Assembly: GCA_937141405.1 (NCBI GenBank)
Contig: CAKZQQ010000005.1
Location: 186,001-250,000, forward strand
DNA from: an uncultured Campylobacterota bacterium
GTDB taxonomy: Bacteria; Campylobacterota; Campylobacteria; Campylobacterales; Sulfurovaceae
DNA length: 64,000 nucleotides
Direction of reading: 5' to 3'
Within the stretch, counting starts at the first letter, position 1; every line of letters begins with the position of its first letter. Position numbers and translations under genes: made by a program. Of this stretch, positions 1-64,000 are shown one piece after another. The notes below the pieces were generated by a model. That model was given only the letters and a program-made list of their open reading frames with translations. It did not search any database and was not told the origin of the DNA.

Positions 1-986
1 TATTTTTTAAGCATATCCGTTTTTTCTAAAAAAGCATCCCTATCCATATTCTTATAAAGTGAAAGAAGATTTTTTACATTGACATCACCTTGGACTATCT
101 CTTCATGGAGTATGGAGCCATCAAGCTTGCCTAGTATGATATTTGCTAGACCTATTTGCTTGATGCCAAGTATCTTTGTACCTATAAAAAAATCAAGTTT
201 TTTAGTGATATAGGTCAGTACAAAGGGGGTGCCGATCAGTGCAGCTTCAAGCGTTGCAGTACCGCTACATATAAAAGCAAATTCACTTTGGCTTAATGCG
301 TGATGAGTATCTTGGATAAGCTCAAAACCATCGATATCGCCATAATACTCTTTTATCTTCTGCTTAGAGAATGTTGCGGGAACAACAAGGAGTGATCTTT
401 TTTTTGGCAGCTTCTCTTTGAGTGCTTTAAAAATAGGAAAAAGTCTTTGTATCTCACTTTTTCTACTTCCGGGTAAAAAGGCGATTGTGCCCTCATTTTT
501 TGCACTACTTGAGACTTTGATTTTATCAAGAAGAGGGTGACCGACATATCGTGCCTTGCCACTTTTATAGTAAGCGATCTCAAAAGGAAGGATGCCTAGG
601 AGCTTATCGCAATAGAGTTCCAGCTTTTTTACTCTTTTTGGTCTGCTTGCCCAAATCTGTGGCAGTATGTAGTAGATAATCTCTTTGTCAGGATAACGCT
701 CTTTGATCTTTTTTGCTAGCGGTAGATTGAATCCGGAGCTATCCATAAGAAGCACTTTATCTACATAAGCGGCTTGTTCACTCATGTCATTGAGTAGTTT
801 TTTGAAAAAAGATATCTTTTTAAGGACATCGCTCACACCCATAATCGCCATTTGGCTGATATCACAAATCGGTTCACCCAAAGAGCTATCAAATATTCCG
901 CTCAGTTCGATACCGTGCGTGTGTTGCAACATTGCTTTGAGGTGAACATTGGATGACGGCTCAAGTGCAGATACGAGGAGTTTCAT
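1..986 (-). CDS. lpxB: Lipid-A-disaccharide synthase, 3' end cut by window edge
   Basis: Joins UDP-diacylglucosamine to lipid X to give the lipid A disaccharide, at the inner face of the inner membrane. I translated the minus strand from the ATG at 984-986 and it stays open to base 1 (about 328 residues; the family is usually 350-380), so the C-terminus lies outside the window. Family landmarks seen: an N-terminal start KLLVSALEPSSNVH, the segment YYILPQIWASRPKR, YVGHPLLD, FLPGSRKSEI, and the sugar-nucleotide site SGTATLEAALIGTPFVLTY. The next gene upstream on the same strand ends 57 bases before this start, so it may be the last gene of a minus-strand unit. The product call is secure. Confidence 0.95.
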   Translation of the reverse strand, partial: MKLLVSALEPSSNVHLKAMLQHTHGIELSGIFDSSLGEPICDISQMAIMGVSDVLKKISFFKKLLNDMSEQAAYVDKVLLMDSSGFNLPLAKKIKERYPDKEIIYYILPQIWASRPKRVKKLELYCDKLLGILPFEIAYYKSGKARYVGHPLLDKIKVSSSAKNEGTIAFLPGSRKSEIQRLFPIFKALKEKLPKKRSLLVVPATFSKQKIKEYYGDIDGFELIQDTHHALSQSEFAFICSGTATLEAALIGTPFVLTYITKKLDFFIGTKILGIKQIGLANIILGKLDGSILHEEIVQGDVNVKNLLSLYKNMDRDAFLEKTDMLKK

Positions 987-1043
987 ACTATTTTATTCCT
1001 ATGGATAATTATTGCATTTTAACATACTTTGCAAAAGGACGAG

Positions 1044-1322
1044 TTAAGATCTTTTTTTAAACCTTGCATATCCCCAGGCACTCAGCGTTAAAAGCAGATA
1101 GAGTCCCAATATAAAATAGAGTTGCTCTCTATGATTTTCAAACTCATAATAGAGGATAAGAGCGGTGCTAAAAAGGAGTCCAAAGATAGTCAAAGCTTTA
1201 GGACGACACCAAAGTTTCTGTTTCTCTTTCTTATAAATGGATGCACTATCTTTTAGTTGATAGTTTCTTCTGTTTTCACCTTGCAGGTAAGGAGTGATAA
1301 GCCTCCCCCAATCGCTAAACAT
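1044..1322 (-). CDS. Small two-helix membrane protein, start uncertain
   Basis: I do not recognise this protein. The C-terminal half is convincing: a charged stretch around SASIYKKEKQKLW, then two hydrophobic segments (ALTIFGLLFSTALILYY and YFILGLYLLLTLSAWGY) and a basic tail. The frame is open upstream to 1403, but everything above 1253 lies inside the better supported gene at 1253-1642. The part overlapping its conserved end GGGLSLLTCK is therefore probably a shadow. The ATG at 1322 has no Shine-Dalgarno sequence and I see no ATG, GTG or TTG nearer to 1253, so the true start may be a rare codon or arise by translational coupling. Co-directional with lpxB. Confidence 0.4.
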   Translation of the reverse strand: MFSDWGRLITPYLQGENRRNYQLKDSASIYKKEKQKLWCRPKALTIFGLLFSTALILYYEFENHREQLYFILGLYLLLTLSAWGYARFKKRS

Positions 1323-1642
1323 ATAAGCACAAAGATTACTGAAAGCACCCATTGCGTGATACTTGAGAGTCCTATTAAAATATTGATAAGACCAAAAAGC
1401 CAAACAGATATTCCTACATATCCGAGATAGCTAAATCTCTCTTTTGGAGCTTCCTTGTTGAGGCATCCAACAATCCAAAAACCTGCAACAGTTGATACGA
1501 TACTAATAACCGCGATCACTAGTGTCATCACTTCAGGCTCATTAATTTTTGCTACTCCCAAAACAAAACCACCGATAAAACCACCGACAAATGATAAAAG
1601 AATGACGATTGCCACATCCCTTATATATAGTTTTACATCCAT
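1253..1642 (-). CDS. Hypothetical four-helix membrane protein, paralogue of 1715-2137
   Basis: Unknown function, 129 residues, almost entirely hydrophobic with about four membrane segments. It is clearly a duplicate of the next gene upstream. Both begin with a LY-RD-AIVILL motif, share GFWIVGCL followed by a short charged loop and ER--YLGYVGI--WL, and end with GGGLSLLTCK. The ATG at 1642 is preceded by GGAG at suitable distance. The middle of the first half differs between the copies, which suggests an old duplication under constraint mainly in the loop and in the Cys/Trp positions. Inner-membrane location is inferred. Confidence 0.7.
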   Translation of the reverse strand: MDVKLYIRDVAIVILLSFVGGFIGGFVLGVAKINEPEVMTLVIAVISIVSTVAGFWIVGCLNKEAPKERFSYLGYVGISVWLFGLINILIGLSSITQWVLSVIFVLICLAIGGGLSLLTCKVKTEETIN

Positions 1643-1658
1643 TGAAACTCCATTATTT

Positions 1659-1703
1659 GAGATTGATAAAAATATATTTTATTATATTTTATATATCAAT
1701 CTC
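1659..1703. repeat. 45-bp inverted repeat between the two paralogous genes
   Basis: The 10-base arms GAGATTGATA (1659-1668) and TATCAATCTC (1694-1703) are exact reverse complements, enclosing an AT-only core that can also partly pair. It lies in the 72-base gap between two co-directional genes. It lacks a clean U-run after the stem on either strand, so it is not a textbook terminator. It could be an RNA processing or stability hairpin, or an operator. Confidence 0.5.
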
Positions 1704-1714
1704 TTGATTTATTT

Positions 1715-2137
1715 CTATTTTTTAGTTTTACAAGTAAGAAGTGACAGTCCACCTCCAAGTATGATAAAAATAAAAATAGAGACAATCGAAAAGAGCCATT
1801 GTGCCATCGATGTGAGTTTCAATGCCACATATGCAAGCTCTAAGAGCCATATTCCAATTCCCACATACCCAAGATAGAAAAGCCGTTCTTTGACATCTTT
1901 TCCACTAAGACAGCCAACGATCCAAAAGCCAAGAGGGATAGCAATCATATAAAAGAGTTGTAATATCCCTCCCAAAGCTATTTGCGTAAGTAGCATGGTC
2001 TCAAGTATTGTTTTTAGCGAGACCGCATTCCCGCTATTAAACGCATCTATCGTTATCCAGATGAAAAAGAAGATGTTAATGCTTGCTGTTAAAAGAATGA
2101 CGATTGCTATATCCCTTACGTATAATTTCTTGTTCAT
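1715..2137 (-). CDS. Hypothetical four-helix membrane protein, paralogue of 1253-1642
   Basis: Unknown function, 140 residues, four or five hydrophobic segments. It shares with the downstream gene the N-terminal LYVRDIAIVILL, the central GFWIVGCL, a charged cytoplasmic-looking loop KDVKERLFYLGYVGIGIWLL, and the C-terminal GGGLSLLTCK. The ATG at 2137 has a strong Shine-Dalgarno AAGGAGA about 5 bases upstream. It looks like the first gene of a short minus-strand cluster leading to lpxB. No catalytic motif is visible; I infer an integral inner-membrane protein. Confidence 0.7.
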   Translation of the reverse strand: MNKKLYVRDIAIVILLTASINIFFFIWITIDAFNSGNAVSLKTILETMLLTQIALGGILQLFYMIAIPLGFWIVGCLSGKDVKERLFYLGYVGIGIWLLELAYVALKLTSMAQWLFSIVSIFIFIILGGGLSLLTCKTKK

Positions 2138-2230
2138 AAAATTCTCCTTCTTGGCAATAGGGTGTATTTTATTATAATTTACATATTTTTAACTTTTAGA
2201 AAATTGAAAAAATATAGATATAATTTGATT

Positions 2231-2436
2231 ATGGATAAAGATGTCAAAAGAACATTGCTGCAACTTCTTGTTTTATCTCTCTATTGGAAGTTATTATTGG
2301 GGGTAAAAAATATTGGGCAAGTTCTTATGATTACTTAGAACTACTCCCATTAGAAGAGAAAAAGAAGATTAACTTTTTTAATGATGAACCTATCTGTATG
2401 TTTTATAAGATTAGAAGTTTTAAAATAATAAGATAA
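2231..2436 (+). pseudogene. Possible frameshifted small ORF in a 306-base gap
   Basis: The gap 2138-2443 has no intact gene of usual size. On the plus strand an ATG at 2231 opens 35 codons (MDKDVKRTLLQLLVLSLYWK and on) to a TAG at 2336. From about 2239 a second frame stays open to the TAA at 2434 and encodes a hydrophilic, protein-like stretch (YWASSYDYLELLPLEEKKKI, then NFFNDEPICMFYKIRS). Joining the two frames near 2280-2290 would give one protein of roughly 67 residues. A TATAAT lies at 2219-2224. This may be a decayed gene or chance. Confidence 0.25.
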
Positions 2437-2443
2437 GTGGTTT

Positions 2444-3814
2444 TTACAGCGCCCCGGCAACCAAGAACGCCACTGCTGCTAAGGCTCCTGCAATGAGTGC
2501 ATAAGGAAGCTGTGTGCGTACATGATCGATAGGTTCACAACCTGTTGCTGTTGCAGATATTATCGTCGTATCGGAGATAGGGGAGGCGTGATCTCCAAAG
2601 ACACCACCGGAGATAACCGCACCAATCATCAGTGGTATATCAAGACCCATATCTGCTCCCATTGCCAAAGAGATAGGCATCATCACAGAAAAGGTTCCCC
2701 AGCTTGTTCCTGTGGCAAAAGCCGTGATTGCCGAGATGAGAAAGATAAGCATCGGTATCAATATAGGCGGTATGGATTCGCTCACTAAAGAGCTAAGATA
2801 CCCGGCAGTATCAAGATCACCTATGACTTTACCTATCAAAAATGCAAGCACCATGATGATGCCCAGTGGCAACATATCACTCAATCCTTTATAGAATGCC
2901 TCAAAATACCCCTTGTGCGAGAGTTTTTTTCTCGGCACAAAAAAGAGATACATAAAAAGCAAAGAGATAACTACGGCATAATAGACCGAAGTTGACCCGC
3001 TTCCTTGAAAGATATCGCCTTTACCCGTGATATAGAGACCAACAGGAACCAAAAGGACAAGCACGCCGATAGGCAAGAGCATATCGTAAAGATTGGCTTT
3101 TGTTTTTTCCTGATCATTTGCTATGAATTCTCTTGCTTTATACTCTCCCATTGGCTTTAGGTTGATATCTTTTTTGATAACGAAAAAGACCATGATTACG
3201 GCGATAATCGCATAGAAGTTATAGGGTATTGAGCGCATAAGCAGATCAATCTCAGTGCCTTGTATAATATTTGAGTTTATAGCAGTAGCGATAAGTCCCA
3301 AAAGAAGTGCTCCCCAACCATTGAGCGGTATGAGTGAACACACCGGTGCTGAAGTGGAGTCGCAGATGTAAGCAAGCTTTTCTCTGCTGACCCCATTTTT
3401 ATCGCATAGCGGTTGTGATACGACGCCTGCAACTAAGACGGTGATGGATGATTCAATGAAGATGATGATACCGATGATGTAGGCTAAAAACATCGCCCCT
3501 TTTGGTGAGTCAATCGATTGTGATTTTTGGCTGAGATAATCCACAAAGCTATCAATAGCCCCGGCTCTTTTAAGGATAGCGATGATTGAGCCCACAAGCA
3601 TGACGAAAAGAATTGTTTTTGTCATCCACCCTTCGCTAAAAATACCGACAACCCCTTCTAAAAGCATCCTAAAGGCTTCAAAAAACGAATAATTCGTGAG
3701 TACTAAAAAACCAAGAAATATCCCTCCAAAAAGGGAGACTACGACATCTTTTGTTATAATGGCTAAAATGATTGCCAGTAGAGGCACTATGAGTGAGACG
3801 ATTCCATATTCCAT
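2444..3814 (-). CDS. nhaC: NhaC-family Na+/H+ antiporter
   Basis: Inner-membrane cation/proton antiporter of the NhaC family, 456 residues with about 11-12 membrane segments. The segment GDHASPISDTTIISATATG near residues 407-425, followed by CEPIDHV, is typical of the family, as is the earlier SITVLVAG and DSTSAPVCSLIPLNGWGA. I start at the ATG at 3814 (MEYGIVSLIVPLLA) because a longer reading would add 33 polar residues and run into the divergent gene at 3831. Only 16 bases separate the two start codons, and a TATAAT sits directly upstream of this one. Substrate specificity (Na+, K+ or an organic ion such as lactate/malate) cannot be told from sequence. Na+ export would fit the Na+-type decarboxylase further along. 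Confidence 0.88.
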   Translation of the reverse strand: MEYGIVSLIVPLLAIILAIITKDVVVSLFGGIFLGFLVLTNYSFFEAFRMLLEGVVGIFSEGWMTKTILFVMLVGSIIAILKRAGAIDSFVDYLSQKSQSIDSPKGAMFLAYIIGIIIFIESSITVLVAGVVSQPLCDKNGVSREKLAYICDSTSAPVCSLIPLNGWGALLLGLIATAINSNIIQGTEIDLLMRSIPYNFYAIIAVIMVFFVIKKDINLKPMGEYKAREFIANDQEKTKANLYDMLLPIGVLVLLVPVGLYITGKGDIFQGSGSTSVYYAVVISLLFMYLFFVPRKKLSHKGYFEAFYKGLSDMLPLGIIMVLAFLIGKVIGDLDTAGYLSSLVSESIPPILIPMLIFLISAITAFATGTSWGTFSVMMPISLAMGADMGLDIPLMIGAVISGGVFGDHASPISDTTIISATATGCEPIDHVRTQLPYALIAGALAAVAFLVAGAL

Positions 3815-3830
3815 GAGAGGATTATAGCAT

Positions 3831-4535
3831 ATGCGTAGATTAATTATACTTGTATTTATTAGCCTTCTTTTTCTCGGTGCAGATGAGAAAATAGATGAAA
3901 GTTCACAACTCATCCTTGTGAGTACGGATGATTGGAATGCATCAAGCGGTGTGCTCCAAAAGTACCAAAAAGAGAGCAGACAGTGGTATAAGATAGGAGA
4001 TGATATAGCGATTAAAGTCGGTGAGAATGGTTTAGGATGGGGGATTGGGCTACATAAAACTCCCGCAGATGCACCCTATATAAAAAAAGAGGGGGATAGA
4101 AGAGCGCCCGCGGGCATATTTCGGCTCAAAAATGCTTTCGGGTATGATGCTTTGGATATACGCTATCCCTATGAAGAGATGAGTAAGGATTTTCACTGTG
4201 TTGATGATAGTGACTCGAAGTATTATAACAAGATAGTTGATAGCAAAAAAGTAAAAAAAGATTATAACAGTTATGAGGTGATGGAGTTTGATAAAAACTA
4301 CTATAAATACGGTTTAGTCGTAGATCACAATCCAAAAGCCGTACCACTTAAAGGCTCTTGCATCTTTTTGCATATCAAATCTATCCCTACAATGGGATGC
4401 ACGGCGATGAGCGAAGAGGCGATGCTAGAGCTGCTCAAATGGCTCGATCCTGCAAAAGCTCCTATGCTCATCCAAGCACCAAAGGGTGAAATAGCGGATC
4501 TGTTGCAACAAGCAGGTATCACTCTTAGTCTCTGA
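3831..4535 (+). CDS. L,D-transpeptidase-like (YkuD-fold) exported protein
   Basis: Secreted 234-residue protein of the L,D-transpeptidase catalytic domain type (COG3786-like). A signal peptide spans about residues 1-17 (RRLIILVFISLLFLG). The nucleophile motif is clear: H181 and C190 in HIKSIPTMGCTAM, with the upstream RRAPAGIFRL segment seen in these proteins. Such enzymes cross-link or trim peptidoglycan in the periplasm, but many members of this subgroup have no tested activity, so a murein hydrolase or transferase role is inferred. It is divergent from nhaC and followed by a hairpin repeat and the convergent TonB-like gene. Confidence 0.8.
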   Translation: MRRLIILVFISLLFLGADEKIDESSQLILVSTDDWNASSGVLQKYQKESRQWYKIGDDIAIKVGENGLGWGIGLHKTPADAPYIKKEGDRRAPAGIFRLKNAFGYDALDIRYPYEEMSKDFHCVDDSDSKYYNKIVDSKKVKKDYNSYEVMEFDKNYYKYGLVVDHNPKAVPLKGSCIFLHIKSIPTMGCTAMSEEAMLELLKWLDPAKAPMLIQAPKGEIADLLQQAGITLSL

Positions 4536-4544
4536 TATTGGTTA

Positions 4545-4617
4545 TGGATTGCCACGAAGCTAAAGCTTCTCGCAATGACTGCGACTGTCATCGCGAGAGT
4601 AGCGCGGCGATCCACAA
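4545..4617. repeat. Head-to-head pair of GTCATTGCGAG-type repeats
   Basis: Two related units in opposite orientation: on the minus strand GTCATTGCGAGAAGC followed by GTGGCAATCC, and on the plus strand GTCATCGCGAG followed by CGGCGATCCA. Each unit is itself a partial palindrome and the two face each other, so the whole can fold as a long hairpin. Similar units occur at 23029-23062 and 24540-24607. It sits between two convergent genes (3831-4535 and 4660-5394), where it could also act as a bidirectional transcription stop. Confidence 0.75.
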
Positions 4618-4659
4618 TGCGGTGACAAAAACACCTCAATGTTTGCGCTTAACGCTATA

Positions 4660-5394
4660 TTAATACGGATTTATTTTATATTCCACATTGAAGATGATCT
4701 TAGTCGTTGTCTTCGGTTTGGGATAGTTTTTGTAAGCTATCCTGATCACCTCAAGTGTATTTCTATCAAGGATGGCATACCCCATTCTTCTTATGAGTCT
4801 AAGATTTGTGATATCGCCGTTTGGATGCAAATCAAATGAGACCACATTGACTCCTTGTTGCATCGTTTGCAGTGCTGCTTCGGGGTAGCCGTTTTGTGTG
4901 AGTGTCATCTGTGTGATATAGTGAATCTCATCAAGATTATTTTCTATAAATTTCTTTTGAGTGGGTGTAAATTTATCAAATGAAGTTCCATAGAGTTCTC
5001 TGATTTTCTGATCCACGGTTGGTTTCGGATTTGTGTAAGATTTACTTTCTTTTAAAAGAGCATTTGCCAATGAAGATGAAGCTCCATAATTTTGCTTGGT
5101 AGGGATCTTTTTTATAACCTTTGGTTGTGGCTTTTGTATGGTTTTTACTTTAGGTTTTTTTTCGGGAAGTTCCTCTTTTTTGACTTCCTGTTCTCTTGGT
5201 TTTTGAGATGGATTTTTGACAGTATCCATCGCTCTTTTTGGTTGCGAAGCTATCGTTTGAAAATTGGCAAGCAAAAGCTCTTTTTTACCACTATTTTGCG
5301 TAGGCTGAATGAAAAGTTGATTTTTATAAAAAAGTAGAAAAATGATCACTATATGGATCAACAATGAAGCCAAAAGTGCTTGCGTCATTCTCAT
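4660..5394 (-). CDS. tonB: TonB-like energy transducer
   Basis: Periplasm-spanning protein that passes proton-motive energy to outer-membrane receptors. It has an N-terminal membrane anchor ([20 protein letters not shown]), a long Lys/Pro/Gln-rich spacer (KKPKVKTIQKPQPKVIKK), and a C-terminal TonB domain with the usual GVNVVSFDLHPNGDITNLRL and a closing FNVEYKINPY. I start at the ATG at 5394 (244 residues) because AGGAG lies upstream of it; the frame continues to a TTG at 5418. No exbB or exbD is adjacent. A TonB-dependent receptor is encoded at 46097-48229. The middle region is longer than in minimal TonB proteins. Identification as TonB-family is firm, specific partner unknown. Confidence 0.85.
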   Translation of the reverse strand: MRMTQALLASLLIHIVIIFLLFYKNQLFIQPTQNSGKKELLLANFQTIASQPKRAMDTVKNPSQKPREQEVKKEELPEKKPKVKTIQKPQPKVIKKIPTKQNYGASSSLANALLKESKSYTNPKPTVDQKIRELYGTSFDKFTPTQKKFIENNLDEIHYITQMTLTQNGYPEAALQTMQQGVNVVSFDLHPNGDITNLRLIRRMGYAILDRNTLEVIRIAYKNYPKPKTTTKIIFNVEYKINPY

Positions 5395-5471
5395 AACCCA
5401 CAAACTCCTTTTTTTCAACTCTTTAGTGTATAATCTGTGGAATTATATCTAATTAAAAGGAAAGAGGGTTA

Positions 5472-6758
5472 ATGAATTATACTCACAGTATAGAGGCATT
5501 TAAAGAGGCATACAGATATATCCCGGGAGGCGTAGATTCTCCTGTGAGAGCGTTCAATAGCGTCGAGGGAACGCCACCTTTTATAGCCAAAGGTGAGGGC
5601 ACCTATATATATGACATCGATGATAATCGCTATATAGATTATGTACAAAGTTGGGGCCCATTGATTTTTGGCCACAGAGATCAAGATATAGAAAAAAGTG
5701 TTATCGAGGCCGTGCAAAAAGGGTTGAGTTTTGGAGCACCTACGCTGAGTGAAACAGAGCTTGCTAAAGAGATAGTAGAGCTTTTTGATGGCGTTGACAA
5801 AGTGCGATTTGTTAACTCGGGAACAGAAGCAGTTATGTCGGCTATCAGGCTTGCAAGAGGTGTGACGCAAAGAGATGATATCATCAAGTTTACAGGTTGT
5901 TATCATGGGCATAGTGATTCACTGCTTGTGCAAGCAGGGAGTGGGCTTGCGACATTTGGGGCACCTTCGAGCCCCGGAGTTCCCGAAGATTTTACAAAAC
6001 ATACTTTTCTTGCTCAGTATAATGACATCGAAAGTGTAGAACAGTGTTTTAAAGAGGGAAGCATCGCATGCGTGATCATCGAACCGATCGCAGGCAATAT
6101 GGGCTTAGTGCCTGCCGATGAAGGTTTCCTAAGAGAGCTTAGAGTACTTTGTGATAAACATGATGCATTGCTTATATTTGATGAGGTGATGAGTGGATTT
6201 AGAGCTTCACTCAAAGGGGCACAAGGCGTGACAAACATCAAGCCTGATATCACGACTTGGGGTAAGGTTATCGGTGGAGGTATGCCTGTGGGTGCTTTTG
6301 GGGCTAGCAAAAAGATCATGGCGCATCTTTCTCCCGAGGGTCCTATCTATCAAGCGGGAACACTCAGTGGTAATCCTGTGGCTATGGCAGCAGGACTTTG
6401 TGCGCTTAAAAAACTCAAATCAAATCCGTCCATCTATGTTTCGCTCTCAAAAAAAGCCAATACGCTCGTTGCCGGTTTTGAGAAAGCGGCTGCAAGTGTC
6501 GGTGTTGATATGGTAACCAATGTGCGAGGATCAATGTTTGGTTTTTTCTTTAGTAAAAAAGAGGTGAAGAACTTTGAGGATGCACAACAAAACGATACGA
6601 AGATGTTTGCCGCATTTCATGGTGCGATGTTAGATCGTGGCGTCTATCTAGCGTGTTCGTCTTATGAGACAGGTTTTATAGCAACCACAATGAGTGATGA
6701 GGATATCGAATACTCCATCAAAGCTGCCTATGAGGCAATGGCGGAGATAACAAAGTAA
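5472..6758 (+). CDS. hemL: Glutamate-1-semialdehyde 2,1-aminomutase
   Basis: Cytoplasmic PLP enzyme that converts glutamate-1-semialdehyde to 5-aminolevulinate, the C5 entry to haem and corrin synthesis. The 428 residues match the usual family length. The PLP lysine is K265 in [17 protein letters not shown], the cofactor aspartate lies in [12 protein letters not shown] (about 233-244), and [17 protein letters not shown] marks the phosphate-binding loop. The start is preceded by GAGG, with a TATAAT at 5429-5434 as a likely -10 box. It is divergent from tonB and is the first gene of a plus-strand series running to 9661 with very short or overlapping gaps. Confidence 0.97.
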
Positions 6759-6782
6759 AAGAGTTACAACAAAAGGAGATTG

Positions 6783-7076
6783 ATGAGTCAAGATAATGAA
6801 CCTCGAATAAAAAAGGTTGTTGATGCCGCGGATGGCTTAAGCCTTGGTATCTCCATCGTTGTAGCAGTTTTGCTTGGATTTGCAATCGGCTATGGTCTTA
6901 AAAAGCTCACAGGTATCTCATGGCTTCTTTGGGTCGGTCTTTTTTGGGGTTTTGCCGGTGCAGTGCTCAATGTCTATAGAGCCTATAAAAAACAGAAAGA
7001 TATGTATGATGAGTTAGCAAAAGATCCACGATATAGCTATAAAAAACAGCTAGATAGCGAGGATGATGATGATTGA
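6783..7076 (+). CDS. AtpZ/AtpI-family small membrane protein
   Basis: A 97-residue protein with two membrane segments (LSLGISIVVAVLLGFAIGYG and SWLLWVGLFWGFAGAVLNVY), the topology of the AtpZ/AtpI proteins linked to F-type ATP synthase assembly or ion channels. The conserved glycine-rich first helix and a hydrophilic, acidic C-terminus (SEDDDD) are visible. I use the ATG at 6783, which has AAAAGGAG just upstream, rather than the in-frame TTG at 6780. No ATP synthase genes are nearby; in Campylobacterota this gene commonly follows hemL, which I recall but did not check. The family assignment is by topology and short motifs. Confidence 0.7.
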   Translation: MSQDNEPRIKKVVDAADGLSLGISIVVAVLLGFAIGYGLKKLTGISWLLWVGLFWGFAGAVLNVYRAYKKQKDMYDELAKDPRYSYKKQLDSEDDDD

Positions 7077-7521
7077 TAAGCGTATCATCAATACACTCTT
7101 GATAGTCGATATCGGTGTTGTGCTTTTTTGCTATTTTTTTGGTACACGTACATGGCTTATCAACTCCCAGATAGGTTTTTTAAGTTCAATCTTGGTTGTT
7201 TTGGCTTCCATGCATAGCTATAGCAAGATGGTACAAAGGCAAGTTGACAATGCAAAACCACTTGACGATGAAGATGATATAGAGCCTCAAGAAGAAGCGT
7301 TAAAAGAGGAGCAAAAAATCAGTGTGTTGGAATCATTGAAAAACTCAAGAGCCTCGATATCTCTCTATAGAATAGGCGCATACGGAGTGTTTGCGCTTGG
7401 TTTCTTGTATCTATCAAGCCATAATATTTTTCATATACCAAGTTATTTTGCAGGCATATCTCTGCCTATAGTTATAATCGTTACTTTACTGTTTTTGCAA
7501 GCAAAAAAAGGAGATGTATGA
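7069..7521 (+). CDS. Hypothetical membrane protein
   Basis: Unknown 150-residue inner-membrane protein. Two hydrophobic segments at the N-terminus (TLLIVDIGVVLFCYFFG and IGFLSSILVVLASMHSY), an acidic, charged central stretch (DDEDDIEPQEEALKEEQK), then two more segments near the C-terminus (IGAYGVFALGFLYL and FAGISLPIVIIVTLLF). Three ATG codons stand in a row at 7063, 7066 and 7069; I choose the third because GAGG at 7059-7062 is then six bases away. It overlaps the end of the AtpZ-like gene and overlaps the next gene by four bases, so translation is likely coupled. No function is suggested by motifs. Confidence 0.75.
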   Translation: MIDKRIINTLLIVDIGVVLFCYFFGTRTWLINSQIGFLSSILVVLASMHSYSKMVQRQVDNAKPLDDEDDIEPQEEALKEEQKISVLESLKNSRASISLYRIGAYGVFALGFLYLSSHNIFHIPSYFAGISLPIVIIVTLLFLQAKKGDV

Positions 7522-8189
7522 GAGTATTTTTAGTATTTATAGGCGCACTACTTTTTAGTATTCAGACGCAAGCAGGCGATTTAAAAATCATTGATAAGCC
7601 CATAGATTTCGGTAAAAAAAGAGTAGAACTCACTAAAGAGTATATAAAAAATCATTATGGTTTAGATGTCAAAGATATCACCATGAATCCAAAGATTATA
7701 GTGCTTCATTGGACGGCAGTTCCTACGCTTGAGGGCTCGTTTGATAGGCTAAAACCGGAACTTTTGCTTACGGATCGCAAAGATATAGCAGCTGCGGGTG
7801 CGCTGAATGTTTCATCACATTTTTTGGTAGATAAAGACGGGAGTATATATCGACTGATGCCGGACAATTATATGGCAAGGCATACGATAGGATTAAATTA
7901 CTATGCGATAGGTATAGAAAATGTCGGAGGCAAAGGCGATAAGAGTGAAGATTTGACTCAAGCTCAAGTAGAAGCAAATGTTTATCTCGTGAGATATCTG
8001 AAAAAAAAGTATCCTGAAATTGAGCTTTTAATAGGCCATTATGAATACGGTAGAATGAAAAAGACAAAGTATTGGCTAGAGAAAGATGACAATTATTTTA
8101 CGCAAAAAAATGATCCGGGCGATATCTTTATGAAGGCAGTTAGAAGCAGAGTCGTTGACCTTGGACTTAAAGATACTAGTGAGTTCTGA
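7518..8189 (+). CDS. N-acetylmuramoyl-L-alanine amidase (Amidase_2/AmpD-like), exported
   Basis: Zinc amidase that cuts the bond between MurNAc and the peptide stem. 223 residues with a signal peptide (about 1-19, ending IQTQA). The Amidase_2 landmarks are in place: H64 in IIVLHWTAV, H101 in SSHFLVDKDG, H122, H174 in LLIGHYEYGR, and D199 in the NDPGD motif; H64, H174 and D199 are the expected zinc ligands. The signal peptide makes it a periplasmic enzyme, unlike cytoplasmic AmpD. It overlaps the upstream gene by four bases and the downstream symporter by one. Together with the AnmK-AmgK-MurU genes downstream this suggests murein breakdown and recovery. Confidence 0.88.
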   Translation: MRVFLVFIGALLFSIQTQAGDLKIIDKPIDFGKKRVELTKEYIKNHYGLDVKDITMNPKIIVLHWTAVPTLEGSFDRLKPELLLTDRKDIAAAGALNVSSHFLVDKDGSIYRLMPDNYMARHTIGLNYYAIGIENVGGKGDKSEDLTQAQVEANVYLVRYLKKKYPEIELLIGHYEYGRMKKTKYWLEKDDNYFTQKNDPGDIFMKAVRSRVVDLGLKDTSEF

Positions 8190-9661
8190 TGAGCAGTGGA
8201 TTTGGTGTAGCTGATTGGGGTGTTTTGGTAGCCTACTTCTTGGTTATCGGAGTCAGTTCCGTCATTTTTAGCCGCATCAAGATTGCAACTTCAAGAGACT
8301 ATTTTGTCGCTTCTAATAGTGTGCCGATGTTTGCTGCAGCTATCTCTATACTCGCCACAACTCAATCAGCCGCTACCTTTTTAGGCGGCCCTGAATACTC
8401 CTATCTTCATGATCTTACCTTTATAGGATTTTTCATCTCCGCATTTTTAGCTGTCATTTTTGTTGCTTGGGTGTTGATTCCTAGATTTTATGCTTTAGGC
8501 GCAGTGACCGTTTATGAACTTTTGGAAAATCGATACGGCGCGAGTGCAAAAAGAGCAGCCGGTGTGATGTTTTTGGTAGGTCGTCTCTTTGCTAGCGGTG
8601 CGAGACTCTACATCGGTGCACTTGCGATATCGATGATACTTTTTTTGGATATCGAGGTTTTCCATGTTGCTATATCGGTGCTAATCTTGATGTTTGGCGC
8701 GCTTTTATATGTCTATTTTGGCGGTGTTAAGTCGGTCATTTTCTCTGATATCATCCAAGCATTTACCTATATAGGAGCTGCGATTGCCGTGATATGGTAT
8801 CTCTATGTTTCGCTTGATAGTGATATGGCAACGATTATGAGCACTCTTTATACCTCCGGTAAGTTGAAACTCATAAGCTTTGAGGGTGATTTTAGTATCT
8901 GGGCGCTACTAAGTGGTTGGTTTTTGCTCAATGTTGCAGCATATGGTCTTGATCAAGATATGACACAAAGAGCACTCTCATGTAAAGATGCAAAAAGTGC
9001 ACAAAATTCACTCCTTTTTTCTGTTTTATTGACACTTCCCGTTGCCTTTCTTTTTTTGATTATCGGCCTACTTTTATACCTCTTTTATGCAAAAATAGGT
9101 ATAGCTTCAAAAGAGTTTGACGGAGAGAGCGTGACGATATTTATGTACTATATCCTCCATGAGATGCCCGAAGGCTTGCGAGGGCTTGTAACCGTGGGTG
9201 CAATCGCTGCAGCACTCTCTTCCTCCAATTCAGTGTTAGGCGCTATGGCTTCTGTAATGATAGAAGATATCTATAAACCTTGGAAGTTGGCACGAGGCAG
9301 TATCGGCGAAGCACACTTTATAAGAGCAGGGAGGGTAAGTGTCGTGATATTTGCGATTTTGCTCTCACTTATGGCGATGCTGAGTTACTATTGGCAGCAT
9401 CATAGCGGCACATCTCTGCTCGGTTTTGCCCTTGGTGTGATGGCATTTGCTTATGCAGGGCTTTTGGGGGTTTACGGTGCAGCGATCTTTACAACTAGGG
9501 GGAGTGTTAGAAGCGTACCTTTTGCACTTGGAGCAGGATTTTTTACGGTCTTGGTGCTACAGCCTTATATCCTTGGTGCTGATATCGGTTTTTCTTGGCA
9601 GATTGTTATAGGTACTATGGTTTCATTTGGAGTGATGATGCTAGGAGATAGGGATAAATAA
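8189..9661 (+). CDS. Sodium:solute symporter family transporter
   Basis: Inner-membrane transporter of the SSS family (PF00474 type), 490 residues with about 13 membrane segments. Seen: the N-terminal SSVIFSRIKIATSRDYFVAS followed by an AISILATTQSAATFLGGPEYSY segment, GGVKSVIFSDIIQAF, the DQDMTQRALS helix (about residues 254-263), and AIAAALSSSNSVLGAMASVM, all hallmarks of the family. The substrate is unknown. It overlaps the amidase gene by one base (TGATG), so the two are probably translated together; uptake of an amidase product or other cell-wall fragment is a tempting inference without proof. The unit ends here, followed by an AT-rich palindrome and unrelated small genes. Confidence 0.9.
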   Translation: MSSGFGVADWGVLVAYFLVIGVSSVIFSRIKIATSRDYFVASNSVPMFAAAISILATTQSAATFLGGPEYSYLHDLTFIGFFISAFLAVIFVAWVLIPRFYALGAVTVYELLENRYGASAKRAAGVMFLVGRLFASGARLYIGALAISMILFLDIEVFHVAISVLILMFGALLYVYFGGVKSVIFSDIIQAFTYIGAAIAVIWYLYVSLDSDMATIMSTLYTSGKLKLISFEGDFSIWALLSGWFLLNVAAYGLDQDMTQRALSCKDAKSAQNSLLFSVLLTLPVAFLFLIIGLLLYLFYAKIGIASKEFDGESVTIFMYYILHEMPEGLRGLVTVGAIAAALSSSNSVLGAMASVMIEDIYKPWKLARGSIGEAHFIRAGRVSVVIFAILLSLMAMLSYYWQHHSGTSLLGFALGVMAFAYAGLLGVYGAAIFTTRGSVRSVPFALGAGFFTVLVLQPYILGADIGFSWQIVIGTMVSFGVMMLGDRDK

Positions 9662-9685
9662 GTTTATTCCAAATACAAATAAATC

Positions 9686-9708
9686 ATATAGTATAATTTA
9701 TACTATAT
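9686..9708. promoter_or_regulatory. Perfect 23-bp AT-rich palindrome, candidate operator
   Basis: ATATAGTATAA, one central T, then TTATACTATAT: an exact 11-base inverted repeat. It contains a TATAAT and ends 12 bases before the ATG of the next gene. It could be an operator overlapping a -10 box for the small-gene cassette, or the tail of the symporter transcript; no long U-run follows. Confidence 0.45.
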
Positions 9709-9720
9709 TAAGGAGTATAT

Positions 9721-10104
9721 ATGGAAAACAATAAAAAAGAATATAAAATTTTAAGAACAATAAATTGGATAATTGCTTTATTGATTTTCTCTGGCTCGAT
9801 AATAATGTCATTAAAAGCAACAGCTATTGGATTATTAATTATATTACTTTTAGGAGGGTTTATTTTTTTAAATTACGCCGGAACAGCCATGGCACTTAGC
9901 CAAGAGGGATATAATTTTATTTTTGGTTTTCCAATCATTGTTAAAAAAAGTTTTTTAGTAATTAGTAATATAATATTAATCTTAATGGGTTTAGCAATAA
10001 TAATATTTAGTTTTACTACTTCGCAATATTTGATTAGTATATCCGGATTTATATATTTAATTCCATCTTTATTAAATATTATTGCATTAAAGTCTCAAGT
10101 GTAA
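9721..10104 (+). CDS. Hypothetical four-helix membrane protein (AT-rich cassette)
   Basis: Unknown 127-residue protein with about four membrane helices (NWIIALLIFSGSIIMSL, AIGLLIILLLGGFIFLNYAG, FLVISNIILILMGLAIIIF, and a last one before the C-terminus) and a short charged N-terminus. Base composition is visibly more AT-rich than the flanking genes, with many ATA, TTA and AAA codons, which suggests a foreign origin. AAGGAG lies upstream of the ATG and the 9686-9708 palindrome just beyond. First of three small genes wedged between the symporter and anmK. Confidence 0.7.
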   Translation: MENNKKEYKILRTINWIIALLIFSGSIIMSLKATAIGLLIILLLGGFIFLNYAGTAMALSQEGYNFIFGFPIIVKKSFLVISNIILILMGLAIIIFSFTTSQYLISISGFIYLIPSLLNIIALKSQV

Positions 10105-10117
10105 AAGGGGGAAATGA

Positions 10118-10531
10118 ATGAATCTCGAAAATATTTTTATACTTGTAGTTGGGGCTGTAATTGGTTTTCTTACTTCGGTTGCTAAAGATTTGATAATAGC
10201 AAACAAAAAAGATAAAGAGAAAAAAAAGCAGTTTAAAAGAGAAAAATTAGAAGAATTATTTGTAATATTGGATAAGTTTAATGATAGTGTAATGAAGCCA
10301 ATAAATCAATTTAGTTCACTTGAAGAAAAAGCAAAACTAGGAATGATTATTAGATTTTATTTTTCTGATGAGTTGCAAGATAGCTATAAAACATTATTGA
10401 GTGCATCCACTGAAGTTTTAAAAGTTAAATTGGAAAACAATAATCATTTAGATATGTATTATCAAAGATTTATGCCAGAATATCAAAAATTACTAAGTAA
10501 AATTACAGAAGAAAGCAAGAAGTATTTATGA
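10118..10531 (+). CDS. Hypothetical membrane-anchored coiled-coil protein (AT-rich cassette)
   Basis: Unknown 137-residue protein: one N-terminal membrane helix (NIFILVVGAVIGFLTSVAKD), a strongly basic stretch (NKKDKEKKKQFKREK) and a helical, probably coiled-coil cytoplasmic part. A Shine-Dalgarno-like AGGGGGAAATGA precedes the start. It overlaps the next gene by four bases (ATGA). Composition is AT-rich like its neighbours. The layout (anchor, basic linker, helical body) resembles small accessory-region proteins in general, but I see no diagnostic motif. Confidence 0.65.
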   Translation: MNLENIFILVVGAVIGFLTSVAKDLIIANKKDKEKKKQFKREKLEELFVILDKFNDSVMKPINQFSSLEEKAKLGMIIRFYFSDELQDSYKTLLSASTEVLKVKLENNNHLDMYYQRFMPEYQKLLSKITEESKKYL

Positions 10532-10716
10532 GTAGAAAAAAAATACCAAATAAAACCACAATAAAAGCTATAAAATATGCACGAATTGGTATTGGTGACA
10601 AAGAGATAACCATTGATGAAATAATAGCTCAAAAAATATCAGATGATGTCAAAAATGGTAAAGAGAAAATATATAGTGCAAAAGATATATTCAAAGAACT
10701 TGGAATTAAGCATTAA
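10528..10716 (+). CDS. Small RelB/DinJ-like antitoxin-type protein
   Basis: A 62-residue soluble protein. It contains IPNKTTIKAIKYAR and ends with IYSAKDIFKELGIKH, a pattern resembling the C-terminal half of RelB/DinJ-type antitoxins (PN-ET--AI-EA and then S-EELF-DLG). No toxin gene follows: anmK starts at the very next base after the stop. So this is either an orphan antitoxin, a decayed module, or a mere resemblance. It overlaps the preceding gene by four bases and shares its AT-rich composition. Confidence 0.5.
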   Translation: MSRKKIPNKTTIKAIKYARIGIGDKEITIDEIIAQKISDDVKNGKEKIYSAKDIFKELGIKH

Positions 10717-11805
10717 ATGACAAAAAATAATGAACTCTATATCGGTGTGATGAGTGGGACCTCTCTTGATGGCATCGATGTTGCTCTTTGTGAGATAGAT
10801 GCGCATAGCTGTAAACTTATAGCATCACAAAGCACTCCGCTTGCGCCCGAGTTTAAAGCCATGATACTTCACGCTATAAACTCCAAGATAACCTTAGGGG
10901 AGTTGACAAAGCTTGATCATCTTTTAGGTCTTACGTTTGCTAAAAGCATTGATGTTCTCTTAAAGAGTACACCCTATGGAAAAAGCGATATCAAAGCCAT
11001 AGGTTTGCACGGACAGACTCTCTGGCATGCTCCAAAAAGTGCTACTCCAAGTTCGTTGCAACTAGGAGATGCCAATGTGGTTGCGGTGCAGAGCGGGATA
11101 GATGTTGTGAGTGATTTTAGGCGTAAAGATGTAGCACTTGGAGGTGAGGGTGCGCCTTTTGCTCCTGCATTTCATGCATTTTTATTTCAAGACATCATCG
11201 ATGAGATTGCTATAGTCAATATCGGTGGTATGTCCAATGTTACTCTTAAAGATAACAGCAAACTCATAGGCTATGATGTAGGGTGTGGTAATGTGCTTCT
11301 TGATATGTGGATAGGCACACAACAAGCTAAAAGCTATGATGAGAGTGGAGTATGGGCAAAGAGTGGAGTAGTGATAGATGCACTTTTAGAGCTTATGCTT
11401 GGCGATGCTTATTTTGCAAAAAGTTATCCAAAAAGTACAGGTAGGGAGTATTTTAATCAAGAGTGGCTTGAGCATTTTATCGATAACAAAAAATATCAAG
11501 CGCAAGATATCCAAAGAACACTGTTGGAACTTACGGCACTCAGCATTGCTAAAGAGGTCAAGAGATTTCACAAGAAGCGAGTGATCCTTTGTGGGGGTGG
11601 AGCTAAAAATAGTTTTTTAGTAGAACGCATCAAAGCAAATCTACATGAAGCAAGCATTGAGATCGCCAAAGAGAGTGATATGTTAGAGGCGATGGCATTT
11701 GCTTGGCTAGCTTCTATGCGTGTGCATGGTAAAAGTGTAGAGTTGAGTAGTGTAACAGGCGCAAAAAAAGATACCGTACTTGGAGCGATTTATGCAGGCG
11801 ATTAA
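10717..11805 (+). CDS. anmK: Anhydro-N-acetylmuramic acid kinase
   Basis: Cytoplasmic enzyme that opens and phosphorylates 1,6-anhydro-MurNAc from recycled murein to MurNAc-6-phosphate. 362 residues, normal length. The N-terminal GVMSGTSLDGIDVALCEID (about 10-28), LHGQTLWHAP, GAPFAPAFHAFLF, VNIGGMSNVTL and the C-terminal ILCGGGAKNSFLVERI are family signatures. The start codon abuts the stop of the small upstream gene with no clear Shine-Dalgarno sequence, which suggests that the cassette upstream was inserted here and that translation may be coupled. It overlaps amgK by 14 bases. Confidence 0.96.
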   Translation: MTKNNELYIGVMSGTSLDGIDVALCEIDAHSCKLIASQSTPLAPEFKAMILHAINSKITLGELTKLDHLLGLTFAKSIDVLLKSTPYGKSDIKAIGLHGQTLWHAPKSATPSSLQLGDANVVAVQSGIDVVSDFRRKDVALGGEGAPFAPAFHAFLFQDIIDEIAIVNIGGMSNVTLKDNSKLIGYDVGCGNVLLDMWIGTQQAKSYDESGVWAKSGVVIDALLELMLGDAYFAKSYPKSTGREYFNQEWLEHFIDNKKYQAQDIQRTLLELTALSIAKEVKRFHKKRVILCGGGAKNSFLVERIKANLHEASIEIAKESDMLEAMAFAWLASMRVHGKSVELSSVTGAKKDTVLGAIYAGD

Positions 11806-12730
11806 GAGCTGGCTTGAGAGTATAGAATTTCATTATGACACCATCCAAGAGGCATCCGGTGATGCAAGTTTTCGAAGATATTTTCGGCTCATTTTTGGTG
11901 AGCAAAGTTTCATACTTATGGATGCTTCAAAACAAAAAGAGGCACTTAAACCGCATATTGATATCTCTATGAGACTTGAAAAAGTTGGTGTGAATGTACC
12001 GAGGATTTTAAAACAAGATATCGCTAAAGGGTACCTTATCATCGAGGATTTTGGACAATATCATCTTTTTGATATTTTAAAATATCAAGATAGAGAAACA
12101 CAGCTCTTGAGTTATAAAAAAGCGATTGATGTTATAGTGAGAATGCAACGAGCCGATACTTTTGGATTGCCTCCATACGATAAGGATTTTCTGCTTTTCG
12201 AGATGGACTTGATGCAGGAGTGGTACTTGGAGAAATATCTCAAAAGAGCATTAGATAGTGTAGAAAAAAATCAACTCAAAGATGTGTTGATGTGGATAGC
12301 AGATGAGACGCTTACGCAGCCTCAAGATATCTTTGTACATAGAGACTTTCACTCACGCAATATCATGGTGGAGCAAAATGGCAGACTTGGTGTCATTGAT
12401 TTTCAAGATGCCAGGTGTGGAGCAATCACCTATGATCTTGTTTCGTTGCTAAAAGACTGTTATATCGAACTTGAAGAGGATGTACAAAGAGAGCTTGCGC
12501 TCTATTTTAGAGATCAAAAGGGTTTAAAGGTGGATAATGAGCGTTTTCTTTATTGGTTTGATATGATGAGCTTACAAAGACATATCAAGATACTTGGCAT
12601 TTTTGCAAGACTTGCTCTACGCGATGGCAAAGATGGATACTTAGATGATATACCCCTGACACTCAGATATATTCAGCAGACTGCCAAAAAGTACCCGCAG
12701 ACACAAGGATTATTGGATATTTTGGCATAA
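11792..12730 (+). CDS. amgK: Amino-sugar kinase, AmgK-like (MurNAc/GlcNAc 1-kinase)
   Basis: Aminoglycoside-phosphotransferase-fold kinase, 312 residues. The catalytic loop HRDFHSRN (D185) and the metal-binding IDFQDARCG (D203) are visible, as is the N-terminal GDASFRRYFR segment typical of AmgK, which phosphorylates MurNAc (and GlcNAc) at the anomeric position. The ATG at 11792 has TTGGAG six bases upstream, inside the end of anmK; a TTG at 11780 is less likely. Located between anmK and murU, exactly the partners expected for the direct recycling route known from Pseudomonas. Substrate is inferred from context. Confidence 0.85.
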   Translation: MQAIKSWLESIEFHYDTIQEASGDASFRRYFRLIFGEQSFILMDASKQKEALKPHIDISMRLEKVGVNVPRILKQDIAKGYLIIEDFGQYHLFDILKYQDRETQLLSYKKAIDVIVRMQRADTFGLPPYDKDFLLFEMDLMQEWYLEKYLKRALDSVEKNQLKDVLMWIADETLTQPQDIFVHRDFHSRNIMVEQNGRLGVIDFQDARCGAITYDLVSLLKDCYIELEEDVQRELALYFRDQKGLKVDNERFLYWFDMMSLQRHIKILGIFARLALRDGKDGYLDDIPLTLRYIQQTAKKYPQTQGLLDILA

Positions 12731-12771
12731 TGTCATTATGAGGTTTTGTGTTGGAATCTAAAAATGAAGAG

Positions 12772-12876
12772 ATCCTGAAACGAGTTCAGGATGACGATAA
12801 ATTTTAAAATGAAAAAAATGTCATTCTGAATTTATTTGTCCTCAGGCTTCGCCTTGCGAGATTTCATCAGAATCTA
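12772..12876. repeat. Intergenic hairpin repeats between amgK and murU
   Basis: Two units. The first, ATCCTGAA-ACGAG-TTCAGGAT (12772-12792), is a perfect 8-bp stem followed by GAC and an AT-rich run. The second (about 12819-12876) starts TGTCATTCTGAA, contains CTCAGGCTTCGCCTTGCGAGATT and ends TCAGAATCT, an imperfect palindrome. Units of the same CTGAA/TTCAG kind occur at 22957-23017. They would interrupt or modulate transcription between amgK and murU. Confidence 0.65.
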
Positions 12877-12895
12877 AAACGATAGAGGGAAAAAT

Positions 12896-13546
12896 ATGAA
12901 AGCGATGATATTGGCAGCAGGAAGAGGCGAGCGGATGATGCCGTTGACAAAGGATTGTCCAAAACCGCTTCTTATGCTTCGCAAGAAGCCTTTAATTGTT
13001 TGGCAAATAGAGAGGCTCGTAAGCGCTGGTTTTAAAGAGATCGTTATCAATATCGCCTATCTTGGCGAGATGATTCAAGAGGAGCTTGGCGATGGCGCAA
13101 AATGGGGTGTGAAGATATCCTACTCGGATGAGCAAGAGAATGCACTTGAGAGTGCAGGGGGTATCATAAAAGCACTCGATTTGCTCACAGAGAAATTTAT
13201 GGTTATCAATAGTGATCTTTGGTGTGATTATGGTTTTGTTAATGATTTTGATCTCAAAGGAAAGATGGCACATCTTATCATGGTGCCAAACCCTGAGCAT
13301 AATAAGCAAGGAGATTTTGGGCTTATCGGCAATGATATCACGCTTTCATGCAGTGAACGATACACATTTTCAGGCATTGGCTACTACTCAAAAGAGCTTT
13401 TTTTTGGTCTTGAGCCGGGCAGAAGAAAGCTAGGTGATGTACTAAGAGAAGCTATCAAAAACGGTTTCGTTAGCGGTGAGTTATATGAGGGCATATGGCG
13501 TGATGTCGGAACGCCTGAGAGGCTCAAAGAGATTGCATCTATTTGA
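12896..13546 (+). CDS. murU: Nucleotidyltransferase, MurU-like (MurNAc-1-P uridylyltransferase)
   Basis: Makes UDP-MurNAc from MurNAc-1-phosphate and UTP in the recycling route that bypasses MurA/MurB. 216 residues with the nucleotidyltransferase signature MKAMILAAGRGERMMPLT, the KPLL substrate loop, GAKWGVKISYSDEQ, ESAGGIIKAL and NSDLWCDY (metal-binding D). The closeness to known MurU proteins plus linkage to amgK support this over GlmU- or RmlA-like alternatives. GAGGGA precedes the ATG. Its stop overlaps the convergent lipoprotein gene by eight bases. Confidence 0.88.
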   Translation: MKAMILAAGRGERMMPLTKDCPKPLLMLRKKPLIVWQIERLVSAGFKEIVINIAYLGEMIQEELGDGAKWGVKISYSDEQENALESAGGIIKALDLLTEKFMVINSDLWCDYGFVNDFDLKGKMAHLIMVPNPEHNKQGDFGLIGNDITLSCSERYTFSGIGYYSKELFFGLEPGRRKLGDVLREAIKNGFVSGELYEGIWRDVGTPERLKEIASI

Positions 13547-13892
13547 TCGGCGTAATCGTATATTTTGTGCCTTTTCCTTCGCCACCTTCTAGCATGACAT
13601 AATAGCCAAACTCTTTTTCACATCCAAAAGCTGTCCATCGTTCTTTTATCTTATAGGCATTTGGTTTGGCAGAATAGACTTTTATCACTTCAGTAAATGT
13701 ATTTTTTACCGCTAAACATTTTCTTGTTTCAAGGTTATAGGAGATTGATTTTAAGATATCAAGTTGCAATACCCTATCAGCCTTTGTCTCTCCGTGCACT
13801 TTTATCGATTCATAGTTGATTTTTGGACCAAAGAGTGAGATGCAGCCGCTAAAAAAGAGCGAAATAGTTACATAGGCTATAGTTTTTTTCAT
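13539..13892 (-). CDS. Small hypothetical lipoprotein
   Basis: 117-residue protein with a lipoprotein signal: hydrophobic ISLFFSG followed by the lipobox Cys (about residue 17). The mature part (KINYESIKVHGETKADRVL and on) has two further cysteines and no motif I recognise. The ATG at 13892 gives a normal signal peptide; an in-frame TTG three codons upstream is possible. Convergent with murU, overlapping it by eight bases. Cell-envelope location is inferred, function unknown. Confidence 0.7.
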   Translation of the reverse strand: MKKTIAYVTISLFFSGCISLFGPKINYESIKVHGETKADRVLQLDILKSISYNLETRKCLAVKNTFTEVIKVYSAKPNAYKIKERWTAFGCEKEFGYYVMLEGGEGKGTKYTITPIK

Positions 13893-13934
13893 GAGATTCA
13901 ACTTTTTTTCTTTAGTATAACAAATATTTCCTTA

Positions 13935-14756
13935 TCACTTTTTACAGAGGTATTTTGCAACACCGTCTTCATCGTTTGTGTGAGGCAAAATCAGAGTTGC
14001 TTTTGACTTGACGATATCAAGCGCATTAGCAACGGCCACTGATGTGCCCGCGAGTTCAAACATGGCTATATCGTTGATGCTATCACCAAAAACAGTCAGA
14101 TCTTTAAAGTCTATATCGTGGTATTCACACACTTTTTTAAGTGCATGTGCTTTGTCGCCTTCTTTATGGAGGATAGTCAAAAAATAACCTCCAAAATATT
14201 TCTCGGGTGCGAGCTTATACTCTAAAGCATCTCCAAAAACACTCTGCAGATGTGCATTGAGTAGTTCAAGTTCCTCTTGTGATCCAAAATAGACCAGCTT
14301 GATGTTTGTTTCGCGTGCTTGTATATTATCTGTATAGAGTACCCGTGGATCATTTTTGTAGTTAGTGAGCACCTTTTTTTGATAAGCATTGAGCTGTTTT
14401 GGCAAGATGAAAGACTCATCGAGCGTTTTTGTATTATTGAGTGCTATGATGAAGGGATAGATGCCAAGTTTTGCGCCCTCGTCGATGATGTTATCTGCCG
14501 TTGTTTTGTCTATAAAGCGAATATCGATAAACTTCTTATCTTTTGTTGCTATAAGTGCACCATCAAGCAGTATCATAGGAGCATTAATATCAATCTTATC
14601 GGCAACCTCACTACTGCTGTAAAAACTCCGTGCTGTGGCTATGGAGAAGTAGGATGTCGCAACAAGCTCATTGAGCGTATCAATCGTAAAACGACTGAGA
14701 CTTCTATCGCTTTTAAGAAGTGTGTGGTCAAGGTCGGTTATAAAAAGCTTTTTCAT
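13935..14756 (-). CDS. Cof-type HAD-IIB phosphatase
   Basis: Soluble haloacid-dehalogenase-superfamily hydrolase, 273 residues. Motif I is LFITDLDHTLLKSD, motif II ATARS, and motifs III/IV are found in KVCEYHDIDFKDLTVFGDSINDIAMFELAG split around residue 235 (GDSINDIAMF). The C2B cap lies between. Such enzymes dephosphorylate sugar phosphates, flavin precursors or other small metabolites; the substrate is not predictable. Followed (on the minus strand) by the lipoprotein gene 43 bases on, preceded by ygiQ 30 bases away, so possibly co-transcribed with ygiQ. Confidence 0.85.
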   Translation of the reverse strand: MKKLFITDLDHTLLKSDRSLSRFTIDTLNELVATSYFSIATARSFYSSSEVADKIDINAPMILLDGALIATKDKKFIDIRFIDKTTADNIIDEGAKLGIYPFIIALNNTKTLDESFILPKQLNAYQKKVLTNYKNDPRVLYTDNIQARETNIKLVYFGSQEELELLNAHLQSVFGDALEYKLAPEKYFGGYFLTILHKEGDKAHALKKVCEYHDIDFKDLTVFGDSINDIAMFELAGTSVAVANALDIVKSKATLILPHTNDEDGVAKYLCKK

Positions 14757-14785
14757 TTTTTTGATTATAGCACTTTTGTTTAAAG

Positions 14786-16483
14786 CTATGGAGTATGTAA
14801 GAGATTTTTTTGTCTCTCTTTTCGTTTCATATCTTTTTCCACATATATCTTTTTTCTTGTTATAGGGTCAAGCTCGGTGTAGTACATCACGGAAGCATAA
14901 GTCCCGGGTGTCGGAGTAAATATCTGCACTTGCTCCGGATTGATCTTGAGCTCTTTTGAAGTAAATTTTTTAAGCTCACTCATATCTCTCTCGCTACAAC
15001 CCGGATGTGCGGCTATGAGATAGTAGGTAAGGTACTGTTTTTTGTCAAGTTTGGCATTGATAGTATCAAAAAGCTTTTTAAATGCGAGCAGGCTTTTTTT
15101 GCCTGGTTTCCCCATGAGTTTGAGGACTTTATCTTCTGTATGTTCGGGCGCTATCTTCATCTGTCCTGAAGTGTGGTGCGAGAGAAGCTCGGCGAGGTAG
15201 CTATAGCCTTTTTTTCGATCTTGCACTATAAGATCATAACGGATGCCGCTTGCCACAAAAGCTTTTTTGACTCCGTCGATATTTTTTACCTGTTTCATAA
15301 GCCCTATAGAGCGTGTATGATCCACCTTCATAGCAGAGCATAGCCCTTTGTTATCTACACACCGCTTGTCGGTACAAGTACCATGTGTAAGTTTTTTCTC
15401 ACACTCATATCCATACATATTGGCACTTGGTCCCCCAAGATCGGAGATGATGCCTTTAAAATCTTTGTGCTGCTTGAAACTATTTGCCTCTTTGAGTATG
15501 GAGCCTTCACTTCTTGAGCGTATCGTTCTTCCTTGATGCACACCAATTGCGCAAAAGTTACACTCCCCCCAGCATCCATGATGTGTTGTGATAGAGTACT
15601 TGATAGTCTCTTGAGCTTTCACTTTGCCTTTGCTTTCGTAGTAGGGATGTATCGCTCTCGTGTAGGGCAGGTTTGCTACAGCGTCCATCTCTTTTTCATC
15701 AAGATATGAGCAAGGAGGGTTTTGTATCAAAAATCTACCCTCTACCTCTTGAGATAAGCCTTTGGCAGAAAGAGGATCGTTATTTTTATAAAAAATATCA
15801 AAGAGATCCATATAACGCTCTTTACTCTCAAGACACTTTTTGTGTGAAGGGAGTGCTATGTGGGTGTTTTTAGGCTCTTTATCGATGTAACAGATACCTC
15901 GTATATCTCTATAGTCTTTGCCCTTATCAAGCGCAGTGGCAAGATCTTTGATGGCATTTTCTCCCATCCCATAGATGAGTATATCGGCTTTGGAGTCAAA
16001 GAGTATCGGCTTACGTAGTTTATCACTCCAGTAGTCATAATGTGTTACCCTGCGCAAACTCGCTTCGATACCACCAAGTACAATAGGAGTAGTATCTTTG
16101 AAATATCTTCTAATGAGATTTGTGTAGGCTATCGTTGCGCGATCGGGTCTTTTGTTGTTGATGCCACCGGGGGTATAGTCATCGCCTTTGCGAAATCTTT
16201 TCGTTGCTGTGTAGTTGGAGACCATAGAGTCGACACTCCCGCCACTCACACCCCAAAAAAGTCTTGGCTCACCTAGCCTTGTGATATCTTTATCACTCTG
16301 GATATCAGGCTGTGCGATGATGCCGACCTTGTAGTGCAGGCTCTCTAAAATCCTTCCAACAACAGCAACACCTATAAATGGTGAATCGATATAAGTATCA
16401 CCGCTTATGAGAATCACATCACACTGTTCCCATCCAAGGTTTTGCATCTCTTGGCGCGTTGTCGGTAGAAGTTTTGCACTCAT
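14786..16483 (-). CDS. YgiQ-family radical SAM protein
   Basis: 565-residue radical SAM enzyme. The [4Fe-4S] cluster motif is C304-x3-C308-x2-C311 in HHGCWGECNFCAIG, preceded by an N-terminal YgiQ domain (CDVILISGDTYIDSPFIGVA at about 21-40, GVSGGSVDSMVSNYTA) and followed by family segments KIAPEHTEDKVLKLMGKPG and PGCSERDM, QIFTPTPGTYA. It is slightly shorter than many members, mostly at the C-terminus. The reaction is unknown. Other cysteines after the radical SAM domain (CEKKLTHGTCTDKRCVDNKG) may bind an extra cluster or zinc. Confidence 0.93.
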   Translation of the reverse strand: MSAKLLPTTRQEMQNLGWEQCDVILISGDTYIDSPFIGVAVVGRILESLHYKVGIIAQPDIQSDKDITRLGEPRLFWGVSGGSVDSMVSNYTATKRFRKGDDYTPGGINNKRPDRATIAYTNLIRRYFKDTTPIVLGGIEASLRRVTHYDYWSDKLRKPILFDSKADILIYGMGENAIKDLATALDKGKDYRDIRGICYIDKEPKNTHIALPSHKKCLESKERYMDLFDIFYKNNDPLSAKGLSQEVEGRFLIQNPPCSYLDEKEMDAVANLPYTRAIHPYYESKGKVKAQETIKYSITTHHGCWGECNFCAIGVHQGRTIRSRSEGSILKEANSFKQHKDFKGIISDLGGPSANMYGYECEKKLTHGTCTDKRCVDNKGLCSAMKVDHTRSIGLMKQVKNIDGVKKAFVASGIRYDLIVQDRKKGYSYLAELLSHHTSGQMKIAPEHTEDKVLKLMGKPGKKSLLAFKKLFDTINAKLDKKQYLTYYLIAAHPGCSERDMSELKKFTSKELKINPEQVQIFTPTPGTYASVMYYTELDPITRKKIYVEKDMKRKERQKNLLHTP

Positions 16484-16550
16484 TATTTTTTACTTTTTTG
16501 TGAAGTATAGCAGTTTTTTAGGGGATTTGCCACCGTAGAGGTGGCTGTTG

Positions 16551-17609
16551 TTATTTGAAATCAGGCTTTGGAGTTGTTGCTGTGCTTGCAGGGAACATCG
16601 GATAAGTAATCTCAGGTTTTCTCCCCTCAAGAGCTTTAAAGAAAGTGGCGATTTTTGTAGCCTCATCATCGCTGATTGTGATACCGAGTTGGATGCTTCC
16701 CATCTCTTGTATCGCTTCATTGAGACTCCAAATTTGTCCATTGTGAAAGTAGGGTGCAGTCTCAGTGATATTTCTAAGTGTCGGTGTTTTTACCATACCG
16801 TTTGCATCACCTTTGAAATCACCTACATTGGCAAATTTATAGGGTTTTACGACACCAAAAGCTTGCATACTACCACCAAGAGCGATGCCGCTATGACAAG
16901 CGATACACCCTTTACTTAAAAAGAGGTCAAGTCCTTCTTTTTCTGCATCGCTGAGTGCGGAAGCATCTCCAAGAAGGTAATCATCAAATCTTGAAGGGGT
17001 AACCAATGTTCTCTCAAATGCACCGATTGTTGCTGTGATTTTGGCAAAATCGATCTTTACATCATCGCCATATGCTTCTTTGAATGCAGCAACATACTCA
17101 GGAATAGAGTTGATTCTCTCTTCGACAAGTGAAGGAGGTGATGCCATCTCCGGTGCTGCTTGCATTGGTCCTTGTGCTTGATCTTCAAGGTGCGGGCTTC
17201 TACCGTCCCAAAATTGTGCTTTGAAAAATACACTATTGTAAACAGTAGGGGAGTTGAGGTGGTGAGGATTTGGCGTCCACATATGTCCTACTGCGGCACT
17301 GACACCATCTGCACCCCCAAGACCTAGATTGTGACAGGTGTTACAGCTGATGATACCGCTTTTTGAGAGTCTCGGCTCAAAGTAGAGCTTTTTGCCTAGC
17401 TCAACCTTTTTAGGGGTAAGAGTGTTATCAGGATCAGTAAGTTTTTTAAGCTCATTGATCTCATTTGGAATCGCTTTCAATCCCGCAGAGAGCGCTTTTT
17501 GTATAAGTGGATCAGGATTTTTGACTCCCTCTTCGGCATTGGCAAATTGGATTGCACTGACAAAGAGCAGTGACGCAGTTACAAGAGAAGAGAGTTTTGT
17601 TTTTCTCAT
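16551..17609 (-). CDS. ccpA: Di-haem cytochrome c peroxidase
   Basis: Periplasmic enzyme reducing hydrogen peroxide with electrons from cytochrome c. 352 residues with a signal peptide (to about residue 25, ANA). Two haem c motifs: C89-N-T-C92-H93 and C235-I-A-C238-H239. Other family features are LYFEPRLS, FWDGRSPHLEDQA, AAPEMASP and TPTLRNITETAPYFHNGQ. The start has AAGGAG upstream. The gene stands alone, divergent from the DUF898 gene across a 175-base AT-rich control region; the next gene downstream is separated by about 65 bases. It fits a microaerobic lifestyle with periplasmic peroxide defence. Confidence 0.95.
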   Translation of the reverse strand: MRKTKLSSLVTASLLFVSAIQFANAEEGVKNPDPLIQKALSAGLKAIPNEINELKKLTDPDNTLTPKKVELGKKLYFEPRLSKSGIISCNTCHNLGLGGADGVSAAVGHMWTPNPHHLNSPTVYNSVFFKAQFWDGRSPHLEDQAQGPMQAAPEMASPPSLVEERINSIPEYVAAFKEAYGDDVKIDFAKITATIGAFERTLVTPSRFDDYLLGDASALSDAEKEGLDLFLSKGCIACHSGIALGGSMQAFGVVKPYKFANVGDFKGDANGMVKTPTLRNITETAPYFHNGQIWSLNEAIQEMGSIQLGITISDDEATKIATFFKALEGRKPEITYPMFPASTATTPKPDFK

Positions 17610-17741
17610 GATTTAACTCCTTTTTGATAAAATATAATACAAGTTTATCAAAACTAAACTTAATTTAATGGATAATTTTTATTATTTAGCTTAATTATTT
17701 CTGGATAAAGTTAGATATAAACATTTAATGAATATAAAAAA

Positions 17742-17776
17742 CTTAAGATATAATACTTTCATTATAAAATCTTAAG
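17742..17776 (+). promoter_or_regulatory. Leader stem-loop abutting the Shine-Dalgarno of the DUF898 gene
   Basis: CTTAAGATATAAT (17742-17754) and ATTATAAAATCTTAAG (17761-17776) are near-exact reverse complements with a three-base bulge. The left arm holds a TATAAT that could be the -10 box of the DUF898 gene; the right arm runs into AAGGAG. It could be a dyad operator around the promoter, or, if transcribed from further upstream, a hairpin hiding the ribosome site. Confidence 0.35.
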
Positions 17777-17784
17777 GAGAAAGA

Positions 17785-18894
17785 ATGGCTGATATTGCGG
17801 CACAGACGACTCAAGGAGATGCTGATATTACAGCAGAGTCGCTTGAATTTCGGGGTAAAACAGGAGAATTTTTCGGCATTTGGATCGTCAATGTTTTTTT
17901 GACTATCATCACATTGGGTATCTACTCTGCTTGGGCAAAAGTGCGTACAAATCGATATTTTTACGGCAATATCTACTATAAAAATAGTGCATTTGAATAT
18001 ACGGCTGATCCTATCAAGATACTTAAGGGGAGATTATTGATTTTTGGGCTGTATGCAGTCTTTTATGTCTCTTTAGAATTACTTTTAAACCCTTTTATGG
18101 CCGGGATAATATTTATTTTTGCTCTTATTATGATGCCATGGCTTATCAATCGTTCTATTAAGTTTAGACTCCACAACACAAAACATAGAAACATACGATT
18201 TGTACATCATGCACATTCCGGGAAATATTATCTATTTTACCTGCTTCATGGTCTTTTGTATGTTGTCTCTTTGGGATTTAGCTATGGGTATAGTTTGAGT
18301 GAGTTTAAAAAATTACTTTTTGATAATAGCAGTTACGGCAGTACCGGTTTCAGATACAACGGCAAGCCAGATGGAATCTATTGGCAGCTCATTAAAACCG
18401 CAGGATTTACAATACTTCTTTTTGTTATCCTGATGATATTTGTTCTTATCATCTCAACTCTTTTTGCACCTCTCTTTGCTGATGGGGCATCTAGTATGGA
18501 TTCTGATTCTAAAGAGGCGATCAAAAAAGGAGCCATATTTGTTTTGGTTGGCATTTATCTCGCCTATTTTGTTCTCATCATTGTCGGTAAAGCGGCTTAT
18601 GATGCATTTGTCGGTAACTATGTATGGGGGAGTGTCTCCTTGGAGCAGACAAGATTTAAAAGCACACTCAAGGCGACTACTCTAGCATGGATATATGGTA
18701 CCAATGTGCTTGCCGTCATCTTTTCTCTTGGGTTATTTACCCCTTGGGCAAGAGTGCGAATAACGCGGTATAAATGTAAAAATTTTGCAATCAGTTGTCC
18801 TGATATATCATCCTTTATAGCTGCATCACAAGAGGATGCTACCGCCATAGGCGAAGAAGCAGAAGATTTCTTTGATATCGATATAGGATTTTAG
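17785..18894 (+). CDS. DUF898 (YjgN-type) membrane protein
   Basis: 369-residue inner-membrane protein of the DUF898 family, function unknown. About six to eight membrane segments. Two copies of a signature are seen: TLGIYSAWAKVRTNRYFYGN (about 47-66) and SLGLFTPWARVRITRYKCKN near residue 330, plus the central SYGYSLSEFKKLL with SSYGSTGFRYNG. The C-terminus is acidic. The next gene, an M48 protease, begins at the base after its stop, so the pair is almost certainly one operon. DUF898 next to a membrane M48 protease recurs in bacteria, as far as I remember, which hints at a shared job in envelope protein quality control. Confidence 0.85.
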   Translation: MADIAAQTTQGDADITAESLEFRGKTGEFFGIWIVNVFLTIITLGIYSAWAKVRTNRYFYGNIYYKNSAFEYTADPIKILKGRLLIFGLYAVFYVSLELLLNPFMAGIIFIFALIMMPWLINRSIKFRLHNTKHRNIRFVHHAHSGKYYLFYLLHGLLYVVSLGFSYGYSLSEFKKLLFDNSSYGSTGFRYNGKPDGIYWQLIKTAGFTILLFVILMIFVLIISTLFAPLFADGASSMDSDSKEAIKKGAIFVLVGIYLAYFVLIIVGKAAYDAFVGNYVWGSVSLEQTRFKSTLKATTLAWIYGTNVLAVIFSLGLFTPWARVRITRYKCKNFAISCPDISSFIAASQEDATAIGEEAEDFFDIDIGF

Positions 18895-19875
18895 TTGAAA
18901 ATATTTGGTGAATATTTTGACGGTAAAAGCTCGTTAGCACATCCTGTTGAGATAACAATCATCGATGATTATGTTGTTATGATTGCGGGTGAGGGCGTCA
19001 GCATCAAAACGACCCTTGATGATATTCATATCTCATCAAGAGTAGGTAATACCCCAAGGCTTATAAAGCTACAAGAGGACGCCGTAATTCATGTGAGCGA
19101 CAATGATGCGCTCGATGAAGCGATAAGCGGTTTTTGGCACAACTCAACGAATGCTCATGGGTTAGAGAGCAGACGCTCTATCATCATTCTCTCGATGGTG
19201 ATTATGCTTATAAGTGTCCTCTATTTTATCTTTGATGGCTCCGACAAGGTCGCTAAGGCGCTAGCCTACAATCTCCCAAGCGTTGTGGAGAAAAAGATCG
19301 GTACACAGGCGCTTGAGTTCATAGATGAAGAGATGCTTAAACCTTCTAAGCTGAAAAAAGAGAGACAAAAAGAGATTAGTGCCCTCTTTGCAAAATTTGA
19401 TGACGCCAAAGAGTATACGCTTCATTTTAGAAGAGGCATAGGTATCAACGCCTTTGCACTGCCCTCCGGAGATATCGTCATAACCGATGAGCTCATCAAG
19501 TTTAGCGAGGGCAATAACGATATGATCTTTGGAGTCTTAGCGCATGAGATCGGTCATGTGAAGCGTAAACACTCTATGCAGATGATTATCAAAGCTTCTA
19601 TGGTAGGTATATTGGTTGGATATTTTACAGGGGATGTATCGACACTCGCAACGACATTGATGAGTTCAGTCGTGCAAGCAAAGTACTCGCGAGAGTTTGA
19701 GAGAGAAGCGGATGCCTTTGCAAAAGATACGATGCAAAAGTCAGGCGTTGATCCTAAAAATCTAGCACTCTTTTTTGAAAAGATGTCTAAAAAAGAGCCG
19801 ACGCATACGGAAACCGGGTATTTTGATTCGCATCCTGCAAACCAAGAGCGTATCGACGCGCTTTTAGCACCGTAA
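18895..19875 (+). CDS. Membrane-linked M48-family zinc metalloprotease
   Basis: 326-residue protease. The zinc site is H217-E218-x2-H221 in LAHEIGH with the third ligand E271 in EREADAFA, a classic M48 arrangement. An N-terminal soluble part of about 95 residues is followed by one membrane helix (SIIILSMVIMLISVLYFIF, 95-113) and the catalytic domain, which includes INAFALPSGDIVITDEL. The C-terminal SHPANQERI is also typical. The start codon is TTG at 18895, directly after the DUF898 stop; no other start fits. The N-terminal domain is unlike HtpX and resembles the M48 partners of DUF898 proteins. Confidence 0.9.
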   Translation: MKIFGEYFDGKSSLAHPVEITIIDDYVVMIAGEGVSIKTTLDDIHISSRVGNTPRLIKLQEDAVIHVSDNDALDEAISGFWHNSTNAHGLESRRSIIILSMVIMLISVLYFIFDGSDKVAKALAYNLPSVVEKKIGTQALEFIDEEMLKPSKLKKERQKEISALFAKFDDAKEYTLHFRRGIGINAFALPSGDIVITDELIKFSEGNNDMIFGVLAHEIGHVKRKHSMQMIIKASMVGILVGYFTGDVSTLATTLMSSVVQAKYSREFEREADAFAKDTMQKSGVDPKNLALFFEKMSKKEPTHTETGYFDSHPANQERIDALLAP

Positions 19876-19940
19876 AGTCTCTCCAAGAAAATTTGATTAG
19901 AATACGGGTTATGTTTATTAAAAAATTCTAGGGGAAGCAT

Positions 19941-20270
19941 ATGTTTATAGTTTGGAGTAGATTGGGATTTTTGGGTGTTATTATACCGATAGTGGCTCCC
20001 CTGATAGGGCTTTATCTTTCCGAGAAACTTTTTGGTAAGGGGTACTATCCTTCCGTGACGATTCTTGGTGTTAGCTTTGTGGTTTCGGGCATTGCCATTT
20101 GGTTTCTAGGCAGATATCTCAATGAGAGCTCGAAGACTGAGCGAAAATTGATCGATCCTGAGACAAATGAAGAGGTCTTCCTCAAATCAAAACATACGAT
20201 TTTCTGGATACCTTTAGAGTATTTTGCAATCCCTGTTGTTTTACTGGGTGCATTGTGGTTGATTTTATAA
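19941..20270 (+). CDS. Small three-helix membrane protein
   Basis: Unknown 109-residue inner-membrane protein: helices at FLGVIIPIVAPLIGLYL, VTILGVSFVVSGIAIWFLG and IPVVLLGALWLIL with a short hydrophilic loop (NESSKTERKLIDPETNEEV) that may bind a partner. AGGGGAAG precedes the ATG. It lies 65 bases after the protease gene and could belong to the same transcript. No motif indicates a function. Confidence 0.75.
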   Translation: MFIVWSRLGFLGVIIPIVAPLIGLYLSEKLFGKGYYPSVTILGVSFVVSGIAIWFLGRYLNESSKTERKLIDPETNEEVFLKSKHTIFWIPLEYFAIPVVLLGALWLIL

Positions 20271-20309
20271 TCAAGTATTAAAGAGATACATCATCAACAA
20301 AGGAAGTGT

Positions 20310-20852
20310 ATGAAAAGATTTGCTATCTTGCTGTTTCTTCTTGTGAGTATACATTTGGATGCGCAAAATACCTGCGCCTATATTTCAAAAGACAGCAAAG
20401 AAGGGATGATAGAGTTTTATGAAGATTGCGCTACATACAAAGAGGATACTCTTACGATAAAACCTAAATATTTTAAAGATTTAAAGTTCAATGCGTATGA
20501 GATAGCAAATATCTATGTTGATGGAGAGCAATTTTATATCAAAAAAGACGGCTCTTACCTGCATGTAATCGTTTATGATAATTGGGCGGATGATTTTGTC
20601 GAAGGGTTAGTTCGTGTACGCATCAATGGTAAGATTGCCTATTTTGATAGAGATTTCAAGCAGGTTATCCCGGCAGATTATGAATGGGGTTGGCAGTTTG
20701 AAAAGGGTCGTGCTTTGGTGTGCAAAGGATGCACTTTCAAAAGAGAGGGTGAGCACACTGCTGTGATTGGCGGTTTATGGGGCTACATAGACAAGGAGGG
20801 CACAGAGGTTGTGCCCATCAAATATACGCGTGAAGAGATATTTAAGAGGTAA
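20310..20852 (+). CDS. Exported WG-repeat-containing protein
   Basis: 180-residue secreted protein with a signal peptide (KRFAILLFLLVSIHLDA). It carries WG-type beta repeats: GLVRVRINGKIAYFDRDFKQ with IPADYEWGWQFEKGRALV, and LWGYIDKEGTEVVPIKY. Such repeats form small beta modules that bind partners; the function here is unknown. Cysteines at the mature N-terminus and in CKGC may form disulphides in the periplasm. AAGGAAG precedes the ATG. It ends seven bases from the convergent helicase gene. Confidence 0.75.
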   Translation: MKRFAILLFLLVSIHLDAQNTCAYISKDSKEGMIEFYEDCATYKEDTLTIKPKYFKDLKFNAYEIANIYVDGEQFYIKKDGSYLHVIVYDNWADDFVEGLVRVRINGKIAYFDRDFKQVIPADYEWGWQFEKGRALVCKGCTFKREGEHTAVIGGLWGYIDKEGTEVVPIKYTREEIFKR

Positions 20853-20859
20853 TTTTAGA

Positions 20860-22296
20860 CTATCTACCTCTGCTTGAGTTTCTGTTTCGGCTTCTGCCTG
20901 AACTATTTCTGTTGCCGCTTCGGTTTCTATTATTACCTCTATAGCCGCCTTTTCTATCTCTTGATTGTGTGCCGGCTTTTTCTAAAAGCTTTTCAGCCTC
21001 TTGAAGTCCGAAACCTATATTGTCTTTACCTTTGATAACATTTTTGTTGATGATGTGTGAAGCAAGAAGGTGTGCTATGGTCACGATGTCGATATCATGC
21101 TGCAAGGTCTTGACAAGCGTGATCGCTTCTTCGTTGATCTTATTTGATGATATCTCTTCGATGAGTGCGTCCTCTTTGTTTGAACGCAATTCACTCTTGC
21201 TTGGGATGCTCTGCATGATCATCTTCGCGCCGATATCTTTCTCTATGCGTTTGATAGCACGCAACTCATTTGGGCTTACAAGTGTGATCGCTTCACCTGT
21301 TTTTCCACCTCTGCCGGTTCTACCGATACGGTGTACATAGCTTTCGCTATCGAAAGGAAGGTGGTAGTTAAAAACATGGCTTACATCATTGACATCAAGT
21401 CCACGTGCCGCCACATCGGTTGCCACAAATATATCGGTATTGCCTTGTTTGAAAGCTCTGATGGCTATCTCTCTCTGTTTTTGCTCCATGTCTCCATGAA
21501 GAAAACCTACTTTAAAACCTTGTGAGGTGAGGTGACTTGCAAGTCTATCGACCTCTTTTTTCATACGGCAAAAGATGATACATTTACTCGGTTCAAGGAA
21601 GTCCATGAGGCGTACAAGCGCATCGTCTCTCTCGTGGTCTGCTATTACGTAGTAGTTTTGTGTTATGGAGCTGTTTGTACTCTCGCTTTTAGTGATGGAG
21701 ACTGTTTTTGGAGTGTTGAGTATCTCATTGGCAAGTTTTCGAATCTGGTTTGGCATAGTTGCTGAGAACATAAGTGTTTGACGCTCTTTGGGTAGGTAGG
21801 TAAAGATGTTCTTTATCTCGTCTAAAAAGCCCATATCGAGCATCTCATCGGCTTCATCGAGCACGACAAAGCTTGGATTGAGTTTGATTCTTTTGCTTTT
21901 GAGCAGGTCTTGGAGTCTTCCCGGGGTTGCGATAACAAGATGCGCTTGTTTGATACGCTCTATCTGTCTATCGTAAGATGTTCCACCGTAAACGGTTGCT
22001 GTTTTAAGTCCTGCAAATCTTCCGAAACGGTAGAGCTCATCACTTACTTGCATAGCAAGTTCACGAGTCGGTACGATAACAAGTGCTTGAACGCTGCCTT
22101 CTGCTTCTATCTTGTCTAAGATCGGTAGACCAAAAGCCGCTGTTTTTCCTGTACCTGTTTGTGCTTGAGCTATGATGTCATGCCCTTGTTGGATAAGCGG
22201 AATCGCCTCTTTTTGTACGGGGCTTGGCTCTTTGAAGCCTGCATCATCTATCGCCTTTTGAATGGGCTCACTCAAGTTAAAATCTAAAAATGTCAT
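20860..22296 (-). CDS. DEAD-box RNA helicase with RG-rich tail
   Basis: ATP-dependent RNA helicase, 478 residues. Motifs in order: Q motif GFKEPSPVQKEAI, motif I AQTGTGKT, PTRELAMQ, TPGR, DEAD in VLDEADEMLDMG, SAT, then VATDVAARGLDVNDVSHV and HRIGRTGRGG. The C-terminal 38 residues are low-complexity Arg/Gly/Asn/Ser (GGYRGNNRNRSGNRNSSGR), typical of RNA-binding tails. I start at the ATG at 22296 (MTFLDFNLSEPIQ), where homology begins; the frame extends 18 codons upstream. A second DEAD-box gene with a similar N-terminus lies at 27873. Likely role in ribosome assembly or mRNA unfolding, especially in the cold. Confidence 0.93.
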   Translation of the reverse strand: MTFLDFNLSEPIQKAIDDAGFKEPSPVQKEAIPLIQQGHDIIAQAQTGTGKTAAFGLPILDKIEAEGSVQALVIVPTRELAMQVSDELYRFGRFAGLKTATVYGGTSYDRQIERIKQAHLVIATPGRLQDLLKSKRIKLNPSFVVLDEADEMLDMGFLDEIKNIFTYLPKERQTLMFSATMPNQIRKLANEILNTPKTVSITKSESTNSSITQNYYVIADHERDDALVRLMDFLEPSKCIIFCRMKKEVDRLASHLTSQGFKVGFLHGDMEQKQREIAIRAFKQGNTDIFVATDVAARGLDVNDVSHVFNYHLPFDSESYVHRIGRTGRGGKTGEAITLVSPNELRAIKRIEKDIGAKMIMQSIPSKSELRSNKEDALIEEISSNKINEEAITLVKTLQHDIDIVTIAHLLASHIINKNVIKGKDNIGFGLQEAEKLLEKAGTQSRDRKGGYRGNNRNRSGNRNSSGRSRNRNSSRGR

Positions 22297-22553
22297 GGTT
22301 GTTCTTTGTATTGGATTAGTGGATGTATAAAATACTCCTGTTTTTTGCATATGACACCAAACAGTTTGTACTCTATACTTAGAAGTGTAAAATCGCTAGA
22401 AGTCTGATATCTCTCGCAGAAAAGTTCGCAATTATAGCGGGTTTCTGGGGGAAAAGCTAGGGCTATCTTTTGAACTCCTGCTTGCAGGTATCTTTAGCTC
22501 TCGTTCTTATGCTTAGTATGGGATGTATATCGTAAATATCGCACACAAATAAT

Positions 22554-22862
22554 TTACATTATCTTTGCGGGCACGGTATCAAATTTATTTTTGATGAAAT
22601 TTTCTGTGTAAAAAGTTCCAAATGGTACCAATGAGAGAATGAAAAACATTAAAGTTTCTTTTGGGGTAAATAATTTGGCTCTAAATGTGATGATGAGGCT
22701 AAAGATAAACCATACAAATAGTATAGCGTGGATAATACCCGCAATTTTAGTGGCTATTGGGAATCCAAAATAGTATTTGAGTGGCATAGCTATAAATAGC
22801 AGAATTAAAAAAGAGTAGCCTTCTATTTTGTTGATAAATCTAAATTTCTCTAATCGTTCCAA
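22554..22862 (-). CDS. DUF3817-family membrane protein
   Basis: 102-residue protein with three membrane segments. RFINKIEGYSFLILLFIAMP and KYYFGFPIATKIAGIIHAIL match the DUF3817 family (GxxEGxSFLxLLxIAMPLKY with a later HG/HA motif). The function is unknown. The start is a TTG at 22862 preceded by TAGGAAA; no ATG fits. The 200 bases on its left (22351-22553) separate it from the helicase gene and hold no gene I can support; the 251 bases on its right hold repeats. Confidence 0.75.
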   Translation of the reverse strand: MERLEKFRFINKIEGYSFLILLFIAMPLKYYFGFPIATKIAGIIHAILFVWFIFSLIITFRAKLFTPKETLMFFILSLVPFGTFYTENFIKNKFDTVPAKIM

Positions 22863-22956
22863 AATGATTTCCTAATTTTTGATGGAGTATAGCAAAAGAT
22901 GCTTAAGTGAGTCGTGAGATTTGCCACTCCTATGGAGGCAAGAATTCATAATATTT

Positions 22957-23063
22957 GTCATGCTGAACTTGTTTCAGCATCTCTTGCTATATTTAGACCC
23001 TGAAACAAGTTCAGGGTGACGGAGTGTTGTCATTGCGAGAAGCTTTTAGCTTTGTGGCAATCT
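22957..23063. repeat. Cluster of three intergenic hairpin repeats
   Basis: Unit 1, ATGCTGAA-CTTG-TTTCAGCAT (22960-22980, preceded by GTC). Unit 2, ACCCTGAA-ACAAG-TTCAGGGT then GAC (22997-23020), a perfect 8-bp stem. Units 1 and 2 are in opposite orientation and form a longer palindrome. Unit 3, GTCATTGCGAGAAGC with TGTGGCAATC (23029-23062), is the same family as the repeats at 4545 and 24540. The rest of the gap 22863-23113 is non-coding by eye. Confidence 0.75.
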
Positions 23064-23113
23064 ATTATTTCCTGCGAGTGTTTTGTCGGAAAGCAACGAT
23101 GATTTAGTAAGTA

Positions 23114-23530
23114 CTACTCTTTATGAAAGAAATTTGTTTTGGGCTTTACATCAAAAAATAAAAATAGCACAACAAAAAACATTATGAGTGCGAAAATATT
23201 AATTTGAAATAGCGAGAAAAGGCTATTATCCATATGTGTATTTCCAAAACCAATTGTAAATACTATTCCAGAAGAAAAATTAAAACATAAATCTTTCGTG
23301 CAAAAAATAATTATTTGCAATGCATAATAAAGCATTCCAAGAAGAAAGCCGGTTTTTTCTTTTAATATCATGTAGATACCGGCAATTATACCACTTAGCA
23401 AGAATAATATATATGGAGAGTCTAAAATAGATAAGCGTTGTATTTCTTTTAAAAGGAGCATATTAAAAATACCAAATAATGCAGAAATAATTGTTATGAT
23501 AGAAACAATCATTATTTTTTTAGAATACAT
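23114..23530 (-). CDS. Hypothetical four-helix membrane protein
   Basis: Unknown 138-residue integral membrane protein with four hydrophobic segments (IMIVSIITIISALFGIFNML, YILFLLSGIIAGIYMIL, LLGMLYYALQIIIF, and FQINIFALIMFFVVLFLFF). The ATG at 23530 has GGAG seven bases upstream, inside the end of metF, so it is probably translated with metF. It is more AT-rich than metF. No function is indicated. Confidence 0.65.
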   Translation of the reverse strand: MYSKKIMIVSIITIISALFGIFNMLLLKEIQRLSILDSPYILFLLSGIIAGIYMILKEKTGFLLGMLYYALQIIIFCTKDLCFNFSSGIVFTIGFGNTHMDNSLFSLFQINIFALIMFFVVLFLFFDVKPKTNFFHKE

Positions 23531-23531
23531 G

Positions 23532-24455
23532 CTATTCTCCAATCAACTCACTACAGAGATCAAATCGATTATGCGTCATCAGATGCACCTTAGGATGCAG
23601 TTGCATCACACTATCAAATATCTCTTTTGAAAGAGCAAAGCCGACATCATGCTCTTTCCAGACACCGTCTTTGCTAGCCAAGTTCATCGCTTTGATGATA
23701 TGAGCCGGCACACTGATACCCGGTACATGTGCATCGATGAAGTTTGCCGTCTTAGCAGCGACTACAGGGAACTGCCCAAGGATGAGTTGTGCCTCTTTAG
23801 AGGTCTCTCGTATGCTCTCACGCTTGGCATTTTCAAATATCTCAAGCAGTGCCTTAGCATTGTCTATATCGTAAACAGGCTGTGTGAGGATGGCTCGTGC
23901 CCCATAGTTGAGCTTTTTGAGCATCCGCTTCTCAAGCGTCTTCATATCCTTTGCATGTGCATTGCTCACAGCAAACGGATAGATAGGTTTAAGTGGCGCT
24001 TTGAGTGGTTGTTTGCTGTAGTCCGTGCCGCTATTGAGATGGTGGATGATGCTAAGAAGCAGGGTAGAGTCTCGCTCTAACACACCCTTGACCTCAGGTT
24101 GATCAGAGTATTTTGCAGGATCACCGGTAAGTGCTAAGATGCAGCGGATATCAAAATCATTGGCACCAAGAAGGGTGGATTGGAGCGAGAGCTTATTTTT
24201 ATCGCGCATACTCATCGTAGCGATGACAGGTTTGTTCAGTTCGCTTTGAAGCTTGATCGCCGCAAGTGTGGCATCCATCTTGAGTTTTGCTAAAGGATTA
24301 TCGGTTGTAGTAAAGCCGCTCACTCTCTCTTGGAGCTTCATACTTTTGATCTCTTCGATGATACGAGTCATGCTTCCGGCGTGCGGCGGGGTGACTTCTA
24401 TCGTGATAAAGCGGTCATTGGAGCATAAAGTAGAGCAAAATTTGTCAAATAGCAT
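23532..24455 (-). CDS. metF: Methylenetetrahydrofolate reductase
   Basis: Flavoenzyme making 5-methyl-THF for methionine synthesis; TIM-barrel, cytoplasmic. 307 residues, normal for bacterial MetF. Seen: FITIEVTPPHAGSMTRIIEE (N-terminal strand with the catalytic Glu), TTTDNPLAKLKM, ATMSMRDKNKLSLQSTLLGA, ILALTGDPAKYSDQP and ARAILTQPVYD. The opening EVTPPH and overall layout resemble the MetF-like proteins used in C1 metabolism more than E. coli MetF, so the reductant may not be NADH. A 60-base AT-rich leader follows on the upstream side, then a repeat and serB in divergent orientation. Confidence 0.92.
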   Translation of the reverse strand: MLFDKFCSTLCSNDRFITIEVTPPHAGSMTRIIEEIKSMKLQERVSGFTTTDNPLAKLKMDATLAAIKLQSELNKPVIATMSMRDKNKLSLQSTLLGANDFDIRCILALTGDPAKYSDQPEVKGVLERDSTLLLSIIHHLNSGTDYSKQPLKAPLKPIYPFAVSNAHAKDMKTLEKRMLKKLNYGARAILTQPVYDIDNAKALLEIFENAKRESIRETSKEAQLILGQFPVVAAKTANFIDAHVPGISVPAHIIKAMNLASKDGVWKEHDVGFALSKEIFDSVMQLHPKVHLMTHNRFDLCSELIGE

Positions 24456-24539
24456 AGCAACTCTTGTTTTTTGGGTTAGTTTTGTTACAATTTTACCAAA
24501 TTATACTTTGCATTTGAGTATGATAATTCTGCGGTGAAT

Positions 24540-24607
24540 GGATTGTCCTCGGGCTTTGCCCATCGCAATGACAGTCATTGCGAGAAATCGAAGATTTCGT
24601 GGCAATC
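24540..24607. repeat. Head-to-head pair of GTCATTGCGAG-type repeats
   Basis: GGATTGTCCTCGGGC ... CATCGCAATGAC, then GTCATTGCGAGAAATCG ... GTGGCAATC: two inverted units meeting at GCAATGACAGTCATTGC. It has the same head-to-head layout as the copy at 4545-4617. It lies in the divergent space between metF and serB, and supplies a spurious in-frame extension upstream of serB. Confidence 0.75.
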
Positions 24608-24629
24608 TAAAATTAGATTAGGATACATA

Positions 24630-25262
24630 GTGAATAAATTAGCAGTATTTGATTTTGACTCTACACTCATGGATGGAGAGACCATCGATTTCTTAGCTGA
24701 TGAGCTAGGATTTAAAGCAGAAGTTGCCGCTATCACCGAGCAGGCGATGGAGGGGGAGCTTGACTTTTTTGCTTCATTGACGCGTAGAGTTGCACTGCTT
24801 AAAGGGCTTGCTAAGAGCAGGGTAGATGCCGTATGTCAAGCATTGCCACTCACAGAGGGTGCAGCCGATGTGGTAACAGGTTTGCAGCAAAGAGGCTATA
24901 AAGTGATCTGTTTCTCGGGTGGATTTCGCAATGCGACTTCACACTTTGCAGCACAACTCGGGCTTGATGGAGATTTTTCCAATGTGCTTCATAGTGAAGA
25001 TGGGATATTGAGCGGACTTGTGGGCGGCGATATGATGTTTGGCTTCTCTAAGGGTGATATGCTCCAGAGATTGCAAAAGCTACTTGGTGTAAGTGCAGAA
25101 GATACCCTCGTAGTAGGCGATGGGGCGAATGATCTAAGCATGTTTAAGTATGCAGGCACTCGTATAGCCTTCTGCGCTAAACCTATACTTCAAGAGGCGG
25201 CTACACATATCGTAGAGCGCAGAGACCTAAGAGAAGTGCTTACAATCGTCGATGGGCTTTGA
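24630..25262 (+). CDS. serB: Phosphoserine phosphatase
   Basis: Last step of serine synthesis. 210 residues; HAD motif I is FDFDST (D8, D10), with ETIDFLADELG capping helices, motif II CFSGGFRNAT and motif IV VVGDGANDLSMFKYAG. The start is the GTG at 24630, with AGGA six bases upstream. The frame is open for 32 codons further, but these lie in the intergenic repeat. It is shorter than E. coli SerB because it lacks the N-terminal ACT-like region, as is common. It overlaps the ABC exporter by one base. Confidence 0.92.
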   Translation: MNKLAVFDFDSTLMDGETIDFLADELGFKAEVAAITEQAMEGELDFFASLTRRVALLKGLAKSRVDAVCQALPLTEGAADVVTGLQQRGYKVICFSGGFRNATSHFAAQLGLDGDFSNVLHSEDGILSGLVGGDMMFGFSKGDMLQRLQKLLGVSAEDTLVVGDGANDLSMFKYAGTRIAFCAKPILQEAATHIVERRDLREVLTIVDGL

Positions 25263-27016
25263 TGAAGTGTAGTGTCAAGCTCCTCGTAAGCCATATCTTT
25301 GACTATAAGAGGTTAGTTTTTTTAGGGCAGATTATCGCTGTTGTTGCGACAATTCTCATCTCGGTTATCCCACTTTTTATCCCACTCCTTGTTGATGAGT
25401 TGCTTTTAGGTAAAGAGCATAAATTGACATACTACATCTCGAGCGTTTTTGGTGAGATGGAGATATATCAGTATGTCCTTATCATCCTTATCATAATCGT
25501 AGTTTTTAGATTTGTAGCGACCGTTTTGGGGATCTTGCAGACCAAGATATTTGTCACCATCTCGAAAAAAATCACCTATAAGTTGCGAGTCTCGCTCTTA
25601 GATCATCTCAAGCGTGTATCACTCAAAGAGTATGAGAATTTTAGTGTCGGCTCTATCACTTCTAAGCTTGTTACCGATATAGAGACGCTTGACGGTTTCA
25701 TCGGCACGACTGTCGGCAAGCTGATTATCGCTGTGCTCACGCTCCTCTTTTCGGGCATCATCCTTTTGTGGATACATTGGCCTCTAGCACTCTTTATCCT
25801 CATCACCAACCCGATAGTCGTTTTTTTCACTGCAAAGCTCTCACGACGCATCGGGGTGCTTAAAAAAGATGAAAATAGAGCCGTCGGAGAGTTTCAAGGC
25901 AGCCTCTCAGATACTTTGGAGCTATTTCATCAGATAAAAGCGACCAACAAAGAGAGCTATTTCTTCGATAAGGTTAAGCAAAAGACGAAAGAGCTTAAAG
26001 AGTATGCTATTGCCTACGGATACAAAAGTGATGTGGCTCTTAAGTGGAGCTTCTTGATGTTCCTAAGCGGTTATGAGGTCTTTAGAGCGGTGAGCATCTT
26101 AGCCGTTGCTTATAGTGATCTTAGCGTCGGTCTTATGCTTGCGATATTCTCCTATCTTTGGATCATGGTAGGACCGACTCAAGATGTTATCAATTTTCAA
26201 TACACACTCTCAACGGCAAAGACTGCATGTGAAAGAATCAATGAGGTTTTTGCTATGCAACAAGAGGAACACAAAGAGAATGCACTTGATCCTTTTGAAA
26301 ACAAAGAGGCTATCTCTATAACGCTAAAAAATCTCTATTTTGCCTACGATAAAGATAGTATATTAAAAAATATCAATATGGATATCAAAGCAGGAGAAAA
26401 GGTCGCTATCGTCGGTTCTAGCGGAAGCGGAAAGAGTACACTTGCCAATATAATCGTAGGATTTTACCCCATAGCACAAGGAGACATCCTCTATGGCGAT
26501 GTGAGTATAAAAGATATCAATCTTGCAACCGTGAGAGAGCATATTCATCTCATATTGCAACAACCTAAACTCTTTAATGATACAATACGATTTAATTTGA
26601 CACTCGGTGCACAGTATAGCGAGAGTCAAATTGAAGAAGCTATTAAAATAGCGCAACTAGAAGATGTGATAGCAGGGCTTAAAAATGGTGTTGATACAAT
26701 CGTCGGTAGAGATGGCATCAAGCTCAGCGGTGGGCAAAGACAGCGAATAGCAATCGCTAGAATGGTGTTAGTCGATCCTGAAGTTGTGATATTTGATGAG
26801 TCAACATCGGCGCTTGATACGCACACGGAAGGCAGACTCTTTGGTGCTCTTAAAGAATTTTTAGAGTCAAAAACAGTCATCGTCATCGCCCATAGACTCA
26901 GCACCATTAAAGGCGCAAGTAGGATATTTATACTAGAAGAGGGTGTTCTCATAGATAGCGGAACACCCGATGAGTTGCTCACAAAAGAGAGCGGCTATTT
27001 TGCAAATATGAAATAG
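25262..27016 (+). CDS. ABC exporter, fused permease-ATPase
   Basis: 584-residue half-transporter that works as a homodimer in the inner membrane. Six membrane helices in residues 1-320 are followed by the nucleotide-binding domain: Walker A GSSGSGKST (385-393), signature LSGGQRQR (about 488-495), Walker B VVIFDESTSALD and the H-loop IVIAHRLST. It is the MsbA/multidrug type; lipid, drug or peptide export are all possible. The start ATG overlaps the serB stop (TGATG). uppP begins seven bases after it ends. Confidence 0.9.
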   Translation: MKCSVKLLVSHIFDYKRLVFLGQIIAVVATILISVIPLFIPLLVDELLLGKEHKLTYYISSVFGEMEIYQYVLIILIIIVVFRFVATVLGILQTKIFVTISKKITYKLRVSLLDHLKRVSLKEYENFSVGSITSKLVTDIETLDGFIGTTVGKLIIAVLTLLFSGIILLWIHWPLALFILITNPIVVFFTAKLSRRIGVLKKDENRAVGEFQGSLSDTLELFHQIKATNKESYFFDKVKQKTKELKEYAIAYGYKSDVALKWSFLMFLSGYEVFRAVSILAVAYSDLSVGLMLAIFSYLWIMVGPTQDVINFQYTLSTAKTACERINEVFAMQQEEHKENALDPFENKEAISITLKNLYFAYDKDSILKNINMDIKAGEKVAIVGSSGSGKSTLANIIVGFYPIAQGDILYGDVSIKDINLATVREHIHLILQQPKLFNDTIRFNLTLGAQYSESQIEEAIKIAQLEDVIAGLKNGVDTIVGRDGIKLSGGQRQRIAIARMVLVDPEVVIFDESTSALDTHTEGRLFGALKEFLESKTVIVIAHRLSTIKGASRIFILEEGVLIDSGTPDELLTKESGYFANMK

Positions 27017-27023
27017 GAAAAGA

Positions 27024-27794
27024 ATGGATATTATTCAAGCGATCATCATAGGTATAGTGGAGGGGTTCACTGAGTTTTTACCGATCTCCTCAACGGGGCA
27101 TATGATTATGGTCAATGACTTTCTAGGTATCAAGCAGAGTGAACTCATCAAAGCATATGAGATCATCATACAGTTTGCAGCCATTTTAGCCGTCATGATA
27201 GCCTACAGGGAGAAGTTAACACCTAAAGAGTTTAATCTTTGGAAAAATGTTTTTGTCGCTTTTTTACCGCTATTGGTTATCGGCTATATCTTTAAAGATG
27301 AGATTAAATCCCTCTTTTCTATAGAGATAGTCGCTTGGATGTTTATCATTGGCGGTATCATCTTTTTAATCGTAGAGCGATTTTACAAAGAGAATGAAAC
27401 GCATACACGCACCCTTGACGATGTGACTTTGATGCAGTCATTTTGGATAGGTATTGCGCAACTCTTTTCGTTTATCCCAGGGACAAGTAGGGCGGGGGCG
27501 ACTATCATAGGCGGGATGCTTCTAAAGCTCGACCGTAAAACATCGGCAGAGTTCTCTTTTTTGCTTGCTATTCCTGTGATGGGTGCAGTGAGCGCGTATG
27601 ATCTTTTGAAGCATTATGCGTCGTTTGCATCGGTTGATTGGACGCCGTTTCTGATCGGTTTTATCGTAGCGTTTATCGTAGCGTTTGTGACGATAAGGCT
27701 CTTTCTCGTTTTTTTGCAGCGATTTACATTTGTTGCATTTGGCTGGTATAGAATCATTCTTGGGGTGTTGTTGCTTCTATTTTGGGTTTATTAG
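27024..27794 (+). CDS. uppP: Undecaprenyl-diphosphatase
   Basis: Integral membrane enzyme that dephosphorylates undecaprenyl diphosphate, recycling the lipid carrier for peptidoglycan and O-antigen; also called BacA. 256 residues. Motif 1 is EGFTEFLPISSTGH (about 13-26) and motif 2 is PGTSRAGATIIGG (about 154-166), both with the catalytic polar residues. AGGAAAAG precedes the ATG. It closes the serB-ABC-uppP unit, with a terminator hairpin right after it. Confidence 0.97.
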   Translation: MDIIQAIIIGIVEGFTEFLPISSTGHMIMVNDFLGIKQSELIKAYEIIIQFAAILAVMIAYREKLTPKEFNLWKNVFVAFLPLLVIGYIFKDEIKSLFSIEIVAWMFIIGGIIFLIVERFYKENETHTRTLDDVTLMQSFWIGIAQLFSFIPGTSRAGATIIGGMLLKLDRKTSAEFSFLLAIPVMGAVSAYDLLKHYASFASVDWTPFLIGFIVAFIVAFVTIRLFLVFLQRFTFVAFGWYRIILGVLLLLFWVY

Positions 27795-27817
27795 ACCTCT
27801 TTTGAGAGAGGTTTTAT
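27795..27817 (+). terminator. Rho-independent terminator after uppP
   Basis: ACCTCT (27795-27800), loop TTTGAG, AGAGGT (27807-27812), followed by TTTTA. It starts at the base after the uppP stop codon, so it closes the unit before the second DEAD-box gene. Confidence 0.7.
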
Positions 27818-27872
27818 AAGTTCAAGTTTTGGACTAAAAAAGCGTTTTTACGCGTGCATAAAAAGGTAGTAT

Positions 27873-29255
27873 ATGAATTTTAGAGATTTTAGTTTTCATC
27901 CTGATGTTGAAAAGGGTGTGAGGATCGCAGGCTTTAAAGAGCCAAGTCCGATCCAGGAGATGTCTATCCCGATAGTCGCAGAGGGAAAAGATATGATAGG
28001 TCAAGCGCATACAGGTACAGGGAAAACGGCAGCTTTTGGTCTGCCGATGATTGACAAGATAGCAAAGGGTGAGTGTGAGAGAGCCCTCGTGATTACCCCT
28101 ACAAGAGAGCTTGCAACGCAAGTGAGTGATGAGCTCTATCATCTTGGGAGATTTGCTGGGATTAGAACACTCACCGTGTATGGTGGAGTAGGGTATGGAA
28201 GACAGATAGCCCTTATCCACAAAGGAGTGCAGATTGTAGTTGCCACTCCGGGGAGACTTAAAGATCTCTATAAAAAAGGGAAGATCGATACGTTTAACCC
28301 GGAGATTGTCGTCCTTGATGAGGCTGATGAGATGCTTGATATGGGCTTTTTGGATGATATCAAAGAGATATTTGAGTATATCCCGCAAAATAGACAAACT
28401 TTGCTTTTCTCAGCAACAATGCCGGAGCCTATCAAAGAGCTTGCAAATAGTATCCTCTATAAGCCGGAATTTATCTCTGTGATTGGTGATGAGGAGACGA
28501 CAAACAACATCATCGAGCAGGTCTATTATGTGATCAATGAAAATCAAAGAGATGAGGCGATTGTTAATCTTCTTGAGAGCGAGGATGTAGATAAGTGTAT
28601 CATCTTTTGTAGGATGAAAAGAGAAGTTGATAGACTTAGTGAGCATCTCGAAGCACTTGGATTTAGTGCCAAAGGGTTACACGGGGATGTTGAGCAAGAA
28701 GATAGAGAAGCGATTATCAAAGGCTATAGAAGAGGCGAGATAAAGATAATGGTTGCAACAGATGTGGCAGCGCGTGGACTTGATGTAAAAAATGTTTCGC
28801 ATGTCTTTAACTATCATATCCCTTTTGATCCGCAAAGTTATGTGCACCGAATAGGCAGAACAGGCAGGGCAGGCAAAAGCGGAAAAGCGATTACTTTGGT
28901 TTCAACAGAGGAGTTTAGGGAGTTGCAGAGAATCAAAAAAGAGGTTGGTGCAGATATGAAACTCTCTACGATATCGCTTAGCTCTCAAGCCCCACAAGTA
29001 GATATGCAAAATATCAAAGAGCATATAGAATCCATCGATATCGACCCTAGCATTGATAACTATCTCGAAGAGCTTTCAGATATAAAAGTAGATGTTTTAA
29101 TCAAAAAACTGCTAACATATTTTATAGGTGATGAAGCAAGTGGAGAGGATGATTTTTTAGGTTTTGATGAGACAGAAGTTTCTCAGATGATGAAAGATTA
29201 TAATATGGAACAAAAAGGGACACAAAAGCACAATAAACGTAAAAAAAGAAGATAA
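27873..29255 (+). CDS. DEAD-box RNA helicase
   Basis: 460-residue ATP-dependent RNA helicase. Q motif GFKEPSPIQEMSI, motif I AHTGTGKT, PTRELATQ, TPGR, VLDEADEMLDMG, SAT, VATDVAARGLDVKNVSHV, HRIGRTGRAG. The C-terminal part is acidic then ends in a short basic tail (NKRKKRR), unlike the RG-rich tail of the helicase at 20860. The first 250 residues of the two are very similar, so they are paralogues. It lies between the uppP terminator and the oad genes as a single gene. Confidence 0.93.
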   Translation: MNFRDFSFHPDVEKGVRIAGFKEPSPIQEMSIPIVAEGKDMIGQAHTGTGKTAAFGLPMIDKIAKGECERALVITPTRELATQVSDELYHLGRFAGIRTLTVYGGVGYGRQIALIHKGVQIVVATPGRLKDLYKKGKIDTFNPEIVVLDEADEMLDMGFLDDIKEIFEYIPQNRQTLLFSATMPEPIKELANSILYKPEFISVIGDEETTNNIIEQVYYVINENQRDEAIVNLLESEDVDKCIIFCRMKREVDRLSEHLEALGFSAKGLHGDVEQEDREAIIKGYRRGEIKIMVATDVAARGLDVKNVSHVFNYHIPFDPQSYVHRIGRTGRAGKSGKAITLVSTEEFRELQRIKKEVGADMKLSTISLSSQAPQVDMQNIKEHIESIDIDPSIDNYLEELSDIKVDVLIKKLLTYFIGDEASGEDDFLGFDETEVSQMMKDYNMEQKGTQKHNKRKKRR

Positions 29256-29326
29256 GTTGTGCTTTTAATTTCTAAGCAAGTAAAACTATTTTATAATTCG
29301 TGAAATAATAACAGGGGGGATACCCA

Positions 29327-29563
29327 ATGGAGACAGATTTAGTTTTAGAATCATTGAAATTTATGGCTCTAGGAATGGGGATTGTTTTCCTTTTTCTATA
29401 TACGCTTGTTCTTTTGATGCAGCTGCAAGCATTCATTGTTGGAAAGTTTTTCTCTAATGATAAAGACTCGGGCGGTACTACAGGCTCAAAATCTTCAAAT
29501 GAAATAGATGAAAAAAGGCGAATTGCTGCGATTATCGGCGCCGTGATGCAGCATAAAAAATGA
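29327..29563 (+). CDS. oadG: Oxaloacetate decarboxylase gamma subunit (OadG-like)
   Basis: 78-residue membrane anchor of the Na+-pumping decarboxylase: one hydrophobic helix near the N-terminus (FMALGMGIVFLFLYTLVLLM) and a hydrophilic tail ending AAIIGAVMQHKK, the usual OadG layout. A very strong AGGGGGG precedes the ATG, with TATAAT at 29292-29297. Its partners OadA and OadB follow in order, so the role is clear from context even though the family is poorly conserved. Confidence 0.85.
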   Translation: METDLVLESLKFMALGMGIVFLFLYTLVLLMQLQAFIVGKFFSNDKDSGGTTGSKSSNEIDEKRRIAAIIGAVMQHKK

Positions 29564-29578
29564 TAAAGGCTTAAATGT

Positions 29579-31363
29579 ATGGCAAAAAAGTATATTGATA
29601 TTATGGATACAACCTTTAGAGACGGATTTCAATCCGTCTTTGGAGGCAGAGTTTTAATGAACGACTTTCTTCCTGCGGTCGAAGCGGCTACTCAAGCAGG
29701 AATTACTCACTTTGAATTTGGCGGGGGCGCTAGATTCCAATCCCTCTTTTTTTATCTCCGAGAGAATGCTTTTGAGATGATGGATAAGTTCCGCGAGATA
29801 GCGGGGCCAAAAGCAAATCTTCAGGTGCTCTCGCGCGGTATCAATACCGTGATGCTCGATACGGGAAGTAGAGAGATGATCGATCTCTTTGCAAAACTCT
29901 TTGCAAAGCACGGCACAACGACAGTAAGAAACTTTGATGCACTCAACGATATAGCCAATCTAGCTTACAGCGCAGAGTGTATCGTCAAGCACGGCATGAA
30001 TCATGAAGTGGTCGTCACGATGATGGATTTGCCTCCCGGATGTGTGGGTGCGCATGATGTTGCTTTTTATGAAAAGACACTCAGAGATATACTTGATAGT
30101 GGTATAAAATTTGATAGTGTCTGCTTCAAAGATGCAAGCGGAACATCAAATCCGAGAAAGGTATTTGATACCATCTCAATGGCAAGAAAACTTTTGGGAG
30201 AATCCGTTCAGTTGAGACTCCACACACATGAAACCGCAGGTGTGAGTGTCGCCTCTTATATGGCAGCACTTGAGGCCGGTGCAAATGGTATCGATATGGC
30301 TGCTGCTCCTGTCAGTGGGGGGACGAGCCAGCCCGATATCCTGACTATGCTCCATGCAACCAAGGGGAGCGATTATAACCTTGGCGATCTTGAAACTTCC
30401 AAAATCCTAAAATATGAAGAGACACTTAAAGAGTGTCTCAAAGAGTACTTTATCCCACCTGAAGCGACACAGGTATCTCCTATTATTCCATTCTCTCCAA
30501 TGCCCGGCGGTGCACTTACAGCCAATACGCAGATGATGCGAGATTCCGGCAATCTTGATAAATTTGATGAAGTGATACGCGCGATGAAAGAGGTCGTAGA
30601 GCGTGGAGGTTACGGTACATCGGTAACTCCTGTGAGTCAATTCTACTGGCAACAAGCTTATGCCAATGTGATGTTTGGTCCATGGAATCAGATAGCTCCG
30701 GGTTACGGCAAGATGGTTCTTGGATATTTTGGAAAAACTCCTGTGGAACCGGATGCCGAGATCATTAAACTTGCAAGCGAGCAGTTAAAATTAGAGCCGA
30801 CAAAAGAGAATCCACTTGATTTTGCCGACAAAGATGAGACAAAAAGCATAGCATATTGGACAAAAGTTTTAGAAGAGGAGTCTATCAAAGTTACAGATGA
30901 GAATCTCTTTATAGCAGCATCTTGTGACAAAAAAGGTATAGCATTTTTAAAAGGTGAGAGTCCATTAATGGTAAGAAAAGGTGAAGAAAATAATACAAAA
31001 GGAGCCCATATGTCGGGAAATTATACGGTAGTTGTAGATGGTAAGAAATATAGTGTTCAAGTGGTTCAAGGGGAAGGTGAAGTACAGATACAAGAGGTAG
31101 CTACGCAGATACCGCATGAAGCATGCGAATCAACTTCTTCATGTTCAGGGGATATCGAGATCCATTCGCAAACTCCGGGGAATGTTTGGAAAATACTTGT
31201 TAATCCCGGCGACAGTGTACAAGAGGGTGACAAGATCATGATACTTGAAGCTATGAAAATGGAGATAGATATCGTGGCTCCGCAAGATGGTGTCGTCTCT
31301 TCAATCAATGTAAAGATAAATGATACGGTTGTCGATGGCCAGCTACTAGTTACTATGGAGTAA
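29579..31363 (+). CDS. oadA: Oxaloacetate decarboxylase alpha subunit / biotin carboxyl carrier
   Basis: 594-residue carboxyltransferase. N-terminal TIM barrel starting with DIMDTTFRDGFQS (metal and substrate residues), LHTHETAGVSVASYMAALEAG with GANGIDMAAAPVSGGTSQP, a conserved middle domain (TPVSQFYWQQAYANV), and a C-terminal biotinyl domain whose lysine is K560 in LEAMKMEID. In this family it moves CO2 from oxaloacetate to biotin; with OadB and OadG it pumps Na+. The same fold serves as pyruvate carboxylase subunit B, but that needs a separate biotin carboxylase, which is not here. Part of oadGAB. Confidence 0.92.
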   Translation: MAKKYIDIMDTTFRDGFQSVFGGRVLMNDFLPAVEAATQAGITHFEFGGGARFQSLFFYLRENAFEMMDKFREIAGPKANLQVLSRGINTVMLDTGSREMIDLFAKLFAKHGTTTVRNFDALNDIANLAYSAECIVKHGMNHEVVVTMMDLPPGCVGAHDVAFYEKTLRDILDSGIKFDSVCFKDASGTSNPRKVFDTISMARKLLGESVQLRLHTHETAGVSVASYMAALEAGANGIDMAAAPVSGGTSQPDILTMLHATKGSDYNLGDLETSKILKYEETLKECLKEYFIPPEATQVSPIIPFSPMPGGALTANTQMMRDSGNLDKFDEVIRAMKEVVERGGYGTSVTPVSQFYWQQAYANVMFGPWNQIAPGYGKMVLGYFGKTPVEPDAEIIKLASEQLKLEPTKENPLDFADKDETKSIAYWTKVLEEESIKVTDENLFIAASCDKKGIAFLKGESPLMVRKGEENNTKGAHMSGNYTVVVDGKKYSVQVVQGEGEVQIQEVATQIPHEACESTSSCSGDIEIHSQTPGNVWKILVNPGDSVQEGDKIMILEAMKMEIDIVAPQDGVVSSINVKINDTVVDGQLLVTME

Positions 31364-31366
31364 GCA

Positions 31367-32701
31367 ATGAAAATGAAGTCATTTTTACTCACAGCTATTT
31401 TTATATTTTTTGCTAGCAGTGTAACGCTGAGTGCTTCTTCTGAGACACAAGGGGGTGTAGCAGGCGAAGAGGCACAGCAAGTAAAACCTTATGAGCCTAA
31501 AAGTATTACGCAACTCTCAGCTGCTTTTTTAGAGAGAACCGGTATCAATGCAATTCTCTTCCCTCAAGAGGGTGTGACAAATGGTCATGGCGAAGAGATG
31601 ACACTCTTTGAGCAAAGTACAGGAAGAGTGATAATGTTTGTTATCATTTTCCTCCTCTTTTATCTAGCGATAGCAAAAGGATTTGAGCCACTTCTTTTGC
31701 TCCCTATAGCCTTTGGCGGATTGCTGGCAAATATTCCTATAGCCAATATGACGAGTGAGCATGGGATGCTCGGCATCATCTATAATATGGGTATAGCAAA
31801 CGAATTTTTCCCGTTACTTATCTTTATGGGCGTGGGTGCGATGACCGATTTTGGTCCGCTCCTTTCAAATCCAAAGACAGCACTTCTCGGCGGTGCGGCG
31901 CAATTTGGGATATTTGGATCACTTGTAGGTGCTGCGGCACTCTCACAATATACCGGCTATGTTGATTTTACTTTGCAACAAGCCGGTGCTATTAGTATCA
32001 TCGGTGGTGCCGATGGTCCTACCTCTATCTTTATAGCCTCAAGACTTGCTCCCGAGCTTTTAGGGGCAATCGCTGTTGCTGCTTATTCTTATATGGCACT
32101 TGTCCCTGTTATCCAACCTCCTATAATGAAGATGCTCACAAGCGAAGAAGAGCGAAGAATAGTGATGCCAAAAACAAGAGAAGTAAAAAAACTTGAGAAG
32201 TTAATCTTCCCTCTTATCGTTGTGATGATGATTGCCTTTGTGCTTCCTGATGCAGCTCCACTTATGGGATCTTTTGCTTTGGGTAACTTTGCAAAAGAGT
32301 CAGGTGTGGTTGATAGACTTTCAAATGAGATGCAAAACTCTTTGATCAATATCGTTACTATCTTTTTAGGGCTTGGTGTTGGCTCAAAATTGGCTTCTGA
32401 TTCATTTTTGGTTGCCGAAACACTTGGTATCATGGTCATTGGTCTTCTTGCATTTTCCGTAGGAACTGCTGCAGGTGTCATTATGGGTAAGATAATGAAT
32501 AGATTTTCGAAAGAGCCTATCAATCCAATCATCGGTGCAGCCGGAGTCTCTGCTGTGCCAATGGCGGCTCGCGTTGTAAGTAAAGTGGGTGCAGAAGCAA
32601 GACCGGGTAATGTATTATTGATGCATGCTATGGGACCTAATGTGGCGGGCGTTATAGGATCAGCAGTTGCAGCGGGTGTGTTGCTTTCAATTTTTAATTA
32701 A
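31367..32701 (+). CDS. oadB: Oxaloacetate decarboxylase beta subunit, Na+ pump
   Basis: 444-residue membrane subunit that decarboxylates carboxybiotin and moves Na+ across the inner membrane. About nine to eleven helices; signature segments [52 protein letters not shown] and the C-terminal [15 protein letters not shown]. It has an extra N-terminal, signal-like helix ([20 protein letters not shown]) and a polar segment of about 50 residues before the family core, longer than many OadB proteins. It starts three bases after oadA. Confidence 0.93.
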
Positions 32702-32712
32702 AAGAGGATATT

Positions 32713-34305
32713 ATGAGTTCCAAGAGTATGCCAAATGGACTTGAGAAGTTAGGGTTGGATATTACGGGAAAGATTTATTACAATTTAAGTTATGATGAAC
32801 TTCAAGCCCACGAGATCAATCGATCAGAGTGTAAGATCTCTACAACAGGCACAGCTATGTGTGATACCGGTATTTTTACCGGAAGAAGTCCAAAAGATAA
32901 ATATTTTGTCGATCAAGCCCCCTCAAATAAAGAGATAGCTTGGGGCAACATCAACAAACCTATAAAAAAAGAGGTCTATGAGGAACTTTTGGAGCTCAGT
33001 AAAAAACAGCTCTCAAATAAAGATATTTATGTCATGGATGTCTATGCAGGTGCGAGTTTAGAGAGTAGAAAAAAGATTCGTTTTATCTCTGAAGTCGCTT
33101 GGCAGGCGCATTTTGTAAAAAATATGTTTATTCGACCAACGGAAAAAGAGTTGGAAGATTTTGAGCCTGATTTTGTGGTCTATAATGCCTGCAAAACAAC
33201 CAATGAAAAATACAAAGAAGAGGGACTCAACTCAGATGTTTTTGTAATTTTCAATATAGAAGAGAATGTCTGCATCATTGGCGGGACATGGTACGGCGGA
33301 GAGATGAAAAAAGGGATTTTCTCAATGATGAACTATTGGTTGCCACTCGAGGGTAAATTGTCAATGCATTGTTCTGCAAATGTCGGTAAAGAGGGTGATG
33401 TTTGTCTCTTCTTTGGTCTCTCAGGTACCGGCAAAACTACTCTATCAACTGATCCGCATAGAGCGCTCATAGGTGATGATGAACATGGCTGGGATGATAA
33501 CGGTGTTTTTAACTTTGAAGGCGGATGCTATGCAAAGGTGATCAATCTTGATCCTAGAAGTGAGCCTGAGATTTATGGAGCTATCAAGAAAGATGCTCTT
33601 TTGGAAAATGTAGTCTATGATGTGGATGGACTCGTTGATTATAGTGACAGCACAAAGACTGAAAATACTAGAGTCTCTTATCCTATAGAGCATATTGAAA
33701 ATTTTAAAGAAAATATGCAAGCAGGGCACCCCTCAAATATCATCTTTCTTACAGCGGATGCCTTCGGTATCTTGCCTCCTATAAGTAAATTGACAAAAGA
33801 GCAAGCTATGTACTACTTCCTCAGTGGCTATACGGCAAAAGTAGCAGGGACAGAGCGTGGCATTACTGAGCCTGTTGCAACATTTAGCGCGTGTTTTGGT
33901 GAGGCATTTTTGCCGTTACATCCTACTAGATATGCAAAACTTTTAGGTGAAAAGATCGATAAACACAATGTTAATGTCTATCTTCTCAATACAGGCTGGA
34001 CAGGTGGCCCATATGGTGTTGGAAAGAGAATGAGCATCAAAGATACAAGAGCATGTATCGATGCTATTCTTGGCGGCACTATCCTGGATGCAGAGTTTGA
34101 GAAACTTGATGTTTTTGATCTCTCTATCCCGAAAGTACTCTCAGGAGCCAATAGTGAAGTACTCAACCCTCGAAATACTTGGGTTGACAAAGAGGCATAT
34201 GATAAAAAGCTTCATGAACTAGCACATATGTTTATAGAGAATTTCAAGCGTTATGATGATAAAGGGAGTGAATTTGACTTTGCTTCCGCAGGACCCCAGC
34301 TATAA
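32713..34305 (+). CDS. pckA: ATP-dependent phosphoenolpyruvate carboxykinase
   Basis: Interconverts oxaloacetate + ATP with PEP + CO2 + ADP. 530 residues, normal for the ATP type. The P-loop GLSGTGKTT (235-243), followed by LIGDDEHGW (metal site), TGRSPKDKY near the N-terminus, and [10 protein letters not shown] with [13 protein letters not shown]. It starts 11 bases after oadB with AGAGGA upstream, so oadGAB-pckA form a pyruvate-oxaloacetate-PEP module. It ends eight bases from the convergent ybeY. Confidence 0.97.
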
Positions 34306-34313
34306 TAAGGATT

Positions 34314-34739
34314 TTACCTTAAATCAACTCTTTTTGTGAGACTCAAAGAGAGGTTGAATCGCTGTGCTAGCTCTTCCTCTTTGCTTCCCATCTCGCCCTG
34401 ATCAGCTTCATGGTCAAACCCGAGTAGATGAAGCATACCATGGATGAAGAGGATTGCAACTTCATTTTTGAGGCTATGATTATGCTCTTTTGCCTGCTCT
34501 TTTGCGGTATCAAGCGAGATGACAATAGAGCCAAGAGGCATATTTTTTACCTGATGATAGAGTGGAAAGCTCAAAACATCAGTTGGTCTATCTTTTTCTC
34601 TATAATGAAGATTCAGCTCTGCGATATGCGCATCATCCACGAGTAGAAGTTCGATATCTCTATCGGTAATACTTGAAGCGATATCTTCGAGTATGTCAAG
34701 GTCGATTTTAATGTCTGTTTTATTATCTATAGCTATCAT
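34314..34739 (-). CDS. ybeY: Endoribonuclease YbeY
   Basis: Zinc-dependent single-strand endoribonuclease for 16S rRNA maturation and ribosome quality control. 141 residues. The zinc motif H-x3-H-x5-H is H100, H104, H110 in HGMLHLLGFDHE, with YREKDRPTDVLSFP typical of the family. Divergent from queC across 56 bases and convergent with pckA. The C-terminal tail (LSLSLTKRVDLR) is short. In many genomes ybeY sits beside other RNA genes; here it stands alone. Confidence 0.95.
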   Translation of the reverse strand: MIAIDNKTDIKIDLDILEDIASSITDRDIELLLVDDAHIAELNLHYREKDRPTDVLSFPLYHQVKNMPLGSIVISLDTAKEQAKEHNHSLKNEVAILFIHGMLHLLGFDHEADQGEMGSKEEELAQRFNLSLSLTKRVDLR

Positions 34740-34795
34740 TAGAAGAATTTTATCTAAAATATTGGTAAAATATCATAAAAAGTTTTGGAGAATTT

Positions 34796-35467
34796 GTGAA
34801 AAAAAAAGCAGTTTGTATTATTTCAGGCGGTATGGATAGTGCACTAAGTGCTAAGATAGCACAAAAGAGTGGTTTTGAGGTGATAGGTGTTCATTTTAAC
34901 TATCTGCAAAGAACACAAACTAGAGAGCTTCAAGCATTTAGAGATATCACTACTGCACTCGGGATAGAGAGCATCTATGAGATTGATCTGCCGTTTTTTA
35001 AGACTATCGGCGCATCGGCACTCACTGATAGTTCTATAGCCGTCCCAACAAGCGGAGTAGAACCCGGAGTTCCTGTGACTTATGTGCCTTTTAGGAATGG
35101 AATATTTCTCTCGATTGCCGCTTCGATTGCCGAAAAAGAGGGTGCTCAGACCATCTATATCGGTGTGGTTGAAGAAGATAGCAGCGGGTATCCTGATTGT
35201 AGAGCATCATACATAGAAGATATGCAACGCGCTATCAATAGTGGAACGAAGGTAGAGACAGATATAACTATCGAGATGCCTTTAGTTACACTCTCTAAAA
35301 TGGAGATAGTTAAAGAAGCACTCAAATTGGAAGTACCGCTTGAGCTTACTTGGAGCTGTTATCAAAACGAGGAGCAGGCTTGTGGGGTTTGTGATAGTTG
35401 TAGATTAAGATTGCGTGGTTTTGAGATGTGTGGTCAAAAAGATTTGATACCATATGTGCAATCTTAG
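34796..35467 (+). CDS. queC: 7-cyano-7-deazaguanine synthase (QueC)
   Basis: ATP-dependent conversion of carboxydeazaguanine to preQ0 for queuosine. 223 residues: P-loop ISGGMDSALS near the N-terminus and a zinc set C188, C196, C199, C202 in CGVCDSCRLRLRGF. It starts with GTG at 34796, TTTTGGAG upstream. The pyrophosphatase loop matches QueC, though the central part (FFKTIGASALTDSSI) is typical of the shorter Campylobacterota-type proteins. No other queuosine genes are adjacent. A strong hairpin begins at its stop codon. Confidence 0.9.
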   Translation: MKKKAVCIISGGMDSALSAKIAQKSGFEVIGVHFNYLQRTQTRELQAFRDITTALGIESIYEIDLPFFKTIGASALTDSSIAVPTSGVEPGVPVTYVPFRNGIFLSIAASIAEKEGAQTIYIGVVEEDSSGYPDCRASYIEDMQRAINSGTKVETDITIEMPLVTLSKMEIVKEALKLEVPLELTWSCYQNEEQACGVCDSCRLRLRGFEMCGQKDLIPYVQS

Positions 35468-35497
35468 CAATCTACACGAAGTAGATTGCCGATTTTG
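35467..35497 (+). terminator. Strong hairpin at the queC 3' end
   Basis: GCAATCTAC (35467-35475), loop ACGAA, GTAGATTGC (35481-35489), then CGATTTTG. A perfect 9-bp stem overlapping the last base of queC, between queC and a convergent lipoprotein gene; it could serve as a terminator on the plus strand. The CAATCT arm also resembles the end of the GTCATTGCGAG-type repeats, so it may be a decayed copy. Confidence 0.6.
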
Positions 35498-35514
35498 AGC
35501 AAATTATTAAAGTT

Positions 35515-35835
35515 TTATTCGCTCTTCTCTTCTTTTAGCTTTTCAGCATATTCGAAAATTTCTTCTGCTGTTTTTCCGTTAAGTTCAGCATTGACTTCTA
35601 GCATAGCTTTTTCTGCATCTTCGGGGTTATCTAAATTGGAGAGCGCTTTGCTCATATAGATTGAAAGAATGGTCATTTGAAATCGTTCTTGATCTTCCGG
35701 AGAGAGTTCTGCCATAACCTTTTTTGAAGATTCATTCATAGCCTCTTTAGAGGTTGTGTCAAGTTTAGCTTTACCGCAAGCGGTGAGTGTTATTGCTATA
35801 AGAGCAATTGAGAACAGTTTTAGAAAGGTTTTCAT
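35515..35835 (-). CDS. DUF6694-type small lipoprotein
   Basis: 106-residue lipoprotein: signal peptide FLKLFSIALIAITLTAC with the lipobox Cys at 20, then KLDTTSKEAMNESSKKVMAE and a helical region with KTAEEIFEYAEKLKEEK, matching a family of small acidic helical lipoproteins (DUF6694) by eye. Function unknown, presumed periplasmic face of a membrane. Convergent with queC, 48 bases away. Confidence 0.75.
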   Translation of the reverse strand: MKTFLKLFSIALIAITLTACGKAKLDTTSKEAMNESSKKVMAELSPEDQERFQMTILSIYMSKALSNLDNPEDAEKAMLEVNAELNGKTAEEIFEYAEKLKEEKSE

Positions 35836-35879
35836 TGGGGATCCTTAGAATATTAATTATGGTTGATATTTTATAGTTA

Positions 35880-36068
35880 TTAACTTAATATAAGAGTTTG
35901 ATACTTTTTTCTATAGTTAGTTGTGATAGAGGCTACCCTCTCTTTAGAGGCGACATAGGGATAATCTGTGAGCTCTTTAAGGATAAATTGATCTTGTGAT
36001 GCATCTGCTAGGCTACAAAAAAACATCATTACGGTTACAACTAAAAGATTACTTTTTGTCATTGACAT
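35880..36068 (-). CDS. Small exported protein coupled to the exonuclease gene
   Basis: 62-residue protein with a signal-like N-terminus (KSNLLVVTVMMFFCSLADA) and a short mature part (SQDQFILKELTDYP then YVASKERVASITTNYRKKY). Its ATG at 36068 overlaps the stop of the upstream exonuclease gene (TAATG), a sign of translational coupling. An alternative ATG lies two codons on. Unknown function, no motif. Confidence 0.5.
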   Translation of the reverse strand: MSMTKSNLLVVTVMMFFCSLADASQDQFILKELTDYPYVASKERVASITTNYRKKYQTLILS

Positions 36069-36805
36069 TAGTTTATATAAAGCTTGAGTGTATATTGCAT
36101 ATCTTCATCAAGCTCCAAGCTTTTTAGCATCCAAGCAAGATAGCCTCCATCTTCTCTGGCAACCTCTTCAATGAGTCTATCTTTATATTTCCCAAATTTA
36201 AAATTCTTTAAAAGAACAGGTGTGTTTGTAAGCTCTGTGAGTTTGTTCATAGGGTTTTCATTTGGATATTGTTCCATGACCTTCTCTTTAAGCTTTGTTA
36301 GAAGAAGCTTCATCACTAAAACATCACCGATAGCATCATGTGCCTTTATGGTAATGTTGAGTTTTTGTGCCTCTTCTTTCTCCTCTTTGTAAAGCCCTAG
36401 CGAGTATCTTAGGTGCTGCAATGCATGTGATCGCGCATCAGGCAGAAGATGTTTCGCACATCTTAGTGTATCTACGAGCGTGTAGTTGTTTTCAAACCCC
36501 TCTTTTTCAAGCATGGATAGATCAAAGCTGATATTGTGGGCTATGAGGAAGTTTGAAACATCATTATTTTCTAGAAGCATGCTGTAAAAATCACTTTTTT
36601 CAAAAGGTGGTTTATCTTTGATATCTTCGGGCGTTATATGGTGCACAGCCATCGCTTCGAAGCTTATCTCTTTTTGGGTGGAGCAAAGTTCATCATAAAC
36701 TATAGGCGTATTGCTATTTTCTAAGAGTATCCCGCCTACCTGGATAATCCTATCTTCTGTGCCATTTCCTGTTGTTTCCGTATCAAAAAGTAAAAATTTT
36801 TTCAT
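36068..36805 (-). CDS. 3'-5' exonuclease, DnaQ/DEDD family
   Basis: 245-residue exonuclease. The three DEDD motifs are visible: FDTETTG (Exo I, D8/E10), HNISFDLSMLEKE (Exo II) and HDAIGDVLVM (Exo III, H/D). It resembles the exodeoxyribonuclease X-like proteins, with an extra C-terminal domain of about 70 residues (VLLKNFKFGKYKDRLIEEVA, then GGYLAWMLKSLE) seen in some ExoX-like enzymes. The start is the ATG at 36805, AGGAGC six bases upstream; the frame continues 10 codons further. A DNA-repair or proofreading role is likely; substrate unknown. Confidence 0.85.
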   Translation of the reverse strand: MKKFLLFDTETTGNGTEDRIIQVGGILLENSNTPIVYDELCSTQKEISFEAMAVHHITPEDIKDKPPFEKSDFYSMLLENNDVSNFLIAHNISFDLSMLEKEGFENNYTLVDTLRCAKHLLPDARSHALQHLRYSLGLYKEEKEEAQKLNITIKAHDAIGDVLVMKLLLTKLKEKVMEQYPNENPMNKLTELTNTPVLLKNFKFGKYKDRLIEEVAREDGGYLAWMLKSLELDEDMQYTLKLYIN

Positions 36806-36930
36806 AGTTGCTCCTGTTGTAAAAAATGGTATCAAAAATAGGGTAAGGGCGAGCTAATTATTTTATTTTATATACTATATTTTTCGATATAATAAATCTT
36901 TATTGCCCCTTGTGGGCAGAGGGGGTTTGT

Positions 36931-37392
36931 ATGAATTTTGATTCGGTATTGCTTGAACATATGATGGAACCGAAGAACTATGGAGAGCTCGAATCTCACA
37001 ATAGTGAGGGGATAGGGAAAAATCCTGAAAATGGCGAGAAGGTTATTGTCTTTCTTGATGTAAAAGGAAGCGATCCTACGATAGAAGATATCTCTTTTCA
37101 GGCGATTGGTTGTATGACTACCGTAACTGCGGGGTCAATCATCACTAGTGAAGCCAAGGGACTCACTTTTTCAAGAGCACAAGATCTTATCGCTGCCACA
37201 CTTGGTATTCTTGATGATGTGCCCCCTGAAGAGGCAGCTTGCTCAGAGATGGTAGTGCTTGCATTGAAAGCGGCAATGGATACCTATATGGAGAGGAGAA
37301 AGGATTTCGAATTTCCTGTTATAAGCTACAAGATAGAAAATAGTTGCTATCCGCAAAACAATACACCTGTAGGGGATTTGAAAGATGACTAG
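36931..37392 (+). CDS. NifU/IscU-like iron-sulfur scaffold, variant lacking one cysteine
   Basis: 153-residue protein of the IscU/NifU N-terminal fold. Two of the three usual cluster cysteines are present: C61 in AIGCMTTVTAGS and C104 in EEAACSEMVVLALKA. The first, normally in a NP-x-CGD loop, is replaced: here it reads NPENGEK (residues 31-37), so the Cys and Asp are gone. A third cysteine near the C-terminus (C139, ENSCYPQ) could substitute. The start at 36931 has GAGGGGG upstream, and TATAAT lies at 36888-36893. It overlaps the ferritin-like gene by eight bases, which suggests a joint role in iron handling. Confidence 0.82.
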   Translation: MNFDSVLLEHMMEPKNYGELESHNSEGIGKNPENGEKVIVFLDVKGSDPTIEDISFQAIGCMTTVTAGSIITSEAKGLTFSRAQDLIAATLGILDDVPPEEAACSEMVVLALKAAMDTYMERRKDFEFPVISYKIENSCYPQNNTPVGDLKDD

Positions 37393-38221
37393 ATTGGCAG
37401 TAAGTACACATGAGGTTTGGCTTGAGCTTTTAATGGCAGGGTTTATGGCGAGCGGTAAAAGTAAGCAAATTCTTTTTGATTTTTCAGATATTGTTTTCAG
37501 GCATTTTACTTGGATGGAGCAGTATCTCATAGATGAGGGCATCGAATATGATTATAATCGCCAAAGTATTCCAATAAAGGTCGATAAGTTAAGTGTCATA
37601 CTTGCAGATATAGCTTTTCGGTTACGCCAGATAGACCTTCAGCTTATAGTTTGCGGCGATCAAGCGTTGTGTGAAAGGATAACAAGCGATATCGGGTATA
37701 TAACTTTTGTACTCAATAATATAGAAGATGAAACAGTCAGCGCTTTTGATCTCTCAAGAAAATTCGGTGATTGTGATTTGACTCAAGAAGCGACGGATGC
37801 TTTGACGCTTTTTCTCTTTGAGGAGAGCTACAAAGAGTATGAACTCATCATGATTTACAATTATCTTAAAGCCCATACACAAGATCACTACCTTATCAGA
37901 GTTTTTCAAATACTTATCGATGAGAGCTTTTTTCATCTGAAGAGTTTTGGTCAAATGATGGCAGATATGGGGATACTTGGAGTACCAAGAGTTATCTATA
38001 AAGAGCTTTATAAGATCACGGATGTTACTCAGTTTTTAAAAGATGGCATCAATGAGGAGATATTGGCAAAAGAGGAGTGCAAAAAACTCTCAGAAGCTGT
38101 TGGTAATGAGAGCGTAGAGTTGAGTCGCTTCTTTGATTGTATCAATATGCAAGAGGATTATCATATAGAGTTGATGAAAAGAGCACTAGAGCACTATGAG
38201 AGCATAAATAATGATAAATAG
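37385..38221 (+). CDS. Ferritin-like iron-binding protein
   Basis: 278-residue helical protein with features of two ferritin-like bundles. In the first, HFTWMEQYLIDEG and EYDYNR; in the second, EESYKEYELIMIY (E146-E153), IDESFFHLKSFG (E180, H184) and INMQEDYHIELM (E257, H260), giving a plausible E/ExxH diiron set. I infer a diiron or iron-storage/oxidation role. It overlaps the scaffold gene by eight bases and the psd gene by 11, so it is translated within one unit. No close named family comes to mind. Confidence 0.65.
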   Translation: MTRLAVSTHEVWLELLMAGFMASGKSKQILFDFSDIVFRHFTWMEQYLIDEGIEYDYNRQSIPIKVDKLSVILADIAFRLRQIDLQLIVCGDQALCERITSDIGYITFVLNNIEDETVSAFDLSRKFGDCDLTQEATDALTLFLFEESYKEYELIMIYNYLKAHTQDHYLIRVFQILIDESFFHLKSFGQMMADMGILGVPRVIYKELYKITDVTQFLKDGINEEILAKEECKKLSEAVGNESVELSRFFDCINMQEDYHIELMKRALEHYESINNDK

Positions 38222-39029
38222 CTATATCACAGGAGTTGTATCGAGGCTTTTCGGTCGTTTTGCTTCGCATGAATTTTTTCCGTTTTGTCAATGTGTTATC
38301 AACAAAAGCTATGTGAGGCTCATGAAGCTTGATATGAGTGAGTTTGATGAGACATGTAATTATAAAAGTCTCAATGCACTCTTTACAAGGGCTTTTAAGA
38401 CACCAAGAGCATTCTCTGATGATGCGAGTGATATCATCGCTCCTGTTGATTCTTTAGTAACATATTATGGAGAGATAAAGAGCTCTAAAAGTTTTCAAAT
38501 CAAAGGCTCCTCTTATGATGTAGCCGATCTTTTAGGTGAGCGATACAAAGACAGGGTACAAAAGCTTGAACTGGGAGATTTTGCAAATTTCTATCTCTCA
38601 CCCAAAGATTATCATAGATATCATGTTCCGTGTGATCTTAAAATCACAAGCCTTACGCACATCCCCGGAAGTTTTTTTCCTGTGAACCTACCGTTTTTAA
38701 AGCGCAAGAAAAATCTTTTTATCGAAAACGAGAGGGTAGTGATAGAGTCTTACACCTCCACGGGCAAACTTGTCTTTATCGTTCTTGTCGCAGCACTCAA
38801 TGTCGGTAAGATGAAAATAGCTTTTGATGAGCGAGTCCAGACAAACTCAAAAGTAGATCAGCCAAGCTATTATGAGTATGATGCCGTGACATTAAAAAAG
38901 GGTGATCTCTTGGGTTGGTTTGAGATGGGCTCAACACTCTTGATTCTTTCAGAAAAAGAGGCACTTACTTTTGATATGGATATCATGAAACATGTAAAAT
39001 TTGGCGAGAATATAGGCAGATTGAAGTAG
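38211..39029 (+). CDS. psd: Phosphatidylserine decarboxylase proenzyme
   Basis: Makes phosphatidylethanolamine in the inner membrane. 272 residues. The self-cleavage motif is GST in GWFEMGSTLLIL (Ser241 becomes the pyruvoyl group), with the supporting IIAPVDSLVTYYG Asp and YHRYHVPCDL His of the autocatalytic triad. It overlaps the ferritin-like gene by 11 bases and is followed directly by a HAD phosphatase gene. The length is at the short end of the family, as in other Campylobacterota. Confidence 0.95.
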   Translation: MINSYITGVVSRLFGRFASHEFFPFCQCVINKSYVRLMKLDMSEFDETCNYKSLNALFTRAFKTPRAFSDDASDIIAPVDSLVTYYGEIKSSKSFQIKGSSYDVADLLGERYKDRVQKLELGDFANFYLSPKDYHRYHVPCDLKITSLTHIPGSFFPVNLPFLKRKKNLFIENERVVIESYTSTGKLVFIVLVAALNVGKMKIAFDERVQTNSKVDQPSYYEYDAVTLKKGDLLGWFEMGSTLLILSEKEALTFDMDIMKHVKFGENIGRLK

Positions 39030-39659
39030 ATGCATTCAAAGAGTCTTGTTATATTTGATATGGACGGTACACTTGTTGATAGTTCCGGCGTGATCGCCGG
39101 TGCTATTAACTATGTTCGTAAAAATCTGATGCTTCCACCCATGGATAAAAAGAAGATTGTCTCAAAAATTAATGACAACGCAATCAATCCACTCGAATAT
39201 TTTTATAATCTCAAGAAGTTTGATCCGATGTGCGAGAAGTGGTTTTCTGAATTTTATACAAAAAACCACGATATGCATCTAGAGATATATGCCGGAATCA
39301 AAGAGATCTTGGAATTTTTACACTCAAAAGATATCAAATTGGCTGTTGCGACCAATGCCTATAGGCAATCAACACTTGAATCGCTTAAGCACTTAGGCAT
39401 ATATAGCTATTTTGATACGATTGCTTGCTATGATGATGTCGGTGAGGGCAAGCCTTCACCAAAAATGCTTGAGTTGATACTAGATACTTTACAGATGGAT
39501 GTATCACAAACACTCTTTATCGGTGATGGGGAGCGAGATGCAATGGCAGCACAAAAAGCAAAGATGGATTATATCATGGTAGAGTGGGGGTTTAGCTCGC
39601 ATGAGGGCTCTATAGGCTCTACAGAAGAGCTACTAGAGAAGCTTACGTCTATTTTGTAG
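39030..39659 (+). CDS. HAD-family phosphatase, Gph-type
   Basis: 209-residue haloacid-dehalogenase hydrolase: motif I VIFDMDGTLVDSSG, motif II VATNAYR, motif III lysine in GEGKPSPKML and motif IV FIGDGERDAMAAQKA. This is the phosphoglycolate phosphatase/MupP type. It starts at the base after the psd stop. Phosphoglycolate or MurNAc-6-phosphate are possible substrates; the second would fill a missing step between AnmK and AmgK. Which is true cannot be told from sequence. It overlaps the convergent DUF302 gene by 11 bases. Confidence 0.88.
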   Translation: MHSKSLVIFDMDGTLVDSSGVIAGAINYVRKNLMLPPMDKKKIVSKINDNAINPLEYFYNLKKFDPMCEKWFSEFYTKNHDMHLEIYAGIKEILEFLHSKDIKLAVATNAYRQSTLESLKHLGIYSYFDTIACYDDVGEGKPSPKMLELILDTLQMDVSQTLFIGDGERDAMAAQKAKMDYIMVEWGFSSHEGSIGSTEELLEKLTSIL

Positions 39660-40104
39660 TATTATCGGCGATATTTTTCATACTTATAACAGCTTGGTCG
39701 AGTATCTTAAGGCAGTCACTATCTTTGATATTGTGCTTTAAGGACCAATATTCCGGGTTGGTATACTCTAAATGAACATCACCTTCATAACCTCGCCAAA
39801 TGACAACTCTTAGCGGTAAATCAAGTGCAAAAGAGGGGTTGCACTCTATAAGTTTCGTAGCTGCTTTTTGATTATCAAAGAGAAAAACACTATTTTCTCT
39901 AAGGCGCATACCATTCTCTTCGGCGATTTTTTTTCTATCGATCTCACCTAAAAATTCAAGTCCCTCTTGCTTGATACTCTCTTTGAGCTTATTCACGGTT
40001 GTTGCATAGTCGGATTTGCTCTCATGTTCTTCTAAAAAGGCACCTTTTTCGTTGCCGCATCCCCAAAACAGAAGCATTGCTATCGTGAGTATAATCTTTT
40101 TCAT
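39649..40104 (-). CDS. DUF302-domain lipoprotein
   Basis: 151-residue lipoprotein: signal peptide KKIILTIAMLLFWGC with the lipobox Cys at about 15, followed by a DUF302 domain (TTVNKLKESIKQEGLEFLGE, FDNQKAATKLIECNPSFALD, LPLRVVIWRGYEG). DUF302 is a small alpha/beta fold of unknown role. I start at the ATG at 40104, where AGGG is properly spaced; the frame extends far upstream into ychF without homology. Just downstream of ychF on the same strand (10 bases). Confidence 0.82.
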   Translation of the reverse strand: MKKIILTIAMLLFWGCGNEKGAFLEEHESKSDYATTVNKLKESIKQEGLEFLGEIDRKKIAEENGMRLRENSVFLFDNQKAATKLIECNPSFALDLPLRVVIWRGYEGDVHLEYTNPEYWSLKHNIKDSDCLKILDQAVISMKNIADNTTK

Positions 40105-40114
40105 CATTTCCCTT

Positions 40115-41218
40115 TTAAACATTGAATCTAAAATGCATAATATCACCGTCTTGGACGATATACTCTTTACCCTCAAGTCGCATTTTTCCGGCATCCTTGC
40201 AGGCTTGTTCGCCTTTATGGTGGACAAAATCCTCATAAGATATCACCTCAGCGCGTATAAAACCTTTTTCAAAATCATTATGAATCACTGCAGCCGCTTT
40301 CGGTGCTGTTGTATTTTGTTTGATGGTCCAAGCTCTTACTTCTTTCACACCTGCTGTAAAATAGCTCATGAGACCTAGTTTGCTAAACCCTTTTTTGATA
40401 ATCTGGTCAAGCCCTGATTCTGCAACACCCAAAGAGGAGAGCATCTCTGTTTTTTCTTCCTCTTCAAAGTCCACCATATCCTCTTCTATTTTAGAGCAGA
40501 GTTTTATCACCTCTCTGTTGAGCCCTTGCGCGTAGTTGTTGAGTGCTGTTATGAAATCATTATCTTCACTGAGTCCTGCTTCATCAACATTAGCACCGTA
40601 GATGATCTCTTTGTTTGTCAAAAATCTTAAATCTTTGTTGAGTCTATAAAATGCTTCATCCTCTTTTTTATCAAAACTTGAGACAGGATCACCTTTGTCG
40701 ATATGCTCCATAAGTTCATTTGCGATTTCAAGCTCCGCTTTTGCATCTTTGTCGTTTCCCTTTGCTTTTCTTTGGAGTGCATCAATTCTCTTTTGAAGTG
40801 TATCGATATCACTGAGTAGCAACTCTTGCTCTATGATCTCTACATCTCTAAGCGGGTCTATGGAGCCTTCGGTATGGGTGATATTTTCATCTACGAAACA
40901 TCGTACGATATGTAAGATAACCTCTGTCTCTTTGATATTTGAGAGAAATTTATTGCCAAGCCCTTCGCCTTTGCTTGCTCCCTTTACAAGTCCTGCTATA
41001 TCGACAAAATCGATGGTTGAGTATTGGATTCTTTCAGGATTTACAATCTTTGCTAACTCATCTAGTCTAGCATCAGGAACGGCGACGACAGCTTTGTTTG
41101 GCTCTATGGTACAAAAAGGATAGTTTGCACTTTGTGCATTTTGTGCTTTTGTGAGTGCATTGAATGTTGTAGATTTTCCAACATTAGGCAGACCGACTAG
41201 ACCGATTCCGAGTCCCAT
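40115..41218 (-). CDS. ychF: Redox-sensing/ribosome-binding ATPase YchF
   Basis: 367-residue P-loop protein of the Obg-like class that prefers ATP over GTP. G1 motif GLPNVGKSTTFNAL, switch region YSTIDFVDIAGLVKGASKG, the NVDE variant of NKxD, and a C-terminal TGS domain (TAGVKEVRAWTIKQ, IRAEVISYEDFVHHKG). A universal housekeeping gene. It is divergent from the Kef-type antiporter gene and followed by the DUF302 lipoprotein. Confidence 0.97.
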   Translation of the reverse strand: MGLGIGLVGLPNVGKSTTFNALTKAQNAQSANYPFCTIEPNKAVVAVPDARLDELAKIVNPERIQYSTIDFVDIAGLVKGASKGEGLGNKFLSNIKETEVILHIVRCFVDENITHTEGSIDPLRDVEIIEQELLLSDIDTLQKRIDALQRKAKGNDKDAKAELEIANELMEHIDKGDPVSSFDKKEDEAFYRLNKDLRFLTNKEIIYGANVDEAGLSEDNDFITALNNYAQGLNREVIKLCSKIEEDMVDFEEEEKTEMLSSLGVAESGLDQIIKKGFSKLGLMSYFTAGVKEVRAWTIKQNTTAPKAAAVIHNDFEKGFIRAEVISYEDFVHHKGEQACKDAGKMRLEGKEYIVQDGDIMHFRFNV

Positions 41219-41306
41219 AGAGATATCCTTTTTTGCTTGTTTTGTTGTTGAATTTTAGCTAAAATCGCATGAAAGCTTCATTATGTCTCATACCAAGGAA
41301 TCACAT

Positions 41307-42926
41307 ATGGACAATGTCCTCTTTATGATCATAACAACGATAGCGATAGCGACTCTGCTTAATATTTTTTTGAAAAAGATAGAGATGCCAACCATCATAG
41401 GCTACATCATCTCCGGCATTGTCATAACCTCCCTTTTTCATTTAAGTGAAACATCAACGCAATCGCTCAAGCATGTTGCCGAGTTTGGGATAGTTTTTTT
41501 GATGTTTACAATCGGCTTAGAGTTCTCCTTTAGCCATCTTAAAAATATGAAAAAAGAGGTTTTTTTGTTCGGTGCACTTGAAGTTCTAGGTGCGGGATTT
41601 GTCTTTAGTGCTATCGCTCGTTATGCTTTTGAGCTGAATGCCAAAACCGCTATCGCTATTGGTTTCGCACTTGCACTCTCCTCAACGGCTATTGTGCTTA
41701 AAATTCTCAATGAAAATAAAGAGATACACTCAGGCTACGGGAGGATAACCCTTGGGATACTCCTTTTCCAAGATTTAGCAGTTATCCCAATCTTATTGCT
41801 CATATCTATCATCACATCAAGTGATGTTTCGCTCAGTGATCTTTTTGTGCAGCTGCTTATCGGCGGTGTTGTCGTTTTTGTTGTCTTTTTTATCGTTGCT
41901 AGATATATGATAGAGAGGTTTTTTGAGTTGATACTCTCAACAAATTCCGAAGAGATATTTCTCATTGGAGTCTTTTTGATAGTCATAGGATTTTCTTTTT
42001 TTGTTGAGTGGATTGGTTTTACCTATTCACTTGGTGCATTTCTAGCAGGTATGGTTTTAGCCGATACGAGGTATCGATACCGAGTCGAGGCTGACTTGGC
42101 ACCTTTTAGAGATATCTTATTGGGTGTCTTTTTCGTTACGATTGGAATGCAGATAGATTGGCACTCTTTTCTTACTTATGGACATATCATTTTAGGACTT
42201 TTAGTCGGGATTATCTTGATTAAGTCATTGATTATATATCTCTCTATACGATTTTTCATCCAGCGAAGAACGGCAATCAAGGCAACACTAGCACTTTTTC
42301 AGGTGGGTGAATTTGCACTTGTCGTGCTCTCACTTGCATTTAATAAGGGGCTCATAGAGGATTGGGTGAGTCAAGTTTTGGTTATCACGGTCGTGCTCTC
42401 TATGATTATGACCCCATTTATACTAAAAAATATCAAAAGGATAGCCGACTATGCAACATCGCTGCCGCAGAACCCAACAGAAGAGTATAGTTTCATCGGT
42501 GAGCATTTCAAGCACCATGTGATTATCTGCGGTTATGGACCGGTAGGCCAGATGGTAGCAAAAAGTTTAAAAAAGAAAAATATCCTTTATGTCATACTCG
42601 AACATGATGCCAAGCTCGTTCAAAATGCGATCAATGAAGGAGAGAGTGCTGTCTTTTTAGCCAATGCATCTCAAAAGAGTGTCTTGGAGTATTTCAATGT
42701 CAAAGAGTCGCTTGCCGTGATTGTTGCTATCGATAACGAGCGTCAAAGATGGCTTATTTGTGAAAATATAGCCTCTTTTGGTTCAAGCATTAACACAATC
42801 GTGAAAGTTAATAATAGGCAAGAAGAGGAGATTATCAAACAGTTGGGGGTCAAGCATATCATAAATGGCAGAATGGCGATTGCCGATATGCTTGCTCAAA
42901 AAGCGATTACTTGCTCTATCGAGTGA
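41307..42926 (+). CDS. Kef-type monovalent cation:proton antiporter with TrkA-N domain
   Basis: 539-residue CPA2-family exchanger. About 12-13 membrane helices in residues 1-385 (MPTIIGYIISGIVI, FTIGLEFSFSHLKN, LALSSTAIVLKIL, GVFFVTIGMQID), then a Rossmann TrkA-N domain beginning HVIICGYGPVGQMVAKSL with an ASQKSVLEYFNVKESLAVIV segment. K+ or Na+ efflux controlled by nucleotide or NAD(H) binding is expected. The start at 41307 has AAGGA seven bases upstream; the frame goes eight codons further. It overlaps the convergent pepA by 11 bases. Confidence 0.9.
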   Translation: MDNVLFMIITTIAIATLLNIFLKKIEMPTIIGYIISGIVITSLFHLSETSTQSLKHVAEFGIVFLMFTIGLEFSFSHLKNMKKEVFLFGALEVLGAGFVFSAIARYAFELNAKTAIAIGFALALSSTAIVLKILNENKEIHSGYGRITLGILLFQDLAVIPILLLISIITSSDVSLSDLFVQLLIGGVVVFVVFFIVARYMIERFFELILSTNSEEIFLIGVFLIVIGFSFFVEWIGFTYSLGAFLAGMVLADTRYRYRVEADLAPFRDILLGVFFVTIGMQIDWHSFLTYGHIILGLLVGIILIKSLIIYLSIRFFIQRRTAIKATLALFQVGEFALVVLSLAFNKGLIEDWVSQVLVITVVLSMIMTPFILKNIKRIADYATSLPQNPTEEYSFIGEHFKHHVIICGYGPVGQMVAKSLKKKNILYVILEHDAKLVQNAINEGESAVFLANASQKSVLEYFNVKESLAVIVAIDNERQRWLICENIASFGSSINTIVKVNNRQEEEIIKQLGVKHIINGRMAIADMLAQKAITCSIE

Positions 42927-44364
42927 GGTTTTTAAGCAGACTTACTATGAGCCTGACTCCCGCACCGCTTGCCCCATGAGGATTTTCAGCCCAAGCATGC
43001 TCTACAAATGCCGGGCCTGCTATATCTATATGGCACCATTTGTTTCTGTTTTTCTCTTCTATGAAGTTAGACAAGAAGAGCCCGGCCGTGATAGCACCGC
43101 CGTATCGTGAACTTGATATATTGCATATATCAGCTATTTCGCTTTTAAGAAGTTTTGCAAGATGCCTATTGGAAGGGAGCTCAGCACTCAATTCGCCGGA
43201 ATCTAAAGAGGCTTTTTCTAAAAGTTTTTTCGGTTTTTTCCCAAAACCTATGATACCTGATGTGTATTCTCCTAAAGCAACTACGCAAGCGCCTGTGAGT
43301 GTTGCAAGATCGAAGATATAGTCAGCTTTTACCTCTTGCTGTGCGTAAGTGAGCACATCAGCAAGCACCAATCTTCCCTCGGCATCGGTATTTTTGACCT
43401 CTATCGTTTTCCCGCTTTTGGATATAAGTACATCATCAGGTTTATAGGCGTCACCCCCTATCATATTTTCAACTGCACCCACAAACCCATGTACCTCTAA
43501 CGGCAAGTTGAGTTTTGATATGGCTTGCATGATCCCTATGATAGCGCTGCCACCTGCCTTATCTGACTTCATAGTGGTCATAAAATCTGATGGCTTTAAG
43601 CTCAGTCCACCGCTATCGTAGGTGAGTCCTTTACCGACCAAGATAACCTTTTTCTTTGCATTTTTAGGTTTGTGTGCTAGATGAATGACTCTAGGATCAT
43701 GTCTGCTTGCTCTAGCAACTGCGAGGAGGGCGCCCATCTTCTCTTTCTTGATCTCATTATGCTCTAAGATCTTACACTCTAATCCACATTTAAGAGCCAC
43801 ATCTTTTGCAATATCTGCTAAAATCTTAGGGTAGCAATCATCGGGTGGTGTATTGACGATATCTCTCGTTTTATTGACAGCTTCTGCGAGGATAGATGCT
43901 TCTTCTATCACCTTTTGAAGCTCTTTTTTTGCTACGGCATTTTTGCTATAGTCTTTTTGCGATACATAGATTTTTTTAATGGAACTTTTTTTATGTTTTG
44001 ATTTATAGACTATAAAATTATAACTTCCGAGTAGCAATCCCTCAAGAACTCCTTGCATCGGAGTCATATCTGCTTTTTTGCGAGTATAGGTTGCTAAGCT
44101 CAATGAACTATAATGCTCTTTTTTGAGCGCACTCCTAGCTGCAACTGCCGCGGCACTTCTGAGATCGCTATGATTTAACGACGATGCTCCAACATAGAGT
44201 CTGTCATTGCGGGGATCAAAAAATATCTCATCTTGTTCGCCTTTGAAACCAACTTTTTTGAGTAAAGCCTTGTCTCTATTGAAAGTGTGTTGTAAGTTTT
44301 TATTGATAACAAAAATGATCTCAAGAGAGTTTTTGATTTTTCTTTCGTTGATTTTTACTTCCAT
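42916..44364 (-). CDS. pepA: Leucyl aminopeptidase (M17)
   Basis: 482-residue cytosolic zinc/manganese aminopeptidase. Metal and catalytic residues: K245 and D250 in [16 protein letters not shown]268 in MKSDKAGG, and NTDAEGR (325-331). The family can also bind DNA in some bacteria. It is transcribed with trpB, whose end it overlaps by ten bases; the pairing with trpB has no obvious metabolic reason. Convergent with the Kef-type gene. Confidence 0.95.
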
Positions 44365-45587
44365 AATAATTCCTTTTTTAATAGCTCTTTAGCCTGCATC
44401 ATATCTTTGTCACCTCTACCGGAGAGATTGATGATGATAAGATCATCTTTGATCTCTTCTTTGGGTAGTTTCTTAAGATACGCAATCGCATGTGCACTCT
44501 CAAAAGCAGGGATAATTCCCTCAGCCCTAGAGAGCCAAACAAAAGCATCAAGTGCTTCTTTATCTGTTATATTATCATACTTTACAGCTCCTACATCATG
44601 AAGATAGGAGTGCTCAGGTCCGATACCCGGATAGTCAAGCCCTGCTGAAACTGAGTGCGCTTCGAGTATCTGGCCATCATCATCTTGAAGTAGATAGCTC
44701 ATCTGCGCATGCAGTACCCCCGGTGAGCCTTTTGCGATGGATGCACCGTGTTTATCAGTATCAACTCCAAGCCCACCCGCTTCTATGCCGATACACTCAG
44801 TCTCTTTATCTTCTAGGAAATGGTTAAACATTCCTATCGCATTTGAGCCACCACCGATACAAGCTATCACTTTATCGGGAAGTTTGCCTTCAAGTTTGAG
44901 TATCTGTTCTCTCGCTTCCCATCCTATCACGGATTGGATATCGCGTATCATCATCGGATAGGGGTGTGGACCGGCGACCGTGCCTATGATATAAAAAGTA
45001 TCTCTTGCATGTGTTACCCAGTGTCTGATAGCGGCATTCATAGCATCTTTGAGTGTTTTTGAGCCTGAGCTTACAGGATTGACCTTAGCCCCTAAAAGTT
45101 CCATACGAAAAACATTGAGCTCTTGTCGCTTAACATCTTTTTCGCCCATAAACACCTCGCACTCCAAGCCAAAGAGTGCAGCGACGGTTGCTGTTGCAAC
45201 TCCATGTTGTCCGGCCCCCGTTTCGGCGATAATCTTCTTTTTACCAAGCTTCTTAGCAAGCAGTGCTTGTGCTATAGTGTGGTTTATCTTATGTGCGCCC
45301 GTATGATTGAGGTCTTCTCGTTTTAGATAGACCTTGGCACCAATCTCTTTTGAGATATTCTCAGCACTATAGAGAATGCTTGGTCTGCCTATGTAGTTTT
45401 TAAAATAGTAATCAACCTCGCCCCAAAATTCAGCATCAAATCTTACCCTTTCATAATCCTCTTGCAGCGCCTCAAGAGCAGGCATAAGGGTCTCGGGAGC
45501 ATATTTTCCCCCATAGATTCCAAAATGCCCAAGTGCATCAGGATCATGCGGGCTTGATTTTGGTATATAAATTCTATTTTTATCCAT
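44355..45587 (-). CDS. trpB: Tryptophan synthase beta chain
   Basis: 410 residues, the PLP-dependent half that joins indole and serine. K100 in [11 protein letters not shown] is the PLP lysine; [10 protein letters not shown] binds the phosphate and [15 protein letters not shown] is the usual N-terminal signature of TrpB1. No trpA or other trp gene is adjacent, so the trp genes are split in this genome or trpA is elsewhere. The MITE-like element begins just upstream of it (45609). The ATG at 45587 has only weak Shine-Dalgarno support. Confidence 0.96.
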
Positions 45588-45608
45588 ATATATCTCTTAG
45601 TTTTTAAA

Positions 45609-45883
45609 TTAAGGGCATCTCTAATAACCCAGGATACTCATAATGGGCTTTGCAAATGTAAGATTTTGCAAGAGATTTGAGAAGACCTAGCCGTAGCTAA
45701 GTTAAACAAATATCTTGTGAAAGATTGCGTTTGAAAAGCCCACCCTCTGGGCATCTCCAACTTTTCCTTAATGCTTTGTTACTCACTTTCAAATTAGCTA
45801 CGGCTAGTCCTTCAAGTGAGTGCCTAGCCTAAAGAAAAAGCTAGAGATGTTATAAGCATCTGGGGTTATTAGAGGTGCCCTTA
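45609..45883. mobile_element. 275-bp MITE-like inverted-repeat element
   Basis: Terminal inverted repeats: TAAGGGCATCTCTAATAACC on the left (45610 on) and its near-exact reverse complement GGTTATTAGAGGTGCCCTTA on the right, ending at 45883. Inside, CTAGCCGTAGCTAA (45687-45700) is repeated in inverse at 45794-45807, TGGGCTTT/AAAGCCCA pair at 45644 and 45735, and ACTCACTT/AAGTGAGT at 45781 and 45814. A second GGGCATCTC occurs at 45749. There is no open frame of use. TA flanks both ends, a possible target duplication. I infer a non-autonomous transposon remnant. It fills most of the 509-base gap between trpB and the receptor gene. Confidence 0.7.
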
Positions 45884-46031
45884 GATGATTATACCAAAAT
45901 GGAGTTTAGGAGCAGTAATGAATAAAGAGGAGTTTATCTGAGTCTATTAGTGTGAGCCCATTTTTATCCTTAATAAAAAATAATATTTTAAACTAATTAT
46001 ATATTTAAAAATTTGGCGTTTTATTTATGTA

Positions 46032-46053
46032 AATTTAACACTAATTTAACACT
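46032..46053 (+). promoter_or_regulatory. 11-bp tandem repeat upstream of TonB receptor gene
   Basis: AATTTAACACT occurs twice in direct tandem (46032-46042, 46043-46053), with a third partial copy AAAATTAACAC at 46077-46087 ending 9 bases before the ATG. An 11-base period is the spacing used by OmpR/PhoB-type response regulators, so this could be a binding site controlling the receptor and polyferredoxin genes. The rest of 45884-46031 is AT-rich and otherwise featureless by eye. Confidence 0.45.
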
Positions 46054-46096
46054 CCATCACTATCATCTTAACTTAAAATTAACACAAAGGGAGTAT

Positions 46097-48229
46097 ATGA
46101 AGATATCAACAAATAGGGTTTTGTTGTGTTTTTTAGCTGCAGGGTTCTCCTGTAGCACACTTATAGCCGACAATATTGATCTAGGGGAAGTGTCAGTTAC
46201 GGCAACAAAAGTAAAAAAAGCGACAAAAGAGGTAAGCGAGAGTATCGCTGTTGTAAATGAGGAGACCATTGAGGATAAAAATATTCTTAATGTTCAAGAG
46301 GCTATCGATACTATCCCCGGGGTCATAGCTGCTTCATCTACAAATTCACCAAGCCCTAAGCTTATCATTAGGGGTGCAGGACTTAAAGCAAGATACGGCG
46401 TAAGAGAGATTATGGTCATGAAAGACGGTGTGCCTATGACGGATCCTGACTCTTTTACGAGATTTGACTTTATCGATATGCAAGATATCTCAAGCATCGA
46501 AGTGCAAAAAGGTCCAGGCTCTATCAATGCTTCCAATGCCACAGGCGGGGTTATCCAGCTTATTACAAAATCAGTTTTTGATGAGAGCACTAATAGGATT
46601 AAGATCGGTGCAGGAAATGATGGGCAAAAAAATCTCAATTTTAAAATCAGAGGTGCATTGAGCGAAAGCGATTTTGCCTCATTAACTTTTAGTAAAAGAG
46701 AAGTTGATAATAATTGGAGAGATAATAACGAGTTTGACACGACACAACTCAGCATAAAATATGGACATATTTTTGAAGATACATCAACTCTTGAGAGTGA
46801 AATCTCTTATACCGAGTCAAACCTTAACCTTCCTGCGAGCATGACTGCAGATGAGTTTGAAGAGTTTAAGCAAACCGGTGAGCAGCACGATACATCGTAC
46901 CAGTGGCAAAATAGTGCTAGAGATTCAAAAATACTCTCTGCAAATGTAAAATACGAGAAGAGCTTTGGTGATCTTACCTATAAGCCAAGAGTCTATTTCA
47001 ACAAATGGGAACATTTTCACCCGGTTACGGGTCTCATCAATGATAGCGATGACAATATGGTTTTAGGTACCGATCAAGAGTTTAACTACAAGCACTCCCT
47101 TTTTGGTAATGATGCTATGCTTGTTGGTGGGCTTACATGGAAAATGGATAGAACGAATGATGCAAAGAAGTATACTTATAGAGATATAGATTATACTACA
47201 ACATATGTTTGGGATCCTATCTCACATAGTATGGTGCCGGTAACCTCTATCGGTAAAACAACTTCAAATGCTGAAGGTGATTTGGCAAGTACAGAGGATA
47301 GTTCCACGATGCTTTACGGTTTCTATCTCTATGAGAGTTTTAAGCCGACAGAGAAGTTGGGGATTGATCTTAGTACTAGGATAGATAGACTCAGTTTTGA
47401 TATTAGTGGCAATGAGATAACTACCTATGACTATTCAGCTAAAAATTATGTTACAGGAGCCGGCCTCTATGATATTAGTAAATCATTTACTCTCTTTTCT
47501 GCAAAAGCAGGGATGACCTATGCACTGAGCGATACACTCAACGGTTATATCTCTATCGCGACAGCCAATCAAGCACCGACAACGAGCGAACTTGGAGATA
47601 ACGAAGGGTTAGATAAAATGACAAGCATCAACTACGAAGTGGGTCTTAAAGGAAGAAGTGAGCGCGTCTCGTATGATCTCGCGATTTTCCAAAATGATGT
47701 CCAAGATGAGATTATTCAAATCAGAGATGCCGGTGGCAACTCCATCTACGATAATGCCGGCAAGACGAAAAAAAGAGGCTTAGAGTTTAATATCGCCTAT
47801 AGTGTAACTGATAATATAGAGCTCGGTGGCGCCTATGCCTATAGTGATTTTAAATTTGTAACATTCAATGAAAAAGTGATGGGAAGCTTGATTTCAAGAG
47901 ACGGCAACTATTTGCCGTATATTCCAAAAAATCAATATTCGTTATATGCAGCCTACCATGCCGATAATGGATTTAAAACACGCATAACAGCGAAGAGTTA
48001 TGGAGATTATTATATGGATAATGCCAATACGCAAAAGTACAAAGGGTATGATTTTGTAACAGATGTGATGATCGGGTATGAGTATGGTGCGCATAGTTTC
48101 CAGCTTAATGTCAATAATCTATTTGATAAATATTACGCTATGGAAGCGAGTAAAGATGTCTATGGAAATGAGTCATATAAAGCGGCGGTGCCGAGAAACT
48201 TTATGTTTACCTATGCATATAATTTTTAG
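46097..48229 (+). CDS. TonB-dependent outer-membrane receptor
   Basis: 710-residue outer-membrane receptor for a metal complex, cobalamin or similar. A signal peptide (NRVLLCFLAAGFSCSTLIA) is followed by a TonB box-like LGEVSVTATK (about 29-38), the plug domain with INVQEAIDTIPGV-type segments (here LNVQEAIDTIPGVIAASS) and the AGLKARYGVREIMVMKDGVP loop, GSINASNATGGVIQLITK, then a 22-strand barrel ending in aromatic FTYAYNF. The ATG at 46097 has AAAGGGAG upstream; an upstream in-frame extension is not coding. The substrate is not evident; many acidic barrel loops. It is followed nine bases later by a polyferredoxin. Confidence 0.93.
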   Translation: MKISTNRVLLCFLAAGFSCSTLIADNIDLGEVSVTATKVKKATKEVSESIAVVNEETIEDKNILNVQEAIDTIPGVIAASSTNSPSPKLIIRGAGLKARYGVREIMVMKDGVPMTDPDSFTRFDFIDMQDISSIEVQKGPGSINASNATGGVIQLITKSVFDESTNRIKIGAGNDGQKNLNFKIRGALSESDFASLTFSKREVDNNWRDNNEFDTTQLSIKYGHIFEDTSTLESEISYTESNLNLPASMTADEFEEFKQTGEQHDTSYQWQNSARDSKILSANVKYEKSFGDLTYKPRVYFNKWEHFHPVTGLINDSDDNMVLGTDQEFNYKHSLFGNDAMLVGGLTWKMDRTNDAKKYTYRDIDYTTTYVWDPISHSMVPVTSIGKTTSNAEGDLASTEDSSTMLYGFYLYESFKPTEKLGIDLSTRIDRLSFDISGNEITTYDYSAKNYVTGAGLYDISKSFTLFSAKAGMTYALSDTLNGYISIATANQAPTTSELGDNEGLDKMTSINYEVGLKGRSERVSYDLAIFQNDVQDEIIQIRDAGGNSIYDNAGKTKKRGLEFNIAYSVTDNIELGGAYAYSDFKFVTFNEKVMGSLISRDGNYLPYIPKNQYSLYAAYHADNGFKTRITAKSYGDYYMDNANTQKYKGYDFVTDVMIGYEYGAHSFQLNVNNLFDKYYAMEASKDVYGNESYKAAVPRNFMFTYAYNF

Positions 48230-48238
48230 GAGTATACA

Positions 48239-49675
48239 ATGATCAAAGAGCAAAAAAGGGATGCTAATGATATATTTGGCATGCCTATTCTAGGCTTCAT
48301 CTTTAAAAATCCTCTTTTTGTTAGTGAGGTTAGGTTTCTAGTCTTTTTACTATTTGCCTATGCAATCTTTCTTGGATTTGTGGATAATAGCCCAGAGAAT
48401 AGTTTTACCGAAGAGCTCTTTTTGGGGCTTTTTTGGCCATTTTTTATGGTACTCTCCTTGCCACTTATCGGAAGAGCCTTTTGTGGAATATGTCCTCATA
48501 ACTTTTTAGGAAAATATCTTACGAAGATGGGAGTAAAGAGAGATGTTCCGGCATGGCTTCAAAACAGATATATCGGACTTGCTATCATCATACTGGGATG
48601 GTGGGCAGTCTATTATGCGGCGCCTTCACTCTATAAGACACCCATTGCCGTGGCAACATTTTTCCTATTTTTAACAATCATTGCAGTTATTTTCTTCTTT
48701 TTATATAAAGAGATGGCGTATTGTAAATATATCTGTCCTATCGGAACACTCTCGAGAGGATTCTCTAAGCTAAGTCCTACATGGCTCAGTACCTACAAGA
48801 GTGCGTGTGGCGAGTGTAAAACATTCGATTGTGCCAATGCTTGTGAGGCAAATCTTAAACCATTTACTTTTGATACAAAGAATTCGATGGGGGACTGTAC
48901 TTTATGTATGGATTGTGCTGATGCTTGCGAGGGTGTTAAGTTTAGTTTTACAAAACCTTCATCTGCTCTCTTTAAAAATTTTAAATTTGAAAAAGCAGAA
49001 GTTTGGGCATTTATCCTCATAACGGCAGCCATATCGATCACTATGACTTTTCATCACGCACTTGGGCGAACAGCAATCGTTAAAGATTTCATCTGGTCTA
49101 AGAGTGCTGCATGGTTCTCTCAAAACATTATTGATTTGCCATCCGTTGATGTTGTGGGCGTGTTTGCATTTATCTATGCCATGATTCTAGCGGTTGGTGT
49201 GGTTATGATTAGTATGTTTATTACTTCAAAGATACTCGATGAAAAGTATGAAAAAACATTCTATACACTTGGCTATGCGTTTGCTCCTATCTTTATCATA
49301 GGAGGCTTATCGCATCTACTTGAGGCACTTTTTACACATAACTATTCCGCTATAGTAAATGGATTCATCTATGGGCTCCATCTTCCGTTTGAGCCGGTAT
49401 CTAATCTTGCCCAAAGAGGTGATGCATGGTTAAGAGTTTTTGGATTTTTCCCTTATATTGCAGCGATTTGGGCATATGTGATTATGGTAAAGAGGATGAA
49501 GTTTTTTGAGGCGTCAAAACTTAAAAAAATAGTAGCATTTTTCTTTGCTTCAGCGCTCATTACGCTCTTTCTCGGACTTAATTTTTATAAGATATATGTC
49601 TATAAAACATATGGGGTTGCAAAGATGCAGCATCACGCTTCATCGATGCAGCTAAAGGCTCTTAGGGGAGTGTAA
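48239..49675 (+). CDS. Membrane polyferredoxin (NapH/NosR/CcoG-like)
   Basis: 478-residue integral membrane protein with iron-sulfur clusters. Membrane helices alternate with cysteine motifs: FCGICPHNFLG (about 82-92), YCKYICPIGTLSRG, then two ferredoxin-like sets CGECKTFDCANACEANLKP and CTLCMDCADACEGV. The C-terminal third has five or six more helices with conserved His (FHHALGR, GGLSHLLEALF, MQHHASS). It belongs to the polyferredoxin families that pass electrons across or along the inner membrane. It is co-transcribed with the receptor, so I infer metal reduction after uptake. It overlaps the convergent small gene by 14 bases. Confidence 0.88.
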   Translation: MIKEQKRDANDIFGMPILGFIFKNPLFVSEVRFLVFLLFAYAIFLGFVDNSPENSFTEELFLGLFWPFFMVLSLPLIGRAFCGICPHNFLGKYLTKMGVKRDVPAWLQNRYIGLAIIILGWWAVYYAAPSLYKTPIAVATFFLFLTIIAVIFFFLYKEMAYCKYICPIGTLSRGFSKLSPTWLSTYKSACGECKTFDCANACEANLKPFTFDTKNSMGDCTLCMDCADACEGVKFSFTKPSSALFKNFKFEKAEVWAFILITAAISITMTFHHALGRTAIVKDFIWSKSAAWFSQNIIDLPSVDVVGVFAFIYAMILAVGVVMISMFITSKILDEKYEKTFYTLGYAFAPIFIIGGLSHLLEALFTHNYSAIVNGFIYGLHLPFEPVSNLAQRGDAWLRVFGFFPYIAAIWAYVIMVKRMKFFEASKLKKIVAFFFASALITLFLGLNFYKIYVYKTYGVAKMQHHASSMQLKALRGV

Positions 49676-49925
49676 TCTCCTGCTTGAGCTTTTCGCTGTT
49701 GAGTTTTTTTCTGAGCGTTAGCTTCATCTCTTGAAGTCTTATGAATGTGAGCTTGAGTTCTTTGCAGATGATAGCCTCATCTGTGCTTAGGCTTTGCAAT
49801 TTGAGAAGCTTAAGTTCCTTTTTTGTCAATCTTTTTTTAAGTATCTCCATAAGTGCATCCTCATTTTTGAGACTTTTATTAAGATTGGCTATCAGCGATA
49901 TGATAGTAGTAGTTATAGTATTCAT
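49662..49925 (-). CDS. Small protein with LuxR/sigma-4-like helix-turn-helix
   Basis: 87-residue soluble protein. Residues about 33-78 (LTKKELKLLKLQSLSTDEAI, then CKELKLTFIRLQEMKLTLRK) fit the spacing of a LuxR or sigma-region-4 helix-turn-helix: LT--E---L, a short turn, -EI---L and a basic recognition helix. The first 30 residues are helical. The ATG overlaps the stop of crcB by four bases, so the two are co-translated. Possible regulator; the resemblance is by eye. Confidence 0.5.
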   Translation of the reverse strand: MNTITTTIISLIANLNKSLKNEDALMEILKKRLTKKELKLLKLQSLSTDEAIICKELKLTFIRLQEMKLTLRKKLNSEKLKQEITLP

Positions 49926-50314
49926 ATCTGTTTCATGAGATACATATAGCCCAAGTAACCAATAGCTGCAAGCGCTATAGTGCCGATAAGATTAATCAAC
50001 ATACTCAAGAAAGCCTCAACTATCTTACCGCCCTCAAGCAGAAAAAAGCTCTCAATTGCAAAGGTAGAGTAGGTTGTTAAAGCACCTAAAAATCCAGAGA
50101 TAATAAAAGTTTTTACGATTGTATGAATGTGTGGGTTGTTGTGAAAGTATGCAAAAGCGATACCAATGATGAAACTTCCTATAAGATTAACAAGCACTGT
50201 CCCCCACGGAAGATAATCATTGCAATATTTTGCACTGAGAGAAAAGAGGAATACTCTCCCTAGTGCCCCTAATGCACCACCGCTAGCGACTGCGATTATT
50301 GTTGGCAAATTCAT
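49922..50314 (-). CDS. crcB: Fluoride ion exporter CrcB/Fluc
   Basis: Small inner-membrane channel of 130 residues that works as a dimer. Signature segments GGALGALGRVF, GTVLVNLIGSFIIG, and GFLGALTTYSTFAIE are all in place, with the third helix break (TTYSTF) typical of Fluc. AAGGAG lies 10 bases before the ATG, inside plsC, with which it overlaps by 32 bases. No fluoride riboswitch is possible in the few bases upstream. Part of the ctpA-pur-plsC transcript by layout. Confidence 0.95.
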   Translation of the reverse strand: MNLPTIIAVASGGALGALGRVFLFSLSAKYCNDYLPWGTVLVNLIGSFIIGIAFAYFHNNPHIHTIVKTFIISGFLGALTTYSTFAIESFFLLEGGKIVEAFLSMLINLIGTIALAAIGYLGYMYLMKQI

Positions 50315-50987
50315 TGTCTATAACTCCTTGCATCTCTTTTTGCATATCTTCATACCAACTTTGCGTACAATCTTTTGTATCAATAGTTGGCAAAAAACGA
50401 TAGGATATCACTCCACCTTTAGAGGTATGTTTGCTCTCATTTAAAAAATGTTTACTTCCTGTGATAACAATAGGTTGTACCTTAAGCTGTAATTTCTCAG
50501 AGATCATCTTTGCGCCGGATTTAAAAGGAAGGAGTTTTTGGTTTTTGGCTCTTGTTCCCTCCGGAAAGATTGCTATTTTTCTCTTTTTGTTTTCAATCGT
50601 ATTTTTTATCTCTTTTAGAAGAGTGATTGCGCCTCGTTTATCATCTCTATTGATTGAGATCATATCGCCTTTTTTGAGGAGTTTTCCTATGTAGGGGATC
50701 TCAAAAAGTTCTTTTTTAGCTACCCATGCGAGATGATTTTTTTGCATCGCTTCCATGCCGATGATATCCATAATGCCCTGATGATTCATGATAAACATAT
50801 CAGCATTCATATCCATCTCACCAATCATTTCTGTTTTCCCATGCGTTAAAAAGAGTATTAGCCTGTTCGCATGGTGCATGATGGCACCTTTTTGCATTCT
50901 AAAGATAGAAATGAGTGGTATCATGACAAAAGCCACGACTATGAAAATGATGAAAGCGCAGTAGAAGAATCTAATCTTCGCAAACAT
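50283..50987 (-). CDS. plsC: 1-acyl-sn-glycerol-3-phosphate acyltransferase
   Basis: 234-residue membrane-bound acyltransferase of phospholipid synthesis. Motif I is NHQGIMD (H69, D74), motif III FPEGTRAKN (141-149), and two N-terminal hydrophobic helices anchor it. AGGAGCGAAG precedes the ATG. The last residues overlap the crcB start by 32 bases and the first 17 bases overlap the SH3 gene, so this is a tightly packed series. Confidence 0.95.
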   Translation of the reverse strand: MFAKIRFFYCAFIIFIVVAFVMIPLISIFRMQKGAIMHHANRLILFLTHGKTEMIGEMDMNADMFIMNHQGIMDIIGMEAMQKNHLAWVAKKELFEIPYIGKLLKKGDMISINRDDKRGAITLLKEIKNTIENKKRKIAIFPEGTRAKNQKLLPFKSGAKMISEKLQLKVQPIVITGSKHFLNESKHTSKGGVISYRFLPTIDTKDCTQSWYEDMQKEMQGVIDNEFANNNRSR

Positions 50988-52011
50988 CTTCGCTCCTGAC
51001 CCACCCTATGAGACCCTCTTTATACTCTATCTTTATAAAATCACCTCTTGTGTCTAGAGCCATCTTTTCTATCTTCTCTTCCGTTTTTGCACTAATAGTG
51101 CTTGTGTTGGTCGGAAGTATATAGATATCCGAGCCTTTTTTGATGCATACACTCTCTTTTGGCATATAAAAAGTTATGAGTATGATGGCACTTACAATGA
51201 TAAAGAAGAGGTAAAATTTATCTCTTCTAATAATGTAGAGTATGATAAAGAGGATAACTAAAAATATAAAAAGATACTTCTTGAGTATATCAAAACTGCT
51301 ATCTTTCGGATTGATATCAAGCTGTTCCGCTGTTGGATCTATCTTTAGACTGAGCGAGATTTTCTTGGAGACAAATTTTTCTTGCAGAGTATTGTAGTAG
51401 CTAAAAGAGAGCTCTTTTTTGCTTTTTGGTACTATGGCAAAGTATTCACCGTCAATATTTGCAAAATCCCTATGGATATCTTCAATGTTCTGCTCTTTGA
51501 TTCCCTCCAAATGAAAATCATCAAGGTTTGCCTCAAAAGCCTCGAGAGAGAGACTGACTAAAAGATCATTCTCGTTATATTCAGATACTTGATAATTTTT
51601 AAGTTTAAATTTTGAGGCGTAAACACCACTAAAATTACCTTGTGGCTCTATTTTTTCTATCGGAATTTTGAGAGAGTTGAGCCGAAATTTTTTCCCGCTT
51701 TGTGTCTCTATCGTAAAAGAGGGTGTGATGATATCAGAAGATGTATTTGCCTTAAAGTAAAAGGTGTAAAAGAGTCCATTCTTATTACTCACAATCAACG
51801 GTTCTTCATAGAGTGCATCTGCTGAGTTAAAGTTAATCGTTAACTCTTGCGAATCTTTATACTTTTCGCTCGCAATAGTGAGAGGGAAAACCTGATTTTG
51901 ATATACTTTTTTAGGGATATAGCTATAGCTAAAATCATCACTAGAGAAGAGATTTGTTGTTACAAACAAAAAGACAAAAAAACTCAATAAATATCGTATT
52001 TCTTTTTTCAA
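50971..52011 (-). CDS. BatD-like exported protein with C-terminal SH3 domain
   Basis: 346-residue envelope protein. After a signal peptide (YLLSFFVFLFVTTNLFSS) comes a beta-rich part of about 220 residues (VFPLTIASEKYKDSQEL, SLEAFEANLDDFHLEGIKEQ), resembling BatD-type domains, then two or three membrane helices (about 245-290) and a C-terminal SH3-like domain of about 60 residues (GSDIYILPTNTSTISAKTEE, GLIGWVRSEDVCED). The start is the TTG at 52011, which has GGAG seven bases upstream inside purQ; an earlier TTG at 52023 is less well placed. No MoxR or BatA gene is nearby, so the link to that complex is only structural. Confidence 0.7.
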   Translation of the reverse strand: MKKEIRYLLSFFVFLFVTTNLFSSDDFSYSYIPKKVYQNQVFPLTIASEKYKDSQELTINFNSADALYEEPLIVSNKNGLFYTFYFKANTSSDIITPSFTIETQSGKKFRLNSLKIPIEKIEPQGNFSGVYASKFKLKNYQVSEYNENDLLVSLSLEAFEANLDDFHLEGIKEQNIEDIHRDFANIDGEYFAIVPKSKKELSFSYYNTLQEKFVSKKISLSLKIDPTAEQLDINPKDSSFDILKKYLFIFLVILFIILYIIRRDKFYLFFIIVSAIILITFYMPKESVCIKKGSDIYILPTNTSTISAKTEEKIEKMALDTRGDFIKIEYKEGLIGWVRSEDVCED

Positions 52012-52012
52012 A

Positions 52013-52684
52013 TTACGCTCCAAAACTTTCTAACATTTTTACACCATCGTTTGAGCCGAGTATAGCCTCTATTGCTCGTTCGGGATGTGGCATAAGTCCA
52101 AACACATTTTTACTTTCATTGCAGATACCGGCGATTGACTCTACTGAACCGTTGATGGATGCCGCTTTGCCTGCATGATCTACATATTGTAATAAGATTT
52201 GATCGTTTTTCTTGAGTTTCTCAAGGCCATCATCATCGATATAGTAGTTTCCATCGGCATGGGCGATAGGGATATTGAGTATCTCGCCTTTTTCACATTT
52301 TTTCAAAAAGGAGTTATTGTTGTTCATCACCTTGAGATGCTGATATTTTGATATAAAGTGCAAGTTGGTATTTCTTTTAAGCGCACCCGGGAGTAGTCCC
52401 GCTTCACAAAGGATTTGAAAGCCGTTACATATTCCAAGTACTTCGCCACCATTTTTTGCATAAGCTATAACATCTTTCATGATAGGAGAAAACTTTGCGA
52501 TAGAGCCGGAACGAAGATAGTCACCGTATGAGAATCCGCCGGCAACCACAACAAGCTCTGTATCTTTTGGTAGTGAGGGCTCATTATGCCAAACTATGGT
52601 TGTTTTGAAGCCAAGTTTTTTAAATGCATACTCGGTATCAAATTCACAATTTGTTCCCGGGAATCTTAAAATCGCAATACTCAT
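52013..52684 (-). CDS. purQ: Phosphoribosylformylglycinamidine synthase subunit PurQ
   Basis: 223-residue glutamine amidotransferase subunit that feeds ammonia to PurL. Catalytic triad: C86 in LGICNGFQIL, with H200 and E202 in GLMPHPERA. The oxyanion loop is VVVAGGFSYGDYLR. It is preceded by purS (overlap of one base, TAATG) and purC, i.e. the three-subunit type of the enzyme; purL is not in this window. Followed by the SH3 gene. Confidence 0.96.
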   Translation of the reverse strand: MSIAILRFPGTNCEFDTEYAFKKLGFKTTIVWHNEPSLPKDTELVVVAGGFSYGDYLRSGSIAKFSPIMKDVIAYAKNGGEVLGICNGFQILCEAGLLPGALKRNTNLHFISKYQHLKVMNNNNSFLKKCEKGEILNIPIAHADGNYYIDDDGLEKLKKNDQILLQYVDHAGKAASINGSVESIAGICNESKNVFGLMPHPERAIEAILGSNDGVKMLESFGA

Positions 52685-52923
52685 TACACTATCTCTATGT
52701 TAAAGTCTTCTATGACGGTATTGGCAAGGAGTGTTTCGCTCATCTCTTGTACCTCTTCTCTTGCTTTTTGCTCATCTGTTGCTTCAAGCTCAAGCACTAT
52801 CTGCTTTCCTATCCTTACATCTTTCACTCCTAAAAATCCGAGTGACCCAAGTGCGTGGTGTACGGCTTTCCCTTGGGGATCTAAGACGCCATTTTTAAGA
52901 TAGACATTTACAATCGCTTTCAT
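52684..52923 (-). CDS. purS: Phosphoribosylformylglycinamidine synthase subunit PurS
   Basis: 79-residue small subunit that links PurQ to PurL. It has the family layout: VNVYLKNGVLDPQGKAVHHA, LGFLGVKDVRIGK, and a helical C-terminus (LANTVIEDFNIEIV). It lies between purC (14 bases) and purQ (one base overlap). Cytosolic, purine pathway step 4. Confidence 0.96.
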   Translation of the reverse strand: MKAIVNVYLKNGVLDPQGKAVHHALGSLGFLGVKDVRIGKQIVLELEATDEQKAREEVQEMSETLLANTVIEDFNIEIV

Positions 52924-52937
52924 ATTTTCTCCGTATA

Positions 52938-53657
52938 TTATTTTTTGCTCGACAATATTCTATTGAGTACTTCTTCATAGGCTACTTTCAATCCGCCTAA
53001 ACCTTGTCTAAACCTATCTTTATCCATCTTCTCCCCACTTTTAGAGTCCCAAAGTCTAAAGTTATCCGGGCTTAGCTCATCTATGAGGATAATATTGTCA
53101 TTGCTATCTTTTCCAAACTCTAGTTTAAAATCGACCAAGGTGAGTCCAAGGTTAGCATAATAATCTTTTAAAATATCATTGATTTTTCTTGCCATATATC
53201 GGATATATTCAAGTTCACTCTCGTTTTTGACAAGATTTAAGATCAGACAGTGCTGATCATTGAGCTTTGGATCACCGAGCGCATCATTTTTATAATCAAA
53301 CTCTACAAGCGTAAAGGGCAATACTGTGCCATCTTTGATGCCAAGGTTTCTTGTGAGGCTCCCCGTTGCAATATTTCTTACGATTACCTCGATAAGGATG
53401 ACGTCTGCTTTTTTATGGAGCATATGGTTATCATCTAGCATCTTAACAAAGTGTGTAGGGATTCCTTTTTTATTGAGATATTCAAAGAGTTTTGTGGATA
53501 TCTTGTTGTTCAGTGCCCCTTTGCCTGCTTCGGTTGCTTTTTTTTCACCGTTAAATGCCGTTAGCTCATCTTTAAACTCAGAGATATAGAGGTCACTATC
53601 TTCGCTTCTCCATACTTTTTTTGCCTTCCCTTCGTAAATGAGTTCTGTTTTCGTCAT
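52938..53657 (-). CDS. purC: SAICAR synthetase
   Basis: 239-residue ATP-dependent ligase of step 7 of purine synthesis. Seen: [11 protein letters not shown] at the N-terminus, [48 protein letters not shown] and [15 protein letters not shown]. The ATG overlaps the end of ctpA by four bases, so the purine genes sit behind a periplasmic protease in the same transcript. Confidence 0.97.
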
Positions 53658-54973
53658 TTTTTGCCTTGCTCCCTTTTATTTGATATCATCATAGCTTTGA
53701 GTATATCTATACCGCTTTTGAGTTGCGCATCTTTAAATATCTCATCTTCGGTTATCGTGTCACTTGCTTTTTTATCTTTACTATCTTTTTTATTTGCCAC
53801 GATATTTTCGAGATGATTTGCCAAATCTTTCTCTTTGATAAGCGCGCTATTGTCATCGCTTTTTGTGATCTCTCCGGGTTGTACAACGATATCCGGCGAT
53901 ACGCCCTCAGCTTGAATAGTTCTGCCACTCGGGAGGTAATATCTAGCAACCGTTAATCGCAATGCCTCCTCTGTGTTATCGATAGGCAAGATGATTTGCA
54001 CACTTCCTTTACCAAATGTTTTTTCTCCGACGATGATAGATCTGCTAAAATCTTGCAAAGCACCACTAACAATTTCACTTGCACTTGCACTGCCGCCGTT
54101 TACCAAAGTGACTATAGGTATAGTTGTGTTGCTTCCTTTTGAGGTCGCCTCGTAGACGATATTCTCTTCGGGGGATTTTCCTTTTTGGCTCACAATTGTG
54201 CCGTGATCTACGAATAGATCAACAAGTCCTACTGCTTGATCTAAGAGACCACCCGGGTTGTTTCTAAGGTCAAGCATGATTCCTTTTGCCTTCGGATTCT
54301 CTTTGAGTGCTTTTTTGACACCATTAACGACTTTTTTATCAAAAGAACTCACTCCTATATAGAGGATGTCTCCATCGATATGTTTTGTAAAGACCGATTG
54401 TATCTTGATGATATCTCGAGTGATCTTGATATCGATTGGCTTTGATTCGCCTTTTCGGACAATTGTAAGTGTTATGGATGTTCTCGGTTTGCCTCGCATG
54501 ATATTGACGGCTTCATCAATCGTCATGCCTAAAGTCGCTTGGTCATTAAGCTTTATGATGATATCACCCGCTTTTACACCCGCTCTGTCTGCCGGAGTAT
54601 CAAGGAGTGGGGCAATGACTGTGAGAATATTATCGCGCATACCTACAGAGATTCCAAGTCCTCCAAACTCGCCTTTTGTCTGCACATTGAGATCTTCAAA
54701 ACTTTTTTTGTCCATATAGGATGAGTGCGCGTCAAGATTTGTTAAAAGTCCTTTGAGTGCTTTATCAACAAGTGTCGTTGTATTAACATCATCAACATAG
54801 TAGGTCTCTATGATGCCCAGTATCTTTGTAAATTTAAGATACGCTTCTAATTTTTGCTCCGAGTCAACATTTGGCAATTTTTGTATTTTTGGCTCATCGC
54901 CAATGGCATTAGAACACCCAAGAAACAAAAATGCGATTGCTATAAAAGCAAATTTCTTATAATTTAAAATCAT
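53654..54973 (-). CDS. ctpA: Carboxyl-terminal processing protease, lipoprotein-type
   Basis: 439-residue S41 protease acting in the periplasm. A signal peptide with lipobox ([13 protein letters not shown], Cys20) suggests attachment to a membrane. PDZ domain around residues 100-175 ([24 protein letters not shown]), catalytic serine in the SASAS stretch 295-299 and lysine K322 in FGKGSVQ. It ends with a charged tail. It cleaves C-termini of periplasmic proteins, perhaps including murein enzymes. First gene of a minus-strand run to 49662; a weak ribosome site. Confidence 0.93.
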
Positions 54974-55112
54974 TTTTTTGATTGCCTTTTCGTTAAGTTG
55001 TAGTTTGTAGATATTTTATTCTAAAAGCCTTTATAAAATGCTTTTTTTTGAGAAAATACCGATATTTTTGATTATTCATAAAAACTATCATTAATAAATG
55101 TATGTTAAGAAA

Positions 55113-55142
55113 CTTGACAAGGATTGACTAAAGGTGTATAAT
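55113..55142 (+). promoter_or_regulatory. Consensus promoter of clpB with an overlapping HAIR-like site
   Basis: TTGACA at 55114-55119 and TATAAT at 55137-55142 with exactly 17 bases between them, a full sigma-70 consensus. Overlapping it, CTTGACA-N7-ACTAAAG (55113-55133) matches 11 of 14 positions of the HAIR operator (CTTGAGT-N7-ACTCAAG) bound by HspR. The combination suggests a very strong promoter kept silent by HspR until heat shock. The start codon is 27 bases downstream of the -10 box. Confidence 0.7.
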
Positions 55143-55168
55143 AAAATAATTTTAAAAAGGAGCTTTTG

Positions 55169-57742
55169 ATGTCAATATTAGAAAAATTAACGAACCAGAT
55201 GAGAGAGACAATCGATTCTGCATTATCTTTAGCACTTCACAATAAAAACCAAGAGATAGCACCACTCCATATAATCTGGGCGCTACTTACCAATACCAAT
55301 TCCATACTTTCACAGGCACTCAATAAGATGAATGTAGATAAAGCTGCACTTGATCTTGATCTTAAAAGTGCGGTATCAAAGTTGCCAAGCAGCTCAAGCG
55401 TCACGAAAGAGAACATCAAGATATCAACTCAACTTTTGAGGGCTTTAGAGAAGGCTGAGGGGTTGATGAGTGCAAATGGCGATAAATTTTTAGCAGTAGA
55501 TACTTTTTTGATTGCAAATATTTCCGAGCCGTTCATAAAAGAGACTCTGGGAAAATATCTCGATCTTGGTGAATTGAAAAAAACACTTGAATCAATCAGA
55601 GGAGGCGCAACTATCGATTCACAAAGTGCCGATGAGACGCTTGAAGCGCTTGAGCAGTATGGAATCGATCTCAATAAAAAAGCACTCGAAGGCGAACTCG
55701 ACCCCGTGATAGGGCGCGATGAAGAGGTGCAGCGTGTGATGCAGATACTTATTAGGAAAACAAAAAACAACCCGATACTTATTGGTGAGCCCGGAACCGG
55801 AAAGACGGCTATAGTGGAGGGTTTAGCACAGAGAATCGTTGCCAAAGAGGTTCCTTTGAGTCTGCAAAAAATGCGTGTAGTGAGCCTAGATATGAGCAGA
55901 CTCATCGCGGGCGCTAAATATAGAGGTGAGTTTGAAGATAGACTTAAAGCTGTCGTTGATGAAGTAAAAAAAGCCGCCAATGTAATCTTGTTTATCGATG
56001 AGATACATACAATAGTTGGTGCAGGTGCGAGTGAGGGAAGCATGGATGCTGCTAATATCCTCAAGCCGGCACTTGCGCGCGGTGAGCTCCATACCATAGG
56101 TGCAACAACGCTTAAAGAGTATAGAAAATATTTTGAAAAAGATGCAGCTCTGCAACGTAGGTTTCAGCCGGTGAAGGTGGATGAGCCAAATATCAATGAG
56201 GCGTTGCAAATCTTGCGAGGACTCAAAGAGAGACTTGAGACACACCATAATGTTAATATCACGGACTCAGCACTTGTAGCAGCAGCTAAACTTAGTGATA
56301 GATACATTACCGATAGATTTTTGCCCGACAAGGCAATCGATCTTATCGATGAGGCGGCGGCTGAGCTTAAGATGCAAATAGAGAGTGAGCCTAGCGAACT
56401 TGCAAAGACAAAAAGAGAGCTTTCAAGTCTTCGAGTCGAAAAAGAGGCACTTAAAATGGAAGAGAGTAAGAAAAATAGCTCTCGCATTGAAGAGATAGAA
56501 AAAGAGATTGCCGATCTTGAAGAGAAGCGGATGTCTCTTGAGTCGCAGTTTGAAGCAGAAAAGAGCGTTTTCGAAGATATCGCCAAAGTTAAAGCGAGCA
56601 TCGAGTCTCTCAAAAGTAAAGCCGCTTTGACAAAAAGAGAAGGGGATTTCAATAAAGCAGCTGAGATTGAGTATGGTCAGATTCCAGAAGAGCAAAAGAA
56701 GCTTGATGCACTCGAAGAGAAATGGGAGAAGATGCAAAAGCAGGGCACACTGCTTAAAAATTCAGTTGATGAGGAGATGATAGCAAGTATTATTAGCAGA
56801 TGGACCGGTATCCCTGTAACCAAGATGCTTCAAAGCGACAAGGAGAAGATACTGCACATAGAAGATGTATTGAGAAAAGATGTTGTCGGTCAAGATGAAG
56901 CACTTAAAGCTGTTGCAAGAGCAATAAAACGCAATAAAGCAGGTTTAAGTGATGCGAGTCGCCCGATAGGAAGCTTTATGTTTTTGGGACCAACAGGTGT
57001 TGGGAAAACAGAAGTAGCAAAAACTTTGGCAAAATTTCTCTTTGATAGTGAAAAATCGCTTATTCGAATCGATATGAGTGAGTATATGGAGAAACATGCC
57101 GCCAGTCGACTCGTGGGTGCACCCCCGGGATATGTTGGGTATGAAGAGGGTGGTCAACTTACGGAGGCGGTCAGGAGAAAACCTTATTCGGTCATCCTGT
57201 TTGATGAGATAGAAAAAGCACACCCTGATGTCTTCAATACCTTATTGCAAGTACTTGATGATGGAAGACTCACAGACAATAAGGGAGTAGTAGTGGATTT
57301 TAAAAATACAATCATTATCATGACATCCAATATAGCCAGTGATAAGATTATAGAGATAGAAGATCCTGAAGCAAAAAGAGAGGCTGTTAATGGTGAACTC
57401 AAAAAACACTTTAAGCCCGAATTTTTAAATAGACTCGATGATATCGTTATATTTAACCCACTTAAGCTCGATGATATTACCCAAATTGTCTCTATCCTCT
57501 TTGCGGGTATCCAAAAAAGGCTTCAAGCTAAAGAGATTACTATAACATTGAGTGATAAAGCCAAAGAGTATATCGCTAAAGTCGGTTTTGATCCTATATA
57601 TGGAGCTAGACCGCTTAAGCGCGCGCTTTATGAGACTATCGAAGATAAACTCTCGGAGCTTATCCTTGAAGATAAGATAACTGCAGGCAGTAGTGTAACT
57701 TTTGATGTCAAAGATGATGCCATAGTTGCGGATATCATTTAG
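55169..57742 (+). CDS. clpB: ATP-dependent disaggregase ClpB
   Basis: 857-residue Hsp100 protein that pulls proteins out of aggregates with DnaK. An N-domain (about 1-145), first AAA+ module with Walker A GEPGTGKT and [14 protein letters not shown]-type segment ([17 protein letters not shown]), a coiled-coil middle domain (about 400-530, [20 protein letters not shown]), and a second AAA+ module with [15 protein letters not shown], and [17 protein letters not shown]. The ATG at 55169 has AAAAAGGAG six bases upstream. Preceded by a perfect sigma-70 promoter with a HAIR-like site; convergent overlap of four bases with the epimerase gene. Confidence 0.98.
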
Positions 57743-58806
57743 GGCTTTACACCTAAGCCAAAAGATGTGCCAAGGGTAATCTTGGCGCTATCAAGTACGA
57801 TATCACTTTTAAGAGAGTTGCTTTCTATAAGGTGCATTGCATCAAGATCGATATATTTTATCACATCAGTTGCGGCTGAAGCTACATGAAGTGCCGCTGT
57901 GATCGCTATAGGACCTTCTAACATACATCCAATCATACATTTTACTCCATAGTTTCTACACTCACTTGCAATCTCAAGTGCTTTGCTGATTCCCCCGCTT
58001 TTTGCCAGCTTGATATTGATAAGATCAGCTGCGCCAATTTTGAGTATCGTTCTTGCTTGCTCAAAATTAAAGACGGCTTCATCGGCAAGTAGGGGAGTCT
58101 GGATGCTCTCTTTTATCTTTTTGAGCCCCTCTATATCATCAGCCTTTATTGGTTGCTCTAGGAGTTCTATGTTGAGCTTTTGCTTTTCAAGTTCTTGCAT
58201 GATTGCTATTGTTTCCTGGGCGCTCCATGCTTGATTTGCATCGAGTCTTAGTTGAAGATGAGGTAGAGCATTCGCGATATCAGTCACTCTTTTGATGTCT
58301 TCTTTGGGGGATGCGCCGAGTTTTATCTTTAGCGCACTAAAGCCCTCATTTTTTGCTTGTATGGCATCTTGCACCATCAAAGAAGTCTCTCGGAGACTTA
58401 TCGTGATATCTGTTTCAAAATCTTTCCTATTTCCGCCTAGATAGGCGTATAGTGGCATTTTCCTCTCTTTTGATATTAAATCATATAAAGCTATCTCTAT
58501 GGCCGATTTTGCGGAACTATTTCCGGAAATACTCTCATGAATAGTTTTAATGATAACATCAAAATCATCAACGATATTTCTTCCTATGATAGCTTCTGAG
58601 AGAGCAGCGATAGCCTTGTGGATAGACTCTTTACTCTCGCCGGTGATTGCTACAGTGGGCGCACATTCACCATACCCTTTGAGACCATTATCACACTCAA
58701 TGCACACAATGATATCCTCAAGATAATCAACGCGTCTAAGAGCAGTAATAAATGGGTTTTTCAATCGAGCCTTGAAAGGGAGTGAAGTAATTTTTTTTAT
58801 GATCAT
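57739..58806 (-). CDS. L-Ala-D/L-Glu epimerase (enolase superfamily)
   Basis: 355-residue enzyme of the muconate-lactonizing subgroup. Catalytic and metal residues: K160-x-K162 in LKIKLG, D189 in [10 protein letters not shown]217 in LLEQPI, D242 in ADEA and K266 in [10 protein letters not shown], with a DxD motif (IDLD) near 320 as in the dipeptide epimerases YcjG/YkfB. It would turn L-Ala-D-Glu from murein into L-Ala-L-Glu for peptidase use. It fits the murein-recycling genes at 7.5-13.5 kb and 42.9 kb (pepA). Overlaps clpB by four bases at the stop. Confidence 0.88.
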
Positions 58807-58838
58807 AGAGGCACTTTTTTTGCCTCTATTGTATCATA

Positions 58839-59048
58839 TTAAGAGTCTTTTGATGATTCAGCGTCTTCTATTTTGCTATGAAGATCTTTTATCTTTTTTG
58901 CTAACGCTTCTCTCTTTTTCTCGATAAGCGCAGCATCAAATTCGTTTTCAGTATATTCAAGATCACTCATAAGTGCTTTTCTTTCATCTAAAAGTCTCTC
59001 TTTTTGTATCTTCATTTCTGCGATACTGAGTCCTTTAGGTTTTTGCAT
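58839..59048 (-). CDS. Small coiled-coil protein
   Basis: 69-residue, highly charged, almost entirely helical protein (KIQKERLLDERKALMSDLEY, LAKKIKDLHSKIEDAESSKD), predicted coiled coil. Function unknown. It starts with ATG at 59048 and lies 32 bases upstream of the epimerase gene on the same strand. The 194 bases beyond it (59049-59242) hold no gene I can support. Confidence 0.6.
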   Translation of the reverse strand: MQKPKGLSIAEMKIQKERLLDERKALMSDLEYTENEFDAALIEKKREALAKKIKDLHSKIEDAESSKDS

Positions 59049-59242
59049 TTTTTTCTCTTTTTCATGCAGGAATATTAAAAAAATTTCTAAATTTTCTCTT
59101 TTTCGTAAATTCTCGCATTGTTAAATATATAATTTTTTATAAGAAAGGAAAATCAAGTATATAAGCTATTATTATGATTCGTGCTTAACTTCTCTTTCTT
59201 AACTTATATTATACACTAAAAATTAAAGTTTTCTATAATACT

Positions 59243-60394
59243 TCACAAGATGGAGAGTATTTTTGCGACGAGTAGGCCTCCAAATGTGCCTACAATATAT
59301 CCTAACATAGCCATGATAACGCCAATCGGGATCAGTGTTTTAGAATACGCACCTGCAAGTATGGGCGCTGAGGCAACACCTCCTATATTTGCCAACGATG
59401 CTACGCCTATGATAAAAAGATCGAGTTTAAATATCTTGGCAAAAAGGATTATAATTAACATATGTAAAATAAGTATCATGCTCCCGGCAAGTATATAGAG
59501 TGGTGCTTTGTCTATATCTTCTAGTGTTGCTCTTGATGCTATAAGTGCGATAATGATATAGAGCAAGGTTGTTGCAAGAGTAGGGCTATATAATTTTTTG
59601 AGCACGCTCATACTGCCCATAAGTCCGAGAAATGTGGCGATGATAACAACCCATGTGGTTTGCGATACAAAGTCGCTTGTTGGCAAGAAAGGTGCTATGC
59701 TTTGACAAGCCACAGATATGCCGAGTGCTACAACGACAAGTGTTATGATGTTTTTCGTCTTCTCCTTGCTGTCTTTTACATTTTCTTCTTTTTTGAGTTC
59801 GAGCGTGGCTATATAGTCTGTTTTTGCTTGACTCCAGCTGTTAAAATATTTGGCGTAAGGCGCTATGGCAAGAAGCAACATAACCCATAGAGTGTAGTTT
59901 AGCGAATCACTGATAAGCACATACCCCATCTGTATCTCATCGGCTTTTATAGCATCTGCAATTGCGACCATATTTGCCGTACCGCCCATCCACGAACCGC
60001 TGAGCGCTCCAAATGCCTTCCATGCATTTTGCTCCAAAAGAGGTTTAAATAAAAGATAGGTGCCGATAAAAGAGAGCATGATTGAGCCCATAGCAAGAAA
60101 GAAGGTAAAAAGCATTTTTGCACTGAGTTTATATATCGCTTCGATATCGGAATTGAGAAGCATTAAAAATATCATTGCAGGCAAAATATATGATTTGGAT
60201 ACTTTGTAGATATCTGTTATCGTTTCATTCTTTGACCAAAGTCCAAAAAAGGATAGCGTCATAACCAATGCATAGAGTATAACGACGATTGGAAGGTATT
60301 GAAATATCTTGTAGGTCAGTTTTTTTTCCGCAAAAATCGCAAATGCAACAATCATTAGCAACATCAAGATATATAAAAATCCACTTTCAATCAT
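59243..60394 (-). CDS. DUF819-family membrane transporter-like protein
   Basis: 383-residue inner-membrane protein with about ten helices, matching the DUF819 family (YjcL type): GSWMGGTANMVAIADAI, TATLELKKEE loop, and the C-terminal ANIGGVASAPILAGAYS and GVIMAMLGYIVGTFGGLLVA. The two gly/asn-rich hairpins are reminiscent of the sodium/bile-acid-like folds, so a transporter is likely; the substrate is unknown. Shine-Dalgarno AAGGGAC precedes the ATG. A 144-base intergenic region follows, with no further feature by eye. Confidence 0.85.
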   Translation of the reverse strand: MIESGFLYILMLLMIVAFAIFAEKKLTYKIFQYLPIVVILYALVMTLSFFGLWSKNETITDIYKVSKSYILPAMIFLMLLNSDIEAIYKLSAKMLFTFFLAMGSIMLSFIGTYLLFKPLLEQNAWKAFGALSGSWMGGTANMVAIADAIKADEIQMGYVLISDSLNYTLWVMLLLAIAPYAKYFNSWSQAKTDYIATLELKKEENVKDSKEKTKNIITLVVVALGISVACQSIAPFLPTSDFVSQTTWVVIIATFLGLMGSMSVLKKLYSPTLATTLLYIIIALIASRATLEDIDKAPLYILAGSMILILHMLIIILFAKIFKLDLFIIGVASLANIGGVASAPILAGAYSKTLIPIGVIMAMLGYIVGTFGGLLVAKILSIL

Positions 60395-60538
60395 ACTTGT
60401 CCCTTTTGAGATAAAAAGTATAGCAAAATAATTAATAGCCTAGGAGTTAGAATCATAAAGTAAGTCTATTTTATAGAGTATGATTGTAAAATATAAATCC
60501 TAATTTGTTAAATATTTGTATATTTTTAAAGGGCTTTT

Positions 60539-61462
60539 ATGATTATTCTTGGGAAAAAATGTAAAATTACCGAGGCAGATATGTCAAAAATCGGTATCGC
60601 AAAGAACAATATTCATTACATATCCGAGAAGGCAAAAAATCCTGATAAAATTATTGAAGAGATAAAGAGCCATCTGCATCTTCTAAAGCATAATAATATT
60701 ATCCTCAATACACATGAGAAGGTTGATTCTTCTATAATCAAATTTCTAACTAATGTACAATATGAAAAGAGTACCCATATCTATACTATGGAGCATTTTT
60801 TTGAAGAGAAATTGCTTAAATGCTACATTTCTGAAGACAATGATAATCTAGATTTTCTCAATGATATTCAGCCATATACAAAGTGGCAATATTTTCAAAA
60901 GAGATGTATCGATTTCTTTGGAGTGTTTTGGCTCTTCTTTTTTTCATGGCCTGTAATGATCTATAGCTATTTTAAGATAAAAAAAGAGAGCCCCGGGAAA
61001 ACCTTTTTTAGACAAATGCGTATTGGCAGAGAAAATAAAAATTTTGAGTGTATCAAATTTAGAAGTATGCATGAAAATACAGACTATTTTAATCATTATA
61101 CACAAGAGAACGATCCTCGTATTTTTCCATGGGGAGAAAAAATGAGAAGGTTAAGGCTCGATGAGTTACCGCAAATGCTCAATATTCTTAAGGGAGAAAT
61201 GCATCTTATCGGTCCAAGGGCAGAGTGGAATGAGCTTGTTGAGGATTATGAAGGGCATATTCCCTTTTATGCGGAGCGTCACCTCGTTGCTCCGGGCATC
61301 ACTGGATGGGCGCAGGTAAATTATCCATATGGGGCAAATATCGAGGATGCACGCCAAAAGTTGATGTATGACCTCTATTACATTAAAAATTGGAGTATAT
61401 GGTTCGAGTTTAAGATTGTTTGGAAAACCGCAATGACGGTAATTAAAAAAAATGGAATTTAG
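60539..61462 (+). CDS. Polyprenyl-phosphate sugar transferase (initiating enzyme)
   Basis: 307-residue bacterial sugar transferase that moves a sugar-1-phosphate to undecaprenyl phosphate, the first step of a surface polysaccharide. The C-terminal domain (about 110-300) carries the membrane helix FGVFWLFFFSWPVMIYSYF, RQMRIGRENKNFECIKFRSM, RRLRLDELPQMLNIL (D-E dyad), GEMHLIGPRAEW and APGITGWAQVNY. The N-terminal 110 residues are soluble and lack the extra helices of WcaJ/WbaP, so it is an intermediate-size form. Start of the polysaccharide locus. Confidence 0.93.
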   Translation: MIILGKKCKITEADMSKIGIAKNNIHYISEKAKNPDKIIEEIKSHLHLLKHNNIILNTHEKVDSSIIKFLTNVQYEKSTHIYTMEHFFEEKLLKCYISEDNDNLDFLNDIQPYTKWQYFQKRCIDFFGVFWLFFFSWPVMIYSYFKIKKESPGKTFFRQMRIGRENKNFECIKFRSMHENTDYFNHYTQENDPRIFPWGEKMRRLRLDELPQMLNILKGEMHLIGPRAEWNELVEDYEGHIPFYAERHLVAPGITGWAQVNYPYGANIEDARQKLMYDLYYIKNWSIWFEFKIVWKTAMTVIKKNGI

Positions 61463-61507
61463 GCAATTTTTATATGAAATTTTACAATATTATACTATAG
61501 GAAAAAT

Positions 61508-62278
61508 ATGATTATAAATTATGATAAAAAATATATCTTTGTTGGTTTGCCATTCTCAGCTTCATCTGCTATATCAAAAGAGCTTTTAGAGTGTTATGAT
61601 GGAGAGTTTATATTGAGCAAGCATGCGAACATACCTTCACTTTTGCGCCTAAGACCGGATATTGACATCACTCAATACTGTATCTTTGCAGTCGTAAGAG
61701 ACCCCGTGGATATCGAATGGACCAAATACAATAAGATATTAACCGATGCTTATGGCGCTCACACTAACCCTGATTATTTTATAGAAAATGGCGGCTGGGT
61801 AACTAAAAGAGCAAGAAGTATATACAAAAAGATTACGGAGAATAATCTAAATTTTGAGGAGTATCTTCGCCATATTTACAAATTGTATCCGTTTGATAAT
61901 GATCTCTCTATAAACGCCAAATATCTTGATAGGGTTATTCGGTTTGAGCATCTATTGGATGATTTCAAAGATACATTATTGCATTTAGACATTAAGCCTG
62001 TTCGTGATTTACCGATAAAGAACAAAACAGAAAAAGTCGCACAAAACAGAGAACTCTCCGAAGGTACAATACGCAAGATATTTGGGGCACACTACTGGTG
62101 CAACGAAAAGTTTTATTCCAAGCATTATAAAATCAATATTTTTGAGAAAGTCTATTTTAGAGCACTTCTTCAGCCTCTTCGCTTTATAAAGCGCTTACGA
62201 TTCGATGCTTTTAGAAATAAACAGGAAATAGATTTTTTGAAGAAGTCTCATAATCAGAATAGTAAAGAGTCCCTATAA
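61508..62278 (+). CDS. Sulfotransferase-family protein
   Basis: 256-residue cytosolic protein resembling carbohydrate sulfotransferases: an N-terminal PAPS 5'-loop-like segment KYIFVGLPFSASSAISKEL and a 3'-phosphate motif VVRDPVDIEWTKY (about residues 63-75), followed by a conserved YLDRVIRFEHLLDDF. A sulfate group would be moved to a polysaccharide sugar or lipid. It sits between the initiating sugar transferase and UDP-glucose dehydrogenase, so the surface polymer may be sulfated. AGGAAAAAT precedes the ATG. Other nucleotide-binding roles are not excluded. Confidence 0.75.
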   Translation: MIINYDKKYIFVGLPFSASSAISKELLECYDGEFILSKHANIPSLLRLRPDIDITQYCIFAVVRDPVDIEWTKYNKILTDAYGAHTNPDYFIENGGWVTKRARSIYKKITENNLNFEEYLRHIYKLYPFDNDLSINAKYLDRVIRFEHLLDDFKDTLLHLDIKPVRDLPIKNKTEKVAQNRELSEGTIRKIFGAHYWCNEKFYSKHYKINIFEKVYFRALLQPLRFIKRLRFDAFRNKQEIDFLKKSHNQNSKESL

Positions 62279-62371
62279 AGAAAATTCGATAAAATTTTAA
62301 TAGTTATTATGGATCGGTTTTTAAAATTGATCTATCTAGATATCTTAAAATAGAATCACAAAGGGAGTTCG

Positions 62372-63565
62372 ATGAAGATAGCCATAGCAGGAACGGGATA
62401 TGTGGGGCTTAGTAATGGACTCTTACTGGCACAACACAATGAAGTGGTAGCGCTCGATATCGATCCTAAAAAAGTGGAGATGCTTAATGCTAACATATCT
62501 CCTATCGAAGATAGGGAGATACAAGAATACCTCGCAAGAGACGATATCAACTTCAAAGCAACACTAGATAAGGCTAAAGCTTATAAGGGCGCTACATATA
62601 TCATCATCTCTACTCCTACTAACTATGACCCCGAGACAAATTATTTTGATACAAAATCGATAGAGAGTGTCATAAAAGATGTGTTAGAGATCAATCCTGA
62701 TGCAACTATGGTGATAAAATCAACAGTTCCCGTCGGCTATACCAAGTCTGTCAATAATCGATTTGAGACAACTAACATAATCTTCTCCCCGGAATTTTTA
62801 AGAGAAGGAAAAGCACTCCATGACAATCTTTATCCAAGCAGGATTATCGTGGGAGAGAAGTCTAAAAGGGCAGAGAAATTTGCCATGCTATTAGCTAGCG
62901 GTGCACTTAAAGAAGATATACCGGTTCTTTTTACAGATGCGACTGAAGCTGAGGCGATTAAGCTGTTTTCAAATACCTATCTTGCTATGAGAGTTGCCTA
63001 TTTTAATGAGTTGGACTCTTATGCGCAGATGCATAATCTTAACACTAAAGATATCATAGAAGGCGTAGGGTTTGATCCAAGAATCGGGAATCACTACAAT
63101 AACCCAAGCTTTGGATATGGCGGGTATTGTCTGCCAAAAGATACGAAGCAACTTTTAGCAAATTACAAGGATGTGCCTTCAAATATAATCGAAGCGATAG
63201 TTAACGCCAACGCTACTAGAAAAGACTTTATAGCTAATTCAATCATCAAAAAACTACAAGAGAATGGCAAAGAGTCTCAAGGGGGAACTGTAGGCATCTA
63301 TAGGCTTGTAATGAAGAGTGGATCAGATAACTTCAGAAGCTCGGCCATTCAAGGGATTATGAAGAGAATCAAAGCAAAGGGGATACCTGTGGTTATCTAT
63401 GAACCGGCATTGGGTGATGATGAATTTTTTGGCTCTAGAGTGATAAAAGATATCGATGAGTTTAAAGTGATTTCAGATGTAATCGTAGCAAATAGGCTTT
63501 CCGATGATATCTCTGATATTAAAGAGAAGGTCTATACAAGAGATATTTTCAATAGTGATAGTTAG
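62372..63565 (+). CDS. ugd: UDP-glucose 6-dehydrogenase
   Basis: 397-residue enzyme oxidising UDP-glucose to UDP-glucuronate. Rossmann motif [10 protein letters not shown] (7-16), [26 protein letters not shown] and the catalytic Cys in [11 protein letters not shown] (C253). It is of the short, single-domain-plus type found in Gram-negative bacteria. AAGGGAG precedes the ATG. It supplies the acidic sugar for the polysaccharide; the next gene makes UDP-galacturonate. Confidence 0.96.
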
Positions 63566-63571
63566 ATATAC

Positions 63572-64000
63572 ATGAAGATACTCATAACAGGTACGGCAGG
63601 TTTTATAGGCTTTCATCTGGCCAAAAGACTTCTTGAGCGTGGTGATGAAGTGGTTGGGCTTGATAATATCAATGATTATTATGATGTCAATCTAAAATAT
63701 GCGAGATTAAATGAGCTTGGTATAAGTCAACGAAAGATAAAAGATAATATTTTAGTACCTTCAAGCGTGTATCCTCGTCACAAATTTATAAAAACAAATC
63801 TGGAAGATAGAGAAAATATCAATACCTTATTTGAGTCTGCAAGATTTGATGCGCTCTGCAATCTAGCAGCCCAAGCGGGAGTAAGGTACTCCTTGGAGAA
63901 TCCACATGTTTATATCCAATCCAATATAGTCGGCTTCATGAATATTCTTGAAGCCTGTAGGCAAAATGGTATCAAAAATCTCTCTTATGCAAGTAGTTCC
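63572..64000 (+). CDS. UDP-glucuronate 4-epimerase-like NAD-dependent epimerase, 5' part
   Basis: 143 codons open to the window edge. I translated from the ATG at 63572: the Rossmann motif ITGTAGFIGFHLAK is followed by the LDNINDYYDVNLKYARL segment typical of UDP-GlcA 4-epimerases (LpsL/CapI type) and by ALCNLAAQAGVRYS and ASSS near the edge. It begins seven bases after the ugd stop and would act on the product of Ugd. The catalytic Tyr-x3-Lys is outside the window. Confidence 0.88.
   Translation, partial: MKILITGTAGFIGFHLAKRLLERGDEVVGLDNINDYYDVNLKYARLNELGISQRKIKDNILVPSSVYPRHKFIKTNLEDRENINTLFESARFDALCNLAAQAGVRYSLENPHVYIQSNIVGFMNILEACRQNGIKNLSYASSS

Follow-up and report, generated by a model that had tools for sequence, protein, structure and literature searches.

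What does a TonB-dependent receptor do in company with a membrane polyferredoxin? The question is raised by the window analysed here, a stretch of 64,000 nucleotides from an uncultured Campylobacterota bacterium of the Sulfurovaceae (assembly GCA_937141405.1), in which the two genes form a pair (Table 1). A gap of 9 nt separates the stop codon of the receptor gene (48229) from the ATG of the polyferredoxin gene (48239), as a sequence-only reading of this DNA had stated. A divergent trpB-like gene lies upstream of the pair, and a convergent 87-aa ORF (49662-49925, minus strand) lies downstream and shares 14 nt with the 3' end of the polyferredoxin gene. With these two genes as neighbours, no binding protein or ABC permease adjoins the pair (by ORFs and Pfam), in agreement with the same reading; nap, mau, and nos genes do not flank it either, and Rfam matched no known RNA in the window.

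Table 1. Features of the receptor-polyferredoxin locus, in window coordinates.
Feature	Position	Strand	Basis or remark
Tandem box TTAACAC-TAAT-TTAACAC, candidate OmpR-family regulator site	46035..46052	+	exact match
Candidate -10 hexamer TATCAT, 8 nt past the box	46061..46066	+	equal spacing in 50-promoter consensus
Second, degenerate box in leader (2 mismatches)	46068..46085	+	may be chance
TonB-dependent receptor (class A), 710 aa	46097..48229	+	Pfam, NCBIfam
Membrane polyferredoxin, 478 aa, CcoG/NapH-like redox core, His/Met tail	48239..49675	+	Pfam, conservation, CcoG profile match

We identified a single Pfam domain in the polyferredoxin, Fer4_5 (E 4.8e-12), and twelve cysteines (C82/C85, C162/C166, C190/193/198/202, and C220/223/226/230) that are all kept in 73 of 73 homologues; together with the Plug (E 5e-19) and TonB_dep_Rec_b-barrel (E 3.8e-41) domains of the receptor, this upholds the earlier description of the pair as a receptor and a NapH/NosR/CcoG-like polyferredoxin with Cys cluster sets. 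The NapH (TIGR02163) and NosR models match the polyferredoxin only below their curated cut-offs (for TIGR02163, NapH/MauN, 45.7 of 213.05 bits), and TIGR02745 (CcoG) gave no match at E <= 0.001. Comparison of the CcoG redox core with residues 61-242 by hhalign, on the other hand, gave a probability of 97.7 (E 2.4e-12), with all four Cys motifs aligned. A separate canonical CcoG is encoded elsewhere in this genome (G000, C6:32006-33355, its sole TIGR02745 match). Two conserved histidines of the polyferredoxin, H273 and H359, sit in its C-terminal helices, and 13 of the 73 homologues carry a fused NosL domain, a chaperone for Cu(I). Searching solved structures with a model of the polyferredoxin (mean pLDDT 77) gave nothing significant (best E 0.2), and its profile found no credible match among PDB sequences.

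The receptor is harder to place. TonB-siderophore is its top NCBIfam model, but below cut-off; the PqqU model (NF041535) also stays below cut-off, with 150 of 1200 bits, and TIGR01778 (the OprC/NosA copper receptor) is absent among the 15 families listed for it. Among solved structures the receptor is nearest to YncD/PqqU (E 2e-38), and the copper receptor CrtA (9RVQ) is only weakly similar (E 1e-10). The lack of a TIGR01778 match and the weak likeness to CrtA weigh against the copper reading and make a copper chelate no more than a candidate ligand. H306-x-H308 and H333 are kept without exception in the 23 class A receptors compared. A structure model of the receptor, built from four sequences, reached a pLDDT of 47, and from this poor model we took no more than the order of the strands.

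The sequence-only reading had proposed examining the neighbourhoods of homologues, and would have been contradicted by genes that are never adjacent. At 60 of the 73 polyferredoxin loci in Campylobacterota the polyferredoxin gene is preceded by a receptor gene within its run of same-strand genes, so that adjacency exceeds chance; since it holds across the phylum, the two genes are supported as a unit. The partner receptors fall into two classes that are about 24% identical to each other, and the receptor was probably swapped in the lineage of the window. At six loci (L049, L050, L052-L054, and L131) there is no receptor within four genes. One of the loci (L035) belongs to a cultured bacterium, Arcobacter caeni RW17-10. 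Other neighbours include NapH-like proteins and double-cubane reductases (25/73 loci each), DsbD_2 proteins (23/73), and ExbB/ExbD/TonB.

The promoter of the receptor points to how the unit is controlled. The pattern TTAACAC-N4-TTAACAC precedes the receptor at 51 of 60 homologous loci (2.2 expected), and its repeats recur at 11 bp in 47 loci, whereas none of the other periods tested occurs in more than 9; in the window itself there are three matches at up to two mismatches (0.43 expected). Direct repeats of 11 bp that replace the -35 region, at a fixed distance from the -10 hexamer, are the layout of OmpR/PhoB-type promoters. The suggestion of phosphate regulation is thus borne out in the geometry of the site but not in its company, as the box sits at copper genes. 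The box is probably bound by an OmpR-family regulator encoded beside TonB and a second receptor in this genome; the candidate (L162:7076-7726, minus strand) is 43% identical to the regulator adjoining one Arcobacter pair.

In this genome the box is found, at 0-1 mismatch, before the second receptor, TonB, ccoN of the cbb3 oxidase (inverted), and a bd-like oxidase operon, and also beside a two-component system; in other genomes it additionally occurs at NosL, ExbB, regulator, and nosZ genes. TIGR01778 is the best family of the second receptor (E 2e-56; 192 of 472 bits, below cut-off), and likewise of 10 out of 10 second receptors with the box that we checked in other genomes, all below cut-off. 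Searches that started from the genes found the box at 8/8 bd-like oxidase promoters (0.55 expected), and inverted at 5/29 ccoN (0.14 expected) and 6/30 nosZ promoters (0.1 expected); the ccoN boxes are weak and occur in both orientations. As a control we used the reversed pattern. At 0-1 mismatch this genome holds six sites for the box and none for the control, compared with 22 and 18 at two mismatches, where the box is unspecific; taken alone, the two-mismatch site that precedes a DsbD_2 gene (L167) therefore carries little weight. Across one set of 20 genomes there are 88 box sites, 19 of them exact, versus 40 control sites, none exact. Half of the inspected 0-1-mismatch sites (37/74) either fall within ORFs (14) or adjoin genes without a clear copper link (23). 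Among 30 control sites inspected (one each from 30 of the 40), 11 are inside ORFs, several precede small cytochrome c genes, and one precedes a response-regulator gene; none precedes a TBDR, NosL, nosZ, ExbB, TonB, or bd-like oxidase gene.

We consider it likely that the receptor and polyferredoxin form a copper-acquisition unit, switched on at low copper, that couples TonB-dependent uptake to reduction of Cu(II) to Cu(I). Copper is singled out because of the NosL fusions and because the box is common to copper-receptor-like TBDRs, NosL, nosZ, ccoN, and the bd-like oxidase. The link to copper is well supported, the metal being read from the company that the genes keep; the reduction of Cu(II) by the polyferredoxin and the ligand of the receptor we infer. 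Of the original proposal, in which "a metal or cofactor" is taken up and then released by reduction, the conserved unit stands, with copper as the probable metal; iron (Fur-like boxes at background) and a quinone cofactor did not gain support, and the reductive step stays a prediction. The unit would be transcribed from the promoter in which the box replaces the -35 region. Co-regulated TonB would power the receptor, bringing a Cu(II) chelate into the periplasm; electrons from the cytoplasmic side would enter the polyferredoxin through the four Cys motifs of the core that it has in common with the cupric reductase CcoG, and would cross the membrane, perhaps past H273 and H359, by a path and in a direction that we presume. 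Cu(II) would then be reduced at the periplasmic face, and the His/Met tail, or the fused NosL domain in relatives, may take Cu(I) for the cbb3 oxidase and other copper enzymes. A broader picture is possible, though we hold it only tentatively. Campylobacterota may have a copper-starvation regulon governed by a two-component system of the OmpR family, with a kinase whose periplasmic part is small or absent. This system would activate receptors, NosL proteins, TonB/ExbBD, and an oxidase that needs no copper, while lowering nosZ and the cbb3 oxidase. The reductive step may fall to iron-sulfur cupric reductases of a new class that faces the periplasm, and at roughly one locus in three an ATP-driven double-cubane-cluster reductase would feed them; some messages may carry a new leader RNA.

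Copper uptake under copper-starvation control might be right and the polyferredoxin still serve another step, such as Cu(I) transport across the membrane, electron delivery to a pathway of oxidase assembly or thiol chemistry in the periplasm, or the shielding of Cu(I) from oxidation. The genome already has a separate CcoG, the DsbD_2 neighbours (23/73 loci) hint at periplasmic thiol chemistry, H273 and H359 lie conserved in the C-terminal helices, and the reductase activity is itself predicted from sequence; yet all four CcoG-type Cys motifs are retained in 73/73 homologues, and the NapH-like and double-cubane reductase neighbours (25/73 each) point to electron supply, which leaves another step a minority possibility. 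Reduction is a known route for freeing iron from siderophores. The receptor could accordingly import a ferric siderophore from which the polyferredoxin releases iron by reducing Fe(III), as its top, below-cut-off NCBIfam model would suggest (ferrisiderophore reductases are treated in the parts of PMC13038864 consulted). We regard this as unlikely: Fur-like boxes are at background in the 60 promoters (19-mer at >=14 matches, 0/60 with 1.04 expected; 15-mer at >=12 matches, 0/60 with 0.18 expected), the promoter box is common to nosZ, ccoN, NosL, and copper-receptor-like genes, and NosL is fused to relatives of the polyferredoxin.

A receptor that takes up PQQ or a different redox cofactor, for which the polyferredoxin would be the electron partner, would fit the closest solved structures, YncD/PqqU, but this seems very improbable, as the PqqU model reaches only 150 of 1200 bits, the same polyferredoxin also pairs with an unrelated receptor class, and the targets of the box are copper genes. 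Very improbable, too, is that the pair serves solely to mature nitrous oxide reductase (NosZ). The NosL fusions speak for it, as does the occurrence of NosZ in 35/62 polyferredoxin genomes compared with 90/335 others (odds ratio 3.5, p 1e-5, without phylogenetic correction). We rejected a NosZ-only role, since 27 of the 62 polyferredoxin genomes, including this one, lack NosZ above cut-off; in this draft genome, part of which is missing, neither NosL nor NosZ gave a match.

Copper acquisition by Gram-negative bacteria is poorly known, the literature consulted in part describing few outer-membrane copper receptors and one proposed pair of a receptor and a periplasmic reductase. If the copper reading is true, the logic of receptor plus reductase arose again around another redox protein, and a ready list of candidate copper-starvation genes in the phylum follows from the box. 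As nosZ is carried by 125 of 397 sampled Campylobacterota genomes, copper supply may decide N2O consumption. We found no description of the pair, the box, or the regulon in the open-licence literature searched.

Among known systems, CrtA-CrpH of Bordetella pertussis is the closest published pair, according to the portions of PMC12914433 and PMC13038864 consulted, on which the following account rests. It also combines a copper-regulated TonB-dependent transporter with a proposed periplasmic copper reductase in the inner membrane, has ExbBD/TonB in some loci, and supplies copper to respiratory oxidases; CrtA depends on conserved His and is reported mostly from beta- and gamma-proteobacteria. The same order, a receptor followed by a putative inner-membrane metal reductase, is found at 60/73 of our loci. 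The two putative reductases, however, are unrelated: CrpH is a PepSY_TM heme protein, whereas the window partner is an iron-sulfur polyferredoxin in which Pfam finds no PepSY_TM, and CrtA-CrpH is regulated by CruR, the window pair by a candidate two-component box. OprC/NosA (TIGR01778) also take up copper in a TonB-dependent manner, and the TIGR01778-like receptor of this genome bears the same box, but the window receptor is unmatched by TIGR01778. TccA (Caulobacter) and PcuB (Bradyrhizobium) are TonB-dependent receptors that serve oxidase copper supply or are induced by copper starvation, and the consulted text of PMC12617631 mentions no polyferredoxin partner for them. On the side of the redox protein, NapH/MauN and NosR have in common with the window polyferredoxin a Fer4_5 membrane iron-sulfur core, without its reaching their curated cut-offs. 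CcoG is likewise a membrane polyferredoxin with all four Cys motifs aligned (hhalign E 2.4e-12); it is reported to have an Ig-like C-terminal domain and a role in cbb3 assembly (PMC7558416, in part), whereas the family of the window protein has C-terminal membrane helices and a His/Met tail or NosL.

The TonB-dependent receptor and the membrane polyferredoxin, placed nine bases apart at 46097-49675 by the sequence-only reading, are separated in the gene coordinates by exactly 9 nt on the plus strand (G000:C5:186001-250000, within a 1.75-Mb draft genome), and the annotated neighbours bear out that no binding protein or permease adjoins them. Since the flanking genes are divergent (trpB-like) and convergent (an 87-aa ORF, which gave no match in a Pfam search), the receptor and polyferredoxin look like a two-gene transcript. 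The polyferredoxin scored 45.7 of 213 bits against the NapH model, below cut-off, and its NosR match was likewise under cut-off.

We compiled 73 polyferredoxin loci, the window included and the duplicates L031, L035 and L040 removed, and scored a locus as paired when the run of same-strand genes held, upstream of the polyferredoxin, a receptor no shorter than 400 aa. By this rule 60 of the 73 loci are paired (38 with the receptor immediately upstream), so the pairing is indeed conserved among Campylobacterota homologues. Among the 13 exceptions, L039 and L051 are truncated by a contig end; in L086 and L130 the receptor matches directly upstream do not satisfy this rule; in L102, L107, and L129 a receptor is present close by in a different arrangement; and L049, L050, L052-L054, and L131 have no receptor within four genes of the polyferredoxin, L052-L054 and L131 forming a divergent subfamily (35-40% identity). 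The same run also contains TonB (37/73), ExbB and ExbD (33/73), a NapH-like ferredoxin (25/73), a double-cubane-cluster reductase (25/73) and its ATPase (24/73), DsbD_2 (23/73), an OmpR-type regulator (10/73), and a kinase (9/73). NosL is fused to the polyferredoxin in 13 loci and a DUF4198-like domain in 25 (the single Pfam DUF4198 match is below cut-off). A cluster of DsbD_2, polyferredoxin with DUF4198-like tail, NapH-like ferredoxin, double-cubane-cluster reductase, and ATPase recurs in L037-L040, L044-L050, and L085-L100; it may carry electrons to the periplasm at the expense of ATP, in connection with copper genes.

Side-by-side reading of the 60 receptor promoters revealed a tandem element, TTAACAC-N4-TTAACAC (the box), present with at least 11 of 14 matches in 51 of them, versus 2.2 expected by first-order Markov resampling. 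It was seen only at an 11-bp period (47 loci, versus no more than 9 loci at any other period), and the consensus of 50 promoters puts a TAnnnT -10 eight nt downstream. Activator sites of the OmpR/PhoB family have this layout. Fur-like boxes in these promoters were at background.

With at most one mismatch, the window's genome contains six box sites versus none of the reversed pattern (at two mismatches, 22 versus 18). Besides the window site, two exact sites at L162 precede TonB and the gene for a 668-aa receptor, adjoined by a response regulator and kinase; one at L163, inverted and with a two-mismatch neighbour, precedes ccoN (TIGR00780 above cut-off); one at L164 precedes an operon of two genes, the first encoding a bd-oxidase-subunit-I-like protein that includes a c-type domain (Pfam below cut-off); and one at L165 precedes a 731-aa gene with no clear link. 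The best family for the 668-aa receptor is TIGR01778, the TonB-dependent copper receptor (E 2e-56, 192 of 472 bits), and the L162 regulator and kinase are 43% and 32% identical to counterparts beside an Arcobacter receptor-polyferredoxin pair.

Across 20 polyferredoxin genomes there were 88 box sites, 19 of them exact; the reversed pattern gave 40, none exact. That control pattern, CACAATT-N4-CACAATT, recurs before small cytochrome c-like genes (L268, L271, L272, L287, L292), hinting that these genomes use a further tandem regulator site. We inspected 74 distinct box sites in other genomes individually: 33 lie in direct orientation before the genes listed below; 14 fall inside ORFs; three are inverted before nosZ (assigned by coordinates of nosZ search matches); one precedes ccoN (G079, L223); and 23 are near genes of no clear copper link, including a porin-like and a CusB/HlyD-like gene. 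The 33 direct sites precede copper-receptor-like receptors (10; TIGR01778 is the best family for all and above cut-off in none, four being scanned as fragments ending at the locus edge and one via a longer same-genome locus), NosL proteins (six), receptors of polyferredoxin loci (four), ExbB (four, three confirmed by Pfam), OmpR-type regulators (four), DsbD_2 (two), bd-like oxidase (two), and TonB (one, identified by eye). At G111:C2:72675-76440 (L172, L319) and G127:C1:127998-131740 (L171, L320), a box-driven copper-receptor-like gene lies just 5′ of ccoN, judged by coordinates.

We then started from the genes instead. Of 30 polyferredoxin genomes, eight encode a bd-like oxidase, and all eight promoters carry a direct box (at least 11 of 14; 0.55 expected). 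All 30 genomes have ccoN, and 29 of its promoters were examined (the thirtieth lay at the end of its contig). With a minimum of 12 of 14 matches, five had an inverted box and two a direct one (0.14 expected each): a genuine signal at ccoN, though a weak one without a uniform orientation. A nosZ match above cut-off was found in 125 genomes; among 30 nosZ loci examined, at 12 of 14, six had an inverted box (0.1 expected) and three a direct one (0.09 expected). Inverted placement may mean repression.

Upstream of receptor genes in polyferredoxin loci, and of one bd-like oxidase gene, we also observed two successive hairpins that form a candidate structured leader RNA; the first has a conserved loop, AGUUUGGCGAC, on a variable stem with covariation. 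Both-sided changes affect 12 of 23 base pairs in a seven-sequence alignment, and a covariance model from these seven found three further loci (E 4.7e-12, 2.6e-9, and 3.5e-5) in 95 sources. Rfam gave no match at gathering threshold in the eight loci searched, and no credible match in L096 at a relaxed threshold. The leader was not found in the window.

Coordinates of the window pair, its promoter elements, and the candidate leader RNAs
Feature	Location	Strand	Remark
TonB-dependent receptor	window 46097-48229	+	710 aa; Plug and barrel domains
Polyferredoxin	window 48239-49675	+	478 aa; Fer4_5
Box, exact	window 46035-46052		upstream of receptor
Candidate -10 TATCAT	window 46061-46066		downstream of box
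Candidate leader RNA	L033:4718-4828	+	
Candidate leader RNA	L095:5043-5156	+	
Candidate leader RNA	L096:14005-14121	-	
Candidate leader RNA	L098:5281-5396	+	
Candidate leader RNA	L100:6123-6237	+	
Candidate leader RNA	L116:5754-5862	+	
Candidate leader RNA	L118:5910-6018	+	
Candidate leader RNA	L130:11454-11561	-	
Candidate leader RNA	L132:5932-6040	+	
Candidate leader RNA	L203:2292-2389	+	before bd-like oxidase gene

The polyferredoxin was found in 62 of 397 sampled genomes of the phylum, and patchily: in a search of 149 close-relative genomes, 14 (own genome counted) have a match of at least 290 bits. NosZ is present in 35 of the 62 polyferredoxin genomes versus 90 of the 335 others, counts that ignore phylogeny. 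Three more matches, in the window's genus (G005-G007), span only the C-terminal DUF4198-like part known from longer relatives; here (G005:C9, L139; G006:C1, L138; G007:C10, L137) the polyferredoxin is absent; a separate gene resembles this domain, and the iron-sulfur part is matched weakly a few kb away. Searching the 148 close-relative genomes besides the window's own gave no relative of the window receptor at E <= 1e-40; among polyferredoxin loci, its nearest kin are in the Arcobacter-type loci L033, L035, and L036 (65-69% identity).

One polyferredoxin family pairs with two receptor classes, about 24% identical to each other (class A, including the window receptor, in 24 of the 73 loci; class B in 36; none assigned in 13). 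The window polyferredoxin, with its class A partner, nests with that of L042, which has a class B partner (FastTree, midpoint rooted, topology read without support values); this grouping suggests that the receptor was swapped in the window lineage while the polyferredoxin stayed. H306-x-H308 and H333 are kept in 23/23 class A receptors, and a different set (H88, M98, and H611, L032 numbering) in 33/33 class B receptors. Strand order in a poor structure model would put H306 and H308 at the start of an extracellular loop.

The proposed assignment to copper is drawn from promoter and domain company, and Cu reduction by the polyferredoxin is suggested by homology. Cupric reductase activity is reported for CcoG in a review (PMC7558416). 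The polyferredoxin has its redox core in common with CcoG, aligning with it over residues 61-242 (hhalign E 2.4e-12) with all four Cys motifs matched; the window genome carries a separate CcoG, so the polyferredoxin is an additional protein. The helices of an AlphaFold model (mean pLDDT 77) and charge counts are consistent with a topology that keeps the N-terminus and all twelve Cys on the cytoplasmic side and places the C-terminal His/Met tail in the periplasm, which is also where NosL would need to be in the fused proteins. H273 and H359, kept in 69 of 73 polyferredoxins and modelled within C-terminal helices, close to the periplasmic face, could, as a guess, carry heme or copper. In about one third of loci, the double-cubane-cluster reductase and ATPase may feed in low-potential electrons; no such reductase adjoins the window pair.

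No description of the pair or regulon was found in the open-licence literature searched. Curated tests ruled out membership in the CcoG, NapH, OprC/NosA, or PqqU families. The closest parallel is CrtA-CrpH of Bordetella, described (PMC12914433) as a copper-regulated receptor with a proposed periplasmic copper reductase, in which CrtA depends on one His, in strand 8. By that account the two systems share the same logic, a receptor plus a putative reductase; the window unit is not of the CrtA-CrpH type, the PepSY_TM partner being absent: CrtA is paired with a PepSY_TM protein and regulated by CruR, whereas the window receptor is paired with a polyferredoxin.
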